Shown piece after piece: positions 1-64,000 of a stretch of DNA of 64,000 bases. The position numbers were made by a program, and so were the translations under genes. Source of the stretch: Sulfuricystis multivorans (lineage in GTDB: Bacteria > Pseudomonadota > Gammaproteobacteria > Burkholderiales > Rhodocyclaceae); assembly GCF_003966565.1 (NCBI RefSeq), contig NZ_AP018718.1, forward strand, positions 372,001 through 436,000. Direction: 5' to 3'. Position 1 is the stretch's first letter. The number at the start of each line of letters is the position of its first letter. Below the pieces are notes generated by a model. It did not search any database and was not told where the DNA came from. It worked only from the letters and a program-made list of their open reading frames with translations.

Positions 1-473
1 ACTTCACGACGCTGATGTTCGTCGCCATCTTCGCCTTGCCGCGCATGATGGCGATCATCGCCGCGCGCGATTATCCCGATCTTTCCCGTCAGGCTTCGAC
101 GGCCGCGGCGTTCTGGGGCAGCCTGGCCAACACGGCAACGGCCGGCCTGATTTTCGTCGTTGGCTGGCTTATCACGTTGCCGATGCTCTTCGTGCCGGGC
201 GGTCTCTTCGTCCTGCCGCTCTTCTGGTCGGCCTGGCTCAACCAGCGCGCCTTCCGCTTCGATGCGATCGCCGAGCATGCCACGGCTGCTGAGCGTGCCG
301 AGATCGTCCGGCGAAAGCGGCCTACGCTCTATCTCGGCGGCCTCATCGGTGCGCTCATTGCCTATGTGCCGGTGGCGAACTTCTTCGCCCTGCCCTATAC
401 GGCGATCCTGTTCGTCCATCTGTGTTTGACTGCCTTGCGCGAGCTGCGCCGGCAGCAGAAAGTGGTGGTATGA
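1..473 (+). CDS. EI24/CysZ-like integral membrane protein (5' end outside window)
   Basis: The reading frame is open from the left edge, so the start lies upstream; the visible C-terminal part is about 157 residues. It has several hydrophobic segments and motifs typical of the EI24 domain: FWGSLANT, a Leu/Phe-rich pair of helices with LPLFWSAWLNQRAFRFDA, and a final hydrophobic stretch near YVPVANFFALPYTAILFVH. EI24 proteins include CysZ, a sulfate permease in some bacteria, but many relatives have no assigned substrate. The stop overlaps the next start (ATGA), so the two are probably co-translated. A link to sulfate uptake would be inference only. Confidence 0.75.
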   Translation, partial: FTTLMFVAIFALPRMMAIIAARDYPDLSRQASTAAAFWGSLANTATAGLIFVVGWLITLPMLFVPGGLFVLPLFWSAWLNQRAFRFDAIAEHATAAERAEIVRRKRPTLYLGGLIGALIAYVPVANFFALPYTAILFVHLCLTALRELRRQQKVVV

Positions 474-1231
474 GAACCTACGGCCTGATCATCATCGGCG
501 ACGAAATCCTGCGCGGCAAGCGCCAGGATAGGCATCTGGCGAAATTCATCGAAATCCTTGGCGCGCGCGGCCTGCATCTTTCCTGGGCGGAATATCTCGG
601 CGATGAGCGGCCGCGGCTCATCGAAACCTTCAAGCGCACGCTGGCATCCAACGATGTCGTGTTTTCCTGTGGCGGCATCGGGGTCACGCCGGATGACCAC
701 ACCCGCCAGGCGGCAGCAAGCGCGGCCGGCGTGCCGCTGGAACTGAATCCGGATGCGGAACGCGAGATTCGCGCCCGCATGGCCGAGCTCGGCGAGCCGG
801 TCACGCCGGCGCGGCTGGAGCTCGGCACCGTGCCTGCTGGCAGCCGCATCATCCCGAACCCCTTCAACCGCATTCCGGGCTTTTCCTACCGCGACCACCA
901 CTTTCTGCCGGGGTTTCCGCAGATGGCCTGGCCGATGGCCCAATGGGTGCTCGATACCTACTACGCCGACGATTTTCGGCAAGGGATGGAGGCCGAGGCG
1001 GCGATCCTCGTCTGGGATGGCCTGGAAGGACGGATGCTCGAGCTGATGCGCAAGACCGAGGCCGATTTTCCCGGCATCACCGTCTTCAGCCTGCCGAATC
1101 TGGGCAGTGAGACGATGCGCCGCCATGTCGAGCTCGGGGTGCGCGGCGAACCCTCACGGGTGGCCGAAGCGATCGAGGCGCTCAAAGCGGGGGTGGCCGC
1201 ACTCGGCTACGGCTTCGACATCAAAACCTAG
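470..1231 (+). CDS. MoaB/CinA N-terminal-like molybdopterin-binding domain protein
   Basis: About 253 residues. The ATG at 470 is chosen because it overlaps the upstream stop and gives the family N-terminus YGLIIIGDEILRG. The motifs SCGGIGVTPDDHTRQAAA and FNRIPGF match the MoCF_biosynth fold shared by MoaB, MogA and the N-terminal half of CinA. The C-terminal nicotinamide-deamidase domain of full CinA is absent, so this is the short stand-alone form common in Proteobacteria. Its function is not established; the fold binds molybdopterin or nucleotide-like ligands. A separate, more canonical MogA lies at 26.6 kb, so this copy is unlikely to be the main molybdenum-cofactor adenylyltransferase. 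Confidence 0.8.
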   Translation: MRTYGLIIIGDEILRGKRQDRHLAKFIEILGARGLHLSWAEYLGDERPRLIETFKRTLASNDVVFSCGGIGVTPDDHTRQAAASAAGVPLELNPDAEREIRARMAELGEPVTPARLELGTVPAGSRIIPNPFNRIPGFSYRDHHFLPGFPQMAWPMAQWVLDTYYADDFRQGMEAEAAILVWDGLEGRMLELMRKTEADFPGITVFSLPNLGSETMRRHVELGVRGEPSRVAEAIEALKAGVAALGYGFDIKT

Positions 1232-1249
1232 CGATCGGTCCGGCCGTCA

Positions 1250-2488
1250 CTATTCGTGGCGCAAAGCCTCGATCGGCGACATCAGCGCGGCCTTGCGCGC
1301 CGGATAGTAGCCGAAGAAGATGCCGATCGCGGAAGCCGTGCTCACCGCGAGCAGGAGGGTCGACGGCGCGAGTTGGATCGGCCAGCCCGCCAGTTGGGCG
1401 ACGAGCTTCGCGCCGCCGACGCCAAGCAAAATGCCGACGAAGCCGCCGATCAGCGCGAGCGTGATCGACTCGACCAGAAATTGCAGCAGGATGTCGCGCG
1501 CGCGTGCGCCGACCGCGCGCCTGAGACCAATCTCACGCGTGCGTTCGGTCACCGAGACGAGCATGATGTTCATGATGCCGATGCCGCCGACCAGTAGCGA
1601 GACGGAGGCCACTGCGGCGAGCAAGAGCGCCATCACGCGTGACGATTCCTCACGCGTCTGCAGGATCTCGGTCATGTTGCGCAAAGTGAAGTCGTCATCC
1701 TGGTCGGGCTGCAGACGGTGACGCTGACGCAAGAGCTCACGCACTTTCTCTTCGGCCGCCGAGCCCGGGACACCATCGACGAGCTTGATCTGGATCGAGC
1801 CGACCGACCGGGATTTGGCGACCGCCGTTGCGCCGAGCACGCGGTTTCGCGCAGTGGTGATCGGCATCAGCACGACATCGTCGAGATCGGAGCCGCCGGG
1901 GCTTTGGCCCTTGGCGTCGAGCAAGCCGATCACGGTGAGCGGCACGGTGCGGATGCGGATCGTCCTATCGAGGGGGCTTTCCTCGCCGAACAGGTTGGCT
2001 GCCACGGTCTTGCCGATGATCGCCACTTTCGCCGCGCCATTGAGTTCGGCGGCCTCGAAGAAACGGCCCTCCGCCAGCGTCCATTCACGCACCTCGAAGT
2101 ATTCGGGCGTCACGCCATAAAACGAGGTGGACCAGTTGCTGTTGCCGGCGACGATCTGGCCGCTGCCGCGCAGCACGGGCGCCGCGGCGGCGACATATTC
2201 CGGCAGCTCGCGCGCGATCGCATAAGCATCCTCCTCGGACAGGGTGAACGTCGTACCCACCGCCGCGCGGGCGCCGGTATACGTGCTCGAAGCCGAGAAG
2301 ATCATCATCAGGTTCGAGCCGAGGCTCCTGATCTGCGCTTCCACCTGGGTGCGCGCGCCCGAGCCTACGGCGATCATCACGATCACCGCCGCCACGCCGA
2401 TGATGATGCCCAGCATCGTCAGCGCCGAGCGCAGCTTATTGGTGGCGAGCGCCTTGAGGGCGATGGCGATGGTGGCGGAGAGGTTCAT
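1250..2488 (-). CDS. MacB-type ABC transporter permease
   Basis: The 412-residue protein starts with a membrane helix (LRSALTMLGIIIGVAAVIV) followed by a large periplasmic MacB_PCD domain and ends in three FtsX-type helices. The motif VTERTREIGLRRAVGAR is diagnostic of MacB permeases. E. coli MacB is one polypeptide; here the ATPase is a separate gene 6 bp upstream, and the adaptor precedes it. The family acts as a mechanotransmitter that drives export through an outer-membrane channel, using ATP hydrolysed in the cytoplasm. The substrate (macrolide, peptide, lipid-linked or siderophore) cannot be told from the sequence. No TolC gene is visible nearby. Confidence 0.88.
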   Translation of the reverse strand: MNLSATIAIALKALATNKLRSALTMLGIIIGVAAVIVMIAVGSGARTQVEAQIRSLGSNLMMIFSASSTYTGARAAVGTTFTLSEEDAYAIARELPEYVAAAAPVLRGSGQIVAGNSNWSTSFYGVTPEYFEVREWTLAEGRFFEAAELNGAAKVAIIGKTVAANLFGEESPLDRTIRIRTVPLTVIGLLDAKGQSPGGSDLDDVVLMPITTARNRVLGATAVAKSRSVGSIQIKLVDGVPGSAAEEKVRELLRQRHRLQPDQDDDFTLRNMTEILQTREESSRVMALLLAAVASVSLLVGGIGIMNIMLVSVTERTREIGLRRAVGARARDILLQFLVESITLALIGGFVGILLGVGGAKLVAQLAGWPIQLAPSTLLLAVSTASAIGIFFGYYPARKAALMSPIEALRHE

Positions 2489-2494
2489 TGCCCT

Positions 2495-3223
2495 TCAGCG
2501 TTTCTTAGGCATGGCGGCAAGGTCGGCGCTGGCATCACGGCGCGCGTTGGGGGTGTCGTCGGTTACCCGGCCGTCGCGGAAATGGATGATGCGATCGGCG
2601 TAAGCGGCGATGTCGTGTTCGTGGGTGACGACGACGATCGTGATGCCTTCGCGGTTGAGCTGCTGCAACAACGCCATGATCTCGATGCCGGTGCGCGAGT
2701 CGAGCGCGCCGGTCGGCTCGTCGGCGAGGATCAGTGCCGGATCATTCACCAGCGCGCGGGCGATCGCCACCCGCTGCTGCTGACCGCCGGAAAGCTGCGC
2801 CGGGTGATGAAACATGCGCTCCTGCAACCCGACCAGCTCGAGACGTTGCGCTGCGCGCGCGTGGCGCTCGGCGGCGCCCATTCCCCGATAGAGCAGCGGC
2901 AGCGCGACGTTGTCCACCGCCGTGGTGCGCGCGAGCAGATTGAAATGCTGGAACACGAAGCCGATCTTGCGGTTGCGCACGCGCGACAGGGCGTCGTCAT
3001 CGAGCCGCGAGACCTCGATGTCCTCCAGCCAGTAGCGGCCGCCGCTGGGCGCATCCAGGCAGCCCAGCAGGTTCATGAAGGTCGACTTGCCTGAACCGGA
3101 CGGCCCCATCACCGCGACGAAGCTGCCTTTGGCGATTTCGAGTGTCACGCCGGAGAGCGCCGGCACTTGGGTATCGCCCAGCCGGTAGTTTTTGGCGAGG
3201 TTTTCGACGCGGATCAGGCTCAC
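2495..3223 (-). CDS. MacB/LolD-type ABC transporter ATP-binding protein
   Basis: A 242-residue ATPase with Walker A GPSGSGKS near residue 41, Q-loop VFQHFNLL, signature LSGGQQQRVAIARAL, Walker B LILADEPTGALD and switch histidine VVVTHEHD. It starts 1 bp after the adaptor stop codon and is followed by the permease, so the three form one leftward operon. The C-terminal 15 codons (DASADLAAMPKKR) fall within a degenerate copy of the REP-like repeat described elsewhere, so the tail may be repeat-derived rather than conserved. Confidence 0.9.
   Translation of the reverse strand: MSLIRVENLAKNYRLGDTQVPALSGVTLEIAKGSFVAVMGPSGSGKSTFMNLLGCLDAPSGGRYWLEDIEVSRLDDDALSRVRNRKIGFVFQHFNLLARTTAVDNVALPLLYRGMGAAERHARAAQRLELVGLQERMFHHPAQLSGGQQQRVAIARALVNDPALILADEPTGALDSRTGIEIMALLQQLNREGITIVVVTHEHDIAAYADRIIHFRDGRVTDDTPNARRDASADLAAMPKKR
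2519..2541 (+). repeat. Degenerate REP-like repeat copy in ATPase 3' end
   Basis: The block GTCGGCGCTGGC followed by ACGGC matches the repeat core found at 9.69, 28.04, 38.45, 45.18 and 58.4 kb with about three mismatches. It lies inside the last codons of the MacB-type ATPase. Because it is short and degenerate, chance similarity cannot be excluded. Confidence 0.35.
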
Positions 3224-3224
3224 G

Positions 3225-4484
3225 TCAGAACATGCGCGGCTGCGTCGGCTTCGCTCTCTTGCGCGGATCGCTCATGCCGACGATGACCTGCTGGCCTGCG
3301 GCGATGTCGCCGCCGACGATCTCGATCTGATTGCCGTCGGTGATGCCGGTCCTGATCTCGATCGCCTTCGGTTTGCCATCCTCGCCGAGCACCCAGAGTT
3401 TGCCACTGCCACCCTCTGCGCTACTGCGGCTGCGTCCCGAGCCGCCGCCGGGCCGCGCTGCCGGCGCCGGTTCATCGCCCTCCGCAGGCGGACGAAAGCG
3501 CAGCGCGGCATTGGCGACCTTGAGCGCATCGTCCTTGTGGCTGGTGACGATGCGCACGTTCGCGGTCATGCCGGGCAGCAGGATCAGATCGGGGTTGGCG
3601 GCGGAGATGACCACCGTGTAGCTGACGACGTTGGAGGTCACCTGCGCGGCCTTTCTGACCTGCCTGACCTCGCCCTTGAATTTCCGACCTGGGAAGGCGT
3701 CGACACTGAAGCTCACTTCCTGGCCGACCTCGACGCGGCCGATGTCGGCCTCGTCGATCGCCGCCTCGACCTGCATGTCGGCGAGATTGCGGGCGATCAC
3801 GAACATCTCGGGCGCTTGTAGGCTCACAGCCACGGTCTGGCCAGGCTCGACGCTCTTCTTGATGACGATGCCATCGACGGGGGCGCGGATCTCGGTGCGC
3901 GACAGGTCGACCCGCGCTTGAGCGAGCGCCGCCTCGCGCTGGCGCACGAGCGCCATGCTGTTGGCCGCCTGCGCCTGGACCACCTTCAGCTGCGCGCGCG
4001 CGGCATCGAGCGTGGTCTGCGCCTTGTCGAGTTCGGCCGGCGAGAGATAGTTCTTCGCCACCAGCGTCTCTTTGCGCTTGAAATCGCGTTCGGCTTCGAG
4101 AAGATTGACGCGGGCGCGGAACAGTTCGGCCTGTTGCACGGCGACGATCGCCCGCGCCGCTTCGAGATCGGCCTCGGCCTGGCGCACGCGGTGCTCATAG
4201 GTTTCCGGCGCGATGCGCGCGAGCAGATCGCCGGCCTTCACCGGACTGTTGAAATCGACGAACAGCTCGCGGATCTGGCCGGAGATTTGGGAACTGACCT
4301 GCACCGAGACCACCGGATTGAGCGTGCCGGTGGCGGCGACCGCGGCGGTGAGCGGGCCGCGCTCGACGGTGGCGAACTTGTAAGCCGGCTTGGCGTCTGC
4401 GGCGAAGAAGCCGCGCCATGCCATGATGCCGCCGCCGACGAGGACGACGAGCAGGATCAATGCGAGCAGCCGGCGCGGTTTCAT
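3225..4484 (-). CDS. MacA-like periplasmic adaptor (HlyD/RND membrane-fusion protein)
   Basis: About 419 residues from the ATG at 4484, chosen because it begins MKPRRLLALILLVVLVGGG, a typical N-terminal anchor. The order is: anchor helix, lipoyl-like half (VSVQVSSQISGQIRELFVDF), a long alpha-hairpin around residues 90-190 rich in Ala/Arg/Glu, second lipoyl half (RAPVDGIVIKKSVEPGQTV), then beta-barrel and membrane-proximal domains. It bridges the inner-membrane MacB-type permease and an outer-membrane factor. A Pro/Gly/Ser-rich insertion near residue 340 is unusual and probably a flexible loop. The gene is first in the leftward operon with the ATPase and permease. Confidence 0.88.
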   Translation of the reverse strand: MKPRRLLALILLVVLVGGGIMAWRGFFAADAKPAYKFATVERGPLTAAVAATGTLNPVVSVQVSSQISGQIRELFVDFNSPVKAGDLLARIAPETYEHRVRQAEADLEAARAIVAVQQAELFRARVNLLEAERDFKRKETLVAKNYLSPAELDKAQTTLDAARAQLKVVQAQAANSMALVRQREAALAQARVDLSRTEIRAPVDGIVIKKSVEPGQTVAVSLQAPEMFVIARNLADMQVEAAIDEADIGRVEVGQEVSFSVDAFPGRKFKGEVRQVRKAAQVTSNVVSYTVVISAANPDLILLPGMTANVRIVTSHKDDALKVANAALRFRPPAEGDEPAPAARPGGGSGRSRSSAEGGSGKLWVLGEDGKPKAIEIRTGITDGNQIEIVGGDIAAGQQVIVGMSDPRKRAKPTQPRMF

Positions 4485-4556
4485 GCGGCCGATTCTAGCC
4501 GATGGCCGGTGGCGTGCTGCCTTGCCAGCGCAGCGCACAAGGCAACGTCATGAAAG

Positions 4557-4583
4557 AAACGGCCCGGAGATGCCGGGCCGTTT
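4557..4583 (-). terminator. Rho-independent terminator of the pilin operon
   Basis: An 11-bp perfect stem, AAACGGCCCGG paired with CCGGGCCGTTT, has a 5-nt loop. On the minus strand it is followed by a T-rich run (TTTCTTTC). It lies 24 bp past the stop of the second pilin gene and ahead of the adaptor gene, so it should separate the pilus and efflux operons. Confidence 0.8.
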
Positions 4584-4606
4584 CGAGTGGCGAACCCAAG
4601 CTGCGC

Positions 4607-5074
4607 TCAGTTGGTACAGGGAACGTAGGCGTAAGCGGTTTTACGATTGGCCGCCACCCCGCCGCCATAACTGCGAATCCGGCACTTTGCGACGACACCG
4701 GCGGCACAGTTGGCATCGGTAGTCACCTCTTCGTCGATCTGATATTGGTTTTTGTTCGTTGGTGCGCCATTGACGAGAGTGATACTGCCTTTGAGCAAAT
4801 TCGCGGCATTGGCATAAACGCTGTTGGCTGGCCCGCTGCATGCGTTGCCAGCATTGGTGATCGCCACGGTATTGGGGTTGGCCGGATTGGCCTTGCGTGC
4901 GGCATAGTTGATCGAGGCTGCCGAAGAGAGCGCGCCCGCAACGCCATCGACGGCCGCCTGTTCTGCATCGCCGGTGATGTCGATGAACTTCGGCAGCGCC
5001 GTCGCAGCCAAAATGCCAAGAATCACGATTACGACCACCAGTTCGATCAGGGTGAAGCCTCGTTGCGATTTCAT
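4607..5074 (-). CDS. Type IV pilin-like protein (MshA-like), second copy
   Basis: A 155-residue pilin. The short leader MKSQRG is followed by [18 protein letters not shown], with Glu at +5 after the glycine: the class III signal cut by prepilin peptidase, then the hydrophobic assembly helix. Cysteines at the C-terminal half (NACSG, ANCAAG, AKCRIR, YVPCTN) could make two disulfides. It lies 19 bp after another pilin of similar design and before a strong terminator, so it closes the operon. MshA-type major pilin is likely; a type II pseudopilin is the alternative. Confidence 0.82.
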
Positions 5075-5093
5075 TTGAAAGATCCTCCGTGAG

Positions 5094-5675
5094 TTAGCAA
5101 CCTGTGGTAGTGACGGGGCTCACCACGGGTGCTGCACCGGATGTACCGGCCGAAGCGTAGGTGAAAGAGCAGGTAGGATTGTCCTGGGAGCCGACGGAGC
5201 CGCTGCTCGTGCCGGGGCCGCCGATGACAGAGATCCTCGTCACATTGCCGGCGACCGACGCGCCGAAGCCTTCGGCGTTCAATTGCGCGAGATTTGGTGA
5301 AAAAGTCGAGACCAGGCCGGCCGCGCCAATGATGCCGGGTGTGGTCGCCCCGAGAAACACCGCGCCGGAAGGATAGCCGTTGGCCAGTAGCACCACACCA
5401 TTTTCCGTGCACAGCGTGCCATTGAGGGCATTGTTTGCCGTGATGCTGGTTCCGGGACAGGCGGCCGTGTCAGGGACACCACTGCGCGACAGATAGGCAG
5501 CGTGCACGATCGCCGCGGCCGCATTCACCGCGCCGCGCGCGGCCTGCAGCTTGGCGATCCGCGCATCGCGCTGCAGCGAGACGAATTTCGGCAGCGCGAT
5601 CGCGGCGAGAATGCCGATGATCGCGATCACGATCACCAGCTCGATCAGGGTGAAACCGCTGTGGAGTTTTTTCAT
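5094..5675 (-). CDS. Type IV pilin-like protein (MshA-like), first copy
   Basis: 193 residues from the ATG at 5675, chosen because it gives the short leader MKKLHSG before [18 protein letters not shown]. The rest is Ala/Gly/Ser/Thr-rich, consistent with a secreted globular pilin head, and ends in TTTGC. Cysteines in [19 protein letters not shown] and the C-terminus could form disulfides. Downstream is a shorter paralogue; upstream are the inner-membrane and ATPase parts of the assembly machine. A 100-bp gap with a palindrome precedes it, so the pilins may have their own promoter. Confidence 0.85.
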
Positions 5676-5728
5676 GTCATTTTTCCCAATGAGATGATGG
5701 ATGCTGCACAGGCGCTGCGACAATGCTA

Positions 5729-5753
5729 CTGCAAAGATTGCAGTGTATTTATA
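5729..5753 (-). promoter_or_regulatory. Palindrome next to a possible pilin promoter
   Basis: In the gap ahead of the first pilin gene the minus strand carries TATAAA (5753-5748) followed by a perfect inverted repeat CTGCAA-N3-TTGCAG (5743-5729). The layout fits a -10 box with an operator or a 5' hairpin over the start point. No good -35 box was found at the right distance, so this is only a candidate. Confidence 0.3.
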
Positions 5754-5775
5754 TGATTTACGGTAAATTCCCGCC

Positions 5776-6225
5776 TCACTTGAGGGGTTCGATCCCGATG
5801 CTGGTGATTCGACCGGCGCCATCGCGGATCGGCGTCAGACGCCAGGCGAGTTTGTCTCGGTTTGCGAAGGCGGCAGGCTGTCTCGGACGGTAGTGGAGGG
5901 TGTGAGTGGCCGGATCGTAGTGCCAGCGGGGTGCCGTCTCGGAGCCGCCGACTTTGGATGGCGCTGCGCCGAGCCATTCCAGCGGGTCGGCATCGAGCAG
6001 CGCACCGATGCTCGCTTCTTCCCCGCGGATCACCTTCTCGCCGATCGCCAGCGTAAGCCCGATGCGCAGGTTGCGCAACGCGATCTCGACTTCGAGCCGC
6101 TCGGCCTGGCGCTCGATCTCGGCGAGCCGGTCGAGCAACACCGCGGCGAGGATTCCGAAGAGGGCCACCACCACGGCGAATTCGAGCTTGGAAAGGCCGT
6201 GCTGGCGCAGGCGGGCGCCGCTCAT
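5776..6225 (-). CDS. Pseudopilin-like protein of the MSHA-like cluster
   Basis: 149 residues from the ATG at 6225, which overlaps the stop of the upstream GspF-type gene (ATGA). The N-terminus has the class III signal: glycine, then LSKLEFAVVVALFGILAAVL with Glu at +5. The predicted coiled region (EIERQAERLEVEIALRNLR) follows the helix. The head is small and lacks cysteines, unlike the two pilins downstream, so it is probably a minor (pseudo)pilin that primes or caps the fibre. It resembles MSHA minor pilins by position more than by sequence. Confidence 0.72.
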   Translation of the reverse strand: MSGARLRQHGLSKLEFAVVVALFGILAAVLLDRLAEIERQAERLEVEIALRNLRIGLTLAIGEKVIRGEEASIGALLDADPLEWLGAAPSKVGGSETAPRWHYDPATHTLHYRPRQPAAFANRDKLAWRLTPIRDGAGRITSIGIEPLK

Positions 6226-7451
6226 CTCTTGATCGCCACTTTGCCGAGATCCCAAAGCGGCAGGAACACGCCGAGCGCGAGGATCAGCACCATGACGCCG
6301 AGCATGACGATCAGGATCGGTTCGATCTGTTGCGCCAGGGTCTTGAGTTCATATTCGACCTCGCTTTGGTACATGCCGGAGATCTCGTCCATCATCTCGT
6401 CGAGCGCGCCGGTTTCCTCGCCGACTGCGATCATCTGCAGCACCACCGGCGTGAACACGCCGGCGCCGATGGCGGCGCGCAGCACGGAATCGCCATGCTC
6501 GATCGCGGTGCGCATGTTCTCGATCTTTTCGGCGATGAAGTCGTTGTCGACGGTCTGGGCGACGTTGGAGAGTGCCTGGATCACCGGCACCCCGGAACGC
6601 ATCGCCAGCGCGAAGCTGCGGGCGAAGCGCGCGAGCGTCGCTTTGCGGACGATCTTGCCGGCGATCGGGATGCGCAGCTTGGTCTTGTCCCACAGATACC
6701 TGCCGCGCCGCGTGCCGATCCAGGCCTTGAAGCCGCCGGCCAGCCCGGCGAGACCGGCGAGCAGCGCCGGCCACCAGGCGACGAAGAAATTCGAGATGCC
6801 GATCAACAGCCGCGTCAGGAACGGCAGCTCGGCGCCGAAGCCTTCGAAAACCTTGGCGAAGGCGGGAATCACCCAGATGTTGATGACGGCCATCGCGACG
6901 GCCATCGCCAGCACCACGAAGCTCGGATAGCGCAAGGCCGAGCGCACCTGCTCGCGCATGAAGCGCTCGAAAGCCAGATGATCGAACAGACGCAGGAAGA
7001 TTTCCTCGAGCCGGCCGGTCATCTCGCCGACGCGCACCATCGCCAGATAGAACGGCGTGAAGACCTTGGGGTGCCGCGCCAGGGCATGCGAGAGCTCGCG
7101 ACCCGAGTCGAGGCTTTCACGCACCTCTTTGAGCAGGGCTTTCATCGCCGGGTTGGCGCTCGATTCCTGCAAGCCCGCCAGCGCGCGCATGATCGGCACG
7201 CCGGCTTTCAGCAGCGTATGGATCTGGCGCGTAAACAGCAGGATGTCGGTATGGCCGATCTTCGGCTTGAACAACTTGAAGCCGGCCTCGAACGCCATCT
7301 GCTGCGCCGCTGCGGGTGCTGCGCGGATTTCGGTGGGCGTGATGCCACTGCCGAAGAGCAGGTCGGCGACGGCACCGGCACTGGCGCCCTCGATCGTCCC
7401 GTTGACGATCTCGCCGGCGCCATTGCGGCCGCGGTAAGTGAAGGCGGGCAT
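6222..7451 (-). CDS. GspF/PilC/MshG-type inner-membrane platform protein
   Basis: 409 residues with the duplicated T2SSF layout. An N-terminal segment (FTYRGRNGAGEIVNGTIEG) is followed by two similar domains, each with GVPI/GVPV-type helices and the motif VGEMTGRLEEI / VGEETGALDEM, and hydrophobic helices near residues 170-200, 210-230 and 375-400. The family forms the inner-membrane base on which the ATPase turns during fibre assembly. It lies 11 bp after the ATPase gene and overlaps the next pseudopilin gene, so it belongs to the same operon. Confidence 0.88.
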   Translation of the reverse strand: MPAFTYRGRNGAGEIVNGTIEGASAGAVADLLFGSGITPTEIRAAPAAAQQMAFEAGFKLFKPKIGHTDILLFTRQIHTLLKAGVPIMRALAGLQESSANPAMKALLKEVRESLDSGRELSHALARHPKVFTPFYLAMVRVGEMTGRLEEIFLRLFDHLAFERFMREQVRSALRYPSFVVLAMAVAMAVINIWVIPAFAKVFEGFGAELPFLTRLLIGISNFFVAWWPALLAGLAGLAGGFKAWIGTRRGRYLWDKTKLRIPIAGKIVRKATLARFARSFALAMRSGVPVIQALSNVAQTVDNDFIAEKIENMRTAIEHGDSVLRAAIGAGVFTPVVLQMIAVGEETGALDEMMDEISGMYQSEVEYELKTLAQQIEPILIVMLGVMVLILALGVFLPLWDLGKVAIKR

Positions 7452-7462
7452 CGTGGGCGGCC

Positions 7463-9169
7463 CTATTCGTCGAGTTGGGTGCTGATGCGCATCGCTTCCT
7501 CGATCGTGGTGCGGCCTTCGGTGACCAGGCGCACCGCATCGCGGCGCAGCGTCTCGCCAGCCATCTGCTCGCGGCCGAGACGCATGAAGTCGGCCGGATC
7601 GCCGTGGTTGGCGGCTTCGACCAGCGCGTTGGTCATTTCGAGGAACTCATAGACGGCTTGGCGGCCTTGGTAGCCGCTGTTGCCGCAGTGGATGCAGCCG
7701 CGACCGCGGAAGTAGCGGTAAGCGTCGACATGCTCGCCAAGCTCGTAGCGCAGCCATTCGCGCTCGTGCGGCTCGGGTTGGTATGGGGCGCTGCAGTTCG
7801 GGCAAACCGTGCGCACCAGCCGCTGCGCCAGCACCAGCTGGATCGACAGCGCCACCATGTAATTCGGCACGCCCATGTCGAGCAGGCGGATCGGGGTCGA
7901 AAGCGCATCGTTGGTGTGCAGCGTGGAGAGCACCAGATGGCCGGTCATCGCAGCGCGCATGCCGATCTCGGCGGTTTCCTGATCGCGCATCTCGCCGACG
8001 AGGATGATGTCTGGGTCCTGCCGCAATGCGGTGCGTAGCACGCGCGAGAAGGTGAGATCGATCTTCTCATGCACCTGCACCTGGTTCAATCCCGGCAGGC
8101 GGTATTCGACCGGATCCTCGACCGTGATGATCTTTTTCTCCGGACTGTTGAGCTCGTTCAAGGCGGCGTAGAGCGTCGTCGTCTTGCCGGAGCCGGTGGG
8201 CCCCGTGACCAGCACGATGCCCGAAGGCCGGTGGATCGCGTGACGGAAGCGCGCCAGCACGCGCGGCGGCATCGCCAGCTTGTCCAGATGCAAAAGCCCA
8301 GTGTCCTGGGATAAAAGACGCATCACCACCGCCTCGCCATACTGGGTCGGCATCGTCGCGATACGCACATCGACATTGGCGCCACGCACCTTGATCGCGA
8401 AGCGGCCGTCCTGCGGCAGGCGCTTTTCCGAGATGTCGAGTCCCGACATCAGCTTGAGCCGCAGCACCACCGCCGAGGCGATCTTGACGTCGGCCTCGGT
8501 CTGCACGTGCAGCACGCCGTCGATGCGGAAGCGAATGACGAGCGATTTCTCCTGCGGCTCGACATGGATGTCCGAAGCCTGCTGTTTGCGCGCCTCCTCG
8601 AACACGGTCTGCAGTAGGCGCACCACCGGTGCATCCTCGGCGCCCGGCGCAGTGCCGAACAGCCCGCCGAATTCGACCGGAATGTCGCCCAGCTCCTGGG
8701 TCAGATCCTTGGCCAGGCCGGCGATTTCCTCGGTGCGCCGATAGACGCGGTCCAGCAGCGGCAACAGCTGGCTTTCGGCGACCACCGCCAGATCGATGTC
8801 GCGGCGTAAGATGCGCGCGAGCTCGTCGAATGCGGCAAGATCGGTCGGATCCGCCATGCCGACGCGCAACAGGCCATTCTTCTCGTCGAGCACCAGCGCG
8901 CGGAAACGGCGCGCCTGCGCCTCGGGCAACAGCTTGACGAGCTCGGGCCTGGGCTGGAAGGCGCGCAGATCGACATACTCGGCGCCGAGCTGCCGCGCGA
9001 GCGCGCGCGCGATCGCCTCTTCTGTCACCAGTCCGGCATCGACGATCACCCTGCCCAGCTTGCGGCCGGTGAGCTGTTGTTCCTTGAGCGCCTGGGCGAG
9101 CTCGTCGGGCGTCAAGAGACCCTGCCGGATCAACAGGTCGCCGAGGCGGATCTTTTCGGGTCGGGCCAT
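7463..9169 (-). CDS. MshE/GspE/PilB-type assembly ATPase with MshEN domain
   Basis: 568 residues from the ATG at 9169, chosen because the family N-terminus begins here. Residues 8-60 hold two copies of the MshEN motif (RLGDLLIRQGLLTPDEL...Q and KLGRVIVDAGLVTEEAI...RQ), a known cyclic-di-GMP binder in V. cholerae MshE. The ATPase core has Walker A GPTGSGKTTT near residue 325, Asp box ITVEDPVEY, Walker B DPDIILVGEMRD and His box TGHLVLSTLHTNDA. Zinc cysteines follow (CPNC near residue 455, CIHC near residue 490). It powers pilus extension and heads the leftward operon. Confidence 0.9.
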   Translation of the reverse strand: MARPEKIRLGDLLIRQGLLTPDELAQALKEQQLTGRKLGRVIVDAGLVTEEAIARALARQLGAEYVDLRAFQPRPELVKLLPEAQARRFRALVLDEKNGLLRVGMADPTDLAAFDELARILRRDIDLAVVAESQLLPLLDRVYRRTEEIAGLAKDLTQELGDIPVEFGGLFGTAPGAEDAPVVRLLQTVFEEARKQQASDIHVEPQEKSLVIRFRIDGVLHVQTEADVKIASAVVLRLKLMSGLDISEKRLPQDGRFAIKVRGANVDVRIATMPTQYGEAVVMRLLSQDTGLLHLDKLAMPPRVLARFRHAIHRPSGIVLVTGPTGSGKTTTLYAALNELNSPEKKIITVEDPVEYRLPGLNQVQVHEKIDLTFSRVLRTALRQDPDIILVGEMRDQETAEIGMRAAMTGHLVLSTLHTNDALSTPIRLLDMGVPNYMVALSIQLVLAQRLVRTVCPNCSAPYQPEPHEREWLRYELGEHVDAYRYFRGRGCIHCGNSGYQGRQAVYEFLEMTNALVEAANHGDPADFMRLGREQMAGETLRRDAVRLVTEGRTTIEEAMRISTQLDE

Positions 9170-9221
9170 GATGGACGGATCGTTCGATAAACTGCGGGGC
9201 CTCAACGATGCCACAGAGGCG

Positions 9222-9686
9222 ATGTTCCAGATCGTTCTATATCAGCCGGAAATCCCGCCCAATACCGGGAATGTGATCCGTCTGGCGGCGAATTCCGGCT
9301 GCCGCCTGCATCTGGTCGAGCCGCTCGGCTTCGATGTTTCCGATGCTGCGCTGCGGCGCGCGGGGCTCGATTATGCGGAATTCGCCGAAGTGCGCGTGCA
9401 TCCGGATTGGGCGGCTTGCCTTGCTGCGCTCGGTCCGGTGCGCCGCTTCGCCTTTAGCACCAAAGGCGAGACCCGTTATGACAAGGTGATCTACCGGCCC
9501 GGCGATGCGCTCGTCTTCGGCCCGGAAACCCGGGGCTTGCCAGCCAAGCTGCTGGAAACCTTTCCACCCGCACATCGCTTGCGGCTGCCGATGATGCCGG
9601 GCAACCGCAGTCTGAATCTCTCCAACACCGTCGCGATCGCCGTTTATGAGGCGTGGCGGCAGCAGGGCTTCGACTGCGGATGCTGA
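9222..9686 (+). CDS. trmL: tRNA (cytidine/uridine-2'-O-)-methyltransferase TrmL
   Basis: 154 residues, close to the 157 of E. coli TrmL. The ATG at 9222 is chosen because the product then starts MFQIVLYQPEIPPNTGN, the family N-terminus, with GAGG upstream as ribosome site. SPOUT knot motifs are present: NTGNVIRLAANSG, LVFGPETRGLP and MMPGNRSLNLSNTVA. The enzyme methylates the 2'-O of the wobble base of leucine tRNAs with S-adenosylmethionine. The gene diverges from the pilus ATPase gene (52 bp gap) and converges on gpsA; a REP-like repeat fills the 24-bp convergent gap exactly. Confidence 0.92.
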   Translation: MFQIVLYQPEIPPNTGNVIRLAANSGCRLHLVEPLGFDVSDAALRRAGLDYAEFAEVRVHPDWAACLAALGPVRRFAFSTKGETRYDKVIYRPGDALVFGPETRGLPAKLLETFPPAHRLRLPMMPGNRSLNLSNTVAIAVYEAWRQQGFDCGC

Positions 9687-9709
9687 AACTCGGCGTTGGC
9701 GGGACGGCA
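9686..9709 (+). repeat. REP-like repeat copy between trmL and gpsA
   Basis: The 24-nt block starts at the last base of the trmL stop and ends 1 bp before the gpsA stop, so it occupies the whole convergent gap. It holds CTCGGCGTTGGCGGGACGG. The same 24 nt recur without change at 28043-28066. Confidence 0.75.
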
Positions 9710-9710
9710 G

Positions 9711-10691
9711 CTACTCGTGTTTCGGGTCGCGTCTCATCAGCCGCTCGACCGCGCCGGCTGCGGACAGGTGGCCATCGAGCACATCGCAGACGGTCGCGGT
9801 GATCGGCATCTCGACGCCGAGCGCCCGCGCGCGGCGCGCCACTTCATGGGCGGTATGCACGCCCTCGGCGACATGGCCGAGCTCGTGCTGGATTTGCGGC
9901 AGCGGTCGGCCGGCAGCGAGCGCAAGGCCGAGGCGGCGGTTACGCGACAGATCCCCGGTGCAGGTGAGGATCAGATCGCCCAGGCCGGACAACCCCATGA
10001 AGGTTTCCGCCCGTGCGCCGAGCGCGACGCCGAAGCGGGTGATTTCCGCCAGTCCCCGCGTCATCAGCGCGGCGCGGGCATTGAGCCCCAGGCCGAGGCC
10101 ATCGCAGATGCCGGTGGCGATGGCGATGACGTTTTTCACCGCACCGCCCACTTCGACGCCGATCAGATCGTCATTGGCATAGATGCGCAGCCGCGGGCCA
10201 TTGAGCGCCTGGGCCGCGTGTTCGGCGAAAGCGCCGTCGCTGGCGGCCAGCGTCACCGCGGTGGGAAGATTGCGAGCCACTTCCGCAGCGAAACTCGGGC
10301 CGCTCAAAGCACCGCAGCGTGCCGGCGCGGCAACGGCGGCGACGACTTGGTGCGGCAAAAGCCCCGTGCCCGCTTCGAGCCCTTTGCAGACCCACAGGAA
10401 GGGTAGGTCGGGGCGGGCTGAAGCAAGGCGGGCGGCGGCCTCGCGTAATCCGGCGATCGGCGTGGCGATCACCGCCAAGTCGGCGCAGGCAACCGCCGCG
10501 TTGAAATCCGCGCCGACGTTGAGCGTCTCGGGAAATGGAAAACCTGGCAGATAGCGGGTGTTTTCCCGCGCCGCATTCATCGCGGCGGCATGATCCGGCC
10601 GCCAGGTCCACAGGCTGACCGAGTGCCGTTGCGCGAAGGAAAGCGCCAGAGCGGTTCCCCAGGCACCGGCGCCAAGGATGGCGATATGCAT
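9711..10691 (-). CDS. gpsA: NAD(P)-dependent glycerol-3-phosphate dehydrogenase
   Basis: 326 residues from the ATG at 10691, which gives the N-terminal dinucleotide-binding loop MHIAILGAGAWGTALA. Other family motifs are LPFLWVCKGLEAGTG, ALSGPSFAAEVA, VGGAVKNVIAIATGI with the catalytic lysine, and TFMGLSGLGDLILTCTG followed by SRNRRLG. It makes sn-glycerol 3-phosphate from dihydroxyacetone phosphate for phospholipid synthesis. It is last in the leftward arsR-rhodanese-grxC-secB-SH3-gpsA series; secB-gpsA adjacency is common in Proteobacteria. Confidence 0.95.
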   Translation of the reverse strand: MHIAILGAGAWGTALALSFAQRHSVSLWTWRPDHAAAMNAARENTRYLPGFPFPETLNVGADFNAAVACADLAVIATPIAGLREAAARLASARPDLPFLWVCKGLEAGTGLLPHQVVAAVAAPARCGALSGPSFAAEVARNLPTAVTLAASDGAFAEHAAQALNGPRLRIYANDDLIGVEVGGAVKNVIAIATGICDGLGLGLNARAALMTRGLAEITRFGVALGARAETFMGLSGLGDLILTCTGDLSRNRRLGLALAAGRPLPQIQHELGHVAEGVHTAHEVARRARALGVEMPITATVCDVLDGHLSAAGAVERLMRRDPKHE

Positions 10692-10704
10692 TACGGGCCT
10701 TCGG

Positions 10705-11142
10705 TTACAAGCCCCATACTTGGCCGACTTTGACGAAGCCGACCTCGCCATCGCGATGGCGCACCTTCACCCAGCCGGCCGGGCCGGGTTCGAGATATTC
10801 GAGCAACACGTCGGCTTCGGTTTCAAACACCAGCGGCGCAGTGTCAAAGGCCTCACTGCGCACCTGCGCGCCGCCGGTGCGCACTTGCAGCACGCGCCGG
10901 CTGTCGAGTTGGCGGCGTTCGATCCAGGAAAGATCGCCCTTCATGTCGCGCACCTTGGCCCAGGCGTCGAGATTGACGACCACTTCGACCGGCGTGCCCG
11001 GAGCAATCACATAAAGCGGCTTGGCTTTTTGCGACGGTGCGTCGAACAACACCGCAGCCTCGCTGACCGAGCGGTAGTCGAGCGCCATCACCGAATGTGC
11101 GGCGCCCATCGACAGCAACAGCGCGAGCGCAATCTTCGCCAT
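10705..11142 (-). CDS. Periplasmic SH3-like domain protein
   Basis: 145 residues with a cleavable signal peptide (KIALALLLSMGAAHSVMA, cut near residue 20). The mature part reads as two bacterial SH3 repeats: one around LYVIAPGTPVEVVVNLDAWAKVRD and one around VLLEYLEPGPAGWVKVRHRDG. The family is assumed to bind cell-wall or peptide ligands in the periplasm; no catalytic residues are seen. Its start overlaps the stop of secB (TAATG), so translation is coupled. No specific function is established. Confidence 0.75.
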   Translation of the reverse strand: MAKIALALLLSMGAAHSVMALDYRSVSEAAVLFDAPSQKAKPLYVIAPGTPVEVVVNLDAWAKVRDMKGDLSWIERRQLDSRRVLQVRTGGAQVRSEAFDTAPLVFETEADVLLEYLEPGPAGWVKVRHRDGEVGFVKVGQVWGL

Positions 11143-11621
11143 TACTGGATCGGCACCTCATGGGGGCCGCGCGTTTCAGCTTCGGCCTGCTGTTGTTCGA
11201 GCCGCTGGCGGTAAATCGCCTCGAAATTCATCGGGGCGAGCAACACGGGCGGGAAGCCGGCGCGGGTGATCGCGTCGGAAATCGTTTCGCGCGCATACGG
11301 GAACAGGATGTTCGGGCAGGCGACCGCGATGATCGGCTCGAGCTCCTCATCTGGCACGTTACGGATCTGGAAGATGCCGGCTTGGGCCGCTTCGACGAGG
11401 AACTGTGTTTTCTCACCGATCTTGGCGGTCACCGTCAACGTCAGCACGACGTTGAACACGCCATCGCCGACGGCTTCGCCGCCGGTTTGCATCTGCAGGC
11501 TGACCTGTGCCTGTTCGCGTTCGAGGAAACAGTGTGGAGCGTTCGGCACTTCCACCGAGAGATCCTTGACGTAGATCTTCTCGATGCTGAAAACCGGGGC
11601 GTTGCTGTCAGGTGCGCTCAT
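11142..11621 (-). CDS. secB: Protein-export chaperone SecB
   Basis: 159 residues, the usual SecB length. Motifs include FSIEKIYVKDLSVEVPNAP at the N-terminus, VVLTLTVTAKIGEKTQFLVE in the middle, and ACPNILFPYARETISDAITR followed by GFPPVLLAPMNFEAIY. SecB is a tetrameric cytosolic chaperone that holds preproteins unfolded and hands them to SecA. The gene follows grxC by 30 bp and precedes the SH3 gene and gpsA. The grxC-secB-gpsA order is widely conserved. Confidence 0.95.
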   Translation of the reverse strand: MSAPDSNAPVFSIEKIYVKDLSVEVPNAPHCFLEREQAQVSLQMQTGGEAVGDGVFNVVLTLTVTAKIGEKTQFLVEAAQAGIFQIRNVPDEELEPIIAVACPNILFPYARETISDAITRAGFPPVLLAPMNFEAIYRQRLEQQQAEAETRGPHEVPIQ

Positions 11622-11651
11622 GATGGTCCTGGAAAAAGGGTCGAGGGAGGG

Positions 11652-11912
11652 TCAAATCGCCAGCAGGGGGTCGAGCTTGCCCTGTCGGTCGAGTTCGTGA
11701 AGATCGTCGCAGCCGCCGATATGACGGCCGTCGATGAAGATTTGCGGCACGGTGCGCGCGCCGGGCACGCGGGCCTCCATTTCCTGACGTTTGGCCGGAT
11801 CGAGGTCGACGCGGAGCTTTTCGATGTCGGTCACTCCCTTGCGCTTGAGCAGCGCTTCGGCGCGCACGCAGTAGGGACAGACGGCCGTGCAATACATTTC
11901 GATTCTGGCCAC
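11652..11912 (-). CDS. grxC: Glutaredoxin 3
   Basis: 86 residues with the dithiol active site CPYC at positions 12-15, the cis-proline motif TVPQIFIDG and the glutathione-binding GGCDDL. It reduces protein disulfides and glutathione mixed disulfides in the cytoplasm. It lies 10 bp downstream of a rhodanese gene and 35-250 bp from an ArsR regulator. That placement suggests a role in handling persulfides or polysulfides in this sulfur oxidiser; this is inference. Confidence 0.95.
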   Translation of the reverse strand: MARIEMYCTAVCPYCVRAEALLKRKGVTDIEKLRVDLDPAKRQEMEARVPGARTVPQIFIDGRHIGGCDDLHELDRQGKLDPLLAI

Positions 11913-11922
11913 GCAAAGCTCC

Positions 11923-12330
11923 TTATTTCTTCGTCACCGGCAGCCCGGCATCGATCCAGGCGCGCATGCCGCCGGCCAGGTTGAAGACTTGCAGGAAGCC
12001 GGCCTTCATGAGCGTCTTCGCGGCGTTGCCGGAACGGTTGCCGCTGGCGCAGACGAGGATCACCGGCTTGTCCTTGAGTTTTTCGATCTCGACGAGATGC
12101 TTGGCGAACTGGCTGAGCGGAAAATGGCGCGCGGCGGGGATGTGACCCGCCGACCATTCGGCCGTTTCGCGCACATCGACGACGAGCGCGTCCTGGCGGT
12201 TGATCATGAGCGTCGCCTCGCCGACCGAAACGTTCTTGACGCCGCTTGACTTGAGCGTCTGCCAGAGCAGCATGCCACCGCTTGCTGCAGCGAGGGTGAC
12301 CCACATCAGATTCTGCTGGATGAACTCCAT
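11923..12330 (-). CDS. Membrane-anchored rhodanese-like sulfurtransferase
   Basis: 135 residues from the ATG at 12330; upstream in-frame codons lack family similarity. An N-terminal helix (MWVTLAAASGGMLLWQTL) anchors the protein. The single rhodanese domain follows, with VVDVRETAEWSAGHIPAA and the active-site loop VCASGNRSG, catalytic cysteine near residue 94. Rhodaneses carry sulfane sulfur as a cysteine persulfide. The gene is sandwiched between an ArsR-type regulator with a BigR/SqrR-like cysteine pair and glutaredoxin, which suggests persulfide turnover. Many bacteria keep a similar yibN-grxC-secB order without the regulator. Confidence 0.88.
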   Translation of the reverse strand: MEFIQQNLMWVTLAAASGGMLLWQTLKSSGVKNVSVGEATLMINRQDALVVDVRETAEWSAGHIPAARHFPLSQFAKHLVEIEKLKDKPVILVCASGNRSGNAAKTLMKAGFLQVFNLAGGMRAWIDAGLPVTKK

Positions 12331-12365
12331 TGACTCTTCTGCACTTCCTGAAAAAACGGGACCGC

Positions 12366-12698
12366 TCAGGCGGTCGGACTGACGCCGCAGAACACCTCGC
12401 GCATCATGCCGACGAGCTGCAAGGTGCGCTGGTCGGCGACGCGGTAGAAGACCCGGTTGGCCTCCTTGCGCGTCGCGAGGATGCCCTTGTCGCGCAGGAT
12501 CGCGAGATGCTGCGAAATATTGCTCTGCGAGGTGCCGACGGCATCGACGATCTCCTGCACGCAGACTTCCCGGTCGCCGACGACACAGAGGATCTTCAGC
12601 CGCAACGGATGCGAGATCGATTTCAACGCGCGTGCGGCGATCATGATCTGGTCGTGACGAGCGGCGAGATCGTCGATGGCGGTGCGAGGATGACTCAT
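12366..12698 (-). CDS. ArsR-family winged-helix repressor, BigR/SqrR-like candidate
   Basis: 110 residues with a full winged helix-turn-helix: LKSISHPLRLKILCVV, then recognition region TSQSNISQHLAILRDKGIL and wing RVFYRVADQR. No arsenic- or zinc-site cluster (ELCVCDL) is present. Instead there are cysteines at 38 (helix 2, after LKIL) and 104 (last helix, EVFCG), plus Cys46. The 66-residue spacing equals that of the persulfide-sensing pair in SqrR (41/107) and BigR (42/108). It heads the operon with rhodanese and glutaredoxin. Persulfide sensing is an inference from spacing and context. Confidence 0.85.
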   Translation of the reverse strand: MSHPRTAIDDLAARHDQIMIAARALKSISHPLRLKILCVVGDREVCVQEIVDAVGTSQSNISQHLAILRDKGILATRKEANRVFYRVADQRTLQLVGMMREVFCGVSPTA

Positions 12699-12803
12699 GG
12701 GCTGTTGCGCGGGCGATGTCGTGCCGAAACGGACAGGGCGCGATCATACTTCGATTAAAATCCGCTGTCGATTCTCACTTCCCCACTTTTCCCCTTTCCG
12801 ATC

Positions 12804-13553
12804 ATGTACAAACTCGTATTGCTGCGCCACGGCGAATCCACCTGGAACCAGGAAAACCGCTTCACCGGCTGGACCGATGTCGGTCTGACCGAGAAAGGCA
12901 TCGCCGAGGCGAAGGCCGCCGGCCAGCTTTTGAAGGCGCAAGGTTTCGATTTCGACATCGCCTATACCTCTATGCTCAAGCGGGCGATCAAGACGCTGTG
13001 GATCGTGCTCGAGGAAATGGATCGCATGTGGCTGCCGGTGGTCAATTCCTGGCGGCTCAACGAGCGGCATTACGGCGCTTTGCAGGGACTCAACAAGGCC
13101 GAGACGGCCGCCAAGTTCGGCGAGGAGCAGGTGAAGCTCTGGCGGCGTTCCTACGCTGTGCGACCGCCGGCGCTCGACAAGAACGACCCGCGCTATGACG
13201 CGCATGATCCGCGTTACGCGAATCTCGCCCCGGGGCTCTACCCGGCCGCGGAGTGCCTGAAGGACACGGTCGAACGCTTCCTGCCGATCTGGTTCGACAG
13301 CATCGCGCCGGCGGTCAAATCCGGTAAGCGCGTGCTCGTCACCGCGCATGGCAACAGCCTGCGGGCGCTGATCAAGTATCTCGACAACATCTCCGATCAG
13401 GACATCGTCAATCTCAATGTGCCGACCGGCCAGCCGCTGGTGTATGAGTTCGATGCCGAGCTGCAGCCTGTTCGCAGCTACTATCTGGGTGACCCGGAAA
13501 CGGTCGCCGCCGCCCAGGCCGCCGTGGCGAACCAGGGCAAAGCCAAGGCTTGA
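12804..13553 (+). CDS. gpmA: 2,3-bisphosphoglycerate-dependent phosphoglycerate mutase
   Basis: 249 residues, the usual dPGM length. The active site is [18 protein letters not shown] with the phospho-accepting histidine near residue 9, and [18 protein letters not shown] with the second histidine; substrate-binding [13 protein letters not shown] is intact. It interconverts 3- and 2-phosphoglycerate in glycolysis and gluconeogenesis. It diverges from the arsR operon across 105 bp, where the AT-rich stretch GATTAAAAT near 12754 may hold the promoter. It overlaps the next gene by 4 bp. Confidence 0.95.
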
Positions 13554-14755
13554 CCCGCGCCGCCTCCAGTTTCCTCCTTGCCGTGGCGCTCCTCCCAACG
13601 CTGGCGTGGGGGGCGGGAGAACGCGAGAAGGCGAAACTCGATGCCGTGCGCGAGCAGCGCACGGCGCTCGAGCGTCGATTACGGGAAAAAGAGTCGGCGC
13701 GCGCGACGATCGTCGGTCAGCTGCGCGAAACCGAACGGGCGATCGCCGCCAGCGCCCGCAAGCTGCGCGCCTTGGGCGAGGAACGCGCCGCAGCGCGCAC
13801 CGAGCTTATCAAGCATGAGGATGAGTTCAAGCGGCTTGAAATGCAGACCGCGGCTCGTCAGGCTCAGCTCGCAGCGTTGCTGCGCCACCAGTTCCGGCCC
13901 CAGGAGACCGATGCTCTGGCGATGTGGCTTTCCGGTGACGATCCGAACCAAGCCGCGCGCGATCGCTATTTCCTGGCTCAGCTCGCTCGCACGAAAGTCG
14001 AATTGATCCAGCAGTTGCGCAAGGATGCGGCCGAGAGCCGGCGTCTTGCCGAGCTCGTCCGCCAACGCAATGCGAAGCTCGCCGAACTGGCCCGCCACGA
14101 AGAGGCGGAACGCGTCACCCTGCGCCAGCAGCAGCAGGAACGCCAGGCCTTGCTAACGAAACTTTCCAGCCAGATCCGGGCGCAGCGGCGCACGATCGAG
14201 ACCTTGAAACAGGACGAGCGGCGGCTTGCCGATCTGCTCGCCTCACTGGCGAAAAAGAAAACACCGGCGCGTCCGTCCAAAGCGCCAGCGGGCAAAACTC
14301 CGAGTGTTTCTCCTGCAGCCCCGACGCCCAGCACCGAGCCAAGCGCTGCGAGTGGAGCTTTCGCCCGGCTGCGCGGCCGGCTGCCCTGGCCGGTCAAGGG
14401 CAGCGTTGCCGCGCGCTTCGGCACTCCTCGCGAGGAAGGCCGACTGCTCTGGAAAGGGCTGTTCATCCGCGCGCCGGAAGGTACCGACGTGCGCGCCGTT
14501 GCCGACGGCGTGGTGGTATTCGCCGACTGGCTGCGCGGCTATGGCAACCTGCTGATCATCGACCATGATGATGGCTTCCTGTCGATCTACGGCAACAACC
14601 AGACCCTGCTCGCCGAGGTCGGTCAGAAGGTGAGTGCCGGCAAACCGGTGGCCACGGTCGGCGCGAGTGGGGGCTTGCCGGAATCGGGTTTATACTTTGA
14701 GCTCAGGCATAGAGGGCAGGCATTCGATCCCGGCAAATGGCTTGCCGGACCGTGA
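13550..14755 (+). CDS. envC: EnvC-like murein hydrolase activator with degenerate LytM domain
   Basis: 401 residues starting at TTG 13550, the only start near the signal peptide ([14 protein letters not shown]); it overlaps the gpmA stop. Residues 25-220 are a long Arg/Glu/Gln-rich coiled coil. A Pro/Ala/Ser linker leads to a C-terminal LytM/M23 domain ([42 protein letters not shown]). The metal ligands of active M23 peptidases (HxxxD and HxH) are missing, as in EnvC. It should therefore activate division amidases AmiA/AmiB in the periplasm rather than cut peptidoglycan itself. ctpA lies 40 bp downstream. Confidence 0.88.
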
Positions 14756-14795
14756 AGCCGTCCGAGCGTCGCCATCATCGAACAGGTAATTTCAT

Positions 14796-16199
14796 ATGCG
14801 TAGCAAGCTGCAGCAATTCGGCCTCGTGCTCGTCGGACTGATCGCCGGCATCGCCTTGAGTATCAATTTTTCCGCGATCGCACAAAAAGGCGGCGATGCG
14901 CCGCTGCCGGTCGAAGAGCTCAAAAGCTTCGCCGATGTCTTCAACGCCATCAAGCAAGGCTATGTCGAGCCGGTCGAGGACAAGACGCTGATCCGCCATG
15001 CGATCTCCGGCATGTTGAACAACCTCGATCCGCATTCGGCCTATCTCGACGAGGAAGCCTTCAAGGATCTGCAGGTGTCCACGCAGGGCGAGTTCGGCGG
15101 CCTGGGGATCGAAGTCGGCATGGAGGATGGGCTGGTCAAGGTGATCTCGCCGATCGAGGATACCCCGGCCTTCCGTGCCGGCGTCAAGGCCGGCGATCTG
15201 ATCTTCAAGCTCGACGACACGCCGGTCAAGGGCATGACGCTCGGCGATGCGGTGAAGAAGATGCGTGGCAAGCCGAAGACCTCGATCCGGCTGTCGATCT
15301 TACGCCAGGGTGAGACCAAGCCGATCGAGATCACCATCGTGCGCGACGTGATCAAGGTGCAAAGCGTCAAGTCGAAGCTGATCGAGCCGGGTTACGGCTA
15401 TCTGCGCGTCACCCAGTTCCAGGAAGAAACCGTCGCCGATCTGGTGAAACATTTCGAGCGGCTCGTCAAGGCCGATGCCGACGCGAAAGGCACGGGCCTC
15501 AAAGGTCTGGTGCTCGATTTGCGCAACGACCCAGGCGGGCTGCTCCATTCCGCGATCGGCGTCTCCGCGGCCTTCCTGCCGCCGGGCAGCCTCGTCGTCA
15601 CCACCGACGGCCGGGTCGAGGATGCGAAGCGCAAATACAGTGCCGCCGCCGAGGATTACCTGCGCGGCCACCGCGAGGATCCTCTGAAGAAATTGCCCGC
15701 GATTGCGAAGAGTGTGCCGCTGATCGTGCTCGTCAATGGCGGCTCGGCTTCCGCTTCCGAAATCGTCGCCGGCGCGTTGCAGGATCACAAGCGCGCGGTC
15801 GTGATGGGCACGCAGACCTTCGGCAAGGGCTCGGTGCAGACGGTGCTGCCGCTTTCCGGCAAGACGGCGATCAAGCTGACCACCGCGCGCTACTACACGC
15901 CGAGTGGCCGTTCGATCCAGGCCAAGGGCATCGAGCCGGACATCGTCGTCGCGGAAACCCCGAACGGCGGCTCGCGCGAACGCCTGCGCGAAGCCGATCT
16001 CGAGCGCCACCTCGCCAACGACAAGGACGGCAAGGACGCGCAGATGCCTGCACCGAAGAAGAGCGAGAAGGACAAAGGCGGCGCGAAGCCCTCGGAGGAA
16101 GAAGCGCGCGCCGCGCCGATCGAGTTCGCCTCGAAGAACGACTATCAGCTCACGCAGGCGCTGAATCTGCTCAAGGCTCTCAACGTCATCAAGAAATGA
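14796..16199 (+). CDS. ctpA: C-terminal processing peptidase (S41), CtpA type
   Basis: 467 residues. An N-terminal membrane anchor or signal (FGLVLVGLIAGIALSINF) is followed by a helical region, then a PDZ domain (GGLGIEVGMEDGLVKVISPI, GDLIFKLDD) at about 100-185. The S41 catalytic core has LVLDLRNDPGGLL, NGGSASASEIVAGALQD with the nucleophilic serine and TQTFGKGSVQ with the catalytic lysine. It cuts envelope proteins near their C-termini. The Lys/Glu-rich tail around residues 400-445 is low complexity. The envC-ctpA pair is conserved in Proteobacteria. The next gene overlaps the stop by 4 bp. Confidence 0.92.
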   Translation: MRSKLQQFGLVLVGLIAGIALSINFSAIAQKGGDAPLPVEELKSFADVFNAIKQGYVEPVEDKTLIRHAISGMLNNLDPHSAYLDEEAFKDLQVSTQGEFGGLGIEVGMEDGLVKVISPIEDTPAFRAGVKAGDLIFKLDDTPVKGMTLGDAVKKMRGKPKTSIRLSILRQGETKPIEITIVRDVIKVQSVKSKLIEPGYGYLRVTQFQEETVADLVKHFERLVKADADAKGTGLKGLVLDLRNDPGGLLHSAIGVSAAFLPPGSLVVTTDGRVEDAKRKYSAAAEDYLRGHREDPLKKLPAIAKSVPLIVLVNGGSASASEIVAGALQDHKRAVVMGTQTFGKGSVQTVLPLSGKTAIKLTTARYYTPSGRSIQAKGIEPDIVVAETPNGGSRERLREADLERHLANDKDGKDAQMPAPKKSEKDKGGAKPSEEEARAAPIEFASKNDYQLTQALNLLKALNVIKK

Positions 16200-16660
16200 A
16201 CCCGGAACGCGCCCGCCAACTGCGTGACCAGGAGCGCGGCATCCAGCGGCCGCACCCGCTGGCGCTGCAGGCGGGCACGAAGAAGCACCGCGAGATCCGC
16301 TTCAACAAGGTGAAGCACTGGCAGATTCCCGAGGCCTACGCGCTGCTCGAGAGCCTGCCCGGCCTCGAGGTCGCGCCGGGCAGTCAGCCCAACGCGATCG
16401 CAGTGAGCTACGAAATCACCGAATACTGCATGGAAGCGCTCGAGCAGCTGCTCGTCGATCGCGGCTTCCATCTCGACAGCACGCTGTATTGCAAGCTGAT
16501 CCGCGCGCTGGTGTATTTCTCCGAGGAAACCCAGCGCCGCAATCTCGGCCAGCCCGAGCGGTTGATCAAGAAGTCGCACGAAGTTTATTCGCAGGCTTGG
16601 GAACACCATCCACACGGCGATCATGACGATACGCCACCTGAGCTACGGGAATACAAATGA
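16196..16660 (+). CDS. Conserved hypothetical protein between ctpA and moeB
   Basis: 154 residues, translationally coupled at both ends (ATGA overlap with ctpA, 4-bp overlap with moeB). No known motif is recognised. It is hydrophilic, with a basic N-terminus (KKHREIRFNKVKHW), a central segment GLEVAPGSQPNAIAVSYEIT that could form a small alpha/beta unit, and a His/Asp-rich tail (HHPHGDHDD) that could bind metal. No signal peptide or membrane helix is seen, so it is probably cytoplasmic. Position in a CtpA-MoeB operon gives no clear job. Confidence 0.7.
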   Translation: MNPERARQLRDQERGIQRPHPLALQAGTKKHREIRFNKVKHWQIPEAYALLESLPGLEVAPGSQPNAIAVSYEITEYCMEALEQLLVDRGFHLDSTLYCKLIRALVYFSEETQRRNLGQPERLIKKSHEVYSQAWEHHPHGDHDDTPPELREYK

Positions 16661-17430
16661 GCGATCGTCTGGATGACGAGGCGCTGCTCAGGTATTCGCG
16701 CCACATTTTGCTGCCGCAGGTCGGCATCGAGGGGCAGGAGAAACTCCTCGCTGCCAGCGCGCTGGTGCTCGGCGCCGGTGGGCTGGGGTCGCCGGCGGCG
16801 CTGTATCTCGCCTCCGCCGGTATCGGGCGGCTTACGCTCGCCGATGGCGACACGGTCGATCTGACCAATCTGCAGCGCCAGATCCTGCATCGCACCGCGT
16901 CGATCGGCAAACCGAAGGTGCTCTCCGGTGCGGCGACGCTCGCCGAGATCAACCCCGGCTGCCGCGTCGTTGCCTTGCAGGAAAGGCTTGTCGGCGCGCG
17001 GCTCGAAGAGGAGGTCGCGGCGGCCGACGTCGTGCTCGACTGCTCCGACAACTTCGCCACCCGCCATGCGGTCAACCGCGCCTGCGTCAAATACCGCAAA
17101 CCGCTCGTCTCCGGCGCGGCGATCCGCTTCGACGGCCAGGTCGCGGTGTTCGACACGCGGCGCAGTGATGCGCCCTGCTATCACTGCCTGTTCCCGGAAG
17201 CGGAGGATGTCGAGGAAGTCCGTTGCGCGGTGATGGGCGTGTTCGCCCCGATCACCGGCATCATTGGTGCCACCCAGGCGGCCGAGGCCTTGAAGCTCGT
17301 GATCGGCTGCGGCGCGCCGATCATCGGGCGCCTGCTGCTGCTCGATGGTCTGGCGATGGAGTGGCGCAGCATCGCCGTGCCGCGCGATCCGGCCTGCGCC
17401 GTCTGTGCTACTCGATGCGCGCCCGGATGA
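16657..17430 (+). CDS. moeB: HesA/MoeB/ThiF-family E1-like adenylyltransferase
   Basis: 257 residues. The nucleotide-binding loop GAGGLGSPAALYLASAG lies near residue 36. DGDTVDLTNLQRQILH, DCSDNFATR and two Cys pairs (CYHC near 180, CAVC near 246) for structural zinc are present. The family adenylates the C-terminal Gly-Gly of ubiquitin-like sulfur carriers such as MoaD or ThiS. MoeB and ThiF cannot be separated with confidence from sequence alone; the C-terminal rhodanese domain of some homologues is absent. The gene converges on ribD, overlapping it by 23 bp. Confidence 0.88.
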   Translation: MSDRLDDEALLRYSRHILLPQVGIEGQEKLLAASALVLGAGGLGSPAALYLASAGIGRLTLADGDTVDLTNLQRQILHRTASIGKPKVLSGAATLAEINPGCRVVALQERLVGARLEEEVAAADVVLDCSDNFATRHAVNRACVKYRKPLVSGAAIRFDGQVAVFDTRRSDAPCYHCLFPEAEDVEEVRCAVMGVFAPITGIIGATQAAEALKLVIGCGAPIIGRLLLLDGLAMEWRSIAVPRDPACAVCATRCAPG

Positions 17431-18499
17431 AAAAATCGGCGCTGATGGAACGGCACTCGACGATCTGCAAACGTTTCGCTGCGGCAAGCTCGGTGAGATG
17501 CCCGAAATCGGCCATCCCACGCGCGCTGTCGCCGAGTAGCAGCGGCGCCTGGTAGATCAGCAGTTCATCGACCAGCCCTTCGCGCAGCAGCGAGCCGTTG
17601 AGTTTCAAACCGGCCTCGACCATCACTTCGTTGATGCCGCGCCGGCCGAGTTCCTGCAGCAAGGCGGCGAGATCGACCTGGCCCTGGGCATTCGCCAACA
17701 CGATGACTTCCGCGCCCAGCGCGGCAAGCCGGGCGGCCTTTTCGGCATTCTCACTCGCGCAGGCGATCAGGCAATGACCAGACTGGAGGATCGCCGCGGC
17801 GGGAGAAATTTCCAGCCGGCTGTCGACGACGACTCTGAGCGGCTGGCGTGGCGTGGCGATGTCGCGCACCGTCAGACGCGGATCGTCATCGCGCACGGTG
17901 CCGATGCCGGTGATGAGCGCGCACGAGCGTGCGCGCCAAGCATGGGCATGGCGGCGCGCGTCCGCTCCGGTGATCCATTGCGACACCCCATTGGCGAGCG
18001 CGGTCTTGCCGTCGAGACTCGTCGCGACTTTCAGCCGTAGCCACGGTCGGCCGCGCGTCATGCGCGAGACGAAGCCGATGTTGAGCTCGCGCGCCTCGTC
18101 TGCCAGCAGGCCGCAGGCGACCTCGATGCCGGCGGCGCGCAGCCTTTCGAGCCCCTGACCGGCGACGAGCGGGTTCGGATCCTCCATTGCCGCGACGACA
18201 CGTTCGACACCCGCCGCGATCAACGCATTCGCGCAGGGCGGCGTGCGGCCATGATGCGAGCAGGGTTCGAGCGTCACGTAGGCGGTGCAGCCCGCCGTAT
18301 CGCCCGAGCCGACCTTTTGCAGGGCGGCGACTTCGGCGTGCGGCCCGCCGGCCTTTTCGTGCCACCCCTCGCCGATGATGATCCCGTCTCTGACCAACAC
18401 GCAACCAACCCGCGGATTGGGCGTGGTGGTGTAAAGGCCGCGCGCTGCGAGTTGCAGCGCCCGCGCCATGAAAGCATGATCGGCGGCCGAGAAGCTCAC
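17408..18499 (-). CDS. ribD: Bifunctional riboflavin deaminase/reductase RibD
   Basis: 363 residues. The N-terminal cytidine-deaminase-like domain has the zinc motif HAEVAAL and [12 protein letters not shown]. The C-terminal reductase domain has [28 protein letters not shown] and [12 protein letters not shown]. It performs the second and third steps of riboflavin synthesis. It overlaps nrdR by 4 bp; the glyA-nrdR-ribD order is a common betaproteobacterial arrangement. The last codons (ISADFF) coincide with a degenerate REP-like repeat that abuts the moeB stop. Confidence 0.95.
17431..17455 (+). repeat. Degenerate REP-like repeat copy at moeB/ribD 3' ends
   Basis: AAATCGGCGCTGATGGAACG starts right after the moeB stop codon and lies within the last codons of the convergent ribD gene. 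It differs from the repeat core by about three bases. Position at a convergent junction matches the copies at 9.69 and 45.18 kb. Confidence 0.5.
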
Positions 18500-18969
18500 T
18501 TGTGGCTCGAGCGCCGCCGTGGGGTCTTCACCTCGCGGATCGCTTCGGAGAACTCGTCGACGTCTTCGAAATTGCGATACACCGAGGCGAAGCGGATGTA
18601 GGCCACCTTGTCGAGCTTCTTCAGTTCGCGCATCACCAGCTCGCCGATGCGCTCCGAGGCCACCTCGCGTTCGCCCATCTGCACGAGCTTTTCCTCGATG
18701 CGATCGAGCGCGGCCTCCACGCTTTCCGAACTGACCGGACGCTTCCGGAGCGCCAGCATCATGCTCGATTTGAGTTTGTCGCGATCGTATTCGACGCGGC
18801 TGCCGTTCTTCTTGACGACCAGCGGCAGTTGCAGCTCGACCCGCTCGTAAGTGGTGAAGCGTTTCTCACAGGCAAGGCAGCGCCGACGTCGGCGTACGGT
18901 GTCGCCTTCCTCGTTCTCACGCGTGTCGACGACCTGGGTATTGTCCTCGTTGCAGTAAGGACAGCGCAT
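18496..18969 (-). CDS. nrdR: Transcriptional repressor NrdR
   Basis: 157 residues. The N-terminal zinc ribbon uses CPYC and CLAC ([18 protein letters not shown]). The ATP-cone domain begins at [19 protein letters not shown]. NrdR represses ribonucleotide reductase genes when dATP is bound. It lies 3 bp after glyA and overlaps ribD, in a leftward operon. NrdR boxes of target genes were not found in this window. Confidence 0.96.
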
Positions 18970-18972
18970 CGC

Positions 18973-20217
18973 TCAGCCGTAAACCGGGAATTTCCTGCAC
19001 AAGGCCGCGACGTCGTTGCGCACGCGCTCGAGCACTGCTTCGTCGTTGGGCGCGTCGAGCACATCGGCGATCAGGTTGGCGACTTGTTCCGCCTCGATTT
19101 CCGTGAAGCCGCGCGTCGTCATCGCCGGCGTGCCGATGCGGATGCCGCTGGTGACGAAGGGCTTTTGCGGATCGTTGGGGATCGCGTTTTTGTTCACCGT
19201 GATGTGCGCCTTGCCGAGAGCGGCTTCCGCGTCCTTGCCGGTAATGGCCTTGGCGCGCAGGTCGACCAAGAAGACGTGGCTCTCGGTGCGGCCGGAGACG
19301 ATGCGCAAGCCCCGCTGCTTGAGGACTTTCACCATCACCTGGGCATTCTCGATCACCTGTTCCTGATAGGCGCGGAATTCCTTGCTCATCGCTTCCTTGA
19401 AGGCGACGGCCTTGGCGGCGATCACGTGCATCAGCGGCCCGCCCTGCAACCCCGGGAAGATCGCCGAGTTGATCGCCTTCTCGTGCTCGGCCTTCATCAG
19501 GATCAGTCCGCCGCGCGGGCCGCGCAGCGTCTTGTGGGTGGTCGAAGTGACGACGTCGGCGTGCGGCACCGGGTTCGGATAGAAACCGGCGGCCACCAGC
19601 CCGGCGTAGTGCGCCATATCCACCATGAAGATCGCGCCGACCGCCTTGGCGATCTTCGCGAACCGCTCGAAATCGATCTTCAGCGCATAGGCCGAGGCGC
19701 CGGCGATGATCAGCTTCGGCTTGTGCTCGAAGGCGAGCCGCTCGACTTGCGCATAGTCGATGGCTTCGTGCTCATCGAGCCCGTAGGGCACGACCTTGAA
19801 CCATTTGCCGGACATGTTGAGCGCCATGCCGTGCGTAAGATGGCCGCCCTCGGCAAGACTCATGCCCATCACCGTATCGCCGGGCTGCAAGAACGCCATG
19901 AACACCGCCTGATTGGCCTGCGAGCCGGAATTCGGCTGCACGTTGGCCGCTTCGGCGCCAAAGAGTTTTTTGGCACGATCGATCGCCAGCTGCTCGACGA
20001 TATCCACGTATTCGCAGCCGCCGTAATAACGCTTGCCCGGATAGCCTTCGGCGTATTTGTTGGTGAGTTGGGAGCCCTGGGCTTCCATCACGGCCCAGGA
20101 GACGTAGTTTTCCGAGGCGATCAGTTCGATGTGGTCTTCCTGCCGCTGGTTTTCCTGGCGGATCGCGGCAAAGATTTCCGGGTCTATCTTGGCGAGGCTG
20201 TCTTGTTTCGAGAACAT
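18973..20217 (-). CDS. glyA: Serine hydroxymethyltransferase
   Basis: About 414 residues from the ATG at 20217, chosen because GGAA stands 6-9 bp upstream and the product then begins [10 protein letters not shown] like the family; an ATG at 20241 is possible. Motifs: [35 protein letters not shown], and the PLP lysine in [15 protein letters not shown]. It converts serine and tetrahydrofolate to glycine and 5,10-methylene-THF, feeding ThyA, which is encoded at 28.5 kb. Confidence 0.96.
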
Positions 20218-20258
20218 GAGAATTTCCGTCGGGTTGGCCAAAGAATCATTTTACCTGC

Positions 20259-20882
20259 TCACAGCTCGTCGAGCGGCCGTTCGAGATGCTCCCGCTCCCC
20301 CCAGGAAAGCAGCGTCCAGCAGCCGGCATCGATTTCGATCCAGTTGATGCCGCAATTCGGGATCGTGAAGTCGCGCGGGCTTTCCAGCGGCCGCCCGGTC
20401 GCCTGCCGGTAGACGATGTCGAGCACGCCGCCGTGCGTGAAGATCGCCACCGCCTCGCCCGGATGCCGGCGCACGATGGCGTCGATGGCCGCCGACAGGC
20501 GCGCGGCGAAATCGAGCAGGCTTTCCCCGCCCTCAGGAACGAAACGCGGATCGCGCGCCTTGTGGCGCGCATAGGCGGCAGGGTGGCGCGCCTCGCACTC
20601 TGCGTAGGTGAGGCCCTGGAAAATGCCGTAATGGCGTTCGCGCACCCCGGGATAGAGGTGCAAGGACACTTTGGCGAGATGGGCGGTCGCCTCGGCGGTT
20701 TGGCGCGCGCGCGCAAGATCGCTACTGTAGATCGCCGCGAAGCCCTCGTCCTTGAGCGCGTTGGCCGTGGCACGTGCCTGGGCGTGGCCGAGCGCGGAGA
20801 GGGGAATATCGAGCTGGCCCTGGATGCGGCGACCGGCGTTCCAGTCGGTTTCGCCGTGGCGGATCAAGCAAAGACGGGTCAT
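20259..20882 (-). CDS. Histidine phosphatase family protein (GpmB/CobC-like)
   Basis: 207 residues from the ATG at 20882, chosen because the family motif follows at once: MTRLCLIRHGETDWNAGRR with the RHG phosphohistidine. Further motifs are AIYSSDLARARQTAE, ERHYGIFQGLTY and VAIFTHGGVLDIVYRQ. Branch members include phosphoglycerate mutase-like GpmB and alpha-ribazole phosphatase CobC; nothing here decides between them. No cobalamin genes are near. It lies 41 bp upstream of glyA in the same direction. Confidence 0.88.
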   Translation of the reverse strand: MTRLCLIRHGETDWNAGRRIQGQLDIPLSALGHAQARATANALKDEGFAAIYSSDLARARQTAEATAHLAKVSLHLYPGVRERHYGIFQGLTYAECEARHPAAYARHKARDPRFVPEGGESLLDFAARLSAAIDAIVRRHPGEAVAIFTHGGVLDIVYRQATGRPLESPRDFTIPNCGINWIEIDAGCWTLLSWGEREHLERPLDEL

Positions 20883-20930
20883 GGCAGGCAATCGAATCGT
20901 TCGCTCCGGCTTGTGGCTTTCCACAATCCT

Positions 20931-20960
20931 TTGCCCAAGCGTGGCTCAAGCCGTTAACAT
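20931..20960 (+). promoter_or_regulatory. Possible sigma-70 promoter of the TRAP operon
   Basis: TTGCCC (20931-20936) and TAACAT (20955-20960) are 18 bp apart in the 160-bp region between the histidine phosphatase gene and dctQ. Each box matches four of six consensus bases. The rest of the gap shows nothing else apart from the ribosome site GGAGGAG at 21028-21034. Confidence 0.35.
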
Positions 20961-21042
20961 TCCGGGCCATGTGGCATCGACAAAGGCAGGCGCCGTCACC
21001 AGCCATTATCGCCTACGGCCCCACTGCGGAGGAGTAACCGCG

Positions 21043-21699
21043 ATGAAATTCCTGCTGCAATTTGCGAGGCTGATCGACGCCTTGAGCGAGGCGGTCGGCC
21101 GTGCGGCGATATGGCTGGTGCTGGCCGCGGTGCTGGTTTCCGCCGGCAATGCGATCGTGCGCAAGACTTTCGATATCAGCTCGAACGCCTGGCTCGAGAT
21201 CCAGTGGTACCTGTTCGCCGCGATCTTCCTGCTGGGTGCGGCGTTCACGATGCTGCGTCAGGGACATGTCAAGATCGATGTGATCAGCGGACGTTTTTCC
21301 AAGCGTACCCAGATCAAGATCGAGATCTTCGGCATCGTCTGCTTCCTGTTCCCGTTCGTTTATCAGGTGATCCGGCTGGTCTGGCCCCTCGTCGTCCAGG
21401 CCTGGACGACCGGGGAGATGTCCGAGAATGCCGGAGGACTGATCCGCTGGCCGGTCTATGCGCTGATCCCCGCCGGTTTTCTACTCCTCGGTCTGCAAGG
21501 TCTTTCCGAGCTGATCAAGCGCATCGCTTTTCTGCAAGGCCTGTGCCCCGACCCGACTCATTCTGCGCAGACCAAGACCGCTGAAGAAGAACTGGCCGAG
21601 GAAATCCGCAAACACCAGGTGGCCGACGAAGTCGTGGAGATGGTGGAGGCTGCGGAGGAGCAAATCGCCGGCGAAAGCCGCAAGGGAGGGCTAGGATGA
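21043..21699 (+). CDS. TRAP transporter small permease (DctQ-type)
   Basis: 218 residues from the ATG at 21043, preceded by GGAGGAGTAACCGCG. Four membrane helices occupy residues 20-175. The family motif SSNAWLEIQWYLFAAIFLLG is intact. After the last helix comes an unusual acidic tail of about 45 residues (EEELAEEIRKHQ, EVVEMVEAAEEQ) predicted to be helical and cytoplasmic, which ordinary DctQ proteins lack. It pairs with the large permease, whose start overlaps by 4 bp. Confidence 0.9.
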   Translation: MKFLLQFARLIDALSEAVGRAAIWLVLAAVLVSAGNAIVRKTFDISSNAWLEIQWYLFAAIFLLGAAFTMLRQGHVKIDVISGRFSKRTQIKIEIFGIVCFLFPFVYQVIRLVWPLVVQAWTTGEMSENAGGLIRWPVYALIPAGFLLLGLQGLSELIKRIAFLQGLCPDPTHSAQTKTAEEELAEEIRKHQVADEVVEMVEAAEEQIAGESRKGGLG

Positions 21700-23474
21700 T
21701 CGAATTCCTGCAGGCCAACCTGGCGCCGGTGATGTTCGCCGGGCTGATCGTCTTTCTGCTGCTGGGTTATTCGGTGGCTTTTTCTCTGGCTGCCTGCGGC
21801 TTGTTTTTCGGCTATCTGGGTGTCGAGCTGGGGTTGCTGCCCGAATCGCTGCTGCACGCGCTGCCCTTGCGCATGATCGGTATCCTCAAGAACGACACCT
21901 TGCTGGCGATCCCGTTTTTTACCTTCATGGGATTGGTCCTCGAGCGCTCCGGCATGGCGGAGGACCTGCTCGATACGATCGGGCAGCTGTTCGGCCCGAT
22001 CCGCGGTGGCCTGGCTTACGCGACGGTTTTCGTCGGTGCGATGCTCGCGGCCACAACGGGCGTGGTGGCGGCATCGGTCATTTCGATGGGGCTCATTTCC
22101 CTGCCGATCATGTTGCGCTACGGCTATGATCGGCGGCTTGCTTGCGGCGTGATCGCCGCCTCGGGCACGCTGGCGCAGATCATCCCGCCCTCGCTGGTGC
22201 TGATCGTCATCGCCGACCAGCTCGGGCGTAGTGTCGGCGATCTCTACACCGGTGCGTTCATTCCCGGTTTCGTGTTGACGCTGCTCTATGTCTTCTGGGT
22301 TCTTGCCGTGAGCCTGGTGAAACCGGCTGCCGCCCCGGCCTTGCCCCTCGAAGCGCGCACCATCCGCGAGCCCGACGGCAGTACCGGCAATCGTTCCCTG
22401 CTCGTGCTGACGGCGCTCTCCCTCCTGGCCGCGATCGTTTTTGCCCAGACCCGCTCACCGGAAGCCCCCAAGGACGAGACCATCGTTCTCGCGATGTGTG
22501 TCGGCATCGGCACGGCTTTTCTGCTGGCGCTCATCAACCGGGTCGCGAAATTGGGGCTGCTCTCGCGGATGGCCGAACGCGTCACCTTCGTGCTGATACC
22601 GCCGCTGGCGCTGATCTTCCTCGTCCTCGGAACGATTTTCATCGGCGTCGCGACGCCGACCGAGGGTGGCGCGATGGGTGCCGTGGGCGCCCTGGCGATG
22701 GCGATCTCTCGCCGCCGCCTGACGATCCCGCTCCTCAAACAGGCGATGGAGGCCACCCTGAAACTGTCGTCGTTCGTGATGTTCATCCTGCTCGGCGCCA
22801 CGGTGTTCAGCCTGACCTTCCAGGGCGTCGATGGCCCGCGCTGGGTCGAACATCTGCTGACCAGCCTGCCCGGCGGTCAGCTTGGCTTCCTGATCTTCGT
22901 CAATGCCTTGGTGTTCGGTCTGGCGTTCTTTCTCGACTTCTTCGAGCTGGCATTCATCATCATTCCGCTGCTCGCGCCCGTGGCGGACAAGATGGGCATC
23001 GATTTGGTCTGGTTCGGCGTCCTGCTGGCCGTGAACATGCAGACCTCTTTCATGCACCCGCCGTTTGGTTTCGCATTGTTTTATCTGCGCAGCGTGGCGC
23101 CGCACGAGAAGTATCTCGATCACGTCACCAAGAAAGAAATCGCCCCGGTCACTACCACGCAGATCTATTGGGGAGCGATTCCCTTCGTGGTCATCCAGGT
23201 GGTGATGGTCGGGGTCTTGATCGCTTTCCCGCAGCTGGTCACCGGTCGCCTCGAAAAGAAACAGGCGGTCGATCTCGATACGATCCAGATCGAAGTGGCA
23301 CCCTCGGATTACGATCGGCCGCAGGAGGGGGGGCCGGCACCGGCCGAGGAAAAGCCTCTCGCGCCTGCTGCTTCGGAGCCTCAAGCGGATGGCGGGACAT
23401 GGGATGAGAAAAAGCAGGACGACCCTGCTGCGGCGCTGCTCGAAGAGATGGCCAAGGAAGGGAAGAAGCGGTAG
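21696..23474 (+). CDS. TRAP transporter large permease (DctM-type)
   Basis: 592 residues, far longer than the 425-440 typical of DctM, because of a central insertion (around 215-300) and a charged C-terminal tail. Typical motifs are AIPFFTFMGLVLERSGMAE, AATTGVVAASVISMGLISLP, GTLAQIIPPSLVLIVIADQL and TPTEGGAMGAVGALA. It forms the Na+-driven channel for the solute brought by the binding protein. The enlarged form accompanies TakP/lactate-type binding proteins. The Pro/Ala/Glu-rich tail (residues 545-592) mirrors the acidic tail of the small subunit. Confidence 0.92.
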   Translation: MIEFLQANLAPVMFAGLIVFLLLGYSVAFSLAACGLFFGYLGVELGLLPESLLHALPLRMIGILKNDTLLAIPFFTFMGLVLERSGMAEDLLDTIGQLFGPIRGGLAYATVFVGAMLAATTGVVAASVISMGLISLPIMLRYGYDRRLACGVIAASGTLAQIIPPSLVLIVIADQLGRSVGDLYTGAFIPGFVLTLLYVFWVLAVSLVKPAAAPALPLEARTIREPDGSTGNRSLLVLTALSLLAAIVFAQTRSPEAPKDETIVLAMCVGIGTAFLLALINRVAKLGLLSRMAERVTFVLIPPLALIFLVLGTIFIGVATPTEGGAMGAVGALAMAISRRRLTIPLLKQAMEATLKLSSFVMFILLGATVFSLTFQGVDGPRWVEHLLTSLPGGQLGFLIFVNALVFGLAFFLDFFELAFIIIPLLAPVADKMGIDLVWFGVLLAVNMQTSFMHPPFGFALFYLRSVAPHEKYLDHVTKKEIAPVTTTQIYWGAIPFVVIQVVMVGVLIAFPQLVTGRLEKKQAVDLDTIQIEVAPSDYDRPQEGGPAPAEEKPLAPAASEPQADGGTWDEKKQDDPAAALLEEMAKEGKKR

Positions 23475-23476
23475 CC

Positions 23477-23510
23477 AACGAAAAACCGCGGCATGCCGCG
23501 GTTTTTCGTT
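23477..23510. terminator. Bidirectional rho-independent terminator between dctM and dctP
   Basis: A perfect 17+17 bp palindrome (arm AACGAAAAACCGCGGCA) has GC-rich stem centre, an A-run before and a T-run after it. It lies 2 bp past the dctM stop and 18 bp from the stop of the convergent binding-protein gene, so it can terminate both transcripts. Confidence 0.85.
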
Positions 23511-23528
23511 GTAGCCGTGCGAACAGGA

Positions 23529-24608
23529 TTACAGCTTCTGTGCCTGCATGTAGCTGTCGAAACCCATCTCGGCGAACTTGAACCAGAGGTTCTGATCTTT
23601 GCGGAAGGCCGCGTAGTCTTCGTAGATCTTCTTCCAGTGCGGATTTTTGCCCGATAGATCGCTGTAATACTGCATCGCGAACTGGAAGGCGGCATCCATC
23701 ACCGGCTTGGGCAGGCGGAACAGCTTGGTCCCCCCAGCGACCAGCTCCTTCAGAGCCTTCGGATTCTTCGCATCGTACTTGGCCTGCATGTCGGTGTGGG
23801 CGATCGCTGCGGCGCACTCGATGATCGCCTTGTTCTCGGCCGACAGGCTCTCATAAGCTTTGCTATTGACGTAGAGCACGAGCTGGGGGCCGCCTTCCCA
23901 CCAGGCGGGATAGGCATAGAACTTGGCGACCTTGTAGAAGCCGAGCTTCTGGTCGTCGTAAGGGCCGACCCATTCGGTGGCGTCGATGGTGCCCTTTTCG
24001 AGCGCTTGATAAATTTCCCCGCCGGGAATGTTCTGCGGCACGCCGCCGATGCCCTTGAGGATCTCGCCGCCGAAGCCGCCGATGCGCATCTTCAGGCCCT
24101 TGATGTCGGCAAGCGACTTGATCTCCTTGCGATACCAGCCGCCCATCTGGGCGCCAGTGTTACCCATCGGGAAGTTGATGATGTTGTATTGGGCGTAGAA
24201 CTCGCGGAAGAGTTTCAGACCGTTGCCTTCATACATCCAGGCAGTCATCTGGCGCGAGTTGAGGCCGAACGGGATCGCGCAGTCCATCGCGAACGTGGGG
24301 TCTTTGCCGAAGAAGTAGTAGGGCGCGGTGTGCGCACACTCGACCGTGCCTTGCTGCACGCCATCGACCACGCCAAACGGCGGCATCAGCTCACCGCCGG
24401 CATGGACGGAAATCTCGAACTTGCCGCCGGACATCTCCTTCACTTTCTTCGAAAACACTTCGGCCGCACCGTAGATGGTGTCGAGAGCCTTCGGGAAGCT
24501 GGAGGCCAGGCGCCAGCGGATCGCCTGTTGTGCATGAACGGCCGGAGCGGCACCGGCGGCCAGAATGCCGGCCATGCCGGCGTGTTGCAGAAATTTGCGA
24601 CGTTCCAT
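23529..24608 (-). CDS. TRAP transporter substrate-binding protein (TakP-like DctP)
   Basis: 359 residues from the ATG at 24608, chosen because it begins MERRKFLQHAGMAGILAAG, a twin-arginine-type signal peptide ending near AVHA. Motifs of the TakP subgroup: RWRLASSFPKALDTIYGAAE, PYYFFGKDPTFAMDCAIPFG, GNTGAQMGGWYRKEI and ATEWVGPYDDQKLGFYKVA. TakP relatives bind 2-oxo acids or calcium lactate; the ligand here is unknown. It is encoded convergently to its permeases and shares a terminator with them, so it has its own promoter. Confidence 0.92.
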   Translation of the reverse strand: MERRKFLQHAGMAGILAAGAAPAVHAQQAIRWRLASSFPKALDTIYGAAEVFSKKVKEMSGGKFEISVHAGGELMPPFGVVDGVQQGTVECAHTAPYYFFGKDPTFAMDCAIPFGLNSRQMTAWMYEGNGLKLFREFYAQYNIINFPMGNTGAQMGGWYRKEIKSLADIKGLKMRIGGFGGEILKGIGGVPQNIPGGEIYQALEKGTIDATEWVGPYDDQKLGFYKVAKFYAYPAWWEGGPQLVLYVNSKAYESLSAENKAIIECAAAIAHTDMQAKYDAKNPKALKELVAGGTKLFRLPKPVMDAAFQFAMQYYSDLSGKNPHWKKIYEDYAAFRKDQNLWFKFAEMGFDSYMQAQKL

Positions 24609-24696
24609 TCTCTGTCTCCTTGGTGATTGTTGGTCTCGCCCGATCGTGCCTGGGCGGTGCGGCAATACTACACCGGAGGATGCAGGAATCGCTGCG

Positions 24697-26040
24697 TCAA
24701 CGCCCCGCCACGGTCATGTGGTTAACCACAATGGAACCGACGCTACGCGCGCCGCGCGTGACGGTATCGCGCCCGACGGCCTCGATGCCGGCGAACATCT
24801 CCTTGAGGTTGCCGGCGATGGTGATCTCATGCACCGGGTAGGCGATCTCGCCGTTTTCCACCCAGAAACCGGCTGCGCCGCGCGAATAGTCACCGGTCAC
24901 GTAGTTGATGCCGTGACCGAGCAGCTCGGTCACCAGCAGGCCGGTGCCGAACGCCTTGAGCAGTCCCACGAAATCATCCGGAGCGCCGGGACTGGGGGCG
25001 ACGATCAGGTTGTGGCTGCCGCCGGCATTGCCGGTGGTCGGCATGCCCAGTTTCCGTGCCGTATAGGTCGAGAGGAAATAGCCTTGCAGCACGCCGGCTT
25101 CGACGACGGTGCGATCGTGCGTGGCCACGCCATCGTCGTCGAAGGGGCTGGAGGCGAGCCCTTTGGGCAGATGCGGTCGTTCGTCGATGCGGAACCAGTC
25201 CGGGAAGATCCGCTTGCCCAGGGCGTCGACGAGAAAGCTCGCCTTGCGGTAGAGGCTGCCGCCGGAAGCGGCGTGGACGAAGCTGCCGATCAACATCGTG
25301 GCCAGCGGCGCTTCGAACATGACCTTGCATTGGCGCGTCTTCAGCTTCCTCGCCCCCAGGCGCGCGAGCGCGCGCCGTGCGGCATAGTCGCCGATCGCTT
25401 CAGGCGAGGCAAGATCGGCTGGATCGCGGTGGCCGGAATACCAGTCGTCGCGCTGCATGTCATCGCCGCGTTGGGCGATCGGCACGCAGGAGATGAAATG
25501 GCGCGTGGCAGGATAGCCGCCGATGAAACCGAGGCTATTGGCCGAGATGAAATGCGCGGCATGGATGGAAACGCTCGCGCCCTCGGAATTCGTGACCAGT
25601 GGGCTGACGGAGTACGCGGCGCTCTCGCAACGCCTGGCGAGCGCGATCGCTTCCTCGATCGCGATGTTCCAGGGGTGATAGAGATCGAGATCCGGCGTTG
25701 TCTTGGCCAGCAGTTCCGGCTCGGGCAGGCCCGCCGCATCATCCTCGGCGGTGTGACGGGCGATCGACAAGGCCGCCTCGACCGTGGCTTTGAGCGAATC
25801 CAGCGAGAAATCAGAGGTCGAGGCATGGCCGCGCCGCTTATCGAGATAGACGGTGATGGCGATCCCTTTGTCGCGGTTGAACTCGATGGTCTCGACCTCG
25901 CCCTTCCTGACGGTGACGGACTGGCCGATGCCTTCCGAGACATCGACCTCGCAGGCAGAAGCGCCAAGCCGTTTGGCGTGGCGCAGCGCATCGTGCGCCA
26001 GCTCGCGCAATCGATCGGCTGTGAAGGAAAACTCGGACAT
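24697..26040 (-). CDS. pmbA: TldE/PmbA-type metalloprotease subunit
   Basis: 447 residues with the PmbA/TldD layout: N-terminal domain with VRKGEVETIEFNRDKGIAITVYL, central region, and C-terminal beta-rich domain with PTTGNAGGSHNLIVAPS, VTELLGHGINYVTGDYSRGAAGF and EMFAGIEAVGRDT. PmbA lacks the zinc motif HEXXXH and works with TldD, which carries it, in processing of modified peptides such as microcins. No tldD lies in this window. It diverges from yjgA, a pairing common in Beta- and Gammaproteobacteria. Confidence 0.93.
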   Translation of the reverse strand: MSEFSFTADRLRELAHDALRHAKRLGASACEVDVSEGIGQSVTVRKGEVETIEFNRDKGIAITVYLDKRRGHASTSDFSLDSLKATVEAALSIARHTAEDDAAGLPEPELLAKTTPDLDLYHPWNIAIEEAIALARRCESAAYSVSPLVTNSEGASVSIHAAHFISANSLGFIGGYPATRHFISCVPIAQRGDDMQRDDWYSGHRDPADLASPEAIGDYAARRALARLGARKLKTRQCKVMFEAPLATMLIGSFVHAASGGSLYRKASFLVDALGKRIFPDWFRIDERPHLPKGLASSPFDDDGVATHDRTVVEAGVLQGYFLSTYTARKLGMPTTGNAGGSHNLIVAPSPGAPDDFVGLLKAFGTGLLVTELLGHGINYVTGDYSRGAAGFWVENGEIAYPVHEITIAGNLKEMFAGIEAVGRDTVTRGARSVGSIVVNHMTVAGR

Positions 26041-26062
26041 AGGGGGATGAAAGTGGCAAAGT

Positions 26063-26068
26063 TATAAT
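26063..26068 (+). promoter_or_regulatory. Consensus -10 box just before yjgA
   Basis: TATAAT ends 7 bp before the GTG start of yjgA, so transcription would begin at or within 2 nt of the start codon. No acceptable -35 box is present 16-18 bp upstream. A leaderless mRNA is possible. Confidence 0.45.
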
Positions 26069-26075
26069 CTTACCT

Positions 26076-26561
26076 GTGGAAACACTGGAAAAGCCCAGCA
26101 AGAGCGCTCTCAAGCGCGCGATGATCGAGCTGCAGGCGCTCGGCGAGGAATTGGTCGCGCTCTCGGCCGAGCAGCTGAAGAAAATCGATCTGCCGGAGGA
26201 ATTGCGCGAAGCCGTGCGCGATGCACAGCGCTTCACGCAGCACGAGGCGCGGCGCCGTCAGCTGCAGTTCATCGGCCGGCTGATGCGCAATCTCGATGCC
26301 GAGCCGATCCGCGCGGCGCTCGACGACATTCGTGGCATTTCTGCCCTCGCCAATGCCCGCCAGCATGCGCTCGAACGGCTGCGCGCGCGCTTGCTGGCCG
26401 ATGAAAAAGTGATTGGCGAAATCGCGGCGATACACCCGGATGCCGATCTCCAAAAGCTGCGCCAGCTGCGCCGCAATGCACTCAAGGAGCAGGAATTGGG
26501 CAAACCGCCGCGCGCCTTTCGCGAACTCTTCCGCGTATTGAGGGAACTCGATGGACAATGA
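26076..26561 (+). CDS. yjgA: Ribosome biogenesis factor YjgA/DarP (DUF615)
   Basis: 161 residues starting at GTG 26076. The family features are SKSALKRAMIELQALGEELV, LPEELREAVRDAQRFTQHEA and RRQLQFIGRLMR, with a Lys/Arg-rich helical C-terminus (LRQLRRNALKEQE). The protein associates with 50S precursors and promotes peptidyl-transferase-centre maturation. No Shine-Dalgarno stands before the GTG; an ATG at 26121 is the alternative but would cut conserved residues. It overlaps mogA by 11 bp. Confidence 0.93.
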   Translation: METLEKPSKSALKRAMIELQALGEELVALSAEQLKKIDLPEELREAVRDAQRFTQHEARRRQLQFIGRLMRNLDAEPIRAALDDIRGISALANARQHALERLRARLLADEKVIGEIAAIHPDADLQKLRQLRRNALKEQELGKPPRAFRELFRVLRELDGQ

Positions 26562-27105
26562 ATTGTTGATCGGCCTGGTGTCGATTTCCGATAGGGCCTC
26601 CTCCGGCGTCTATGAGGACAAGGGTATTCCGGCGCTCAAGGAGTGGTTTGCCGCGGCGCTTGCTTCGCCCTGGCGCATGGAATGCCGGCTGATTCCAGAC
26701 GAGCAGCTGGTGATCGAGCAAACCTTGATCGAACTCGCTGATACCGTCGGCTGCCACCTCGTGCTCACCACGGGCGGCACGGGGCCGGCACCGCGCGACG
26801 TGACGCCCGAGGCGACATTGGCGGTTGCGCACAAGGTGATGCCGGGTTTCGGCGAGCAGATGCGCGCGGTGAGTCTGAAATATGTGCCGACGGCGATCCT
26901 TTCTCGGCAGGTGGGCGTGATTCGCGGCAAGACACTGATCCTCAACCTGCCCGGCCAGCCCAAGGCGATCAAGGAAACCCTCGATGGCATCTTCGCCGCG
27001 GTGCCCTACTGCATCGATCTGATCGGCGGGCCCTACATCGAGACGAACGAGGCCGTCGTCAAGGCGTTCCGGCCCAAGTCTGCAGCAAAGCCAGCCCCCA
27101 ATTGA
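26551..27105 (+). CDS. mogA: Molybdopterin adenylyltransferase
   Basis: 184 residues with IGLVSISDRASSGVYEDKG at the N-terminus, the nucleotide loop TTGGTGPAPRDVTPEATL and the motif LPGQPKAIKETL. MogA adenylates molybdopterin so that MoeA can insert molybdate. The yjgA-mogA order is widespread. The 3' end overlaps the convergent aminopeptidase gene by 47 bp, so the C-terminal tail (KSAAKPAPN) shares DNA with the peptidase C-terminus. Confidence 0.95.
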   Translation: MDNELLIGLVSISDRASSGVYEDKGIPALKEWFAAALASPWRMECRLIPDEQLVIEQTLIELADTVGCHLVLTTGGTGPAPRDVTPEATLAVAHKVMPGFGEQMRAVSLKYVPTAILSRQVGVIRGKTLILNLPGQPKAIKETLDGIFAAVPYCIDLIGGPYIETNEAVVKAFRPKSAAKPAPN

Positions 27106-28495
27106 CACCAAAGCCGGTGGTGTCGGTCGCCACCGCGCCGAGGCCCCCCTGGCAGCTCGCCGCGGCGAGATCGACGTGCAGCCACGGCGTTTGACCAACG
27201 AAGCGGGAGAGGAAGCGCGCGGCGAGGATGTGGTCGGCTTCTCCCTCCAAGGTGCATTGCTTGACATCGGCCACCTTCGATTCGAGCGCCGCTTCGTAAT
27301 CCTCGTCCTGCGGGAAGACGCAGACGCGCTCGCTGCTTTCCCGTCCGGCGCGCACCGCGGCATGCGCCAGATCGCCGTCGGAGGCGAACACGCCGGAATA
27401 GCGCGTGCCGAGCGCGGTGATCATGCTGCCGGTGAGCGTGGCGAAATCGATCATCAGCTTTGGTTCGCCTTTCACGGCGAGCGCCAGCGTATCGGCCAGC
27501 ACCATGCGACCTTCGGCGTCGGTATGCACCACCTCGATCGTCGTGCCATCGAGCGCCCGGACGATGTCGCCTTGCGCATAGGCGCGCGGCGAGATGTGGT
27601 TCCTGGCGATGGCCAGCCAGCAGTCGATCGCGATCGGCAGCTTCAGTTCCGCAGCGGCGCACAGCAGCGCCAGCGCAACCGCCGAGCCGGCCATGTCCTC
27701 GTGCATGCCGGTCATGTATTTCGCCGGCTTGAGGTTCAAGCCACCAGTATCAAAGCAGATGCCCTTGCCGATCAGCGCAACGCGTTTCGCGGCCTTCTTC
27801 GGGCGCCAGGAAAGATGCACGATCGCGGCGCCGCCACCGTTGTCATCCGAGCCTTGCGCCACGGCGCAGAACGCGCCGGCGCCCATTTTCTCGAGCTTCT
27901 TGAAATCGAATTCCTCGAGCGCAAAACCTTGCTCTTTGGCGAGCTGGCGGATTCGCGCGCGATAGTGCGAAGGGTCGAGCCGGTTGGGCGGTAGCGCCGT
28001 GAGCTCGCGTGCCAGCAGGTTCGCCCGCGCCGCGGCAATGCAAAACTCGGCGTTGGCGGGACGGCACGGCAAGACGATTTCGGCCAGCGGTTTGAGCGCT
28101 TTCTTTTTCTGCTGCGGCAGCGGCACGCCATTGACGAGCGCGACATAGAGCGCATCGGAGAGCGCCAGGTCATCGACGTCATGCGGCACGATGGCCAGCG
28201 CCTTGGGCGACTCTTCCAGCAGCGGCATGAGGGCCTTGCGCAGTCCGGTGAGTCGCTCGAAGCGCGACCTTGCCGGGTCGTAGGCGAAGAGCGTCGCGTG
28301 CGTGCCGTCGGGAAAATCGGCGCCAAGCGGCGTCTTGGCGAGCTCCGCTGCTTTCATCTCCTTGCGTTTCAAGAGAGTTTCCCAGAATCTGCCTTCGGGC
28401 AAGCCGGCCGGCAGGGTCTTGCCGGCGGGGATCAGGATCAGGCGGTGTTGGCCGCGTGGCGTGGCGGCGATGGAAAGTTTGGGCAATGCGATCAT
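27059..28495 (-). CDS. M17 leucyl aminopeptidase family protein
   Basis: 478 residues. The C-terminal catalytic domain carries [20 protein letters not shown] (metal Asp and Lys), [15 protein letters not shown] and the signature [15 protein letters not shown]. Two-zinc aminopeptidases of this type release N-terminal amino acids and form hexamers. The N-terminal domain is divergent from PepA; the protein is closer to PepB-like or generic M17 proteins. An exact 24-nt REP-like repeat lies in frame in the region coding CRPANAEF, before the helix preceding [11 protein letters not shown]. Confidence 0.9.
28043..28066 (+). repeat. REP-like repeat copy inside the aminopeptidase gene
   Basis: These 24 nt are identical to 9686-9709. 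On the coding (minus) strand they are translated in frame as part of [10 protein letters not shown], so the copy is tolerated as protein. No flanking hairpin partner was found here. Confidence 0.75.
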
Positions 28496-28507
28496 GAGGG
28501 GGCTCCG

Positions 28508-28513
28508 TATAAT
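28508..28513 (+). promoter_or_regulatory. Consensus -10 box just before thyA
   Basis: TATAAT ends 10 bp before the thyA ATG, so the transcript would have a leader of only about 3 nt. As at yjgA, no Shine-Dalgarno and no clear -35 box are seen. The site lies just outside the divergent aminopeptidase start. Confidence 0.45.
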
Positions 28514-28523
28514 CGCTCGGATT

Positions 28524-29318
28524 ATGCGTCAATACCTCGATCTCATGCGCCATGTGCTCGACCAGGGGCACGAGAAGTCCGATCGCACCGGCACCGGCAC
28601 CCGTTCGGTATTCGGCTGGCAGATGCGCTTCGACCTTGCCGAGGGTTTCCCGCTTCTGACCACCAAGAAGCTGCATCTGCGCTCGATCATCCACGAGTTG
28701 CTCTGGTTTCTGCGCGGTGAGACCAACATCGCCTATCTCAGGGAAAACAAAGTCACGATTTGGGATGAGTGGGCGGATGCCAACGGCGATCTGGGGCCGG
28801 TCTATGGCCATCAATGGCGCCACTGGCCGGGACGTGACGGCCAGGAGATCGACCAGATCGCCCATCTCATCGACGGCCTCAAGAAGAACCCGGACTCGCG
28901 CCGCCACATCGTCACCGCCTGGAATCCGGCCGATATCGACCGGATGGCCTTGCCGCCTTGCCATCTGCTCTTCCAGTTCTACGTCGCCGAGGGCAAATTG
29001 AGCTGCCAGCTCTACCAGAGGAGCGCCGACATCTTTCTCGGCGTGCCGTTCAACATCGCCTCCTATGCCTTGCTGACGCTGATGGTCGCGCAGGTCTGCG
29101 GCTTACGCCCGGGAGAATTCATCCATACGCTGGGGGATGCGCACCTCTACAGCAATCACCTCGACCAGGCGCGGCTGCAATTGACGCGTGAGCCCCGCCC
29201 TTTGCCGACGATGAAGCTCAACCCGGTGGTGCAGGACATCTTCGCCTTCCGCTTCGAGGATTTCACACTCGAAGGTTATGACCCGCATCCGCATATTCCG
29301 GCACCGGTGGCGGTTTGA
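28524..29318 (+). CDS. thyA: Thymidylate synthase
   Basis: 264 residues, the same length as E. coli ThyA, from the ATG at 28524 ([15 protein letters not shown]). Key motifs: [43 protein letters not shown] with the catalytic cysteine, [18 protein letters not shown] and [12 protein letters not shown]. It methylates dUMP to dTMP using 5,10-methylene-THF and yields dihydrofolate for FolA. folA, normally next to thyA, lies 8.9 kb downstream past the glycogen genes. Confidence 0.97.
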
Positions 29319-29321
29319 GCG

Positions 29322-30242
29322 ATGAAACTGATCGGCGACATCGGCGGTACCAAGACGCTGCTTGCGCTCGTCGATGATGCTGGGCGGAGTAACGCGCGCT
29401 GCCGTTTCGCCAGCGCCGAGTTTGCGACTTTCGATGATCTGTTGGCCGCGTATCTGCGCGAGGTGAATACGCCGATCGATGGCGGTTGTCTCGCCGTGGC
29501 CGGGCCGGTGGCCAACGATGGGCGCTCGGCGAAGGTGACCAACCTGCCTTGGCAAATCGATTGCGCTCTTCTGGAGGCGCGATTCGGCCTTGGCCGAGTG
29601 CGGTTGATCAACGATTTCGCTGCGGTCGCCCATGGCATCGCGGCGCTGAAATCCGAGCAGATGATCTTCTTGCAGGCAGGTGAGCCATGCCAGGAGGGCG
29701 TGAAACTGGTGCTTGGCGCAGGCACCGGGCTGGGCATGGCGATCATTGCTGGCGGTCGCATTCTGCCCAGCGAAGGGGGGCACATCGGCTTTGCGCCGCT
29801 TGACGAGACGCAATGGCAGACTTGGCGAGCGTTGCAGGCGCGCTATGGCCGCGTCACGGCGGAACGGGTCATTTCCGGACCGGGGATGGAGAACCTCCAC
29901 CGTATCCTGGCCGGGGAGGAGCTCGACGCAGCGGCGATCCTCGCGCGGGCACGGCAGAACGAGCCGGCAGCCCTGCGCACGCTGGAGGTGTTCTGCACGG
30001 CCTACGGCGCCTTTGCCGGCGACATGGCGCTGGCAGTGCTGGCGCATGGTGGTGTGTTCCTCGCTGGTGGCGTTACGCAACATCTTTTGCCCGAGCTGGG
30101 CAGCAGTGGTTTCGTGGCAGCCTTCAATGACAAAGCCGAGCATGCGGAATTGGTGCGCCGCATACCTGTCGCGGTGGTGACTGACCCGGACATCGGTTTG
30201 CAGGGGGCCGCCGCCGCTTTGCAAAGCGGCGCGTTTCGTTGA
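29322..30242 (+). CDS. glk: Glucokinase
   Basis: 306 residues. The phosphate-1 loop LIGDIGGTKTLLALVD, NDFAAVAHGI, LGAGTGLGMA and SEGGHIGFAPLDETQ are the Glk hallmarks; LAGGVTQHLL is the adenosine motif. It phosphorylates glucose to glucose 6-phosphate. It begins 3 bp after thyA, so it is in the same transcript, and opens the carbohydrate block. Glucose released by glucan degradation would be the likely substrate. Confidence 0.94.
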   Translation: MKLIGDIGGTKTLLALVDDAGRSNARCRFASAEFATFDDLLAAYLREVNTPIDGGCLAVAGPVANDGRSAKVTNLPWQIDCALLEARFGLGRVRLINDFAAVAHGIAALKSEQMIFLQAGEPCQEGVKLVLGAGTGLGMAIIAGGRILPSEGGHIGFAPLDETQWQTWRALQARYGRVTAERVISGPGMENLHRILAGEELDAAAILARARQNEPAALRTLEVFCTAYGAFAGDMALAVLAHGGVFLAGGVTQHLLPELGSSGFVAAFNDKAEHAELVRRIPVAVVTDPDIGLQGAAAALQSGAFR

Positions 30243-30330
30243 CCGTTGTCAACATTCCGTCACATGTAAAGTGTATAAGGATGGATTTTGACAGGTCGAA
30301 GAAACATCATCATGCGAGGAGACCCAAACC

Positions 30331-30711
30331 ATGACCACAGCCACCAAGACGACCGACGAACCGGTAAAGAAGTCCGGCAACGCGCGCAGCAAGCCGAAGG
30401 CCACCGCGAAGTCTAGTGATACGGCCAAGCTTTCGACCGCGAAGAAGACGTCTGCCGCAAAGGCCACGGCAGCGAAAAAGACTACGAAGCCGAAGACGCC
30501 GGCTGCGAAGCAAGCCGATGTTGCTCCGGCAGCCACGCAGACGCCGACGCTGCCCGAGCTGACACCCGAGCAGCGGCGCCTGTATGTCGAAGTGGCGGCC
30601 TACTACATCGCCGAGCGGCGCGGTTTCCGGGGCGGCAGCGAGATGGAAGACTGGCTGCAGGCCGAAGCGGAAATCGATCGCTTGCTGCGCGAGGGCATTC
30701 TCAAGCCATAA
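30331..30711 (+). CDS. DUF2934 protein with lysine/alanine-rich histone H1-like N-terminus
   Basis: 126 residues in two parts. Residues 1-75 are low complexity, rich in Lys, Ala, Thr and Ser (TAKKTSAAKATAAKKTTKP), like histone-H1-type bacterial proteins. Residues 78-126 are a DUF2934 domain (LYVEVAAYYIAERRGFRGG, DWLQAEAEIDRLL). A ribosome site GAGGAG stands 11 bp upstream and the 88-bp gap before it is AT-rich with TATAAG at 30274, so it may have its own promoter. DUF2934 proteins often lie near glycogen genes; the role is unknown. DNA binding is suggested by charge only. Confidence 0.82.
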   Translation: MTTATKTTDEPVKKSGNARSKPKATAKSSDTAKLSTAKKTSAAKATAAKKTTKPKTPAAKQADVAPAATQTPTLPELTPEQRRLYVEVAAYYIAERRGFRGGSEMEDWLQAEAEIDRLLREGILKP

Positions 30712-30821
30712 TACGCACATCCCGAGCAACCGCTCCCGCCCGCCAGAGGGAGTGCGCCGATGGCGCAACAAGACAAACGATGCGGCGGGCTTGCCTGGGA
30801 AACGACAACAGGGAGTGATTC

Positions 30822-32126
30822 ATGCAACATGATCTGCCATTCAACGACCCGCATGCGCCGCATGGTCGTTTCGTCAGCCATCTGACCCGTTCCACCTATG
30901 CGATCATCCTCGCCGGTGGACGCGGCAGCCGGCTGATGCAGCTCACCGACTGGCGCGCCAAGCCTGCCGTGCCTTTTGGCGGCAAGTTCCGCATCATCGA
31001 CTTCACGCTCTCCAACTGTGTCAATTCAGGCATCCGGCGCATCGGTGTGGCGACGCAATACAAGGCGCAAAGCCTGATCCGCCATCTGCAGCGCGGCTGG
31101 AGTTTCCTCGACGGGCGTTTCGACGAATTCATCGACCTATTGCCGGCGCAGCAGCAGATCGGCGAAGACTGGTATCAAGGCACCGCCGACGCGGTATTCC
31201 AGAACATCGACCTGTTGCGCCGCAACGAGCCGAAGTACGTGCTGATCCTCTCGGGCGACCACATCTACAAGATGGACTACGGCCGCTTGCTCGCGCAGCA
31301 TGTGCAGACCGAGGCAGATCTGACCATTGCCTGCATGGATGTGCCGATCGAGGAGGCGAGTGCCTTCGGCGTGATGGGTGTGAATGAAGAACGCCGCATC
31401 GTCAGCTTCATCGAGAAGCCGAAACAGCCGGCATCGATTCCTGGCCGGCCAGACCGCGCGCTGGTCAACATGGGCGTGTATGTCTTCAATGCGAGCTTCC
31501 TCTACGAACAGCTGATCCGCGATGCCGATGATCCGCATTCGGATCACGACTTCGGCAAGAACGTCATCCCGCACATCATCAGCCGCTACCTGGCTTATGC
31601 GCACGACTTCGTCGAAAGCTGTGTCGGCATCCCGGAAAACGGCGTGCCATACTGGCGTGATGTCGGCACGGTTGACGCTTACTGGGAGGCGAACATCGAG
31701 CTGACCAAGGTATCGCCCGAGCTCAACATGTACGACGAGGACTGGCCGATCTGGACGCATCAGGAACAGCTGCCGCCAGCCAAGTTCGTCTTCGACGAGG
31801 ACGAGCGGCGCGGTATGGCGATCGATTCGTTGGTCTCGGGCGGCGACATCATCAGCGGTGCCGTGGTGCGCCGCTCGTTGCTGTTCTCGCGCGTGTTCGT
31901 GCATAGTTGGGCGCTCGTGGAGGATTCCGTGGTGCTGCCGAATGCCGAGATCGGCCGCCATTGCAAGATCCGCCGCGCGGTGATCGACAAGAACTGCAAG
32001 GTGCCGGAAGGGATGGTGATCGGCTATGACCCGGAAGAAGATCGCAAGCGCTTCCACGTCACGCCGAAAGGCATCTGCCTCGTGACGCCGGAGATGCTCG
32101 GGCAGAAGATCCACCACATCCGCTAG
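30822..32126 (+). CDS. glgC: Glucose-1-phosphate adenylyltransferase
   Basis: 434 residues. The nucleotidyltransferase domain has [59 protein letters not shown] and NMGVYVFN. The C-terminal left-handed beta-helix holds [17 protein letters not shown]. It makes ADP-glucose, the committed step of glycogen synthesis, and is normally activated by sugar phosphates. A ribosome site GGGAGTG precedes the ATG. It is the first glg gene in the block; GlgA downstream uses its product. Confidence 0.96.
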
Positions 32127-32137
32127 GCACCTCGCCC

Positions 32138-32290
32138 AACAGGCCGTTGCAAAACGTCACCAGGATGGCTAGATGCAAGGCGCATGAAGCGCAGCGACCG
32201 AGACATGTCGCAATGGCCTGCCAAGACCTGGCCCCGCTTCTTCCGATGCAATGGCCTGGCGGCGGTGAGGCGTAAAATCGCCATCCACCT
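32138..32290. repeat. Intergenic sequence resembling a dispersed repeat, glgC-glgP gap
   Basis: The 181-bp gap after glgC holds no convincing gene. It contains a direct repeat of GCAATGGCCTG (32210-32220 and 32248-32258) and a segment (CGTTGCAAAACG, GGATGGCTAGATGCAAGGCG, AGCGCAGCGACCGAGACATG) that from memory resembles repeats dispersed between genes in related betaproteobacteria. No second copy was found in this window, so its repeat status is unproven. Confidence 0.35.
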
Positions 32291-32307
32291 CGAAAAACGG
32301 GAAAAAA

Positions 32308-34869
32308 ATGGCTGGTACCTTGTTCCAACTCGAAATCAATCCCAAGCTTCCGGCGCGCCTTGCGCGCCTCGAAGAACTCGCCAATAACCTCTGGTATAGC
32401 TGGGATCGCCCCACGCGCACACTGTTCGCGCGTCTCGGCAGCAAGCTGTGGGGCGCGGTCGGCCACAGCCCGAAGGCCTTTCTCAAACGCGTCGATCAGC
32501 GCCGTCTCGAGGAGGCGGCGGAAGATCCGGTGTTTCTCGGCGCGCTCGCCCATGTGCTGTCGGCCTATGACACTTATCACGATGCGCTGCGCCGCGACCA
32601 GGGGCATCAGCTGCCGGAAGGCGCGCTGATCGCCTATTTCTGCGCCGAATTCGGTTTTCATGAGAGTCTGCCGATCTATTCCGGCGGCCTGGGCATCCTC
32701 GCCGGCGATCACTGCAAGACGGCGAGCGACATGAACTTGCCGTTCGTCGGCGTCGGCCTGCTCTATCGTCAGGGCTATTTCCTGCAGAGCATCGACGGCG
32801 AAGGTCGTCAGCATGCGCTCTACAACGATGCCGATTTCGACGACCTGCCGGTCACCCCCGTCGTCGGGCCGGACGGTGGCGAATTGAAGATCAGTGTGCG
32901 TCTGCCAGGGCGTGATGTCTGGGTCAAGGTCTGGAAGGCGCGCATCGGCCATGTGTCGTTGTATCTGCTCGATACCGATCTCGAGGAGAACTCGCCGCAC
33001 GACCGCGACATCACCCATCAGCTCTACGGCGGCGACCGCACGACGCGCATCGAGCAGGAGATCGTGCTGGGGATGGGGGGCGTGCGGACGCTCGCCGCGT
33101 TGGGCTTGAAGCCGACCGTCTGGCACATCAACGAAGGTCACGCCGCGTTCCTGGTACTCGAACGCATGCGCGACTTGATCAAGAGCGGTCTCGATTTCGA
33201 TGCTGCGCTCGAAGTCGTCGCCAGCAACACGGTGTTCACCACCCATACGCCGGTGCCGGCCGGCCACGATCATTTCAGCGACGAGATGATCCGCAAGTAT
33301 TTCGAGGAATGCTGTCACGATATGGGCTGCGAGGTCGGTAGCCTGCTGGCCTTGGGACGCATCGACGATACACCCGAATTCAACATGACCGGTCTGGCGG
33401 TTCGCGGTTCACGTTTCCAGAATGGCGTCTCGCGCATCCACGGCGACGTCTCCGCGGAAATCTGCCGCAAGTTGTGGCCACAGATCGACCCCGAAGAAAA
33501 CCCGATGGACTATGTCACCAACGGGGTTCATGTGCCGACGTTCCTTTCCGACCATTGGCACGACACCTTCGACCGTGTGCTCGGGCCAGCCTGGCGCCAG
33601 CGGCTTACCGATGCGCAGACCTGGGCGCAAGTGCATGCGATTCCCGATCACACCTTCTGGAGCATCCGCCAGTCGATCAAGGCCGAAATGCTCTATCTGG
33701 TGCGCCACCGCATCACCGAGCAATACACGCGCAACCAGTGTTCGCAGGCCCACATCGACCGGCTGTTGCAGCTCGCCGATCCGGAAAATCCCAACGTCCT
33801 GACGATTGGCTTCGCGCGCCGCTTCGCCACCTACAAGCGCGCCACGCTGCTGTTTCGCGACCTCGAGCTGTTGCGGCGCTTGATCTGCAATCCGGAGCGG
33901 CCGGTGCTGTTCGTCTTCGCCGGCAAGGCGCATCCGGCCGACCAGCCCGGCCAGGCGCTGATCCGGCGCGTCCATGAGGTGGCGCAGATGCCGGAATTCG
34001 AGGGCCACATCCTGCTCGTCGAAGGCTATGACCTGCGCCTGGCGCGCCGCCTCGTCGCGGGCGTCGATGTCTGGCTGAACAATCCGGTCTATCCACTCGA
34101 AGCCTCCGGTACCTCGGGCATGAAGGCGTCGATGAACGGCGTCATCAACCTATCGGTGCTCGACGGCTGGTGGGGTGAGGGTTTCCATCAAGACGATGGC
34201 GGCGCGAACGGTTGGGCGATCAAGCCGGCCTCGCGCAGCCTCGACGAGGAACGGCGCGACCAGGAAGAAGGCCGTTCGCTCTACGAGACCCTGCAGGACA
34301 AGGTGATCCCGCTGTATTACGCGCGCGGGCCGATGGGCTATTCACCCGGTTGGGTGGCGATGGCCAAGCGCTCGATCGCGACGATCACGCCGCGTTTCAA
34401 TTCGCAGCGCATGGTCGGCGAGTATCTGCACAAGTTCTATGCGCCGGCCGACCAGCAGTGGCGCAAGAAAAGCGCCGATGGTTATGCCGCCGCACGCACG
34501 TTGGCGGGCTGGAAACAGAAGGTGCGCCAGGCCTGGCCCAAGGTGCGCTTGCGGCGCATCGACACACCAGTCAAGCGCATTCCCTATGGCGCCAGCCTGC
34601 ACTTCGAGCTGGCCGTCCATCTCGATGGTCTGGCGCCGCAGGACGTGGCGGTGGAATTGCTGCTGTCGCGTCCCGGCACCGACAGCCGCACGCGGCCGCC
34701 GCGCAAGCTGTTGCTCGAATATCGCGGGCCGGGCGAGCAGGGCGACAGCATCTTCGCGCTCGATTTCACGCCCGACGTCTGCGGCAAGCTCGATTACCGG
34801 CTGCGCGTCTATCCCCACCATGAGCTGCTGACCCATCCCTTCGAGATGGGCATGATGCTGTGGCTGTGA
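32308..34869 (+). CDS. glgP: Alpha-glucan phosphorylase (DUF3417 type, GT35)
   Basis: 853 residues. An N-terminal DUF3417 domain (NLWYSWDRPTRTLFARL) marks the glycogen phosphorylase subfamily with Thermotoga/mycobacterial relatives rather than E. coli GlgP. The core has YFCAEFGFHESLPIYSGGLG, VWHINEGHAAFL, TTHTPVPAGHD and the PLP-lysine region EASGTSGMKASMNGVINLS. It cleaves alpha-1,4-glucan with phosphate to glucose 1-phosphate. The C-terminal 150 residues are an extra beta-domain. pgi follows 7 bp downstream. Confidence 0.93.
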   Translation: MAGTLFQLEINPKLPARLARLEELANNLWYSWDRPTRTLFARLGSKLWGAVGHSPKAFLKRVDQRRLEEAAEDPVFLGALAHVLSAYDTYHDALRRDQGHQLPEGALIAYFCAEFGFHESLPIYSGGLGILAGDHCKTASDMNLPFVGVGLLYRQGYFLQSIDGEGRQHALYNDADFDDLPVTPVVGPDGGELKISVRLPGRDVWVKVWKARIGHVSLYLLDTDLEENSPHDRDITHQLYGGDRTTRIEQEIVLGMGGVRTLAALGLKPTVWHINEGHAAFLVLERMRDLIKSGLDFDAALEVVASNTVFTTHTPVPAGHDHFSDEMIRKYFEECCHDMGCEVGSLLALGRIDDTPEFNMTGLAVRGSRFQNGVSRIHGDVSAEICRKLWPQIDPEENPMDYVTNGVHVPTFLSDHWHDTFDRVLGPAWRQRLTDAQTWAQVHAIPDHTFWSIRQSIKAEMLYLVRHRITEQYTRNQCSQAHIDRLLQLADPENPNVLTIGFARRFATYKRATLLFRDLELLRRLICNPERPVLFVFAGKAHPADQPGQALIRRVHEVAQMPEFEGHILLVEGYDLRLARRLVAGVDVWLNNPVYPLEASGTSGMKASMNGVINLSVLDGWWGEGFHQDDGGANGWAIKPASRSLDEERRDQEEGRSLYETLQDKVIPLYYARGPMGYSPGWVAMAKRSIATITPRFNSQRMVGEYLHKFYAPADQQWRKKSADGYAAARTLAGWKQKVRQAWPKVRLRRIDTPVKRIPYGASLHFELAVHLDGLAPQDVAVELLLSRPGTDSRTRPPRKLLLEYRGPGEQGDSIFALDFTPDVCGKLDYRLRVYPHHELLTHPFEMGMMLWL

Positions 34870-34876
34870 GGATGCG

Positions 34877-36504
<1,628 letters not shown>

Positions 36505-36508
<4 letters not shown>

Positions 36509-37956
36509 AGATCCTGTTCGTTACTCCCGAGATCGCCCCCTGGGTCAAGACCGGCGGCCTGGGTGATGTCGCGGCGGCGCTGCCAGCGGCGCTGATGCGG
36601 GCCGGTTGCGACGTGCGTGTGCTGGTGCCGCGCTATCCGGCGCTCGCCGCGGCGTTTCCCGATGCCCAGCCGCTCATACGTCTGCCGGCATTCGGGGGGC
36701 AGTTGCCGGCCTCCGAACTGTTCCTCGCCCAAGCTGCGGGTACTCCTGCTTTCCTGCTGCTCGACTGCCCAGCGCTCTTCGACCGGCCGGGCAATCCCTA
36801 TTTGGGGCCTGAAGGCCGCGATTGGCTCGACAACCATTTGCGCTTCGGACTGCTGTCGAGAGTCGCGGCGCGGCTGGCCGGCAATGCCTCGCCGCTCGAC
36901 TGGCGTCCCGACATTCTCCACTGCAATGACTGGCAGACCGGTCTTGCCCCCTACTATCTGCGTTTTTACGAGCCGGGCGGTGCCGCCTCGGTGATGACGA
37001 TCCACAATCTCGCCTTCCAGGGCGTGTTCGCCCCCCAGCTGCTCGACGATCTGGCGCTGACCGGCAAGGACTGGCACATCGATGGCGTCGAATACTATGG
37101 CCAGATGTCCTTTCTCAAGGCCGGCCTACGCCATGCCGATTGGATCACCACCGTGAGTCCAACCTATGCGCGCGAGATCCAGACCGAAGACGGCGGCATG
37201 GGACTTGCCGGCTTGCTGCAAAGCCGCGCCGCACAGCTTTCGGGCATCCTCAACGGCATCGACACCGAGGTCTGGAATCCGGCGACCGATATTCATCTGC
37301 CGGCGCATTTCGACCGCGCGCATCTTACCGGCAAGGCGCAATGCAAGCGCGCGCTGCAACGCGAGCTCGGCCTGGCGGAACGCGATGATTGTCCGCTGTT
37401 TGGCGTGGTGAGCCGACTGACGCATCAGAAGGGCCTCGATCTCGTAGCCGCGATCGGTGATGCCCTCGTCGCCCTGCCGGCGCAGCTCGCCGTGTTGGGC
37501 GGCGGCGACAAGACGCTGGAAAAGGCCTTCGCTGCGCTGGCCGAGCGCCATCCGGGTCAGGTCGCGGTATGCATCGGCTTCAGTGAGCCCCTCGCGCATC
37601 GCATCGAGGCTGGCGCGGACTGCTTTCTGATGCCCTCGCGTTTCGAACCCTGCGGCCTGAACCAGATGTACAGCCTCGCCTATGGCACGCCACCCCTGGT
37701 GCGCGCCACCGGGGGTTTGGCCGACACGGTGACCGATTGCACAGCCGAGACGCTCGCCGCGGGTAGCGCGAATGGCTTCGTCTGCGGGCCGGCGACCCCC
37801 GAGGCGCTCATCGAGACGCTGCGTCGCGCCAACGCTTTCTGGCATGACAAACCGAGCTGGCGCGCGTTGCAGAAAAACGGCATGGCGCGTGATTTCGGCT
37901 GGGCACGACCGGCCGAACGGTATCTCGATCTCTATCGGCGCTTGCGTCCACAATGA
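36505..37956 (+). CDS. glgA: Glycogen synthase (ADP-glucose type, GT5)
   Basis: 483 residues from the ATG at 36505, which overlaps the pgi stop and gives MKILFVTPEIAPWVKTGGLGD, including the KTGGL ADP-glucose motif; an ATG at 36496 is also possible. Other motifs: HCNDWQTGLAPYYLR, VMTIHNLAFQG, GVVSRLTHQKGLDLV and MPSRFEPCGLNQMYSLAYGT. It extends alpha-1,4-glucan from ADP-glucose. No branching enzyme (glgB) is in the window. The stop codon is the left target-site duplicate of the MITE that follows. Confidence 0.95.
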
Positions 37957-37957
37957 T

Positions 37958-38190
37958 CCTAAAAACCTCAGTTGGACGCGCCCGATGGTGCGTGCCGGCG
38001 GGCGGATGGCGCGACGCGACGACGCAGCAGGCTCATGCCTGCAAGGAGGAGCAACAAAGCCAGGCGCCCGTCGGCGCGTGCCAGGGGGTGCGTAGCAGGG
38101 TCACCTCTCCGGTGAGCGGAATCAGTGAGACATCTTTCGATCTTCTCAGGCATTTTTTGCCTTCAGGAGCGGTTAACTGGGGTTTTTAGG
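37958..38190. mobile_element. MITE-like element between glgA and folA
   Basis: A 233-bp segment has terminal inverted repeats beginning CCTAAAAACC and continuing CAGTT with one mismatch between (15 of 16 bases). It is flanked by a 5-bp direct repeat ATGAT at 37953-37957 and 38191-38195. It encodes no transposase; the 61- to 78-codon frames inside look random. The left ATGAT supplies the glgA stop (TGA) and the right one the folA start (ATG). The parent insertion-sequence family is not identified. Confidence 0.8.
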
Positions 38191-38685
38191 ATGATCGTCA
38201 TCATCGCGGCCGTGGCGAAAAACGGCGTGATCGGCAAGAGCAACGCATTGCCTTGGCGTCTGCCGGAAGATTTGCAGCATTTCAAGGCGCTCACCCTGGG
38301 ACACACGGTGATCATGGGCCGCAAGACCTGGGAATCGCTGCCGGAAAAATTCCGGCCTCTGCCCGGGCGCGAGAACATCGTCGTGACGCGCAACGTCGAC
38401 TATGTCGCGCCGGGTGCGACGGTGGCGCATTCGCTCGCCGCCGCGCTGAGCAAAGTCGGCGCTGGGGGGACGGCATTCGTGATCGGCGGCGCCGAGCTCT
38501 ACGCCCATGCGCTGCCGCTCGCCGATCGGCTGGAGCTCACCGAGATCGATGTCGATGTCGAAGGCGATGCTTTCTTCCCCGCCTTCGCACGTGCCGAATG
38601 GCGCGAGACAGGGCGTGTCGCTGGCCGCTCGGCCAATGGACTGGCTTACGCCTTCGTCACTTACGAGCGGACACAGTCGACGTAA
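38191..38685 (+). CDS. folA: Dihydrofolate reductase
   Basis: 164 residues from the ATG at 38191, giving MIVIIAAVAKNGVIGKSNAL. Conserved motifs: PWRLPEDLQHFKALTLGH, VIMGRKTWESLP, PLPGRENIVVTRN and FVIGGAELYAHALPLADRL. It regenerates tetrahydrofolate after thymidylate synthesis. Because a MITE abuts the start codon, no Shine-Dalgarno from the old operon remains; GGAG at 38166-38169 inside the element is 21 bp away, so translation may be weak or changed. A REP-like block lies in frame at codons 88-95 (SKVGAGGTA). It converges on the decarboxylase gene with a 25-bp overlap. Confidence 0.95.
   Translation: MIVIIAAVAKNGVIGKSNALPWRLPEDLQHFKALTLGHTVIMGRKTWESLPEKFRPLPGRENIVVTRNVDYVAPGATVAHSLAAALSKVGAGGTAFVIGGAELYAHALPLADRLELTEIDVDVEGDAFFPAFARAEWRETGRVAGRSANGLAYAFVTYERTQST
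38452..38475 (+). repeat. REP-like repeat copy inside folA
   Basis: AAAGTCGGCGCTGG plus GGGGACGGCA differs from the repeat core by one base in 23. It is read in frame as SKVGAGGTA just ahead of the conserved FVIGGAELY strand, replacing a variable loop. Such a match is unlikely by chance but the loop length stays normal for the family. Confidence 0.65.
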
Positions 38686-40889
38686 TACCCGTTGCCGTCC
38701 GCCTTGACGAGGCCGTGGATATCGGTTTCGAAGCCGGGGAAACGGGCATTGAACTCGCGGGCGAATTGGAGGTAGCGCACGATCGTCGCATTGAAACGTT
38801 CGCCCGGGATCAGCAGCGGAATGCCGGGCGGATACGGCGTGAGCAATACTGCCGTGATGCGCCCTTCGAGCTTGTCGATCGGCACCCGTTCGATTTCGCG
38901 ATGCGCCATCTTGGCGAAGGCATCGGCAGGCCGCATCGCCGGCACCATGTCGGAGGTATACATTTCGGTGGTCAGCCGGGCGATGTCGTTGGCTTTGTAG
39001 ACGCCATGGATCTGGGCACAAAGTTCCTTGAGGCCGATGCGTTCATAGCGTGGATATTTGGCGACGAATTCCGGCAGCACCTTCCATAGCGGCTGGTTCT
39101 CGTCGTAATCATCCTTGAACTGCTGCAGCTCGGTCACCATCGTGTTCCAACGGCCCTTGGTGATGCCGATCGTGAACATGATGAAAAAGCTGTAGAGCCC
39201 GCATTTCTCGACGATCACGCCATGTTCGGCGAGATACTTGGTGACGATCGCCGCGGGGATGCCCCAGTCGGCGAAATCGCCATCGACATCGAGGCCCGGG
39301 GTGATGACCGTGGCCTTGATCGGATCGAGCAGATTGAATCCCTTGGCGAGCTTGCCGAAGCCGTGCCAGCGCTCGCCCGGTTTGAGCATCCAGGCCTCGC
39401 GTTCCTCGATGCCCTCCTCGGAAAGATCATTCGGCCCCCAGACCTGGAACCACCAGTCGGTACCGAACTCCTTGCTGACCTTGCGCATCGCGCGGCGGAA
39501 ATCGAGCGCCTCCTTGATCGATTCCTCGACCAGCGCGGTGCCGCCGGGCTCTTCCATCATCGCCGCGGCGACATCGCAGGAAGCGATGATCGCGTACTGC
39601 GGCGAAGTCGAGGTGTGCATCAGGTAGGCTTCGTTGAACACGTCGCGATCGAGCCTGTGGTTCTCGGCATCCTGAACGAGGATTTGCGAAGCCTGGGACA
39701 GACCGGCGAGCAGCTTGTGCGTCGACTGCGTGGAGAACACCATCGACTCCCTGCAGCGCGGACGATTGGCGCCGATCGCGTGATAGTCGCCGTAGAACTC
39801 GTGGAAGGCGGCATGCGGCAGCCAGGCTTCGTCGAAGTGCAACGTGTCGATGTAGCCGTCGAGCATTTCCTTGATTTCCTCGACGTTGTAGAGGATGCCG
39901 TCATAGGTGCTCTGGGTGATCGTCAGTACGCGCGGTTTGCCTTCGACCTGGGAGGCGAACGGATGGGCGGCGATCTTCTTCTGGATGTTCTGCCATTCGA
40001 ACTCGCTCTTCGGGATCGGCCCGATGATGCCGTAGTTGTTGCGCGTCGGCATCAGGAACACCGGAATCGCCCCTGTCATGATGATCGCATGGAGGACCGA
40101 CTTGTGGCAGTTGCGGTCCACGATCACCACGTCGCCGGGTGCGACGGTCGAATGCCAGACGATCTTGTTCGAGGTCGAGGTGCCGTTGGTGACGAAAAAG
40201 AGATGGTCGGCATTGAAGATGCGCGCGGCATTGCGCTCGGCAGCCGCCACCGGGCCGGTGTGGTCGAGCAGCTGGCCGAGTTCCTCGACCGCATTGCAGA
40301 CGTCGGCCCTGAGCATGTTCTCGCCGAAGAACTGATGGAACATCTGGCCGACCGGCGATTTCAGGAAGGCGACACCGCCGGAATGGCCAGGGCAATGCCA
40401 AGAATAGGAGCCGTCGGCGGCATAGTGGGTCAGCGCGCGGAAGAAGGGGGGCGGCAGGCTGTCGAGGTAGGCGCGGGCCTCGCGCACCACGTAGCGGGCG
40501 ATGAACTCCGGCGTGTCCTCGTACATGTGGATGAAGCCGTGCAGCTCTCTGAGCACGTCGTTCGGGATGTGCCGCGAGGTGCGCGTTTCGCCGTGCAGGA
40601 AGATCGGGATTTCGGCGTTGCGAAAGCGAATCTCCGAGACGAAGGTTCTCAGCTCGGTGATGGTTTTCTCCGCCTCGGTGGCGAGCTCTTCATCGTCGAT
40701 CGACAGAATGAAGGCCGATGCCCGGCTCTGCTGCTGGGCGAAGGAGGCCAGATCGCCATAACTGGTGACGCCGAGCACGTCGAGGCCCTCTTTTTCGATC
40801 GCTTCCGCCAGCACGCGGATACCCAGCCCCGAGGCGTTCTCCGAGCGGAAATCCTCGTCGATGATGATGACAGGAAAATGAAAACGCAT
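38661..40889 (-). CDS. Inducible-type arginine/lysine/ornithine decarboxylase
   Basis: 742 residues with the class I basic amino-acid decarboxylase layout: a response-regulator-like wing domain (1-130), a PLP domain with SWHCPGHSGGVAFLKSP, VTNGTSTSNKIV, HFDEAWLPHAAFHEFYG and PLP lysine in STQSTHKLLAGLSQASQI, and a C-terminal domain ending PYPPGIPLLIPGERF. E. coli AdiA (755) and LdcI (715) are nearest in length. The substrate cannot be fixed by eye. It would make cadaverine, agmatine or putrescine with CO2, consuming a proton. It is a single gene between folA and dcd. Confidence 0.88.
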   Translation of the reverse strand: MRFHFPVIIIDEDFRSENASGLGIRVLAEAIEKEGLDVLGVTSYGDLASFAQQQSRASAFILSIDDEELATEAEKTITELRTFVSEIRFRNAEIPIFLHGETRTSRHIPNDVLRELHGFIHMYEDTPEFIARYVVREARAYLDSLPPPFFRALTHYAADGSYSWHCPGHSGGVAFLKSPVGQMFHQFFGENMLRADVCNAVEELGQLLDHTGPVAAAERNAARIFNADHLFFVTNGTSTSNKIVWHSTVAPGDVVIVDRNCHKSVLHAIIMTGAIPVFLMPTRNNYGIIGPIPKSEFEWQNIQKKIAAHPFASQVEGKPRVLTITQSTYDGILYNVEEIKEMLDGYIDTLHFDEAWLPHAAFHEFYGDYHAIGANRPRCRESMVFSTQSTHKLLAGLSQASQILVQDAENHRLDRDVFNEAYLMHTSTSPQYAIIASCDVAAAMMEEPGGTALVEESIKEALDFRRAMRKVSKEFGTDWWFQVWGPNDLSEEGIEEREAWMLKPGERWHGFGKLAKGFNLLDPIKATVITPGLDVDGDFADWGIPAAIVTKYLAEHGVIVEKCGLYSFFIMFTIGITKGRWNTMVTELQQFKDDYDENQPLWKVLPEFVAKYPRYERIGLKELCAQIHGVYKANDIARLTTEMYTSDMVPAMRPADAFAKMAHREIERVPIDKLEGRITAVLLTPYPPGIPLLIPGERFNATIVRYLQFAREFNARFPGFETDIHGLVKADGNGYYVDCVRS

Positions 40890-40906
40890 CTGGATTCTCT
40901 CCCGAA

Positions 40907-40942
40907 AAGCAAAGACCCGCCCCGGGCAGCCGGCGGCGGGCC
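40907..40942 (-). terminator. Probable rho-independent terminator after dcd
   Basis: On the minus strand a GC-rich hairpin (CCCGCC paired with GGCGGG, loop about 13 nt with a small inner stem) is followed by TCTTTGCTTTT. It lies 32 bp past the dcd stop and before the decarboxylase start. Confidence 0.6.
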
Positions 40943-40973
40943 ATCGATGTCAGAGTGCGGCTACGCGCTAGGC

Positions 40974-41543
40974 CTAGATCTTTGGCAGAGTGACGCCGAC
41001 CTGCCCCTGGTATTTCCCGCCGCGGTCGCGGTAGGAGGTTTCGCAGATCTCGTCGGATTCGAAGAAGATCACCTGGGCGCAGCCTTCACCAGCATAGATT
41101 TTGGCGGGCAGCGGGGTGGTGTTGGAGAACTCGAGCGTCACGTAGCCTTCCCATTCCGGCTCGAAGGGGGTGACGTTGACGATGATGCCGCAGCGCGCAT
41201 AGGTGCTCTTGCCGAGGCAAATGGTCAAAACGCTTCTCGGGATGCGGAAATACTCGACGGTGCGCGCGAGCGCAAACGAGTTCGGTGGGATCACGCAATA
41301 GCCCTTGCCTGAGACCTCGACGAAGGAATCGGGATCGAAGGCCTTGGGGTCGACGATGGTGTGGTTGATGTTGGTGAACACGCGGAATTCGTCCGCACAG
41401 CGGATGTCGTAGCCGTAGCTCGAAGTGCCGTAGGAGACGATCTTCTGACCATCCACTTCGCGCACCAGCTCGGGAGAAAACGGCTCGATCATGCCGTACT
41501 CCCGCGCCATGCGGCGAATCCATTTGTCCGACTTGATGCTCAT
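40974..41543 (-). CDS. dcd: dCTP deaminase
   Basis: 189 residues from the ATG at 41543 ([20 protein letters not shown]). Motifs: [60 protein letters not shown] and [10 protein letters not shown]. It converts dCTP to dUTP, the source of dUMP for thymidylate synthase; the enzyme is the monofunctional type. The gene lies 73 bp downstream of mrp, with a strong hairpin between them, so it probably has its own promoter. Confidence 0.96.
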
Positions 41544-41561
41544 GCGGGCGTCTCCCAAAAG

Positions 41562-41590
41562 ACAACGCCTCCGGCATGCGGAGGCGTTGT
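41562..41590 (-). terminator. Rho-independent terminator after mrp
   Basis: A perfect 12-bp stem, ACAACGCCTCCG with CGGAGGCGTTGT, has a 5-nt loop and on the minus strand is followed by CTTTTGG. It lies 26 bp past the mrp stop and 18 bp ahead of the dcd start. Confidence 0.75.
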
Positions 41591-41616
41591 AAATTAGACC
41601 ACAAATCTGGGCAGCC

Positions 41617-42708
41617 TCATGTATTTTGCACGACGATGGTCGGGAATTTCGACGAATGATCCTTGGCCTGTTCGGCGATCTTGACGCCGATGCGCCGGGC
41701 GATGGCGCGGTAGATCTCGGCGACGCGGCCATTCGGGTCGGCGACGACGGTCGGATGCCCGGAATCGACCTGCTCGCGGATGTTCCTGTCGAGCGGTAGG
41801 GCGCCGAGGAATTCGACTTCGTAGTCCTCGCACATCTTCTTGCCGCCGCCTTCGCCGAAGATGTGCTCCTCGTGACCACATTTCGAGCAGATGTGAATGC
41901 TCATGTTCTCGACGATGCCCAGGATCGGGATGCCGACCTTCTCGAACATCTTGAGACCCTTCCTGGCATCGAGCAGCGCGATGTCCTGCGGCGTGGTGAC
42001 GATCACCGCGCCGGTGACCGGTACCTGCTGGGCCAGGGTGAGCTGGATGTCGCCGGTGCCCGGCGGCAGATCGACGACCAGATAGTCGAGGTCTTTCCAG
42101 TGGGTGTCACCAAGGAGCTGGTTGAGCGCCTGGGTGACCATCGGGCCGCGCCAGACCATCGGCGTTTCCGGGTCGATCAAAAAGCCGATCGACATGGCCT
42201 GGATGCCATGTGCGATCATTGGTTCGAGCTTGCGGCCATCGGTCGATTCCGGCTGGCTGTCCGGGATGCCCAGCATCTGCGGCTGGGAGGGACCGTAGAT
42301 GTCGGCATCCAACAGGCCGACATTGGCGCCTTCGGCGGCGAGCGCCAGCGCCAGGTTGACGGCGGTGGTCGACTTGCCGACGCCGCCTTTGCCGGAGGCT
42401 ACCGCGATGATGTTCTTGACGCCCGGGATCAGCTTGACGCCTTTTTGCACCGCATGTGAGACGATCTTCTGAGTGACATTGGCCGAGACGTTGCCGACGC
42501 CGGGCACGGTCTTGATCGCGTCGATGACCATCTTGCGGATCGAGTCGATCTGGCTTTTGGCGGGGTAGCCGAGTTCGACGTCGAGCGAGACGTCGGCTCC
42601 ACTGATCTTGATGTTCTTGGTGCTCCGGGTGCTGACGAGGTCCTTGCCGGTGTTGGGGTCGATGACAGCCTTGAGGGCTTCTTGAATGGCTTCTACGCTG
42701 AGGGACAT
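41617..42708 (-). CDS. mrp: Mrp/ApbC iron-sulfur cluster carrier ATPase
   Basis: 363 residues from the ATG at 42708. An N-terminal DUF59/MIP18 domain (residues 1-85) precedes the deviant Walker A loop [12 protein letters not shown] near 103, then [36 protein letters not shown] and the cluster-ligand motif [12 protein letters not shown]. It carries and delivers 4Fe-4S clusters as a dimer. It diverges from metG across 105 bp, a very common arrangement in Proteobacteria. Confidence 0.95.
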
Positions 42709-42813
42709 AGGGGCTCCGAATGTTTGATCAGTTTGGTCTAATATTACTGCAGGCAAAAGGCAGATGAGGGCGTTTGTTAGAATTTCCAGCCTTTCCCCGT
42801 GGAACCTGCAATC

Positions 42814-44901
42814 ATGACTTCCCGCCAGATTCTCGTCACCTCCGCGCTGCCCTACGCCAACGGCGCCATCCACCTTGGCCATCTCGTCGAATACATCCAG
42901 ACCGACATCTGGGTGCGCTTCCAGAAGATGCGCGGCCATGAATGCTGGTATGTGTGCGCCGACGACACGCATGGCACGCCGATCATGCTGCGCGCCGAAA
43001 AGGAGGGCATCAGCCCAGAAGCGCTCATTGCTCGCGTGCATGGCGAGCATCTGCGCGACTTCGCCGGCTTTCACATCGCTTTCGACAACTATTACTCGAC
43101 CCATTCCGACGAGACGCGCTTCTACGCGGAGGATATCTACAACAAGCTCAAGGCGGCCGGGCTGATCGAGGTGCGCGCGATCGAGCAGTTCTTCGATCCG
43201 GTGAAAAGGATGTTCCTGCCCGATCGTTTCATCAAGGGTCGATGCCCGCGATGCGGGGCGAAAGACCAGTATGGCGACTCCTGCGAGGCTTGTGGCGCGG
43301 CCTATGCGCCGACCGATCTGATCGATCCCTATTCCGCGGTTTCCGGCGCCAAGCCGGAACTGAAAAAATCCGCTCACTATTTCTTCAAGCTCTCCGATCC
43401 GCGCTGCCAGGAGTTCTTGCGGGCATGGACGCGCCGTGGCAGCCTGCAGACCGAGGCCGCCAACAAGCTGGCCGAGTGGCTGGGCGACGAGGGGGAAAAC
43501 AAGCTCACCGACTGGGACATCTCGCGTGATGCGCCCTATTTCGGCTTCGAGATTCCGGATGCGCCGGGCAAATATTTCTATGTCTGGCTCGATGCGCCGA
43601 TCGGCTACATGGGCTCGTTCAAAAACCTCTGCACGAAAAAGGGGCTCGACTTCGATGCCTACTGGAAGCCCGATTCGAAAGCCGAGCTCTATCACTTCAT
43701 CGGCAAGGACATTCTCTACTTTCATGCGCTGTTCTGGCCTGCCGAGCTTGAGTTCGCCGGTTACCGGACGCCGACCAATGTCTTCGCGCACGGTTTTCTG
43801 ACCGTCGATGGCGCGAAGATGAGCAAGAGCCGCGGCACCTTCATCACCGCCGCGAGCTATCTCGAACAAGGGCTGAACCCGGAATGGCTGCGCTATTACT
43901 TTGCCGCGAAACTGAACGGCTCGATGGAAGACATCGACCTCAATCTGGAAGATTTCGTTTCCCGCGTCAATGCCGACTTGGTCGGCAAGTTCATCAACAT
44001 CGCCAGCCGCGCCGCTGGCTTCATCACCAAGCAGTTCGCGGGCAAGCTGCTCGATACGCCCTTCCAGGAGCGCTTCATGGCCAGCCTGCCCGAGCTGATG
44101 CTCGCGGCCGAGGAGATCGCAAGCCTATACGAGCAGCGCGATTTTGCCCGCGCCATACGGCGCATCATGGCGCTTGCCGATCAGGTCAATCAGTATGTCG
44201 ATCATCACCAGCCGTGGAAGCTCGCCAAGCAGGGCGGCCGGGAGCGCGAGCTGCATGTGGTGTGCACGATGCTGATCAACGCTTTCCGGCTGCTGACGCT
44301 GTATCTGAAACCCGTGCTGCCGAAGCTTGCGAAACAGGCCGAGGAATTCCTCAACATCGCGCCGCTTTCCTGGCGCGATGCGGCGCATCTGCTGCCGCCG
44401 GCGCATCAGATCAATCCCTATGAGCATCTGATGACGCGCATCGAGATGAAGCGGATCGAGGCCCTCCTGGCGGCCAACCGGGAGACGCTCGCGCCGGCGC
44501 CCGATGCGCATTCTCCGCAACGCCATGCCCAGCATCAGGTCGGCGAGAAAACGTCTGCCGCCGCGCAAATCTCGATCGATGACTTCGCCAAGGTCGATTT
44601 GCGCATCGCACGCATCGCCGAAGCGGCCCAGGTCGAAGGCGCCGAAAAGCTGCTTCGCCTCACGCTCGATTTGGGGCCGCTGGGCACGCGGCAGGTCTTT
44701 GCCGGCATCAAGTCGGCCTACGATCCGGCCAGCTTGGTCGGGCGGCTGACCGTGATGGTCGCCAATCTTGCGCCGCGCAAGATGAAGTTCGGCATCTCCG
44801 AGGGCATGGTGCTCGCCGCCTCCGATCCGAGCGGCGAACATCCCGGTCTGTTCCTACTCTCGCCCGATGCCGGCGCCTTCCCCGGCATGCAGGTGAAATG
44901 A
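42814..44901 (+). CDS. metG: Methionyl-tRNA synthetase
   Basis: 695 residues from the ATG at 42814; a GTG five codons earlier is possible. Class I signatures: [19 protein letters not shown] (HIGH-type) and [11 protein letters not shown] (KMSKS). Zinc-binding cysteines CPRCG and CEACG are present. The C-terminal 110 residues form an EMAP/Arc1p-type tRNA-binding domain ([16 protein letters not shown]), separated by a Pro/Ala/His linker. It charges elongator and initiator tRNA-Met. TTAGAAT at 42777-42783 may be its -10 box. Confidence 0.97.
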
Positions 44902-45176
44902 GCCGCGAAGTCCGGCATCTGATCATCAGTGGTCGCGTGCAGGGCGTCTGGTTCCGCGAGGGCATGACGCAGGAAGCGCGGCGGTTGGGCGTGACCGGCT
45001 GGGTGAGGAATCGTAGTGATGGCAGTGTCGAGGCGATGGTGGCCGGCAGCGCCGAGCAGGTCGCCGCGATCATCCGGTGGGCGCGGCGCGGTCCGCCCAA
45101 TGCGGTGGTCGAGCACGTCGCGGTCGAGCTGGGCGAAGGCGAGTTTGATGGCTTCGAGCGGCGCGCCTCGCTGTAA
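44898..45176 (+). CDS. acyP: Acylphosphatase
   Basis: 92 residues with both family signatures, [18 protein letters not shown] (active-site Arg) and [15 protein letters not shown] (catalytic Asn). It hydrolyses acyl phosphates such as carbamoyl or 1,3-bisphosphoglyceryl phosphate. It overlaps metG by 4 bp and is therefore likely co-translated. The stop is followed directly by a REP-like repeat that fills the gap to the dnaE stop. Confidence 0.93.
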
Positions 45177-45199
45177 GAAGCGGCGCTGGCGGGACGGCA
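45177..45199 (+). repeat. REP-like repeat copy between acyP and dnaE
   Basis: The 23-nt gap between two convergent stop codons is exactly this repeat: GAAGCGGCGCTGGCGGGACG followed by GCA. The following ACGGC-ATCA-GCCGT could form a small hairpin reaching into the dnaE end. Confidence 0.7.
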
Positions 45200-48100
45200 T
45201 CAGCCGTAGACGACGCGGACGTTTCCGGGCTGGAGCCAGTCGGCGAGTTCGGCGAGCAGCCGGTCATCCAGCCGCACGCGCCAGTCGTTGGGCAGCGCCA
45301 GCTCGGCTTCGGCCTCGCGGTTGCGGTAATGGATGCGCACCGGACAGACATTTTCGGCGGCGCGGTAGGGGGCGAGTAGGCTGCGCAGCCGGGCCGCGCT
45401 GTCGGCGTTCGCCTGGCCGTTGAGCGTAAGCCTTAAGAGGCGGGCGTAGCGTCCACGCGCCTCGGGAAGCGTCATCAGGGCGTCGGCATTGATGCGCAGC
45501 CCGCCGCTGAAATCGTCGCGACTCACTTTGCCTTCGACGATGAGCAGTTCGTCTTCGCGGATCATCGCCCGCGCGCGCTCCCACAGCTCGTTGAATATCG
45601 AGACTTCGACCTGCGCGCTGGCGTCGTCGAGCGTCACATAGGCCATCTTGCCGCGCCGCGTCATCTGCGTGCGCACGCCGACGACGATGCCGGCGATCCG
45701 CTGTGATTCGCGCTCGGGCTTGAGCTCGGCCAGTCGTCGTGACACGAAGGCAGCCACTTCATCGGCGCAGGCATTGAAGGGATGGCCGGAGAAGAAGAAA
45801 CCGAGCGCCTGTTTTTCATTCAGCAGCCGTTCGCGCTCGGACCAGCGGGGCACTTCGAGACAATGCGCCGCTGCCGGCAGCGTGGCTTCCATGATGTCGA
45901 ACAGGCCGCCCTGATGAGCGTTCTTTTCGGCTTGCTCGGCGGCGTCGATCGCCCGCCCGACCGAGGCGAGCAACTTGGCGCGATGCTCGTCGATGCCATC
46001 GAAGGCGCCAGCGCGAATCAAAGCCTCGATGACGCGGCGATTGACGATGCGCCGGTCGATGCGCCGACAGAAATCAAAGAGATCGGCAAACGGTCCCGCC
46101 TCGCGCGCCTTGAGAATCGCCGCCAGCGCCGCTTCCCCGGTGCCCTTGATCGCGCCCAGGCCATAGCGGATGGTGCGGGCGTCGACGGGTGTAAAGCGCA
46201 CGGTGCCGGTATTGATGTCCGGTGGCAGGAAGCTGATGCCGTTGTCGCGTGCGTCGTTGTAGAAGAACTGCACCTTGTCGGTGTCGGCCATTTCCGAGGA
46301 CAGCGTCGCCGCCATGAAGGCCGCCGGGTGATGGCATTTGAGCCAGGCCGTCTGGTAGGCGACCAGCGAATAGGCGGCGGCATGCGACTTGTTGAAGCCG
46401 TAGCCGGCGAATTTCTCCATCGTGTCGAAGATCTCGTTCGCCTTCGCTTCGTCGATGCCGTTTTGCGCGCAGCCGGCGACGAAGATCGCCCGCTGCTTGG
46501 CCATCTCCTCGGGTTTTTTCTTGCCCATCGCGCGGCGCAAGAGGTCCGCACCGCCGAGCGTGTAGTTGGCGGCCACCTGCGCGGTCTGCATCACCTGTTC
46601 CTGGTAGATCATGATGCCGTAGGTGGGCTTCAAGACCTTTTCCAGGCAGGGGTGAGGATAGACGACGCGCTCGCGGCCGTGTTTGCGGGCGATGAAGCTC
46701 GGGATGAAATCCATCGGCCCCGGCCGATAGAGCGCATTCAAAGCGATCAGGTCTTCGAGGCAGTCGGGGCGCGCTTGCAAAAGCGTTTCCTTCATGCCGC
46801 GCGATTCGAACTGGAATACCGCCGTGGTGTTGGCGGTCTTGAAGATCTTGTCGTACGTCTCTTTGTCGTCGAGCGGTAGCGCTTCGAGTTTCACCTCGAT
46901 GCCCTCGACCTCTTTCACGAAGCGCACCGCCTCATTGATGATCGTCAGCGTGCGCAAGCCCAGGAAGTCGAATTTGACCAGGCCCGCCTTTTCGACGTCG
47001 TCCTTGTCGAACTGGCTGACGGTGACGACGTGTTCGGCGCCGCCGTCGGCCGAATAGAGCGGACAGAAATCGGTCAGCTTGCCCGGCGCGATCAAGACGC
47101 CGCCGGCATGCATGCCGACGTTGCGGGTGAGTCCCTCCAGCTTCTCGGCGAGCGCCCACAGTTCGGCCAGCTCCTCTTCCTGGGAAAGCCGCTCGTTGAT
47201 CTGCGGCTCCTTTTCGCGCGCCTCCTTGAGCGTGATGCCCAGTTCATTGGGGATCAGCTTGGCGAACTGGTCGACGAAATTGAAGCCGAGGTCGAGCACG
47301 CGGCCGACATCGCGGATCACCGCCTTCGCGGCCATCGTGCCGAAGGTGGCGATCTGGCTGACCGCGTGCTGGCCGTATTTGCTCCGCACATAGTCGATCA
47401 CCCGGTCGCGCCCTTCCTGACAGAAATCGATGTCGAAGTCCGGCATCGAGACGCGCTCGGGGTTCAAAAAGCGCTCGAACAGCAAGTCATAGCGCAGCGG
47501 GTCGAGATCGGTGATCCCCAAGGCATAGGCGACCAGCGAGCCGGCGCCGGAGCCGCGTCCGGGGCCGACCGGCACGCCGTTGTTCTTGCCCCAGTTGATG
47601 AAGTCGGCGACGATCAGGAAGTAGCCGGGAAAGCCCATCTGGATGATGGTTTGGATCTCGAATTCGAGCCGTGTGCCGTAGTGCGAGCGCCGACTTTCGC
47701 GCTCAAGCGGGTCTGGATAGAGCCGTTCGAGACGGCGTTCCAAGCCGGCGCGCGCCATCTGGGCGAGATACTCCTCGACCGATTCGCCGTTGGGCGTCGG
47801 GAATTTCGGCAGGAAACTCTTGCCCAGCGGCACGGACAGATTGCAGCGCTGCGCGATCGCGACGCTGTTTTGCAGCGCTTCCGGCAGATCGGCGAACAGC
47901 TCGGCCATTTCCTCCTGCGTCTTGAAATACTGCGCCGGATGAAAAAGCCGTGGGCGGCGGCGGTCGGCCATCACATAGCCTTCGGCGATGCACACACGCG
48001 CCTCGTGGGCGCGGAAGTCGTCCGCGTCGAGGAACTGCACCGGATGGGTGGCGACCACCGGCAAACCCAGTTCCGCACCCAGGCGCAGCGTCGCGGCGAT

Positions 48101-48667
48101 CAGGGTTTCCTGCGCCGGGTTGTCGCGGCTGCCATCCGGACGCTGGATTTCGAGATAGAAGGCATCCGGAAACAGGTCGGCCCACTGCCGCGCACAAGCG
48201 GTCGCCTTGTCGAACTTGCCGGCGCCAAGCCACTGGCCGATTTCGCCGCTGGGGCCGCCGGAAAGCGCGATCAGCCCATCATTGTCGCCGGAAAAGCAGG
48301 CGCGTGGAATCTCGGCGCGGCCATGACGACGCGGTCGCAGATAGGCGGCAGTGATCCGCTCGCACAGGCGCAGATAGCCGGCACGGTTTTTCGCCAACAG
48401 CAGCAGCCGCGACGCTTGCGTCGCGTCAGCGCCTTCTTCGCCGGCGATCCAGACATCGCAACCGATGATCGGCTTGAGGCCCGCGGCGCGCGCCGCCGTA
48501 TAGAACTTGACCATGCCAAAGAGGTTGGCAAGATCAGTGAGCGCCAACGCCGGCATGCCATCCGCCACCGCGCGTTTGACTGCCTCGTCGAGGCGGATCA
48601 GGCCGTCGGTGATCGAGTATTCGCTGTGGAGCCGGAGATGGACGAAGCGGGGCAGGGGCGCGGACAT
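45200..48667 (-). CDS. dnaE: DNA polymerase III alpha subunit
   Basis: 1155 residues, normal for DnaE1. Domain order: PHP domain (FVHLRLHSEYSITDGLIRLDE), catalytic core with PGRGSGAGSLVAYALGITDLDP and SMPDFDIDFCQEGRDRVIDY (metal aspartates), VGMHAGGVLIAPG, YQEQVMQTAQVAANYTLGGA, helix-hairpin-helix region and a C-terminal OB fold (MAYVTLDDASAQVEVSIF). It is the replicative polymerase. No intein or frameshift was seen. It converges on acyP and follows the MBL gene by 10 bp. Confidence 0.97.
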   Translation of the reverse strand: MSAPLPRFVHLRLHSEYSITDGLIRLDEAVKRAVADGMPALALTDLANLFGMVKFYTAARAAGLKPIIGCDVWIAGEEGADATQASRLLLLAKNRAGYLRLCERITAAYLRPRRHGRAEIPRACFSGDNDGLIALSGGPSGEIGQWLGAGKFDKATACARQWADLFPDAFYLEIQRPDGSRDNPAQETLIAATLRLGAELGLPVVATHPVQFLDADDFRAHEARVCIAEGYVMADRRRPRLFHPAQYFKTQEEMAELFADLPEALQNSVAIAQRCNLSVPLGKSFLPKFPTPNGESVEEYLAQMARAGLERRLERLYPDPLERESRRSHYGTRLEFEIQTIIQMGFPGYFLIVADFINWGKNNGVPVGPGRGSGAGSLVAYALGITDLDPLRYDLLFERFLNPERVSMPDFDIDFCQEGRDRVIDYVRSKYGQHAVSQIATFGTMAAKAVIRDVGRVLDLGFNFVDQFAKLIPNELGITLKEAREKEPQINERLSQEEELAELWALAEKLEGLTRNVGMHAGGVLIAPGKLTDFCPLYSADGGAEHVVTVSQFDKDDVEKAGLVKFDFLGLRTLTIINEAVRFVKEVEGIEVKLEALPLDDKETYDKIFKTANTTAVFQFESRGMKETLLQARPDCLEDLIALNALYRPGPMDFIPSFIARKHGRERVVYPHPCLEKVLKPTYGIMIYQEQVMQTAQVAANYTLGGADLLRRAMGKKKPEEMAKQRAIFVAGCAQNGIDEAKANEIFDTMEKFAGYGFNKSHAAAYSLVAYQTAWLKCHHPAAFMAATLSSEMADTDKVQFFYNDARDNGISFLPPDINTGTVRFTPVDARTIRYGLGAIKGTGEAALAAILKAREAGPFADLFDFCRRIDRRIVNRRVIEALIRAGAFDGIDEHRAKLLASVGRAIDAAEQAEKNAHQGGLFDIMEATLPAAAHCLEVPRWSERERLLNEKQALGFFFSGHPFNACADEVAAFVSRRLAELKPERESQRIAGIVVGVRTQMTRRGKMAYVTLDDASAQVEVSIFNELWERARAMIREDELLIVEGKVSRDDFSGGLRINADALMTLPEARGRYARLLRLTLNGQANADSAARLRSLLAPYRAAENVCPVRIHYRNREAEAELALPNDWRVRLDDRLLAELADWLQPGNVRVVYG

Positions 48668-48677
48668 CGCGCCGATT

Positions 48678-49625
48678 TTACCCCCGGGCCCAGATCAGCA
48701 ATCCCTGCGCATCGAGATCGATATCCATCGCCCAGAGCTTGCGGATCTCGGCTTCAGGAAGCTGCGTGCCGTGGGCGCGTGCTTCGCTGACGAGGTAATC
48801 GGCGAGCTTGGCCATCAGCCGCGCATGGGCGTCGTCTTCGCCCTCGCGCAGTGTTTCTTTCGTCAGTCGCACGCAGTCGTCGATGCGGCGCAAGAGGTCT
48901 TGCGCCAGCGGGCGCGGCGGCGCGATGCGGGAGAAGTGGGTCAGATACACCGCCTCGGGGGAAAGCGCGATCATCCGCTCGACCGAATCGCGCCAATCGA
49001 CCGGATCGAACTGCGACGGTGTGGGACAGGGAAAGACGAAGGGCCGGCCATTGGGCGCGTCCATCTCGCGGTAGGCGATGCCGAAGGTGTCGCCGGTGAA
49101 GATGCCATTGGCGGTGCGGTCGTGGATGAAGACATGGTGTTTCGCGTGGCCGGGGGAGTCAAAGAACGCGAACTCACGCCGGCCCAAGCCGAGCACCATG
49201 CCGTCGGCGGTCTCGATGACGCGTTCGGCCGGCACGGGGATCAGCGTGCCGTAAAGGCGCTGCGCGGTCTCTTTGCCATAGACCTCTTCGGTGGCGGCCA
49301 TCAGCTTGGTCGGATCGACCATGTGGCGCGCTCCGCGGGGATGGACGACGAATTTCGCGTTCGGAAAGGCTTGCATGTAGGCGCCCGAGCCACCGGCATG
49401 ATCGAGATGGATGTGGGTGACGATCACGTAGTCGACCGCCTCGGCTGTCAGGCCGAGTGCCGCGAGCGCCCGTTGCGCGCGCGGCAGGGAAGCATTGGAG
49501 CCGTTGTCGATGAAGGCGGCGCGACCATCATCGACGACGAGATGCACGGCGGCGAGCTGGTGGCGCACATAGCCTGCATCGAAGGCGTAGATGCCGTTGT
49601 GGTAGTCGAGGAGCTGGAATTCCAT
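48678..49625 (-). CDS. MBL-fold metallohydrolase
   Basis: 315 residues. Zinc motif THIHLDHAGGSGAYMQ near residue 77, DSPGHAKHHVFIHD and FTGDTFGIAYRE supply the metal ligands; an extra C-terminal helical region (from about 230) closes the fold. This glyoxalase-II-like type often acts on thioesters or other small molecules; the substrate is unknown. It lies 76 bp downstream of soxB in the same direction and 10 bp before dnaE, so it could be part of the sox transcript. It is not clearly a SoxH protein. Confidence 0.85.
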   Translation of the reverse strand: MEFQLLDYHNGIYAFDAGYVRHQLAAVHLVVDDGRAAFIDNGSNASLPRAQRALAALGLTAEAVDYVIVTHIHLDHAGGSGAYMQAFPNAKFVVHPRGARHMVDPTKLMAATEEVYGKETAQRLYGTLIPVPAERVIETADGMVLGLGRREFAFFDSPGHAKHHVFIHDRTANGIFTGDTFGIAYREMDAPNGRPFVFPCPTPSQFDPVDWRDSVERMIALSPEAVYLTHFSRIAPPRPLAQDLLRRIDDCVRLTKETLREGEDDAHARLMAKLADYLVSEARAHGTQLPEAEIRKLWAMDIDLDAQGLLIWARG

Positions 49626-49633
49626 GAGGTGCA

Positions 49634-49683
49634 GAAAATCGGCGCTGGGGGAACCGCATCTTACCGCGCACTGGCGCCGATTT
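49634..49683. repeat. REP-like hairpin between soxB and the MBL gene
   Basis: AAATCGGCGC (49636-49645) pairs with GCGCCGATTT (49674-49683) as an inverted repeat with a 28-nt loop. The left part also matches the REP-like core with about four changes. It could act as a REPIN-like unit or attenuate soxB read-through. Confidence 0.5.
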
Positions 49684-49701
49684 GCATTGTCAGCGCGAGG
49701 C

Positions 49702-51417
49702 TTACGCCAGCCCAGGATTGCCCGCCACTCCGATCAGCCGCGGCGAATTGAGCTTGCGCGGGGTGACGGTCTTCTTCTCGCGCAGCCAGCGGGCGACGAC
49801 TTCCCAGATCGGCTCGCCCGAGGCGCCCTCGCCGACCGGTGCCCAGCCGGCGACCTTGTATTTCTTGTTCGGATCGAGCGGCTGACCCTTTACGCGCATG
49901 TCCTGGATACGATTGCCCATCTTCTCGTTCGGCGCGCAGGCGTAAGCGAGCCCGCCGACGCGCACCATGTCGCCACCCTGCTGCTTGTAGGGATCGGGGT
50001 TGAACAGGTTGTCGCAGACGTCTTCGAGGATGTCCTTGATCTGCACGCCGGTCATCTCGGTCAATGTCGAGTAGGGATAGGTGATCGCCGTCTGGTCCAT
50101 CAGGTGCTCGAAGGTGATCGCCTCTCCCGGCAGGATCGTCGTGCCCCAGCGAAAGCCCGGCGAGAAGGCGATGTCGGCGCCTTTGCCCTCCATCATCGCA
50201 TCGAGGATCAGCTGGTCCCACGAGCCGTTGAAGTTGCCGCGCCGATAGAGCAACCCTTCCGAGACGGCGAGCTTTTCCTGCAACTTATCGAGATGCGGCG
50301 CGCGAATCTTTTCGATCAGCGCGGCCATCTCGGCATCCGCGGGCAACAGGTTCGAAAACACCGGCAATAGCTTGTAACGGAAATCGACGACTTTGCCGGC
50401 TTTGACATCGAAATCGAGCACGCCGAGGAACTTGCCGTTCGAGCCGGCATTGGTGACCAGTGTCACACCTTGGGCATTCTTCACCTTGACCGGCTGCGGC
50501 ACGCCGTCGTGGGTGTGGCCGCCGAAGATCGCATCGATGCCGGTAACGCGCGAAGCAAGCTTCAGATCGACGTCCATGCCGTTGTGCGAGAGCACCACGA
50601 CCACTTGCGCGCCGGCTGCGCGTGCCTCATCGACGACCTTCTGCATCTCTTCGTCCTGGATGCCGAAAGTCCATTCCGGCACCAGGTAGCGCGGGTTGGC
50701 GATCGGCGTGTAGGGAAACGACTGGCCGATCACCGCGACTTTGACACCGTTCATTTCGCGCAGGCTGTAAGGCTTGAAGACCGGATCACCAAAGTCGGCG
50801 GTCTTGACGTTCTGGGCGACGAAATCGATCTTGCCGGCAAAATCCTTCTCGACGACCTCCTTGACGCGCTTGTCGCCATAGGTGTATTCCCAGTGGCCGG
50901 TCATCACGTCGACGGCGAGCAGCTTGCAGGCATCGACCATGTCCTGGCCCTTGCTCCACAAGGCCGTAGCCGAGCCCTGCCAGGTGTCGCCGCCGTCGAG
51001 CAGCAGCGCGCCGGGGCGGCTCGCCCTCAGCTGCTTGACGAGGGTGGCCAGATGCGCAAAGCCGCCGACCTTGCCGTAGGTTTTCGCCGCTTGCACGAAA
51101 TCGAGATAGGTGAAGGCGTGCGCCTCGCGGCTGCCGGCTTTGATGCCATAGGCTTTCAAGAGCTTCTCGCCGACCAGATGCGGCGTCTTGCCCTGCATGC
51201 TGCCCACGCCGAGATTGACGTCCGGCTCACGGAACCAGATCGGCAGCAGTTGCGCGTGGCAGTCGGTGAAATGCAGGAAATGCACGTTGCCGAAACGCGG
51301 CAGATCGTAGAACCTCTCACCGCCCTGTGCGGCAAGCAGTGAGCGGGAGTCCAGCACGAAGCCGGCAGCGGATGCGGCCGCAAGAACCTGCATGAACTCG
51401 CGTCGGTTCATGGACAT
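49702..51417 (-). CDS. soxB: Sulfur-oxidation protein SoxB (sulfate thiohydrolase)
   Basis: 571 residues with an N-terminal twin-arginine-type signal (MNRREFMQVLAAASAAG). The 5'-nucleotidase-like dimanganese site is HFLHFTDCHAQLLP, LLDGGDTWQGSATALWSKGQ, TGHWEYTYG, LSHNGMDVD and IFGGHTHDGVP, all intact. SoxB releases sulfate from the SoxY-bound S-sulfonate in the periplasm. It closes the soxYZAXB series, 47 bp after soxX. No soxCD follows, so oxidation of the SoxY sulfane sulfur must use another route. Confidence 0.97.
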   Translation of the reverse strand: MSMNRREFMQVLAAASAAGFVLDSRSLLAAQGGERFYDLPRFGNVHFLHFTDCHAQLLPIWFREPDVNLGVGSMQGKTPHLVGEKLLKAYGIKAGSREAHAFTYLDFVQAAKTYGKVGGFAHLATLVKQLRASRPGALLLDGGDTWQGSATALWSKGQDMVDACKLLAVDVMTGHWEYTYGDKRVKEVVEKDFAGKIDFVAQNVKTADFGDPVFKPYSLREMNGVKVAVIGQSFPYTPIANPRYLVPEWTFGIQDEEMQKVVDEARAAGAQVVVVLSHNGMDVDLKLASRVTGIDAIFGGHTHDGVPQPVKVKNAQGVTLVTNAGSNGKFLGVLDFDVKAGKVVDFRYKLLPVFSNLLPADAEMAALIEKIRAPHLDKLQEKLAVSEGLLYRRGNFNGSWDQLILDAMMEGKGADIAFSPGFRWGTTILPGEAITFEHLMDQTAITYPYSTLTEMTGVQIKDILEDVCDNLFNPDPYKQQGGDMVRVGGLAYACAPNEKMGNRIQDMRVKGQPLDPNKKYKVAGWAPVGEGASGEPIWEVVARWLREKKTVTPRKLNSPRLIGVAGNPGLA

Positions 51418-51464
51418 GAATCTCTCCTCGGGAAAAGAACGCCCGGCCTCGCCGGACGTCGCCT

Positions 51465-52082
51465 TTATTTATTGACCGGCGACTCCGGATCGAGCAGCAG
51501 CGCGACCAGATCCTTGATCTGCTCGGGCGCCAGGGCACCGACGCGACCGAAGCGCGGCATCTCCGAGCACAGGTTGTAGGCCTTCGCGTTATAGATCTTC
51601 GAATAGACGTATTTCTGCGTCTCCGGGGTGTTGCCGCGCAGCTTGCCGAAATTGAGCAGGCTCGGCCCGATCGTGCCGAAGGCGACCTCCTTCGGACTGA
51701 TCTGGTGACAGTTGTAGCAGTTGCCGCCGACCGGCAGGCCCGGCTTGTCTCTCCAGGTAAAGCCGCGGCCGCTTTGCGCCAGTTTCTCGCCTTTCTTCCA
51801 GTCACCCATCAGCTTGCCGTCGGCCGGCCATTCGACCGTGGCCAACTGATCCGCCTCGAGCGCCTTGGCGATCGCTTCGGGCGGATGGTTGCCGGTGCGG
51901 TTGCAGATCGCCTGCACGCCGTCTTCGGCCAGCCGGTCGAGGCTGGCCTGACCGCGGGGCTTGAAATCTTTCTTGATCATCGCGATCGCCTTGGCGCGAT
52001 AGTCGGCATCGGCCCGGGCGGGCAGGCTCGCGGTCAGGAAAGGCAGGGCCGCGCAAGCGGCCAGGATGATGTTGCGGTTCAT
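51465..52082 (-). CDS. soxX: Sulfur-oxidation c-type cytochrome SoxX
   Basis: 205 residues with a Sec signal (ILAACAALPFLTASLPARA). One heme site CYNCH lies at 122-126 and the distal methionine is likely in LCSEMPRFG near 175. It is longer than the Paracoccus form, with an N-terminal extension like the Starkeya type. With SoxA it joins thiosulfate to the SoxY cysteine, passing electrons on. It lies 21 bp downstream of soxA. Confidence 0.95.
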   Translation of the reverse strand: MNRNIILAACAALPFLTASLPARADADYRAKAIAMIKKDFKPRGQASLDRLAEDGVQAICNRTGNHPPEAIAKALEADQLATVEWPADGKLMGDWKKGEKLAQSGRGFTWRDKPGLPVGGNCYNCHQISPKEVAFGTIGPSLLNFGKLRGNTPETQKYVYSKIYNAKAYNLCSEMPRFGRVGALAPEQIKDLVALLLDPESPVNK

Positions 52083-52103
52083 GTCATGTTCTCCCCGAAG
52101 TGA

Positions 52104-52937
52104 TCAGCGCTTGATGCCCGGCCCCTTATAGACCACGCCGTTGGCGTTGGCGGTCATGTAGGTCAGCAAGGCGGTGATGGTATCCGAAGCGTATTTCGGC
52201 TCGGGAAAACGCTGCTGACGGAAGCAGTCGTTCATGCGCCACTGCAGGGTCAGTGCCACGCCGCCGGTCATGCGCCAGGCCGGCCAGCCCATCACCGCCT
52301 TGGTCGCGCCCTCTTTGCTGTTGATGTTCGGCAGATCCTGCATGCGGATGCGTTTGCCATCGACGCCGTGGCAGGTGCTGCAGGCGAAGTCATAGGGGCC
52401 GGCGCGGTAATGCGCGACCTCCTTGCCGATTTCATAGACCTCGCGCACTTTCGGGTCTTTCAGGTTCACCGCGAAAGGCTTGCCGCGCGAATGGCCGGCG
52501 ACATACATCACCAGGTTGGTGATGTCCGGCGCGCTGCTGTCATTGGGACTCTGGAAGGGCTTCTTGGCGATGTCCGCGAACTTGAAGCCCTGCTTTTCGA
52601 CCATGCACCAGACGATGCGCCGCTCGGCATCCATTACCGCGTCGGCATCCTTGAAATAGCGCGGCATCTGCACATAGGCGCCTTCCAGCTTGCCGATGCC
52701 CAGACCCAAGTCACAGCTTTCGGCAAGTGAGACGTTCTTGGGCCCGCGTTTCGCTTTCCACAGCTCTTCGCCTTTCAGCTCGTTGAGCTCGGCCGGGTTA
52801 CTGTCTTCCATTTCGGCGCGGAACTTCTCGAATTCCTTGGCTGCTTTCGCGTGATCGATGTTGTCCGCCGTCTGCGCGCAAAGGCTGCCTGCGACGGCGA
52901 AGGCGCAAAGGGCGCCGAGGGTGTGGCGGATTTTCAT
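52104..52937 (-). CDS. soxA: Sulfur-oxidation cytochrome SoxA, mono-heme type
   Basis: 277 residues from the ATG at 52937, preceded by the strong ribosome site AGGAGG; longer frames upstream are antisense artefacts of soxZ. A Sec signal ends near AQTA. Only one heme motif, CSTCH at 186-190, is present; in the N-terminal half Cys75 and Cys111 replace the second heme, likely as a disulfide. Cys238 in MNDCFRQQRFPEP is the expected catalytic, persulfide-modified heme ligand. It catalyses thiosulfate-SoxY conjugation with SoxX. Confidence 0.95.
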   Translation of the reverse strand: MKIRHTLGALCAFAVAGSLCAQTADNIDHAKAAKEFEKFRAEMEDSNPAELNELKGEELWKAKRGPKNVSLAESCDLGLGIGKLEGAYVQMPRYFKDADAVMDAERRIVWCMVEKQGFKFADIAKKPFQSPNDSSAPDITNLVMYVAGHSRGKPFAVNLKDPKVREVYEIGKEVAHYRAGPYDFACSTCHGVDGKRIRMQDLPNINSKEGATKAVMGWPAWRMTGGVALTLQWRMNDCFRQQRFPEPKYASDTITALLTYMTANANGVVYKGPGIKR

Positions 52938-52972
52938 GTTTTCCTCCTCTTTGGGGTGCGAAACTTTCGAGT

Positions 52973-53781
52973 GCTCACGCCACGGTGGCCTCGTCGGTTC
53001 TGGAGTCGCCTTTGTTGTCTTTCCAGGAGACGGTGACTTTGTCGCCGGATTTGGCGCCCTTGACCTTGAAGCCGAGGACGGGGTTACGGGAGACGGAGCC
53101 GGCGAGCTGACCGGAGACGACGGTTTTGCCATTGAGGGCGACGGAGACGAGCTGGATGTGATGGGCGGGGATGGTTTTGCCGTCGTTGTCCTTGCGCTGG
53201 CCGGTCTCCATCGGGTGGGACATGAGGACGCGGATTTCGCAGACGTCGCCCTTCATTTGGGCGCGGATTTTCATTGGATCAGCCATGATGGGATTCCTTT
53301 GCGTGAAGGAGGGAAGCGATGTTCAGCCGCCGCAGCCGCCGACGGTGACCTTGACCTCTTTCTGGGTGGAAAAGGTCTTGCCGTCGGCCTTGGCGATGGC
53401 GATGATCGGACAGGTTTCGGCGACCTTGAGGCGGATCGAGACGTCGGGCAAGGCGCCGTTCGAGAACTCGAAGTAGGCGGCGAGCGGGAAGGGGTTTTTC
53501 TTCACCAGGATGGCGATCGAGGAGGTATTGGGGATGTTGCTGACGACATCGACGGGGACGACGGCGCCGTTTTCGGCTATGTCGGGGGCCTTCATGACGA
53601 GAGAGGCATTGGCGCTGGCACCGTCGGCGCCGATGGTTTTCAGGGCGACGTCGAGGTCCTTGGCGCCGAAGGCGGCGGCGTTCCATTCATTGGCATAGGC
53701 GAGCGTCGGCTTGAGCATGCCGGTGGCCAACAGACCGGCCAGCACGCCCGTCGCCCCCGCTCCTTTGAGTACCGTCCTGCG
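52973..53781. repeat. soxYZ direct repeat, copy 1 (809 bp)
   Basis: This segment is identical to 55195-56003, offset 2222 bp. Identity begins 2 bp before the soxZ stop and ends inside the fifth codon of soxY. Past that edge the copies differ by synonymous changes and by the leader sequence. Confidence 0.9.
52975..53286 (-). CDS. soxZ: Sulfur carrier complex protein SoxZ, copy 1
   Basis: 103 residues, beta-sandwich type (MKIRAQMKGDVCEIRVLMSH, METGQRKDNDGKTIPAHHIQ, NPVLGFKVKGAKSGDKV). It has no signal peptide; it is exported folded with SoxY by the Tat route. SoxYZ carries the sulfur intermediates on the SoxY C-terminal cysteine. This copy lies 36 bp after soxY copy 1 and 37 bp before soxA. 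It is identical in protein and DNA to the copy at 55.2 kb. Confidence 0.96.
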   Translation of the reverse strand: MADPMKIRAQMKGDVCEIRVLMSHPMETGQRKDNDGKTIPAHHIQLVSVALNGKTVVSGQLAGSVSRNPVLGFKVKGAKSGDKVTVSWKDNKGDSRTDEATVA

Positions 53782-53793
53782 GATCAAATCCAT
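53323..53793 (-). CDS. soxY: Sulfur carrier protein SoxY, copy 1
   Basis: 156 residues. The N-terminus MDLIRRTVLKGAGATGVLAG is a twin-arginine signal. The immunoglobulin-like body ends in the swinging arm VTVGGCGG with the sulfur-binding Cys154. The start follows AGGAGA. It lies 30 bp downstream of the anti-sigma gene, with no promoter visible, so it should be transcribed with the sigma/anti-sigma pair. Codons 3-4 differ synonymously from copy 2; the rest is identical. Confidence 0.96.
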   Translation of the reverse strand: MDLIRRTVLKGAGATGVLAGLLATGMLKPTLAYANEWNAAAFGAKDLDVALKTIGADGASANASLVMKAPDIAENGAVVPVDVVSNIPNTSSIAILVKKNPFPLAAYFEFSNGALPDVSIRLKVAETCPIIAIAKADGKTFSTQKEVKVTVGGCGG

Positions 53794-53823
53794 TTGTGGG
53801 TCTCCTCTGGTGGGTTGTCGAAA

Positions 53824-54522
53824 TCAGGATTGCAAGTAACGCCAACCTTGGGTCAGGCGGGCGGAAAGTTCGCTCTCGGCGGAGGCGGCTTCCTCGACGC
53901 CGGGCAGCAGATTCACTTCGAGGCCGCGCTCCTGCATGCGTGCGATCGCTTCGCGACAGGCAACGAGTCGCAGGTTCGCATGCCGACGGCGCAGCGCTTC
54001 GACGCGTTCGGCATATGGCGAGCCGCCTTGGCGCAGAAGATGTAGCCCCGGGCCGTTGGCGAGGAATTCGACGCGGAATGGGCGGCCTTGGGTGTCCCGA
54101 GCCGAGGCAAGCTGCTCGGCCATGCGTAGAGCCGCTTCCATGCGCGCCGGTTCGTCGGAAAAGAGGTGCAGCACGACGCGGCCGCCTTCGCTACGGATCG
54201 CCTCGATCTGGCGCTCCAGTTGCCGGTCGGCGTCAAAACGGTCGTTGGCAAACCAGCCGGAGATCGCGCCTACCGCGACGAACAGGGAGGCCGCCAGCGC
54301 GTGTGGCCAGCCACCGAACGAGCCGCTACTGGGGCCGCTCTTTGTATCCTTGCGGCGGGGCAGCGGAAAGGCGCCGCGCACCATCTGCTTGAGCTGCCAG
54401 AGCTCGCAGGCCCGCGCACGCAGCGCAGCGTCGCTGGCAATCCGTTCCTGGATCGTCGCGCGCTCGGTGGCGTCGAGCTCGTTGTCGATGTAGGCGCCGA
54501 GGATTTCGTCGGAGATTTCCAT
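53824..54522 (-). CDS. Transmembrane anti-sigma factor fused to a DsrE/DsrF-like domain
   Basis: 232 residues. Residues 1-52 look like an anti-sigma domain (ILGAYIDNELDATERATIQE, ALRARACELWQLKQMVRGAF) without the zinc HxxxCxxC. One membrane helix lies at 73-91. Residues 114-231 match the DsrE/DsrF-like pattern: VVLHLFSDEPARMEAAL, FRVEFLANGPGLHLL, LRLVACREAIARMQERGLEV, LLPGVEEA and a final LTQGWRYL. Cys189 sits where this family keeps its sulfur-accepting cysteine. N-in topology puts this domain in the periplasm. It starts 1 bp after the ECF sigma stop. Sensing of sulfane sulfur is inferred; the domain match is by eye. Confidence 0.8.
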   Translation of the reverse strand: MEISDEILGAYIDNELDATERATIQERIASDAALRARACELWQLKQMVRGAFPLPRRKDTKSGPSSGSFGGWPHALAASLFVAVGAISGWFANDRFDADRQLERQIEAIRSEGGRVVLHLFSDEPARMEAALRMAEQLASARDTQGRPFRVEFLANGPGLHLLRQGGSPYAERVEALRRRHANLRLVACREAIARMQERGLEVNLLPGVEEAASAESELSARLTQGWRYLQS

Positions 54523-54523
54523 C

Positions 54524-55090
54524 CTAGCCTCTCAATCGATGTACTACGGCGGTCGTCGTCCGTGTCGCTTGCGGCTCGCGCAAGGCTTCGCGCAGACTGG
54601 CACGGGCGCGCGACAGGCGGCTCATCACCGTGCCGATCGGGATTTGCAGTATCGCTGCGACCTCGGCATAGGAAAACTCTTCGAGATCGACGAGGGTGAC
54701 GACTTCGCGTTGGCCGGGTGGTAGATTGCCGACGGCCGAGCGCACCCGCCGGACGACCTCGTTTTTCAGGCAATCTTCCTCGGGGCAGTCGGCGGCGGGC
54801 AGCTCGCGTTCTTCGACGGCGTCGATGTCGAGGGTCTCCTTTCCGGCGCGCAGATGGTCATGCCAGCAATTCGCCAGGATGCTGCACAGCCAGGCATGCA
54901 TCGCCTCCGGATCGCGTAACTGGCTGTGGCGATCGAGCGCCTTGGCGAGCGTTTCCTGCACCAGATCGTCGGCCAGCGCGCGATTACGGCACCAGGAATG
55001 AGCCAGCCGCCACAAGCGGCAACGGCTCGTTTCGAGCTTCGCTTCGAACTGGCGCGAACGACCGATGAACGGGAACAGGCTCACGGACAC
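54524..55090 (-). CDS. ECF-family RNA polymerase sigma factor in the sox locus
   Basis: 188 residues. Region 2 is RLWRLAHSWCRNRALADDLVQETLAKALDRH and region 4 is LPPGQREVVTLVDLEEFSYA plus IPIGTVMSRLSRAR, the DNA-binding helix. No other sigma regions are present, as in ECF factors. The start is GTG at 55090; a GTG two codons later (55084) has better spacing from GAGAAGA. Its 3' neighbour is the anti-sigma protein, and an ECF-type promoter stands 24 bp upstream. Cys24, Cys34 and Cys69 are also present. Its regulon probably includes the sox genes downstream. Confidence 0.92.
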   Translation of the reverse strand: MSVSLFPFIGRSRQFEAKLETSRCRLWRLAHSWCRNRALADDLVQETLAKALDRHSQLRDPEAMHAWLCSILANCWHDHLRAGKETLDIDAVEERELPAADCPEEDCLKNEVVRRVRSAVGNLPPGQREVVTLVDLEEFSYAEVAAILQIPIGTVMSRLSRARASLREALREPQATRTTTAVVHRLRG

Positions 55091-55113
55091 TCTTCTCGAA
55101 AAGGGAATCGAGG

Positions 55114-55144
55114 TTTAAGACGCATTGGTGCGGCGGTTTATTCC
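55114..55144 (-). promoter_or_regulatory. ECF-type promoter of the sigma/anti-sigma/sox operon
   Basis: On the minus strand GGAATAA (55144-55138) and CGTC (55122-55119, followed by TTAAA) are 15 bp apart, i.e. GGAAT-N17-CGTC, the classic ECF -35/-10 geometry. Transcription would start near 55110, about 20 nt before the sigma start codon. I found no second GGAATAA/CGTC pair at this spacing ahead of other sox genes. Autoregulation is inferred. Confidence 0.65.
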
Positions 55145-55194
55145 ATGGAAAACGGGGAAATCGTGTGACTTTCCCGTTGCCTGGGCGAACAGAG

Positions 55195-56003
55195 GCTCAC
55201 GCCACGGTGGCCTCGTCGGTTCTGGAGTCGCCTTTGTTGTCTTTCCAGGAGACGGTGACTTTGTCGCCGGATTTGGCGCCCTTGACCTTGAAGCCGAGGA
55301 CGGGGTTACGGGAGACGGAGCCGGCGAGCTGACCGGAGACGACGGTTTTGCCATTGAGGGCGACGGAGACGAGCTGGATGTGATGGGCGGGGATGGTTTT
55401 GCCGTCGTTGTCCTTGCGCTGGCCGGTCTCCATCGGGTGGGACATGAGGACGCGGATTTCGCAGACGTCGCCCTTCATTTGGGCGCGGATTTTCATTGGA
55501 TCAGCCATGATGGGATTCCTTTGCGTGAAGGAGGGAAGCGATGTTCAGCCGCCGCAGCCGCCGACGGTGACCTTGACCTCTTTCTGGGTGGAAAAGGTCT
55601 TGCCGTCGGCCTTGGCGATGGCGATGATCGGACAGGTTTCGGCGACCTTGAGGCGGATCGAGACGTCGGGCAAGGCGCCGTTCGAGAACTCGAAGTAGGC
55701 GGCGAGCGGGAAGGGGTTTTTCTTCACCAGGATGGCGATCGAGGAGGTATTGGGGATGTTGCTGACGACATCGACGGGGACGACGGCGCCGTTTTCGGCT
55801 ATGTCGGGGGCCTTCATGACGAGAGAGGCATTGGCGCTGGCACCGTCGGCGCCGATGGTTTTCAGGGCGACGTCGAGGTCCTTGGCGCCGAAGGCGGCGG
55901 CGTTCCATTCATTGGCATAGGCGAGCGTCGGCTTGAGCATGCCGGTGGCCAACAGACCGGCCAGCACGCCCGTCGCCCCCGCTCCTTTGAGTACCGTCCT
56001 GCG
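55195..56003. repeat. soxYZ direct repeat, copy 2 (809 bp)
   Basis: Second member of the identical pair with 52973-53781, same orientation. The left edge lies 2 bp outside the soxZ stop and the right edge within the fifth codon of soxY. The intergenic soxY-soxZ spacer is identical too, which points to recent duplication or gene conversion. Confidence 0.9.
55197..55508 (-). CDS. soxZ: Sulfur carrier complex protein SoxZ, copy 2
   Basis: 103 residues, identical to copy 1 in protein and DNA (body PAHHIQLVSVALNGKTVVSG). It is followed by a 106-bp gap that carries the ECF promoter and then the sigma gene. Upstream is soxY copy 2, 36 bp away. Having the pair both before and after the regulators means soxYZ can be made from two promoters. 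Confidence 0.96.
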   Translation of the reverse strand: MADPMKIRAQMKGDVCEIRVLMSHPMETGQRKDNDGKTIPAHHIQLVSVALNGKTVVSGQLAGSVSRNPVLGFKVKGAKSGDKVTVSWKDNKGDSRTDEATVA

Positions 56004-56015
56004 AATCAGATCCAT
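55545..56015 (-). CDS. soxY: Sulfur carrier protein SoxY, copy 2
   Basis: 156 residues, identical in protein to copy 1, with the Tat signal RRTVLKG and the C-terminal GGCGG arm. Its first codons differ synonymously (CTG ATT in place of TTG ATC). The leader AGGAGACTCACAG differs from that of copy 1. It lies 31 bp downstream of the YeeE/YedE transporter gene, so it probably belongs to that transcript. Confidence 0.96.
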   Translation of the reverse strand: MDLIRRTVLKGAGATGVLAGLLATGMLKPTLAYANEWNAAAFGAKDLDVALKTIGADGASANASLVMKAPDIAENGAVVPVDVVSNIPNTSSIAILVKKNPFPLAAYFEFSNGALPDVSIRLKVAETCPIIAIAKADGKTFSTQKEVKVTVGGCGG

Positions 56016-56046
56016 CTGTGAGTCTCCTTGGTCGATAGTTGAAACA

Positions 56047-57147
56047 TCAAGCCTCGCGCATCATGCGCCAGTATTGGAATTTCATCGTCGCGGCCGCTCC
56101 TGCGATGATCGCCACGAGCGTCAGAATCGAACCGAGTGCCAACGTCGAGACCCCGGTGATACCCTGACCGATCGTGCAACCCATCGATAATACCCCGCCG
56201 ATGCCCATCAGTACCGCACCGATCGCGTGGTTGAGGAAATCGCCCACCGAGACGAACCACTCGATGCGGAAGCCGCGCGAGAGCATCGCCCAGAGGAAGG
56301 AACCGAAGATCACGCCGAACAACGCGACGATGCCGAAATTGATCAGGGAGAAATCCCGGGGGTTCATCAGATAGCGTGCGGCATCTCCCATCGGGCTGAT
56401 GAAGGTAAAGGATTGGGTCTCGACTCGCAGCGGTTTGGTATCGGCAAAGTCGGCCCACTCTTTCCATTCGGCGCCCATCGGGCCGCCAGTGACATACCAG
56501 CCGGCGATGACGATCAGGCCGATGCCGATCCCGGCCAAAACGTTGTCGCGGTTGGTGCGGAAATCGCGTGCGGCAAAGGCGAAGGCGATCAGGGCAAGCG
56601 CCACGATCAGACCGGCAATGGTATTGCCCAGGCCGGTGAGGTCGCCGAGCGTCTGGCTTTTGAAACCGCGTGCGGCAAGGTCGATCGTGGTCGGCGCGAT
56701 CCAGCGGCCGAACGCGTCGTTGTAGAAGTTCGTCCACAGCATCGCATAGGCGCACAACGCGGCGATGACGAGAACCACCAGCGATTTGAGATTGCCCGCG
56801 CCGATGCGCACCGCGGTCTTGTTGCCGCAGCCCGACGCCAGCGTCATGCCAATGCCGAACATGAAGCCGCCCAGCAAGTAACGCAGCCAGGCAAACTGGG
56901 CCGTGCGATAGGGCGGAAAGGTGCCGCTGGCGAGATTGAGCTTGCCCATCGCCTCGAGCGCGACGACCCCGAGCATCGCCACTGCGCCGGCCAGCAGCCA
57001 GGCGCGCAGGCGACCCGTGTCGCCCATGTTGACCCAGTCCGAGACGGCACCCATGGTGCAGAAGTTGGTTTTGTTGGCCAACATGCCCAGTGCCGTCGCC
57101 AGGACGAAAGCGACCAGCAATACCTGATGATGGATCGTGAATTCCAC
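56047..57147 (-). CDS. YeeE/YedE-family (TsuA-like) sulfur-compound transporter
   Basis: 366 residues from GTG 57147, chosen because GGAGGAGG stands 7-14 bp upstream and the product begins MEFTIHHQVLLVAFV. About nine or more hydrophobic helices are seen. The conserved cysteine motifs of the thiosulfate channel TsuA are all present: NKTNFCTMG (Cys30), ASGCGNKT (Cys107) and SMGCTIGQG (Cys324). The family takes up thiosulfate or moves sulfane sulfur. It is the first gene of the sox locus, so import of thiosulfate or a sulfur intermediate is likely. The 161 bp upstream (57148-57308) shows no clear promoter. Confidence 0.9.
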   Translation of the reverse strand: MEFTIHHQVLLVAFVLATALGMLANKTNFCTMGAVSDWVNMGDTGRLRAWLLAGAVAMLGVVALEAMGKLNLASGTFPPYRTAQFAWLRYLLGGFMFGIGMTLASGCGNKTAVRIGAGNLKSLVVLVIAALCAYAMLWTNFYNDAFGRWIAPTTIDLAARGFKSQTLGDLTGLGNTIAGLIVALALIAFAFAARDFRTNRDNVLAGIGIGLIVIAGWYVTGGPMGAEWKEWADFADTKPLRVETQSFTFISPMGDAARYLMNPRDFSLINFGIVALFGVIFGSFLWAMLSRGFRIEWFVSVGDFLNHAIGAVLMGIGGVLSMGCTIGQGITGVSTLALGSILTLVAIIAGAAATMKFQYWRMMREA

Positions 57148-57312
57148 GTTTCGACCTCCTCCAGTCTTGTTTGTTTTTGCCGGCAGGGTGCGCGCTGAAC
57201 GAGACGCCACGCATGAGGGCTCTTCGTTGCATGCCGCCTGATGCATCTCGCTTTCGCGGGTGCGCAAGCCGCACACATGAAGCCGGTCGTGTCCGAATTG
57301 TAATGAGTTTAG

Positions 57313-57584
57313 GGAAACGCTGAATAAGTTGCTGCGCGGGCGCATCGCTGCGTTGCGCGGTGTTGGCTTCGGCCGCTTCGCTTAACCTCGGCAAAGCCAA
57401 AGTGAGCCTTCGCCGCAACTTCGTTGTCGCTCCCTCGCCTAACTCCATGTTATGTGGTTCCGGCATAACTTGCGCTTCGCTCCTGTTAGCCTGCACCGAA
57501 ACTTCGCCTTCGGCTCGTTTTCTCGGTCGCTGCGCACCAAACGCCTTGCGCTGCATCCCGCTCGCGGCCTTCTTCAGCGTTTCC
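57313..57584. mobile_element. MITE-like element at the queC stop codon, IS5-type features
   Basis: A 272-bp segment has inverted ends GGAAACGCTGAA (57313-57324; right arm 57573-57584), extended by a further AAG after one mismatch. It is flanked by the 4-bp direct repeat TTAG (57309-57312 and 57585-57588), which fits the YTAR target of IS5-family elements. No transposase is encoded. The right TTAG holds the queC stop codon. The inside has many short direct motifs (CTTCGCT, CGCCT) and no gene. Confidence 0.75.
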
Positions 57585-58262
57585 TTAGCGATAGCGTGTC
57601 GGATCGGGCAAGCCGGCGGTAGCGAAGCCTTCGCGACGCAGCCGGCAGGAATCGCACAACCCGCAGGCGCGGCCTGCGGCATCGGCCTGGTAGCAGGAGA
57701 CGGTGAGCGCGTAGTCGACGCCGAGCGCCGTGCCACGGCGGATGATCTCGGCCTTGGACAGATCGATCAGCGGCGCATGGACATGCAGCGCATGGCCTTC
57801 GACGCCAGCCTTGGTGGCCAGGTTCGCCAGCCGTTCGAAGGCGCGGATGAATTCCGGCCGGCAATCCGGATAGCCGGAATAATCGACGGCATTGACGCCG
57901 ACGAAGATGTCCTGCGCGCCGAGGATTTCCGCCCAGCCGAGCGCGAGCGCGAGCATGATGGTGTTGCGCGCCGGCACATAGGTGACCGGGATGCCGTCGC
58001 CGACACCTTCGGTCGGCACCGGAATCGAGGGGTCGGTGAGCGCCGACCCCCCGAACTGGCCGATGTCCAGATGCACGATACGATGCTCGACCACGCCCAG
58101 CGCCGCCGCGACGCGCGAGGCAGCGGCGAGCTCGGCGTGATGGCGCTGACCGTAATCGACCGACAGGCAATGGCAAGCGAAACCTTCGCTTTTCGCGATG
58201 GCAAGGCACGTGGCGGAATCCAGGCCACCAGAAAGCAATACCACCGCAGGTTTAGCGGCCAC
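57585..58262 (-). CDS. queC: 7-cyano-7-deazaguanine synthase
   Basis: 225 residues. PP-loop [20 protein letters not shown] at the N-terminus, [46 protein letters not shown] and the zinc cysteines SCYQ, CGLCDSC near the C-terminus. It converts 7-carboxy-7-deazaguanine to preQ0, using ATP and ammonia, for queuosine. It overlaps queE by 11 bp. Its stop TAA belongs to the target-site duplication of the MITE-like element. Confidence 0.96.
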
Positions 58263-58983
58263 GCTCGCTTCCCCAGAGAACCTTGTGCAGCTGCAACTGG
58301 AAGCGCACCGGCAGCCGGTCGGCGAGAATCCATTCCGCGAGTGCTGCGGGCGGAAGCCGATCGGCGACCGGCGAGAAAATCACCGGGCAGAGGTCGGCAA
58401 GGTGCCGTCCCGCCAGCGCCGACTCCTCGTGAAAAGTCGGTGCCCGGCGGGACGTTCCATTTTCCGCCAGCGCCGACTTTACATGCCGTCCGGCGAGGAG
58501 GTCTTTTGCCCACTCGTAATCGGCACGCGAAGCGAGCACGAACTTCAGCTCGTCGCTGGCTTTCAGCACGGCAAGGTTCTCCCAGCGGTTTTTCTCGACT
58601 TCGCCCGAGCCCGGGGCCTTGATGTCGACGATGCGCGCAACACGCGCATCGACGGCAGAAATGTCGAGCGCGCCCGAGGTTTCCAGCGAGACCGAGTAGC
58701 CGGCGTCACACAATGCCGTCAGCAATGCCAGACAGTTTGCCTGCGCGAGCGGTTCGCCGCCGGTGACGCAGACGGTCTTGCAGCCGTAGGCATCGATGCG
58801 TTCGAGAATCGTCGGCAGGGGCAGCGTCTTTCCACCGGAGAAGGCATAGGCTGTGTCGCACCAGACGCAGCGCAACGGACAGCCGGCAAGCCGCACGAAA
58901 ACGGTGGGCAAACCGATGCGGGTCGATTCGCCCTGGATGGAATGGAATATCTCGCTGACGCGCAGCGTGGGGACGGCGGTCAC
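58252..58983 (-). CDS. queE: 7-carboxy-7-deazaguanine synthase with REP-derived insertion
   Basis: 243 residues from GTG 58983, which overlaps the cpoB stop (GTGA); no ATG gives the N-terminus [12 protein letters not shown]. The radical-SAM cysteines are CPLRCVWC (near 35-42), then [10 protein letters not shown]. It rearranges carboxytetrahydropterin to CDG in queuosine synthesis. About 26 residues (near 168-193, [20 protein letters not shown] and on) are foreign: they translate an inverted pair of REP-like repeats, just before the conserved [11 protein letters not shown]. Whether the loop is tolerated is unknown; the frame is intact. Confidence 0.92.
58404..58480. repeat. REPIN-like cluster inside queE
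   Basis: Three units of the REP-like core lie in 77 bp: reverse (58404-58424), forward (58432-58454) and reverse (58464-58480). The first two are inverted around CTCGTGA, forming a long hairpin in the manner of a REPIN. The whole array stays in frame with queE. Confidence 0.75.
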
Positions 58984-59759
58984 CGTTTCTTCGGCGCGAG
59001 GGTCTTGAGCCGAGTGCGGCCGTTTTCGGCGGCGGCGCTGGTCGGATATTTCTGGATCAGCGCTTCGAGCGTCTGGATCGCGCCCTTGACATCCTTTGCC
59101 TGGACCTGGGCGTTCGCGCGCGCGAGCAGCGCATCGGGCGTCTTCGGGTCGTTGGGCCAACCCGCCGCCACTTTGCCGTAGAGCTCGGCGGCCTTGTCGA
59201 ACTGGCGCTGCTGATAATGGCTGGAACCCAGCCAGTAGGTCGCGTTCGGCAGCAACGTGGATTTCGGGTACGCGGCGATGAAGGCTTCGAACGCCGCTTG
59301 CGCTTCCTTGTATTTGCCGCCGCGGAACAGGCTCAGCGCGGCCTCGTAATCGCGCATCTCGGCCTGCGGATCGGCGGGCTGTTGCGCGGCGGGCGCCGGG
59401 GCTTCCTGCGCTGCGGCCGTTTGCGCGGCCGGCAGACTTTCCAGCTTGCGCAGGCGGGCGTCGAGATCGACGTAGAAATCCTGCTGGCGCTTGTGAGCGG
59501 CTTCCAGGCTGTTGGTCAGCACCTCGACTTGGCCCGTCAGCCGTGCGATCTCGGCGCGTAGCACCTCGATCTGGTTGGTGAAATCGAGCTGGTTCTTCGC
59601 CAGCGCATCGACGCGCTGGCGCAGGCCATCGAGTGTCACCATCGTCTCGGCGCGCAGCTCGCGGATCTGGCGGCGCGCCTCTTCGTCATCGAACATGCCC
59701 GCGCGGGCGCAAAATGGCAGTGCCAGTGCGAGGCAGGCCAGCCAGACGTGGCGCTTCAT
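58980..59759 (-). CDS. cpoB: Tol-Pal system protein CpoB (YbgF)
   Basis: 259 residues. Signal peptide WLACLALALPFCARA, then an N-terminal trimerising coiled coil (about 25-105), an Ala/Pro/Gln-rich linker, and a C-terminal TPR domain (about 135-250) with YEAALSLFRGGKYKEAQAAF, YPKSTLLPNATYWLGSSHYQ and LARANAQVQAKDVKGAI. CpoB links outer-membrane constriction by Tol-Pal to peptidoglycan synthesis by PBP1B. It is last of the leftward tol operon and is coupled to queE. Confidence 0.93.
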   Translation of the reverse strand: MKRHVWLACLALALPFCARAGMFDDEEARRQIRELRAETMVTLDGLRQRVDALAKNQLDFTNQIEVLRAEIARLTGQVEVLTNSLEAAHKRQQDFYVDLDARLRKLESLPAAQTAAAQEAPAPAAQQPADPQAEMRDYEAALSLFRGGKYKEAQAAFEAFIAAYPKSTLLPNATYWLGSSHYQQRQFDKAAELYGKVAAGWPNDPKTPDALLARANAQVQAKDVKGAIQTLEALIQKYPTSAAAENGRTRLKTLAPKKR

Positions 59760-59762
59760 CGC

Positions 59763-60299
59763 TCAAAACTCGCCGGAATAGAGCATGTCGCCGCGGCGGT
59801 TCTTGGCCCAGCATTCTTCGCTGGCATCAAGACACACCGGCTTTTCCTCGCCGAGGCTGACGGCTTCGAGCTGCGCTTCCTTGACGCCGAGGAGCACCAG
59901 CGCCTTCTTGACCGCTTCGGCGCGTTTCTGGCCGAGCGCCAGGTTGTATTCACGGCTACCGCGCTCGTCGGCATTGCCCTGGATCAGCATCTTCATCTGC
60001 GGGTTCTTGATCAGGAACTGGGCGTGGTGGCCAATGAGCGTCTGGTATTCGTCTTTGATCGCGTAGCTATCGAAGTCGAAATAGATGCTGCGCTTGGAAA
60101 GGGGGCTCTTCGGATCCTTCAAGGCAGCGAGCGAATAGGGATCGGTGCTGGCCGTGTCGACCGGCGAGGTAGAGGTGACGGGCCCCGGCGTACGGCTTTC
60201 GACGCCGGCGGCGGCTTGTTCAGGAGCGGGCGGCTGGCTGCCGCAGCCAGCGAGCAGGGCAAGAGTGATAAGAGAAGCGACGAGCAATGAGGAGCGCAT
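59763..60299 (-). CDS. pal: Peptidoglycan-associated lipoprotein Pal
   Basis: 178 residues from the ATG at 60299 (MRSSLLVASLITLALLAGCG). The lipobox LLAGC places the lipidated cysteine at 19. A Pro/Ala/Ser/Thr tether precedes the OmpA-like domain (IYFDFDSYAIKDEYQTLIGH, IQGNADERGSREYNLALGQK), which binds meso-diaminopimelate in peptidoglycan. An extra C-terminal stretch with two cysteines (VCLDASEECWAKNRRGDM) is typical of betaproteobacterial Pal. It lies 26 bp after tolB. Confidence 0.96.
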   Translation of the reverse strand: MRSSLLVASLITLALLAGCGSQPPAPEQAAAGVESRTPGPVTSTSPVDTASTDPYSLAALKDPKSPLSKRSIYFDFDSYAIKDEYQTLIGHHAQFLIKNPQMKMLIQGNADERGSREYNLALGQKRAEAVKKALVLLGVKEAQLEAVSLGEEKPVCLDASEECWAKNRRGDMLYSGEF

Positions 60300-60325
60300 G
60301 ATATTTTCCTTGATGACGATCAGAC

Positions 60326-61603
60326 TCACTTGTTGAGGAAGGGACCCCAGGCCGGTTCGCGAACATCCGCGGCCTGCACAGAAAGACGCTGCTTGACGCG
60401 GCCATCGACCGAGACGGCTGCGAGCACACCTCGCCCGCCGACTTCGGTCGCAAACAGGATCATGCGACCGTTGGGGGCGAAGCTCGGCGATTCATCCTTC
60501 GCGGTGTCGGTGAGCACCTGCACCTGGCGGGTCGCGAGGTCCATCACCGCGACGCGAAATCGGCCGCCATCGCGCGTGACGAAGGCGAGCGTCTTGCCGT
60601 CGGGCGACGGGCGTGGTGTGACGTTGTAGCTGCCATCGAAGGTGATGCGCTGGGTCGCACCGCCGGCAAGCGGCTGGCGGTAGATCTGCGGGCTGCCGCC
60701 GCGATCGGAAGTGAAATAGATGAATTCGCCATCGGGAGAAAACTGCGGCTCGGTGTCGATTCCCGTCGAAGACGATAGCCGTGTGATGCCGCTGCCATCC
60801 GCGTTGACGAGATAAAGCTGCGAGTTACCGTCCTTGGTCAGCACCACGGCGAGCTTCCTGCCGTCCGGCGACCAGGCCGGTGCCGAGTTCGAGCCCTTGA
60901 AGTTGGCGACGACGTGACGCTTGCCGGTGGCCAGATCATGGACATAGATAACCGGTTTCTTCTGCTCGAAGGAAACGTAGGCGAGCTTGCTGCCATCGGG
61001 TGACCAGGCCGGCGAGATGATCGGCTCGCGCGAGGCCAGCGCGGGCTGCGCATTGTTGCCATCGGCATCACTGATCTGCAGCTCGTAGCGGCCGGCGCTT
61101 TTCACCACGTAGGCGATGCGTGTCGAGAAGATGCCGCGCTCGCCGGTGAGCTTCTCGTAGATCGTGTCGGCGATGCGGTGAGCGGTGGCGCGGAGCTGGT
61201 TCGAGGTATGCGCCAGCGCCAGGCCCCCGATCGCGGTCTGCTTCTGGATGTCGTAGAGGCGGAAGCGCGTCTCATAGCGACCATCGGGAAGGCTCACGAG
61301 GCTGCCGGCGGCGAGCGCATCGGCGCCGCGGTTTTTCCAGTCAGGGAAGTTCGGCGGCGTGTTCTCATCCATCGGGCCAGAGGCGGCGTTGACGAGATTG
61401 AAGCGGCCGCTCCTTTCGAGGTCGGCGCGGATCACCGAGGTCAGGGCCAGGCTGATGACGCGCTCGCCGGAAAAGTCGGTAATCGCGATCGGCAGGCGGC
61501 TTGCGCCCGCGCCGGTGATTTCGATGGAAAGCTGGGCCTGGGCCAGCATCGCGGCCGTGGCGAGCAGTGCGGCAGCGGCGAGTCGGGAAATGAGCGGTTT
61601 CAT
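60326..61603 (-). CDS. tolB: Tol-Pal system beta-propeller protein TolB
   Basis: 425 residues from the ATG at 61603. Signal peptide MKPLISRLAAAALLATAAML, an N-terminal alpha/beta domain (LPIAITDFSGE, LERSGRFNLV) and a six-bladed beta-propeller with repeated WSPDGSKLAYVS, WSPDGRKLAVVL, FSPDGEFIYFTSD and PSPDGKTLAFVT. It binds Pal and the TolA C-terminus in the periplasm. It follows tolA by 31 bp. Confidence 0.96.
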   Translation of the reverse strand: MKPLISRLAAAALLATAAMLAQAQLSIEITGAGASRLPIAITDFSGERVISLALTSVIRADLERSGRFNLVNAASGPMDENTPPNFPDWKNRGADALAAGSLVSLPDGRYETRFRLYDIQKQTAIGGLALAHTSNQLRATAHRIADTIYEKLTGERGIFSTRIAYVVKSAGRYELQISDADGNNAQPALASREPIISPAWSPDGSKLAYVSFEQKKPVIYVHDLATGKRHVVANFKGSNSAPAWSPDGRKLAVVLTKDGNSQLYLVNADGSGITRLSSSTGIDTEPQFSPDGEFIYFTSDRGGSPQIYRQPLAGGATQRITFDGSYNVTPRPSPDGKTLAFVTRDGGRFRVAVMDLATRQVQVLTDTAKDESPSFAPNGRMILFATEVGGRGVLAAVSVDGRVKQRLSVQAADVREPAWGPFLNK

Positions 61604-61634
61604 GATCTTGCGATTATACGCGCGGCGCGCAGGG

Positions 61635-62396
61635 TCATTCTTCCTGAGGCCTGAAGCGCAGCTCCAGCGTGCGGCTGAACAGCTCCTTTTGCGCCGGGGT
61701 GGGCAACGGGCTGGACTTGCGGATCGCGCGCTCGGTGGCGGCATCCCAGGCCGGATTGCCGGAGGATTTCTTCAGGCGCACCTCGAGCACCTCGCCGCTG
61801 GGCAGCTGGGTGACCTCGAAGACCGCCTCGGGATTGCCTTTCACGTCGGCCGGCAGCACGATGTTGCCCCGCACCTTGCCGCGGATTTTCGCAATGTAGT
61901 CTGCCATCGCCGTTGCCTGGATGGCGTTGGCCTGCTGGGCCTTGATGCGCGCCAGCTCTTCGGCGGCCGCTAAGCTGGCACGGCGCTGTTCGGCTTCCTT
62001 CATCTCGCGCTCGAGCTGTTCCTTGAAAGGATCCTTGGGCGGCTCCCCCCTCGGTTCAGGCTTGGGCTCGGGTTTCGGTAGCGGTTTGGATTTCTGGGCG
62101 ATGTCCGGTTTGGGCGGCGGCTTCACCGGTTCCGGTTTGGCGACAGGCTTGGGCTCAGGCTTGGGCTCGGGCTGCGGTTTCGGTTCGGGCTTCGGCTGCG
62201 GGGCAGGTTGAGCTGCGGCAGTCGGCGGCTCCGGGACGGCACGCACCAGGTCGACTTCGACCACGTCCTCTGTTTTCGTCTGCCAGCGGATGCCATAGAC
62301 GATCAGCAGGATCAGTACGACATGGATCAGCACGGCGAGGACGAAGGCAATGCGCTTGCCTGGGGCTTTAAGCGGCTGGATGCGGGGTTCGTTCAT
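61635..62396 (-). CDS. tolA: Cell-envelope integrity protein TolA
   Basis: 253 residues. An N-terminal membrane helix (AFVLAVLIHVVLILLIVYGI) with the SHLS-like region interacts with TolQR. A Pro/Lys/Glu repeat (KPEPKPQPEP type, about 60-120) spans the periplasm, shorter than in E. coli. A helical linker and the C-terminal TonB-like domain follow (LPADVKGNPEAVFEVTQLPS, VRLKKSSGNPAWDAATERAI). It couples the inner-membrane motor to TolB-Pal. It overlaps tolR by 4 bp. Confidence 0.94.
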   Translation of the reverse strand: MNEPRIQPLKAPGKRIAFVLAVLIHVVLILLIVYGIRWQTKTEDVVEVDLVRAVPEPPTAAAQPAPQPKPEPKPQPEPKPEPKPVAKPEPVKPPPKPDIAQKSKPLPKPEPKPEPRGEPPKDPFKEQLEREMKEAEQRRASLAAAEELARIKAQQANAIQATAMADYIAKIRGKVRGNIVLPADVKGNPEAVFEVTQLPSGEVLEVRLKKSSGNPAWDAATERAIRKSSPLPTPAQKELFSRTLELRFRPQEE

Positions 62397-62803
62397 TTGC
62401 TTTTGGGTTGAACCAATAGCCCGATCTTCGCCACCTCGGCGCGTTGCAGCGTGTCCATCACCTCGAGCACCGCTTCATAGCGCGCATTGCGGTCGCCGGC
62501 GATCAACACCGGCTGATCCGGATGCCGCACTTGCGCTTCGCGGATGCGCTCGAGCAGTTCCATGCGGCCGATGCTGACGGTGGCCCCGCCAAGCGCCCGG
62601 TCGCGCATCGCAAGCGAGCCGTCGTTTTTGACGATGATTTCGAGCGGCTCGACTGGTGGCGCGGCGGCCTTGCCGACCGAGGGCAATTCGATCGCGGCCG
62701 GGTTGATCATCGGTGCGGTGACCATGAAGATGATCAAGAGCACCAGCATCACGTCGATGTAGGGCACGACGTTGATCTCGTGCTTGAGGCGTCTGGGTCT
62801 CAT
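62393..62803 (-). CDS. tolR: Tol-Pal motor protein TolR
   Basis: 136 residues from the ATG at 62803, which overlaps the tolQ stop. The ExbD/TolR signature is INVVPYIDVMLVLLIIFMVT with the proton-pathway aspartate in the helix. The C-terminal periplasmic domain has RAQ-like VLIAGDRNARYEAVLEVMDT. With TolQ it uses the proton gradient to energise TolA. Long in-frame extension upstream is antisense to tolQ and ignored. Confidence 0.95.
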   Translation of the reverse strand: MRPRRLKHEINVVPYIDVMLVLLIIFMVTAPMINPAAIELPSVGKAAAPPVEPLEIIVKNDGSLAMRDRALGGATVSIGRMELLERIREAQVRHPDQPVLIAGDRNARYEAVLEVMDTLQRAEVAKIGLLVQPKSK

Positions 62804-63474
62804 TTCATCTGCCGTTGCAGGATGTTCGAGAACTCTTCCATGAAGCTTTCGAAGCGCACCGCGAGCCGGTCGGTGTCGTGCGCGAAACGGTTGTAGGCGA
62901 CCACGGCGGGAATCGCGGCGAACAGGCCGATCGCGGTGGCCACCAGCGCCTCGGCGATACCCGGGGCGACGGCGGCCAGGGTGGCCGTCTGCATGCTGGA
63001 TAGGCCGCGGAACGAGTGCATGATGCCCCAGACGGTGCCGAACAGTCCGACGTAGGGAGAGACCGAGCCGGCCGAGGCGAGGAAGGCCAGATGCGCTTCG
63101 AGATCGTCGACCTCCCGCTGATAAGTGGCGCGCATCGCGCGGCGCACGCCGTCGATCGCGGTGGCCGGATCGAGGCGCTGGCTGCGCAGCTTGGTGAATT
63201 CGCGGAAACCCGCGGCGAAAATGCGTTCCAGGGCGCCGCTGTGCTGCGGGTCGCCGATCGCCTGCTGATACAGCGTGTTCAGATCGCCGCCGCTCCAGAA
63301 GTCGCGCTCGAAGCGGTCGGTCTGCCTGCGCGCGTCGCGCAGCTGGAACCACTTGCGGAAGATCCAGTACCACGACATGACGGAAACATAGGTGAGCAGC
63401 GCCATTACCAGCTTGACGATCAGACTGGCGTTGGCGATCAATTCGACGATGGCGAGATCCTGAGTGACGTTCAT
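62800..63474 (-). CDS. tolQ: Tol-Pal motor protein TolQ
   Basis: 224 residues with three membrane helices: near 15-35 (SLIVKLVMALLTYVSVMSWY), 135-160 and 170-195. The ExbB/TolQ core is FLASAGSVSPYVGLFGTVWG with IMHSFRGL, then ALVATAIGLFAAIPAVVAYN. It forms the pentameric stator with TolR. It overlaps ybgC by 4 bp. Confidence 0.96.
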   Translation of the reverse strand: MNVTQDLAIVELIANASLIVKLVMALLTYVSVMSWYWIFRKWFQLRDARRQTDRFERDFWSGGDLNTLYQQAIGDPQHSGALERIFAAGFREFTKLRSQRLDPATAIDGVRRAMRATYQREVDDLEAHLAFLASAGSVSPYVGLFGTVWGIMHSFRGLSSMQTATLAAVAPGIAEALVATAIGLFAAIPAVVAYNRFAHDTDRLAVRFESFMEEFSNILQRQMK

Positions 63475-63881
63475 GATGGCTGCGTTTGTCGGAGGCGTTC
63501 TCGAATGGGCGCCGGCAGGGCGGTGGCGCGCCCACGGTGAAGATCGAGACAGGCGACCCTGACCCGGGCGGTGAAGAGCGTCTCCTCACCCCGCTGGATC
63601 GTTTGCGCGAAGGTGACTTGCGCCCGGCCCAGCGCTTCGACCGCGGTGGCGACGACGAGTTCGTCATCAAGCCGCGCCGGCTTGAGATACTCGGCAGCAA
63701 AGGAGCGCACGGCGAAGGCGATCCCCGCCTCTTGTGCCAGTGCGCGTTGTTCGAAGCCAAGCTGACGGAGGAACTCGGTGCGGCCGCGTTCGAGGTATTT
63801 CAGGTAGTTCGCGTAATAGACCACGCCACCGGCATCGGTGTCTTCGTAATAGACGCGCACGGGGAGCGGGCCGGCGCTCAT
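63471..63881 (-). CDS. ybgC: Acyl-CoA thioesterase YbgC
   Basis: 136 residues from the ATG at 63881, which overlaps the ruvB stop (ATGA). Hotdog-fold 4-hydroxybenzoyl-CoA thioesterase motif: [20 protein letters not shown], then [16 protein letters not shown] with the active-site Asp. YbgC hydrolyses short acyl-CoA or acyl-ACP and is the usual first gene of the tol operon. ruvC-ruvA-ruvB-ybgC-tolQ order is standard in Proteobacteria. Confidence 0.94.
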
Positions 63882-64000
63882 TCCTTGTCCCACAGCTCGC
63901 GGTTGGGTTGACTGGGCGCGACCAGGCCAAAGTGCCGCCAGATGCTCGCCGTCGCCATACGGCCGCGCGGCGTGCGCGCTAGATAGCCTTGCTGGATCAG
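63878..64000 (-). CDS. ruvB: Holliday junction helicase RuvB, C-terminal fragment (cut by window edge)
   Basis: The last 40 codons run off the right edge. The peptide begins [20 protein letters not shown] and continues with WRHFGLVAP; this is the C-terminal winged-helix end of RuvB, whose usual motif is GYL/F-RTPRGR. RuvB is the AAA+ motor of branch migration. The fragment is too short to appear as a full reading frame but the match and the ybgC-tolQ context make it firm. Confidence 0.85.

Follow-up and report, generated by a model that had tools for sequence, protein, structure and literature searches.

An ECF sigma factor paired with an anti-sigma/DsrE fusion protein as a predicted regulator of sox and secreted DsrE genes

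In the sox operon of Sulfuricystis multivorans, the gene for an ECF sigma factor is followed by one for a protein of the transmembrane anti-sigma type whose C-terminus is DsrE/DsrF-like by profile and by fold. The prediction that this pair controls sox and DsrE genes is well supported by computation. The architecture of the fusion protein also suggests how control might be exerted, and on balance we favour a transmembrane sulfur-responsive switch, in which loading of Cys189 with sulfur would free the sigma factor to drive its own operon together with a secreted DsrE gene.

All of the features described here lie on the reverse strand of the window, that is, the whole stretch of 64,000 nucleotides that was analysed (contig NZ_AP018718.1, positions 372,001 to 436,000). 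The sigma gene (54524..55090) encodes 188 residues from a GTG codon, and an alternative GTG two codons inward agrees with the start in a sister genome. In a Pfam scan the protein matched Sigma70_r2 (9.7e-11) and r4_2 (3.1e-17), both above cut-off, with no match for region 3, which is the ECF layout of regions 2 and 4 only. The fusion gene (53824..54522, 232 residues from ATG) starts 1 nt past the sigma stop codon, and its end is separated by 30 nt from the start of soxY (53323..53793; TIGR04488, 149.3 bits, cut-off 125). Downstream are soxZ (52975..53286; TIGR04490, 130.8 bits, cut-off 76), soxA (52104..52937; TIGR04484, 217.7 bits, cut-off 110; start set by eye from the signal peptide, the mechanical open reading frame extending to 53132), soxX (51465..52082; TIGR04485, 83.7 bits, cut-off 61) and soxB (49702..51417; TIGR04486, 898.3 bits, cut-off 550). 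Open reading frames, Pfam and TIGRFAM therefore agree with the first-pass annotation, which had placed a sigma gene directly followed by a 232-residue fusion within a sox operon. The gene spacing suggests a single transcript from the sigma gene through soxB, and a predicted autoregulatory ECF promoter, GGAATAA-N15-CGTCT (55118..55144), an exact match located 27 nt before the sigma start, would also head the downstream sox genes.

Upstream of the sigma gene is a second soxYZ copy (55197..56015), with 99.76% identity to the first over 819 nt, and upstream of this copy a Sulf_transp membrane protein (YeeE/SoxT-like; PF04143, 1.6e-57) is encoded in the open reading frame 56047..57345, its real start, judged by eye, probably lying within that frame. 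A relative of this protein has the promoter motif ahead of it in another genome. The sigma pair lies between two soxYZ copies both in the window (52975-53793 and 55197-56015) and in locus L023 (7154-7975 and 9389-10210); the copies share 99.3-99.8% identity inside each genome, whereas identity between the two species is only about 92%, which suggests gene conversion between the copies.

The fusion protein consists of a putative anti-sigma domain at about residues 1-51, a membrane and stalk helix at 72-111 and a DsrE domain at 115-231. Its AlphaFold model (pLDDT 91.8) is helical over residues 5-51, has one long helix from 72 to 111 and an alpha/beta domain from 115 to 231, in which Cys189 sits at the end of a strand; the pTM of 0.64 is consistent with a loose connection of the domains through the helix. 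At the N-terminus, Pfam gave a weak zf-HC2 match below the cut-off over residues 6-25 (E 0.025), and further weak matches were to NF052375 (0.025) and, using a 55-sequence profile, to MucA/RseA N-termini (0.054). The position of the gene next to that of the sigma factor and the single membrane helix point to a protein of the transmembrane anti-sigma type, which would be expected to bind the sigma factor. The DsrE relationship is visible by profiles and structure only: scanned by itself with Pfam and NCBIfam the window fusion gave no DsrE match, and none of the four fusion sequences scanned singly in all matched Pfam DsrE. The 55-sequence profile, on the other hand, matched the PDB entries 1L1S (1.3e-16) and 2PD2 (2e-8) over the C-terminal half, and hhalign aligned this half with standalone DsrE proteins (99.7%, 2.9e-25, 118 columns), cysteine on cysteine. 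A Foldseek search with the model placed 1L1S and 2PD2 at the top (target TM 0.87 each), followed by 8UJA, 3PNX, 2QS7, 2HY5 and 3PNX again, which are named DsrE types, 2HY5 being a chain of DsrEFH; five matches had E <= 0.001. The PDB titles of 1L1S and 2PD2 call them hypothetical proteins, which we take to be DsrE-family members. The DsrE-like C-terminus proposed at first reading is thus upheld by profiles and, in the fold check suggested for it, by AlphaFold and Foldseek.

All sequences compared (81 of 81) have Cys189, which is also kept without exception in a 13-genome alignment and in the 55-sequence alignment, and it aligns with the invariant cysteine of 25 standalone DsrE proteins, in line with its earlier assignment to the expected acceptor site. 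The hydrophobic peak of the fusion covers residues 74-92. Of 80 homologues, 69 have Lys and Arg residues on its flanks in a distribution that favours an N-terminus-in orientation and 3 have the reverse distribution, and by net charge the corresponding numbers are 74 and 2; the flanks of the window fusion carry four Lys/Arg each, with net charges of +3 and -2. The standalone DsrE homologues, among which all five tested (four and a further one) passed PF02635, begin with stretches that look by eye like signal peptides. Because of this charge bias and of the signal-peptide-like starts, the DsrE domain of the fusion is probably periplasmic, the orientation that had been expected at first reading.

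A scan of genome contigs, with a pattern that lay in the anti-sigma N-terminus, yielded 245 relatives, and the best 80 of these were studied and checked for full length. All 80 loci read as full-length, although a contig end removes the first residues of L114, and their sources include Rhodocyclaceae, Sulfuricella, Sulfuritalea, Thiobacillus, Hydrogenophilus, Sulfuriferula, Thiohalobacter and Guyparkeria; Sulfuriferula multivorans and Sulfurisoma sediminicola are among the named species with the pair. Directly upstream of the fusion, 79 of them have a sigma homologue, and the eightieth is truncated by a contig end. Within 6 kb, sox genes were found in 19 of these best 80 of 245 loci and a standalone DsrE gene, mostly divergent from the sigma gene, in 50, with both present in 7 and neither in 18 (many of these on short contigs), counts that are not independent because many of the loci are closely related. 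The notion that the pair is confined to the sox operon was accordingly rejected. The survey for fusions next to sox that the first-pass annotation had called for did find such loci, but in a minority; the standalone secreted DsrE proteins, which it overlooked, are the commoner neighbour and a predicted target. On the tree of these loci the sox label requires 5 changes, or 4 after removal of the 18 loci that have neither kind of neighbour, and sox linkage has therefore been gained or lost several times. Another recurrent feature of the neighbourhood is an outer-membrane-like protein of about 460 residues, recognised by eye near the pair in 26 of the 80 loci (for example, L053 5311-6717); a similar-looking gene in L150 has the motif ahead of it and its product no Pfam match.

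Among 150 genomes of the family, matches were found in 21 and full-length relatives in 13, window included, and these 13 overlap with the 80 loci (for example, L035/G025, L036/G080 and L091/G046); the pair is beside sox in the window and six others, and the remaining six have a nearby standalone DsrE gene. At the level of the class, 66 of 369 genomes encode a full-length fusion, and SoxY was found in 58 of these 66 versus 131 of the 303 others (p 7e-12), a SoxY match being absent from the other 8 fusion genomes. A draw of 398 genomes from the phylum contained 2 with a match at E <= 1e-40, of which the window's genome was one. Several genomes (G281, G229 and G354) have two or three full-length fusion paralogues, and tandem fusion pairs occur in G259:C22 and G376:C26; such paralogues are possibly for different sulfur donors.

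The promoter motif was derived de novo from 80 upstream regions, those of 79 loci and of the window, many of them from close relatives. Among spaced pairs, enrichment was highest for GGAAT/CGTCT at 17 nt (43 of 80 regions) and for its reverse complement (33 of 80). In the strict form GGAAT-N17-CGTC, the motif points to the sigma gene in 64 of the 80 regions, and 42 of the 50 with a DsrE neighbour have it pointing to the divergent gene; it is absent before the sigma gene in 16 regions, five of which have a spacer shorter by one base while two are cut by a contig end. The 2.8 Mb genome to which the window belongs has exactly two GGAATAA-N15-CGTCT sites, one before the window sigma gene and one 46 nt upstream of a secreted DsrE gene that is not linked to the pair, as well as two further sites with spacers of 14 and 16. 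An origin of the motif by chance was rejected, the reversed pattern being found in none of the 80 regions and at no site in the 13 fusion genomes; elsewhere this control gave 11 sites in 150 genomes, and 2 sites in ten class genomes versus 11 true ones. The motif contains the published promoter core of SmRpoE4 and SnSigE, for which the -35 GGAAT/-10 CGTC consensus was experimentally mapped, with reporter assays (PMC6527743). The Sinorhizobium precedent of a response to sulfite, which the first-pass annotation had named for RpoE1/RpoE4, is real. By its promoter core GGAAT/CGTC, the window sigma factor is a candidate member of ECF26.

Whole-genome searches with the motif gave a set of predicted targets. 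Each of the 13 family genomes with a fusion has at least one site, and the 27 sites in total precede the sigma gene (10), secreted DsrE genes (8), soxY (3), a YeiH-type transporter gene (3) and other genes (3), five of the eight secreted DsrE sites being distant from the pair or on another contig. Ten fusion-bearing class genomes outside the family, chosen for contiguity and not for content, comprise eight with a site and two without an exact one; their 11 sites precede the sigma gene (5), soxB (2), soxX (1) and genes for a sulfur transporter (1), a thioredoxin-like protein (1) and an outer-membrane-like protein (1), the last with no Pfam match. Downstream genes were mostly identified by eye from their translations, and profiles were used to check both SoxB proteins, SoxX, one SoxY, one YeiH, the sulfur transporter, the thioredoxin-like protein and four of the eight DsrE proteins (L118, L124, L131 and L138). 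One membrane-protein family has the motif ahead in three genomes (L123, L129 and L135), and the L123 protein has a match to the YeiH family of putative sulfate exporters and is a possible sulfur-oxyanion exporter of the regulon.

The 137 other genomes of the family, in which absence of the fusion was judged from a single-protein search, contain the site in 11 cases versus 13 of 13 for the fusion genomes (Fisher p 1.4e-12); the search was repeated with the profile for 11 of the 137. Secreted DsrE genes lie behind two of these sites, L161 (G126:C68:15139-15165) and L163 (G041:C33:91899-91925), and neither genome yielded a full-length fusion; in G126, which is of the window's own genus, no close sigma factor was found either. 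Another, in G124, precedes the gene for a small secreted protein about 500 nt from a further ECF sigma gene. This sigma factor (L164 and L177, G124:C17:27663-28655) has 45% identity to that of the window. In G103 the site precedes a gene for a protein that resembles lipoprotein-15 by eye, and the remaining seven sites, again judged by eye, are probably due to chance, although the one in G084 is 55 nt before an outer-membrane-like protein's gene. Exclusivity of the motif to the fusion system was consequently rejected, and because sites occur in genomes in which no full-length fusion was found the motif is considered to belong to a wider group of sigma factors.

These predictions can be assembled into a working model. 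When reduced sulfur is lacking, the anti-sigma domain would keep the sigma factor at the membrane. A rise in periplasmic sulfane sulfur would lead to loading of Cys189 to give a persulfide or thiosulfonate, with SoxYZ, a secreted DsrE protein or the sulfur compound itself as the donor, and the loaded domain would then either shift its contacts through the stalk helix or expose this helix to proteolysis. The sigma factor so freed would transcribe its own operon, which in the window is sigma-antisigma-soxYZ-AXB, and would act in trans on the secreted DsrE gene, which would make the sensor a copy of the carrier type that is under the switch's own control. The first-pass annotation had likewise proposed for the pair a sulfur-operated sigma switch for sox genes. 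The control of the genes by the sigma factor is now predicted from motifs before the sigma gene, secreted dsrE, soxY, soxB and soxX, while we infer that sulfur on Cys189 would be the signal for release. A wider proposal, to which we would give slightly less than an even chance, is that the fusions form a hitherto undescribed class of outward-facing sulfur sensors in sulfur-oxidising Beta- and Gammaproteobacteria, in which a membrane-bound DsrE copy, charged by SoxYZ or a secreted carrier, monitors the periplasmic flux of bound sulfur and adjusts the expression of sox and carrier genes accordingly, and in which paralogues may read different donors.

Other readings of the same data have to be weighed against the sulfur switch. 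The DsrE domain might serve as a docking module that takes up no sulfur of its own and instead binds SoxYZ or a secreted DsrE protein as a heteromer, so that the loading or abundance of the partner sets release of the sigma factor, possibly as negative feedback. DsrE, DsrF and DsrH pair with one another, and DsrEFH is built from homologous subunits; a chain of this complex (2HY5) is among the Foldseek matches to the fusion, and the gene most often found near the fusion encodes a standalone protein homologous to its DsrE domain. Mere docking would nevertheless have no need of a cysteine that is invariant in 81 of 81 sequences, and we regard this reading as somewhat unlikely. The single invariant cysteine would suit several modifications, and Cys189 might instead be modified by sulfite (S-sulfonation) or by an oxidant, induction of sox and dsrE then being a detoxifying response rather than one to sulfane sulfur. 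Sinorhizobium and Starkeya sigma factors with the same promoter core do respond to sulfite. The predicted targets of the fusion family are, however, mainly sigma, thiosulfate-oxidation and DsrE genes, none of the 38 genes downstream of motif sites reads as a sulfite oxidase and the structures nearest to the domain are of the DsrE type, so sulfite or redox sensing appears unlikely.

A different kind of doubt concerns the link between this sigma factor and its targets. The motif might mark ECF26-like sigma factors in general, with another of these driving the sox and dsrE sites, as could be argued from the sites before secreted DsrE genes in G126 and G041 and from the occurrence of the same core in alphaproteobacteria. 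The strong association of site and fusion (13 of 13 against 11 of 137 genomes) and the location of the window site directly before the window sigma gene make this improbable. Finally, ECF/anti-sigma pairs are common and 18 of the 80 loci have neither sox nor DsrE nearby, and the pair could conceivably be a general envelope-stress system with a passive DsrE fold that sits beside sox by accident. Given the repeated linkage to sox and DsrE genes on the tree, the nature of the promoter targets and the association with SoxY, such an accident is very hard to credit. The sulfur switch remains the reading that we favour, and under it the secreted DsrE proteins, sharing a regulon with sox, have a predicted role in periplasmic sulfur handling.

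How does the pair compare with known systems? The C-terminus of the fusion has both its fold and its conserved cysteine in common with DsrE/DsrF-like proteins (PF02635; 3PNX, 2QS7 and the DsrEFH entry 2HY5). DsrEFH and its kin are, however, soluble carriers in the cytoplasm, whereas the fusion is a membrane anti-sigma protein with a domain that is probably periplasmic. In the RsgI anti-sigma factors of Clostridium thermocellum, too, the type of the outer sensor domain recurs among the proteins under their control, but these factors sense polysaccharides, with domains unrelated to that of the fusion. No description of an anti-sigma/DsrE protein was found in literature searches that covered few subscription papers, in agreement with the first-pass annotation, which knew of none; the novelty is ECF/anti-sigma signalling with a putative DsrE sensor domain, the pairing of ECF and anti-sigma factors being itself well known.

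The closest parallels are the ECF26 systems SmRpoE4-SMc04050 and SnSigE, which share with the window pair an ECF sigma gene accompanied by an anti-sigma gene, the GGAAT/CGTC core, control by sulfur compounds and linkage to sulfur-oxidation enzymes (PMC3511301; PMC6527743). ECF26 anti-sigma factors are described there as mostly of the COG5662 type (PMC3511301); the C-terminus of the window protein has the DsrE fold. The targets of SmRpoE4 and SnSigE are sulfite oxidases, not sox (PMC6527743), whereas sox and DsrE genes are predicted for the window family. The available text of these two papers mentions no DsrE domain in describing ECF26 anti-sigma factors, the sole match to the term in PMC3511301 being a reference that names DsRed, and the part seen of PMC10512742 is unrelated to an anti-sigma/DsrE protein. 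For SmRpoE4 and SnSigE the signal is sulfite, and release occurs by "an as yet unknown mechanism", in the wording of that report (PMC6527743). The fusion family supplies a named domain, one candidate residue, a promoter sequence and a list of genes, so that a single point mutant together with a reporter would allow the question of release by sulfur to be tested. Control of sulfur-oxidation genes in response to sulfur, as proposed here, is also exerted by the ArsR-type sulfane-sulfur repressors SoxR and sHdrR, alongside SoxT transporters, and one of these reports describes the sensing of external sulfur by regulators as poorly understood (PMC10451225; PMC12423496; PMC11582611, the last for the sensing). 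In those sources SoxR and sHdrR act as repressors in the cytoplasm and SoxT imports the sulfur, whereas the fusion would sense sulfur on the outer face of the membrane, with a sigma factor as output; if the sulfur switch is correct, it offers a testable answer to how cells might sense the sulfur outside.
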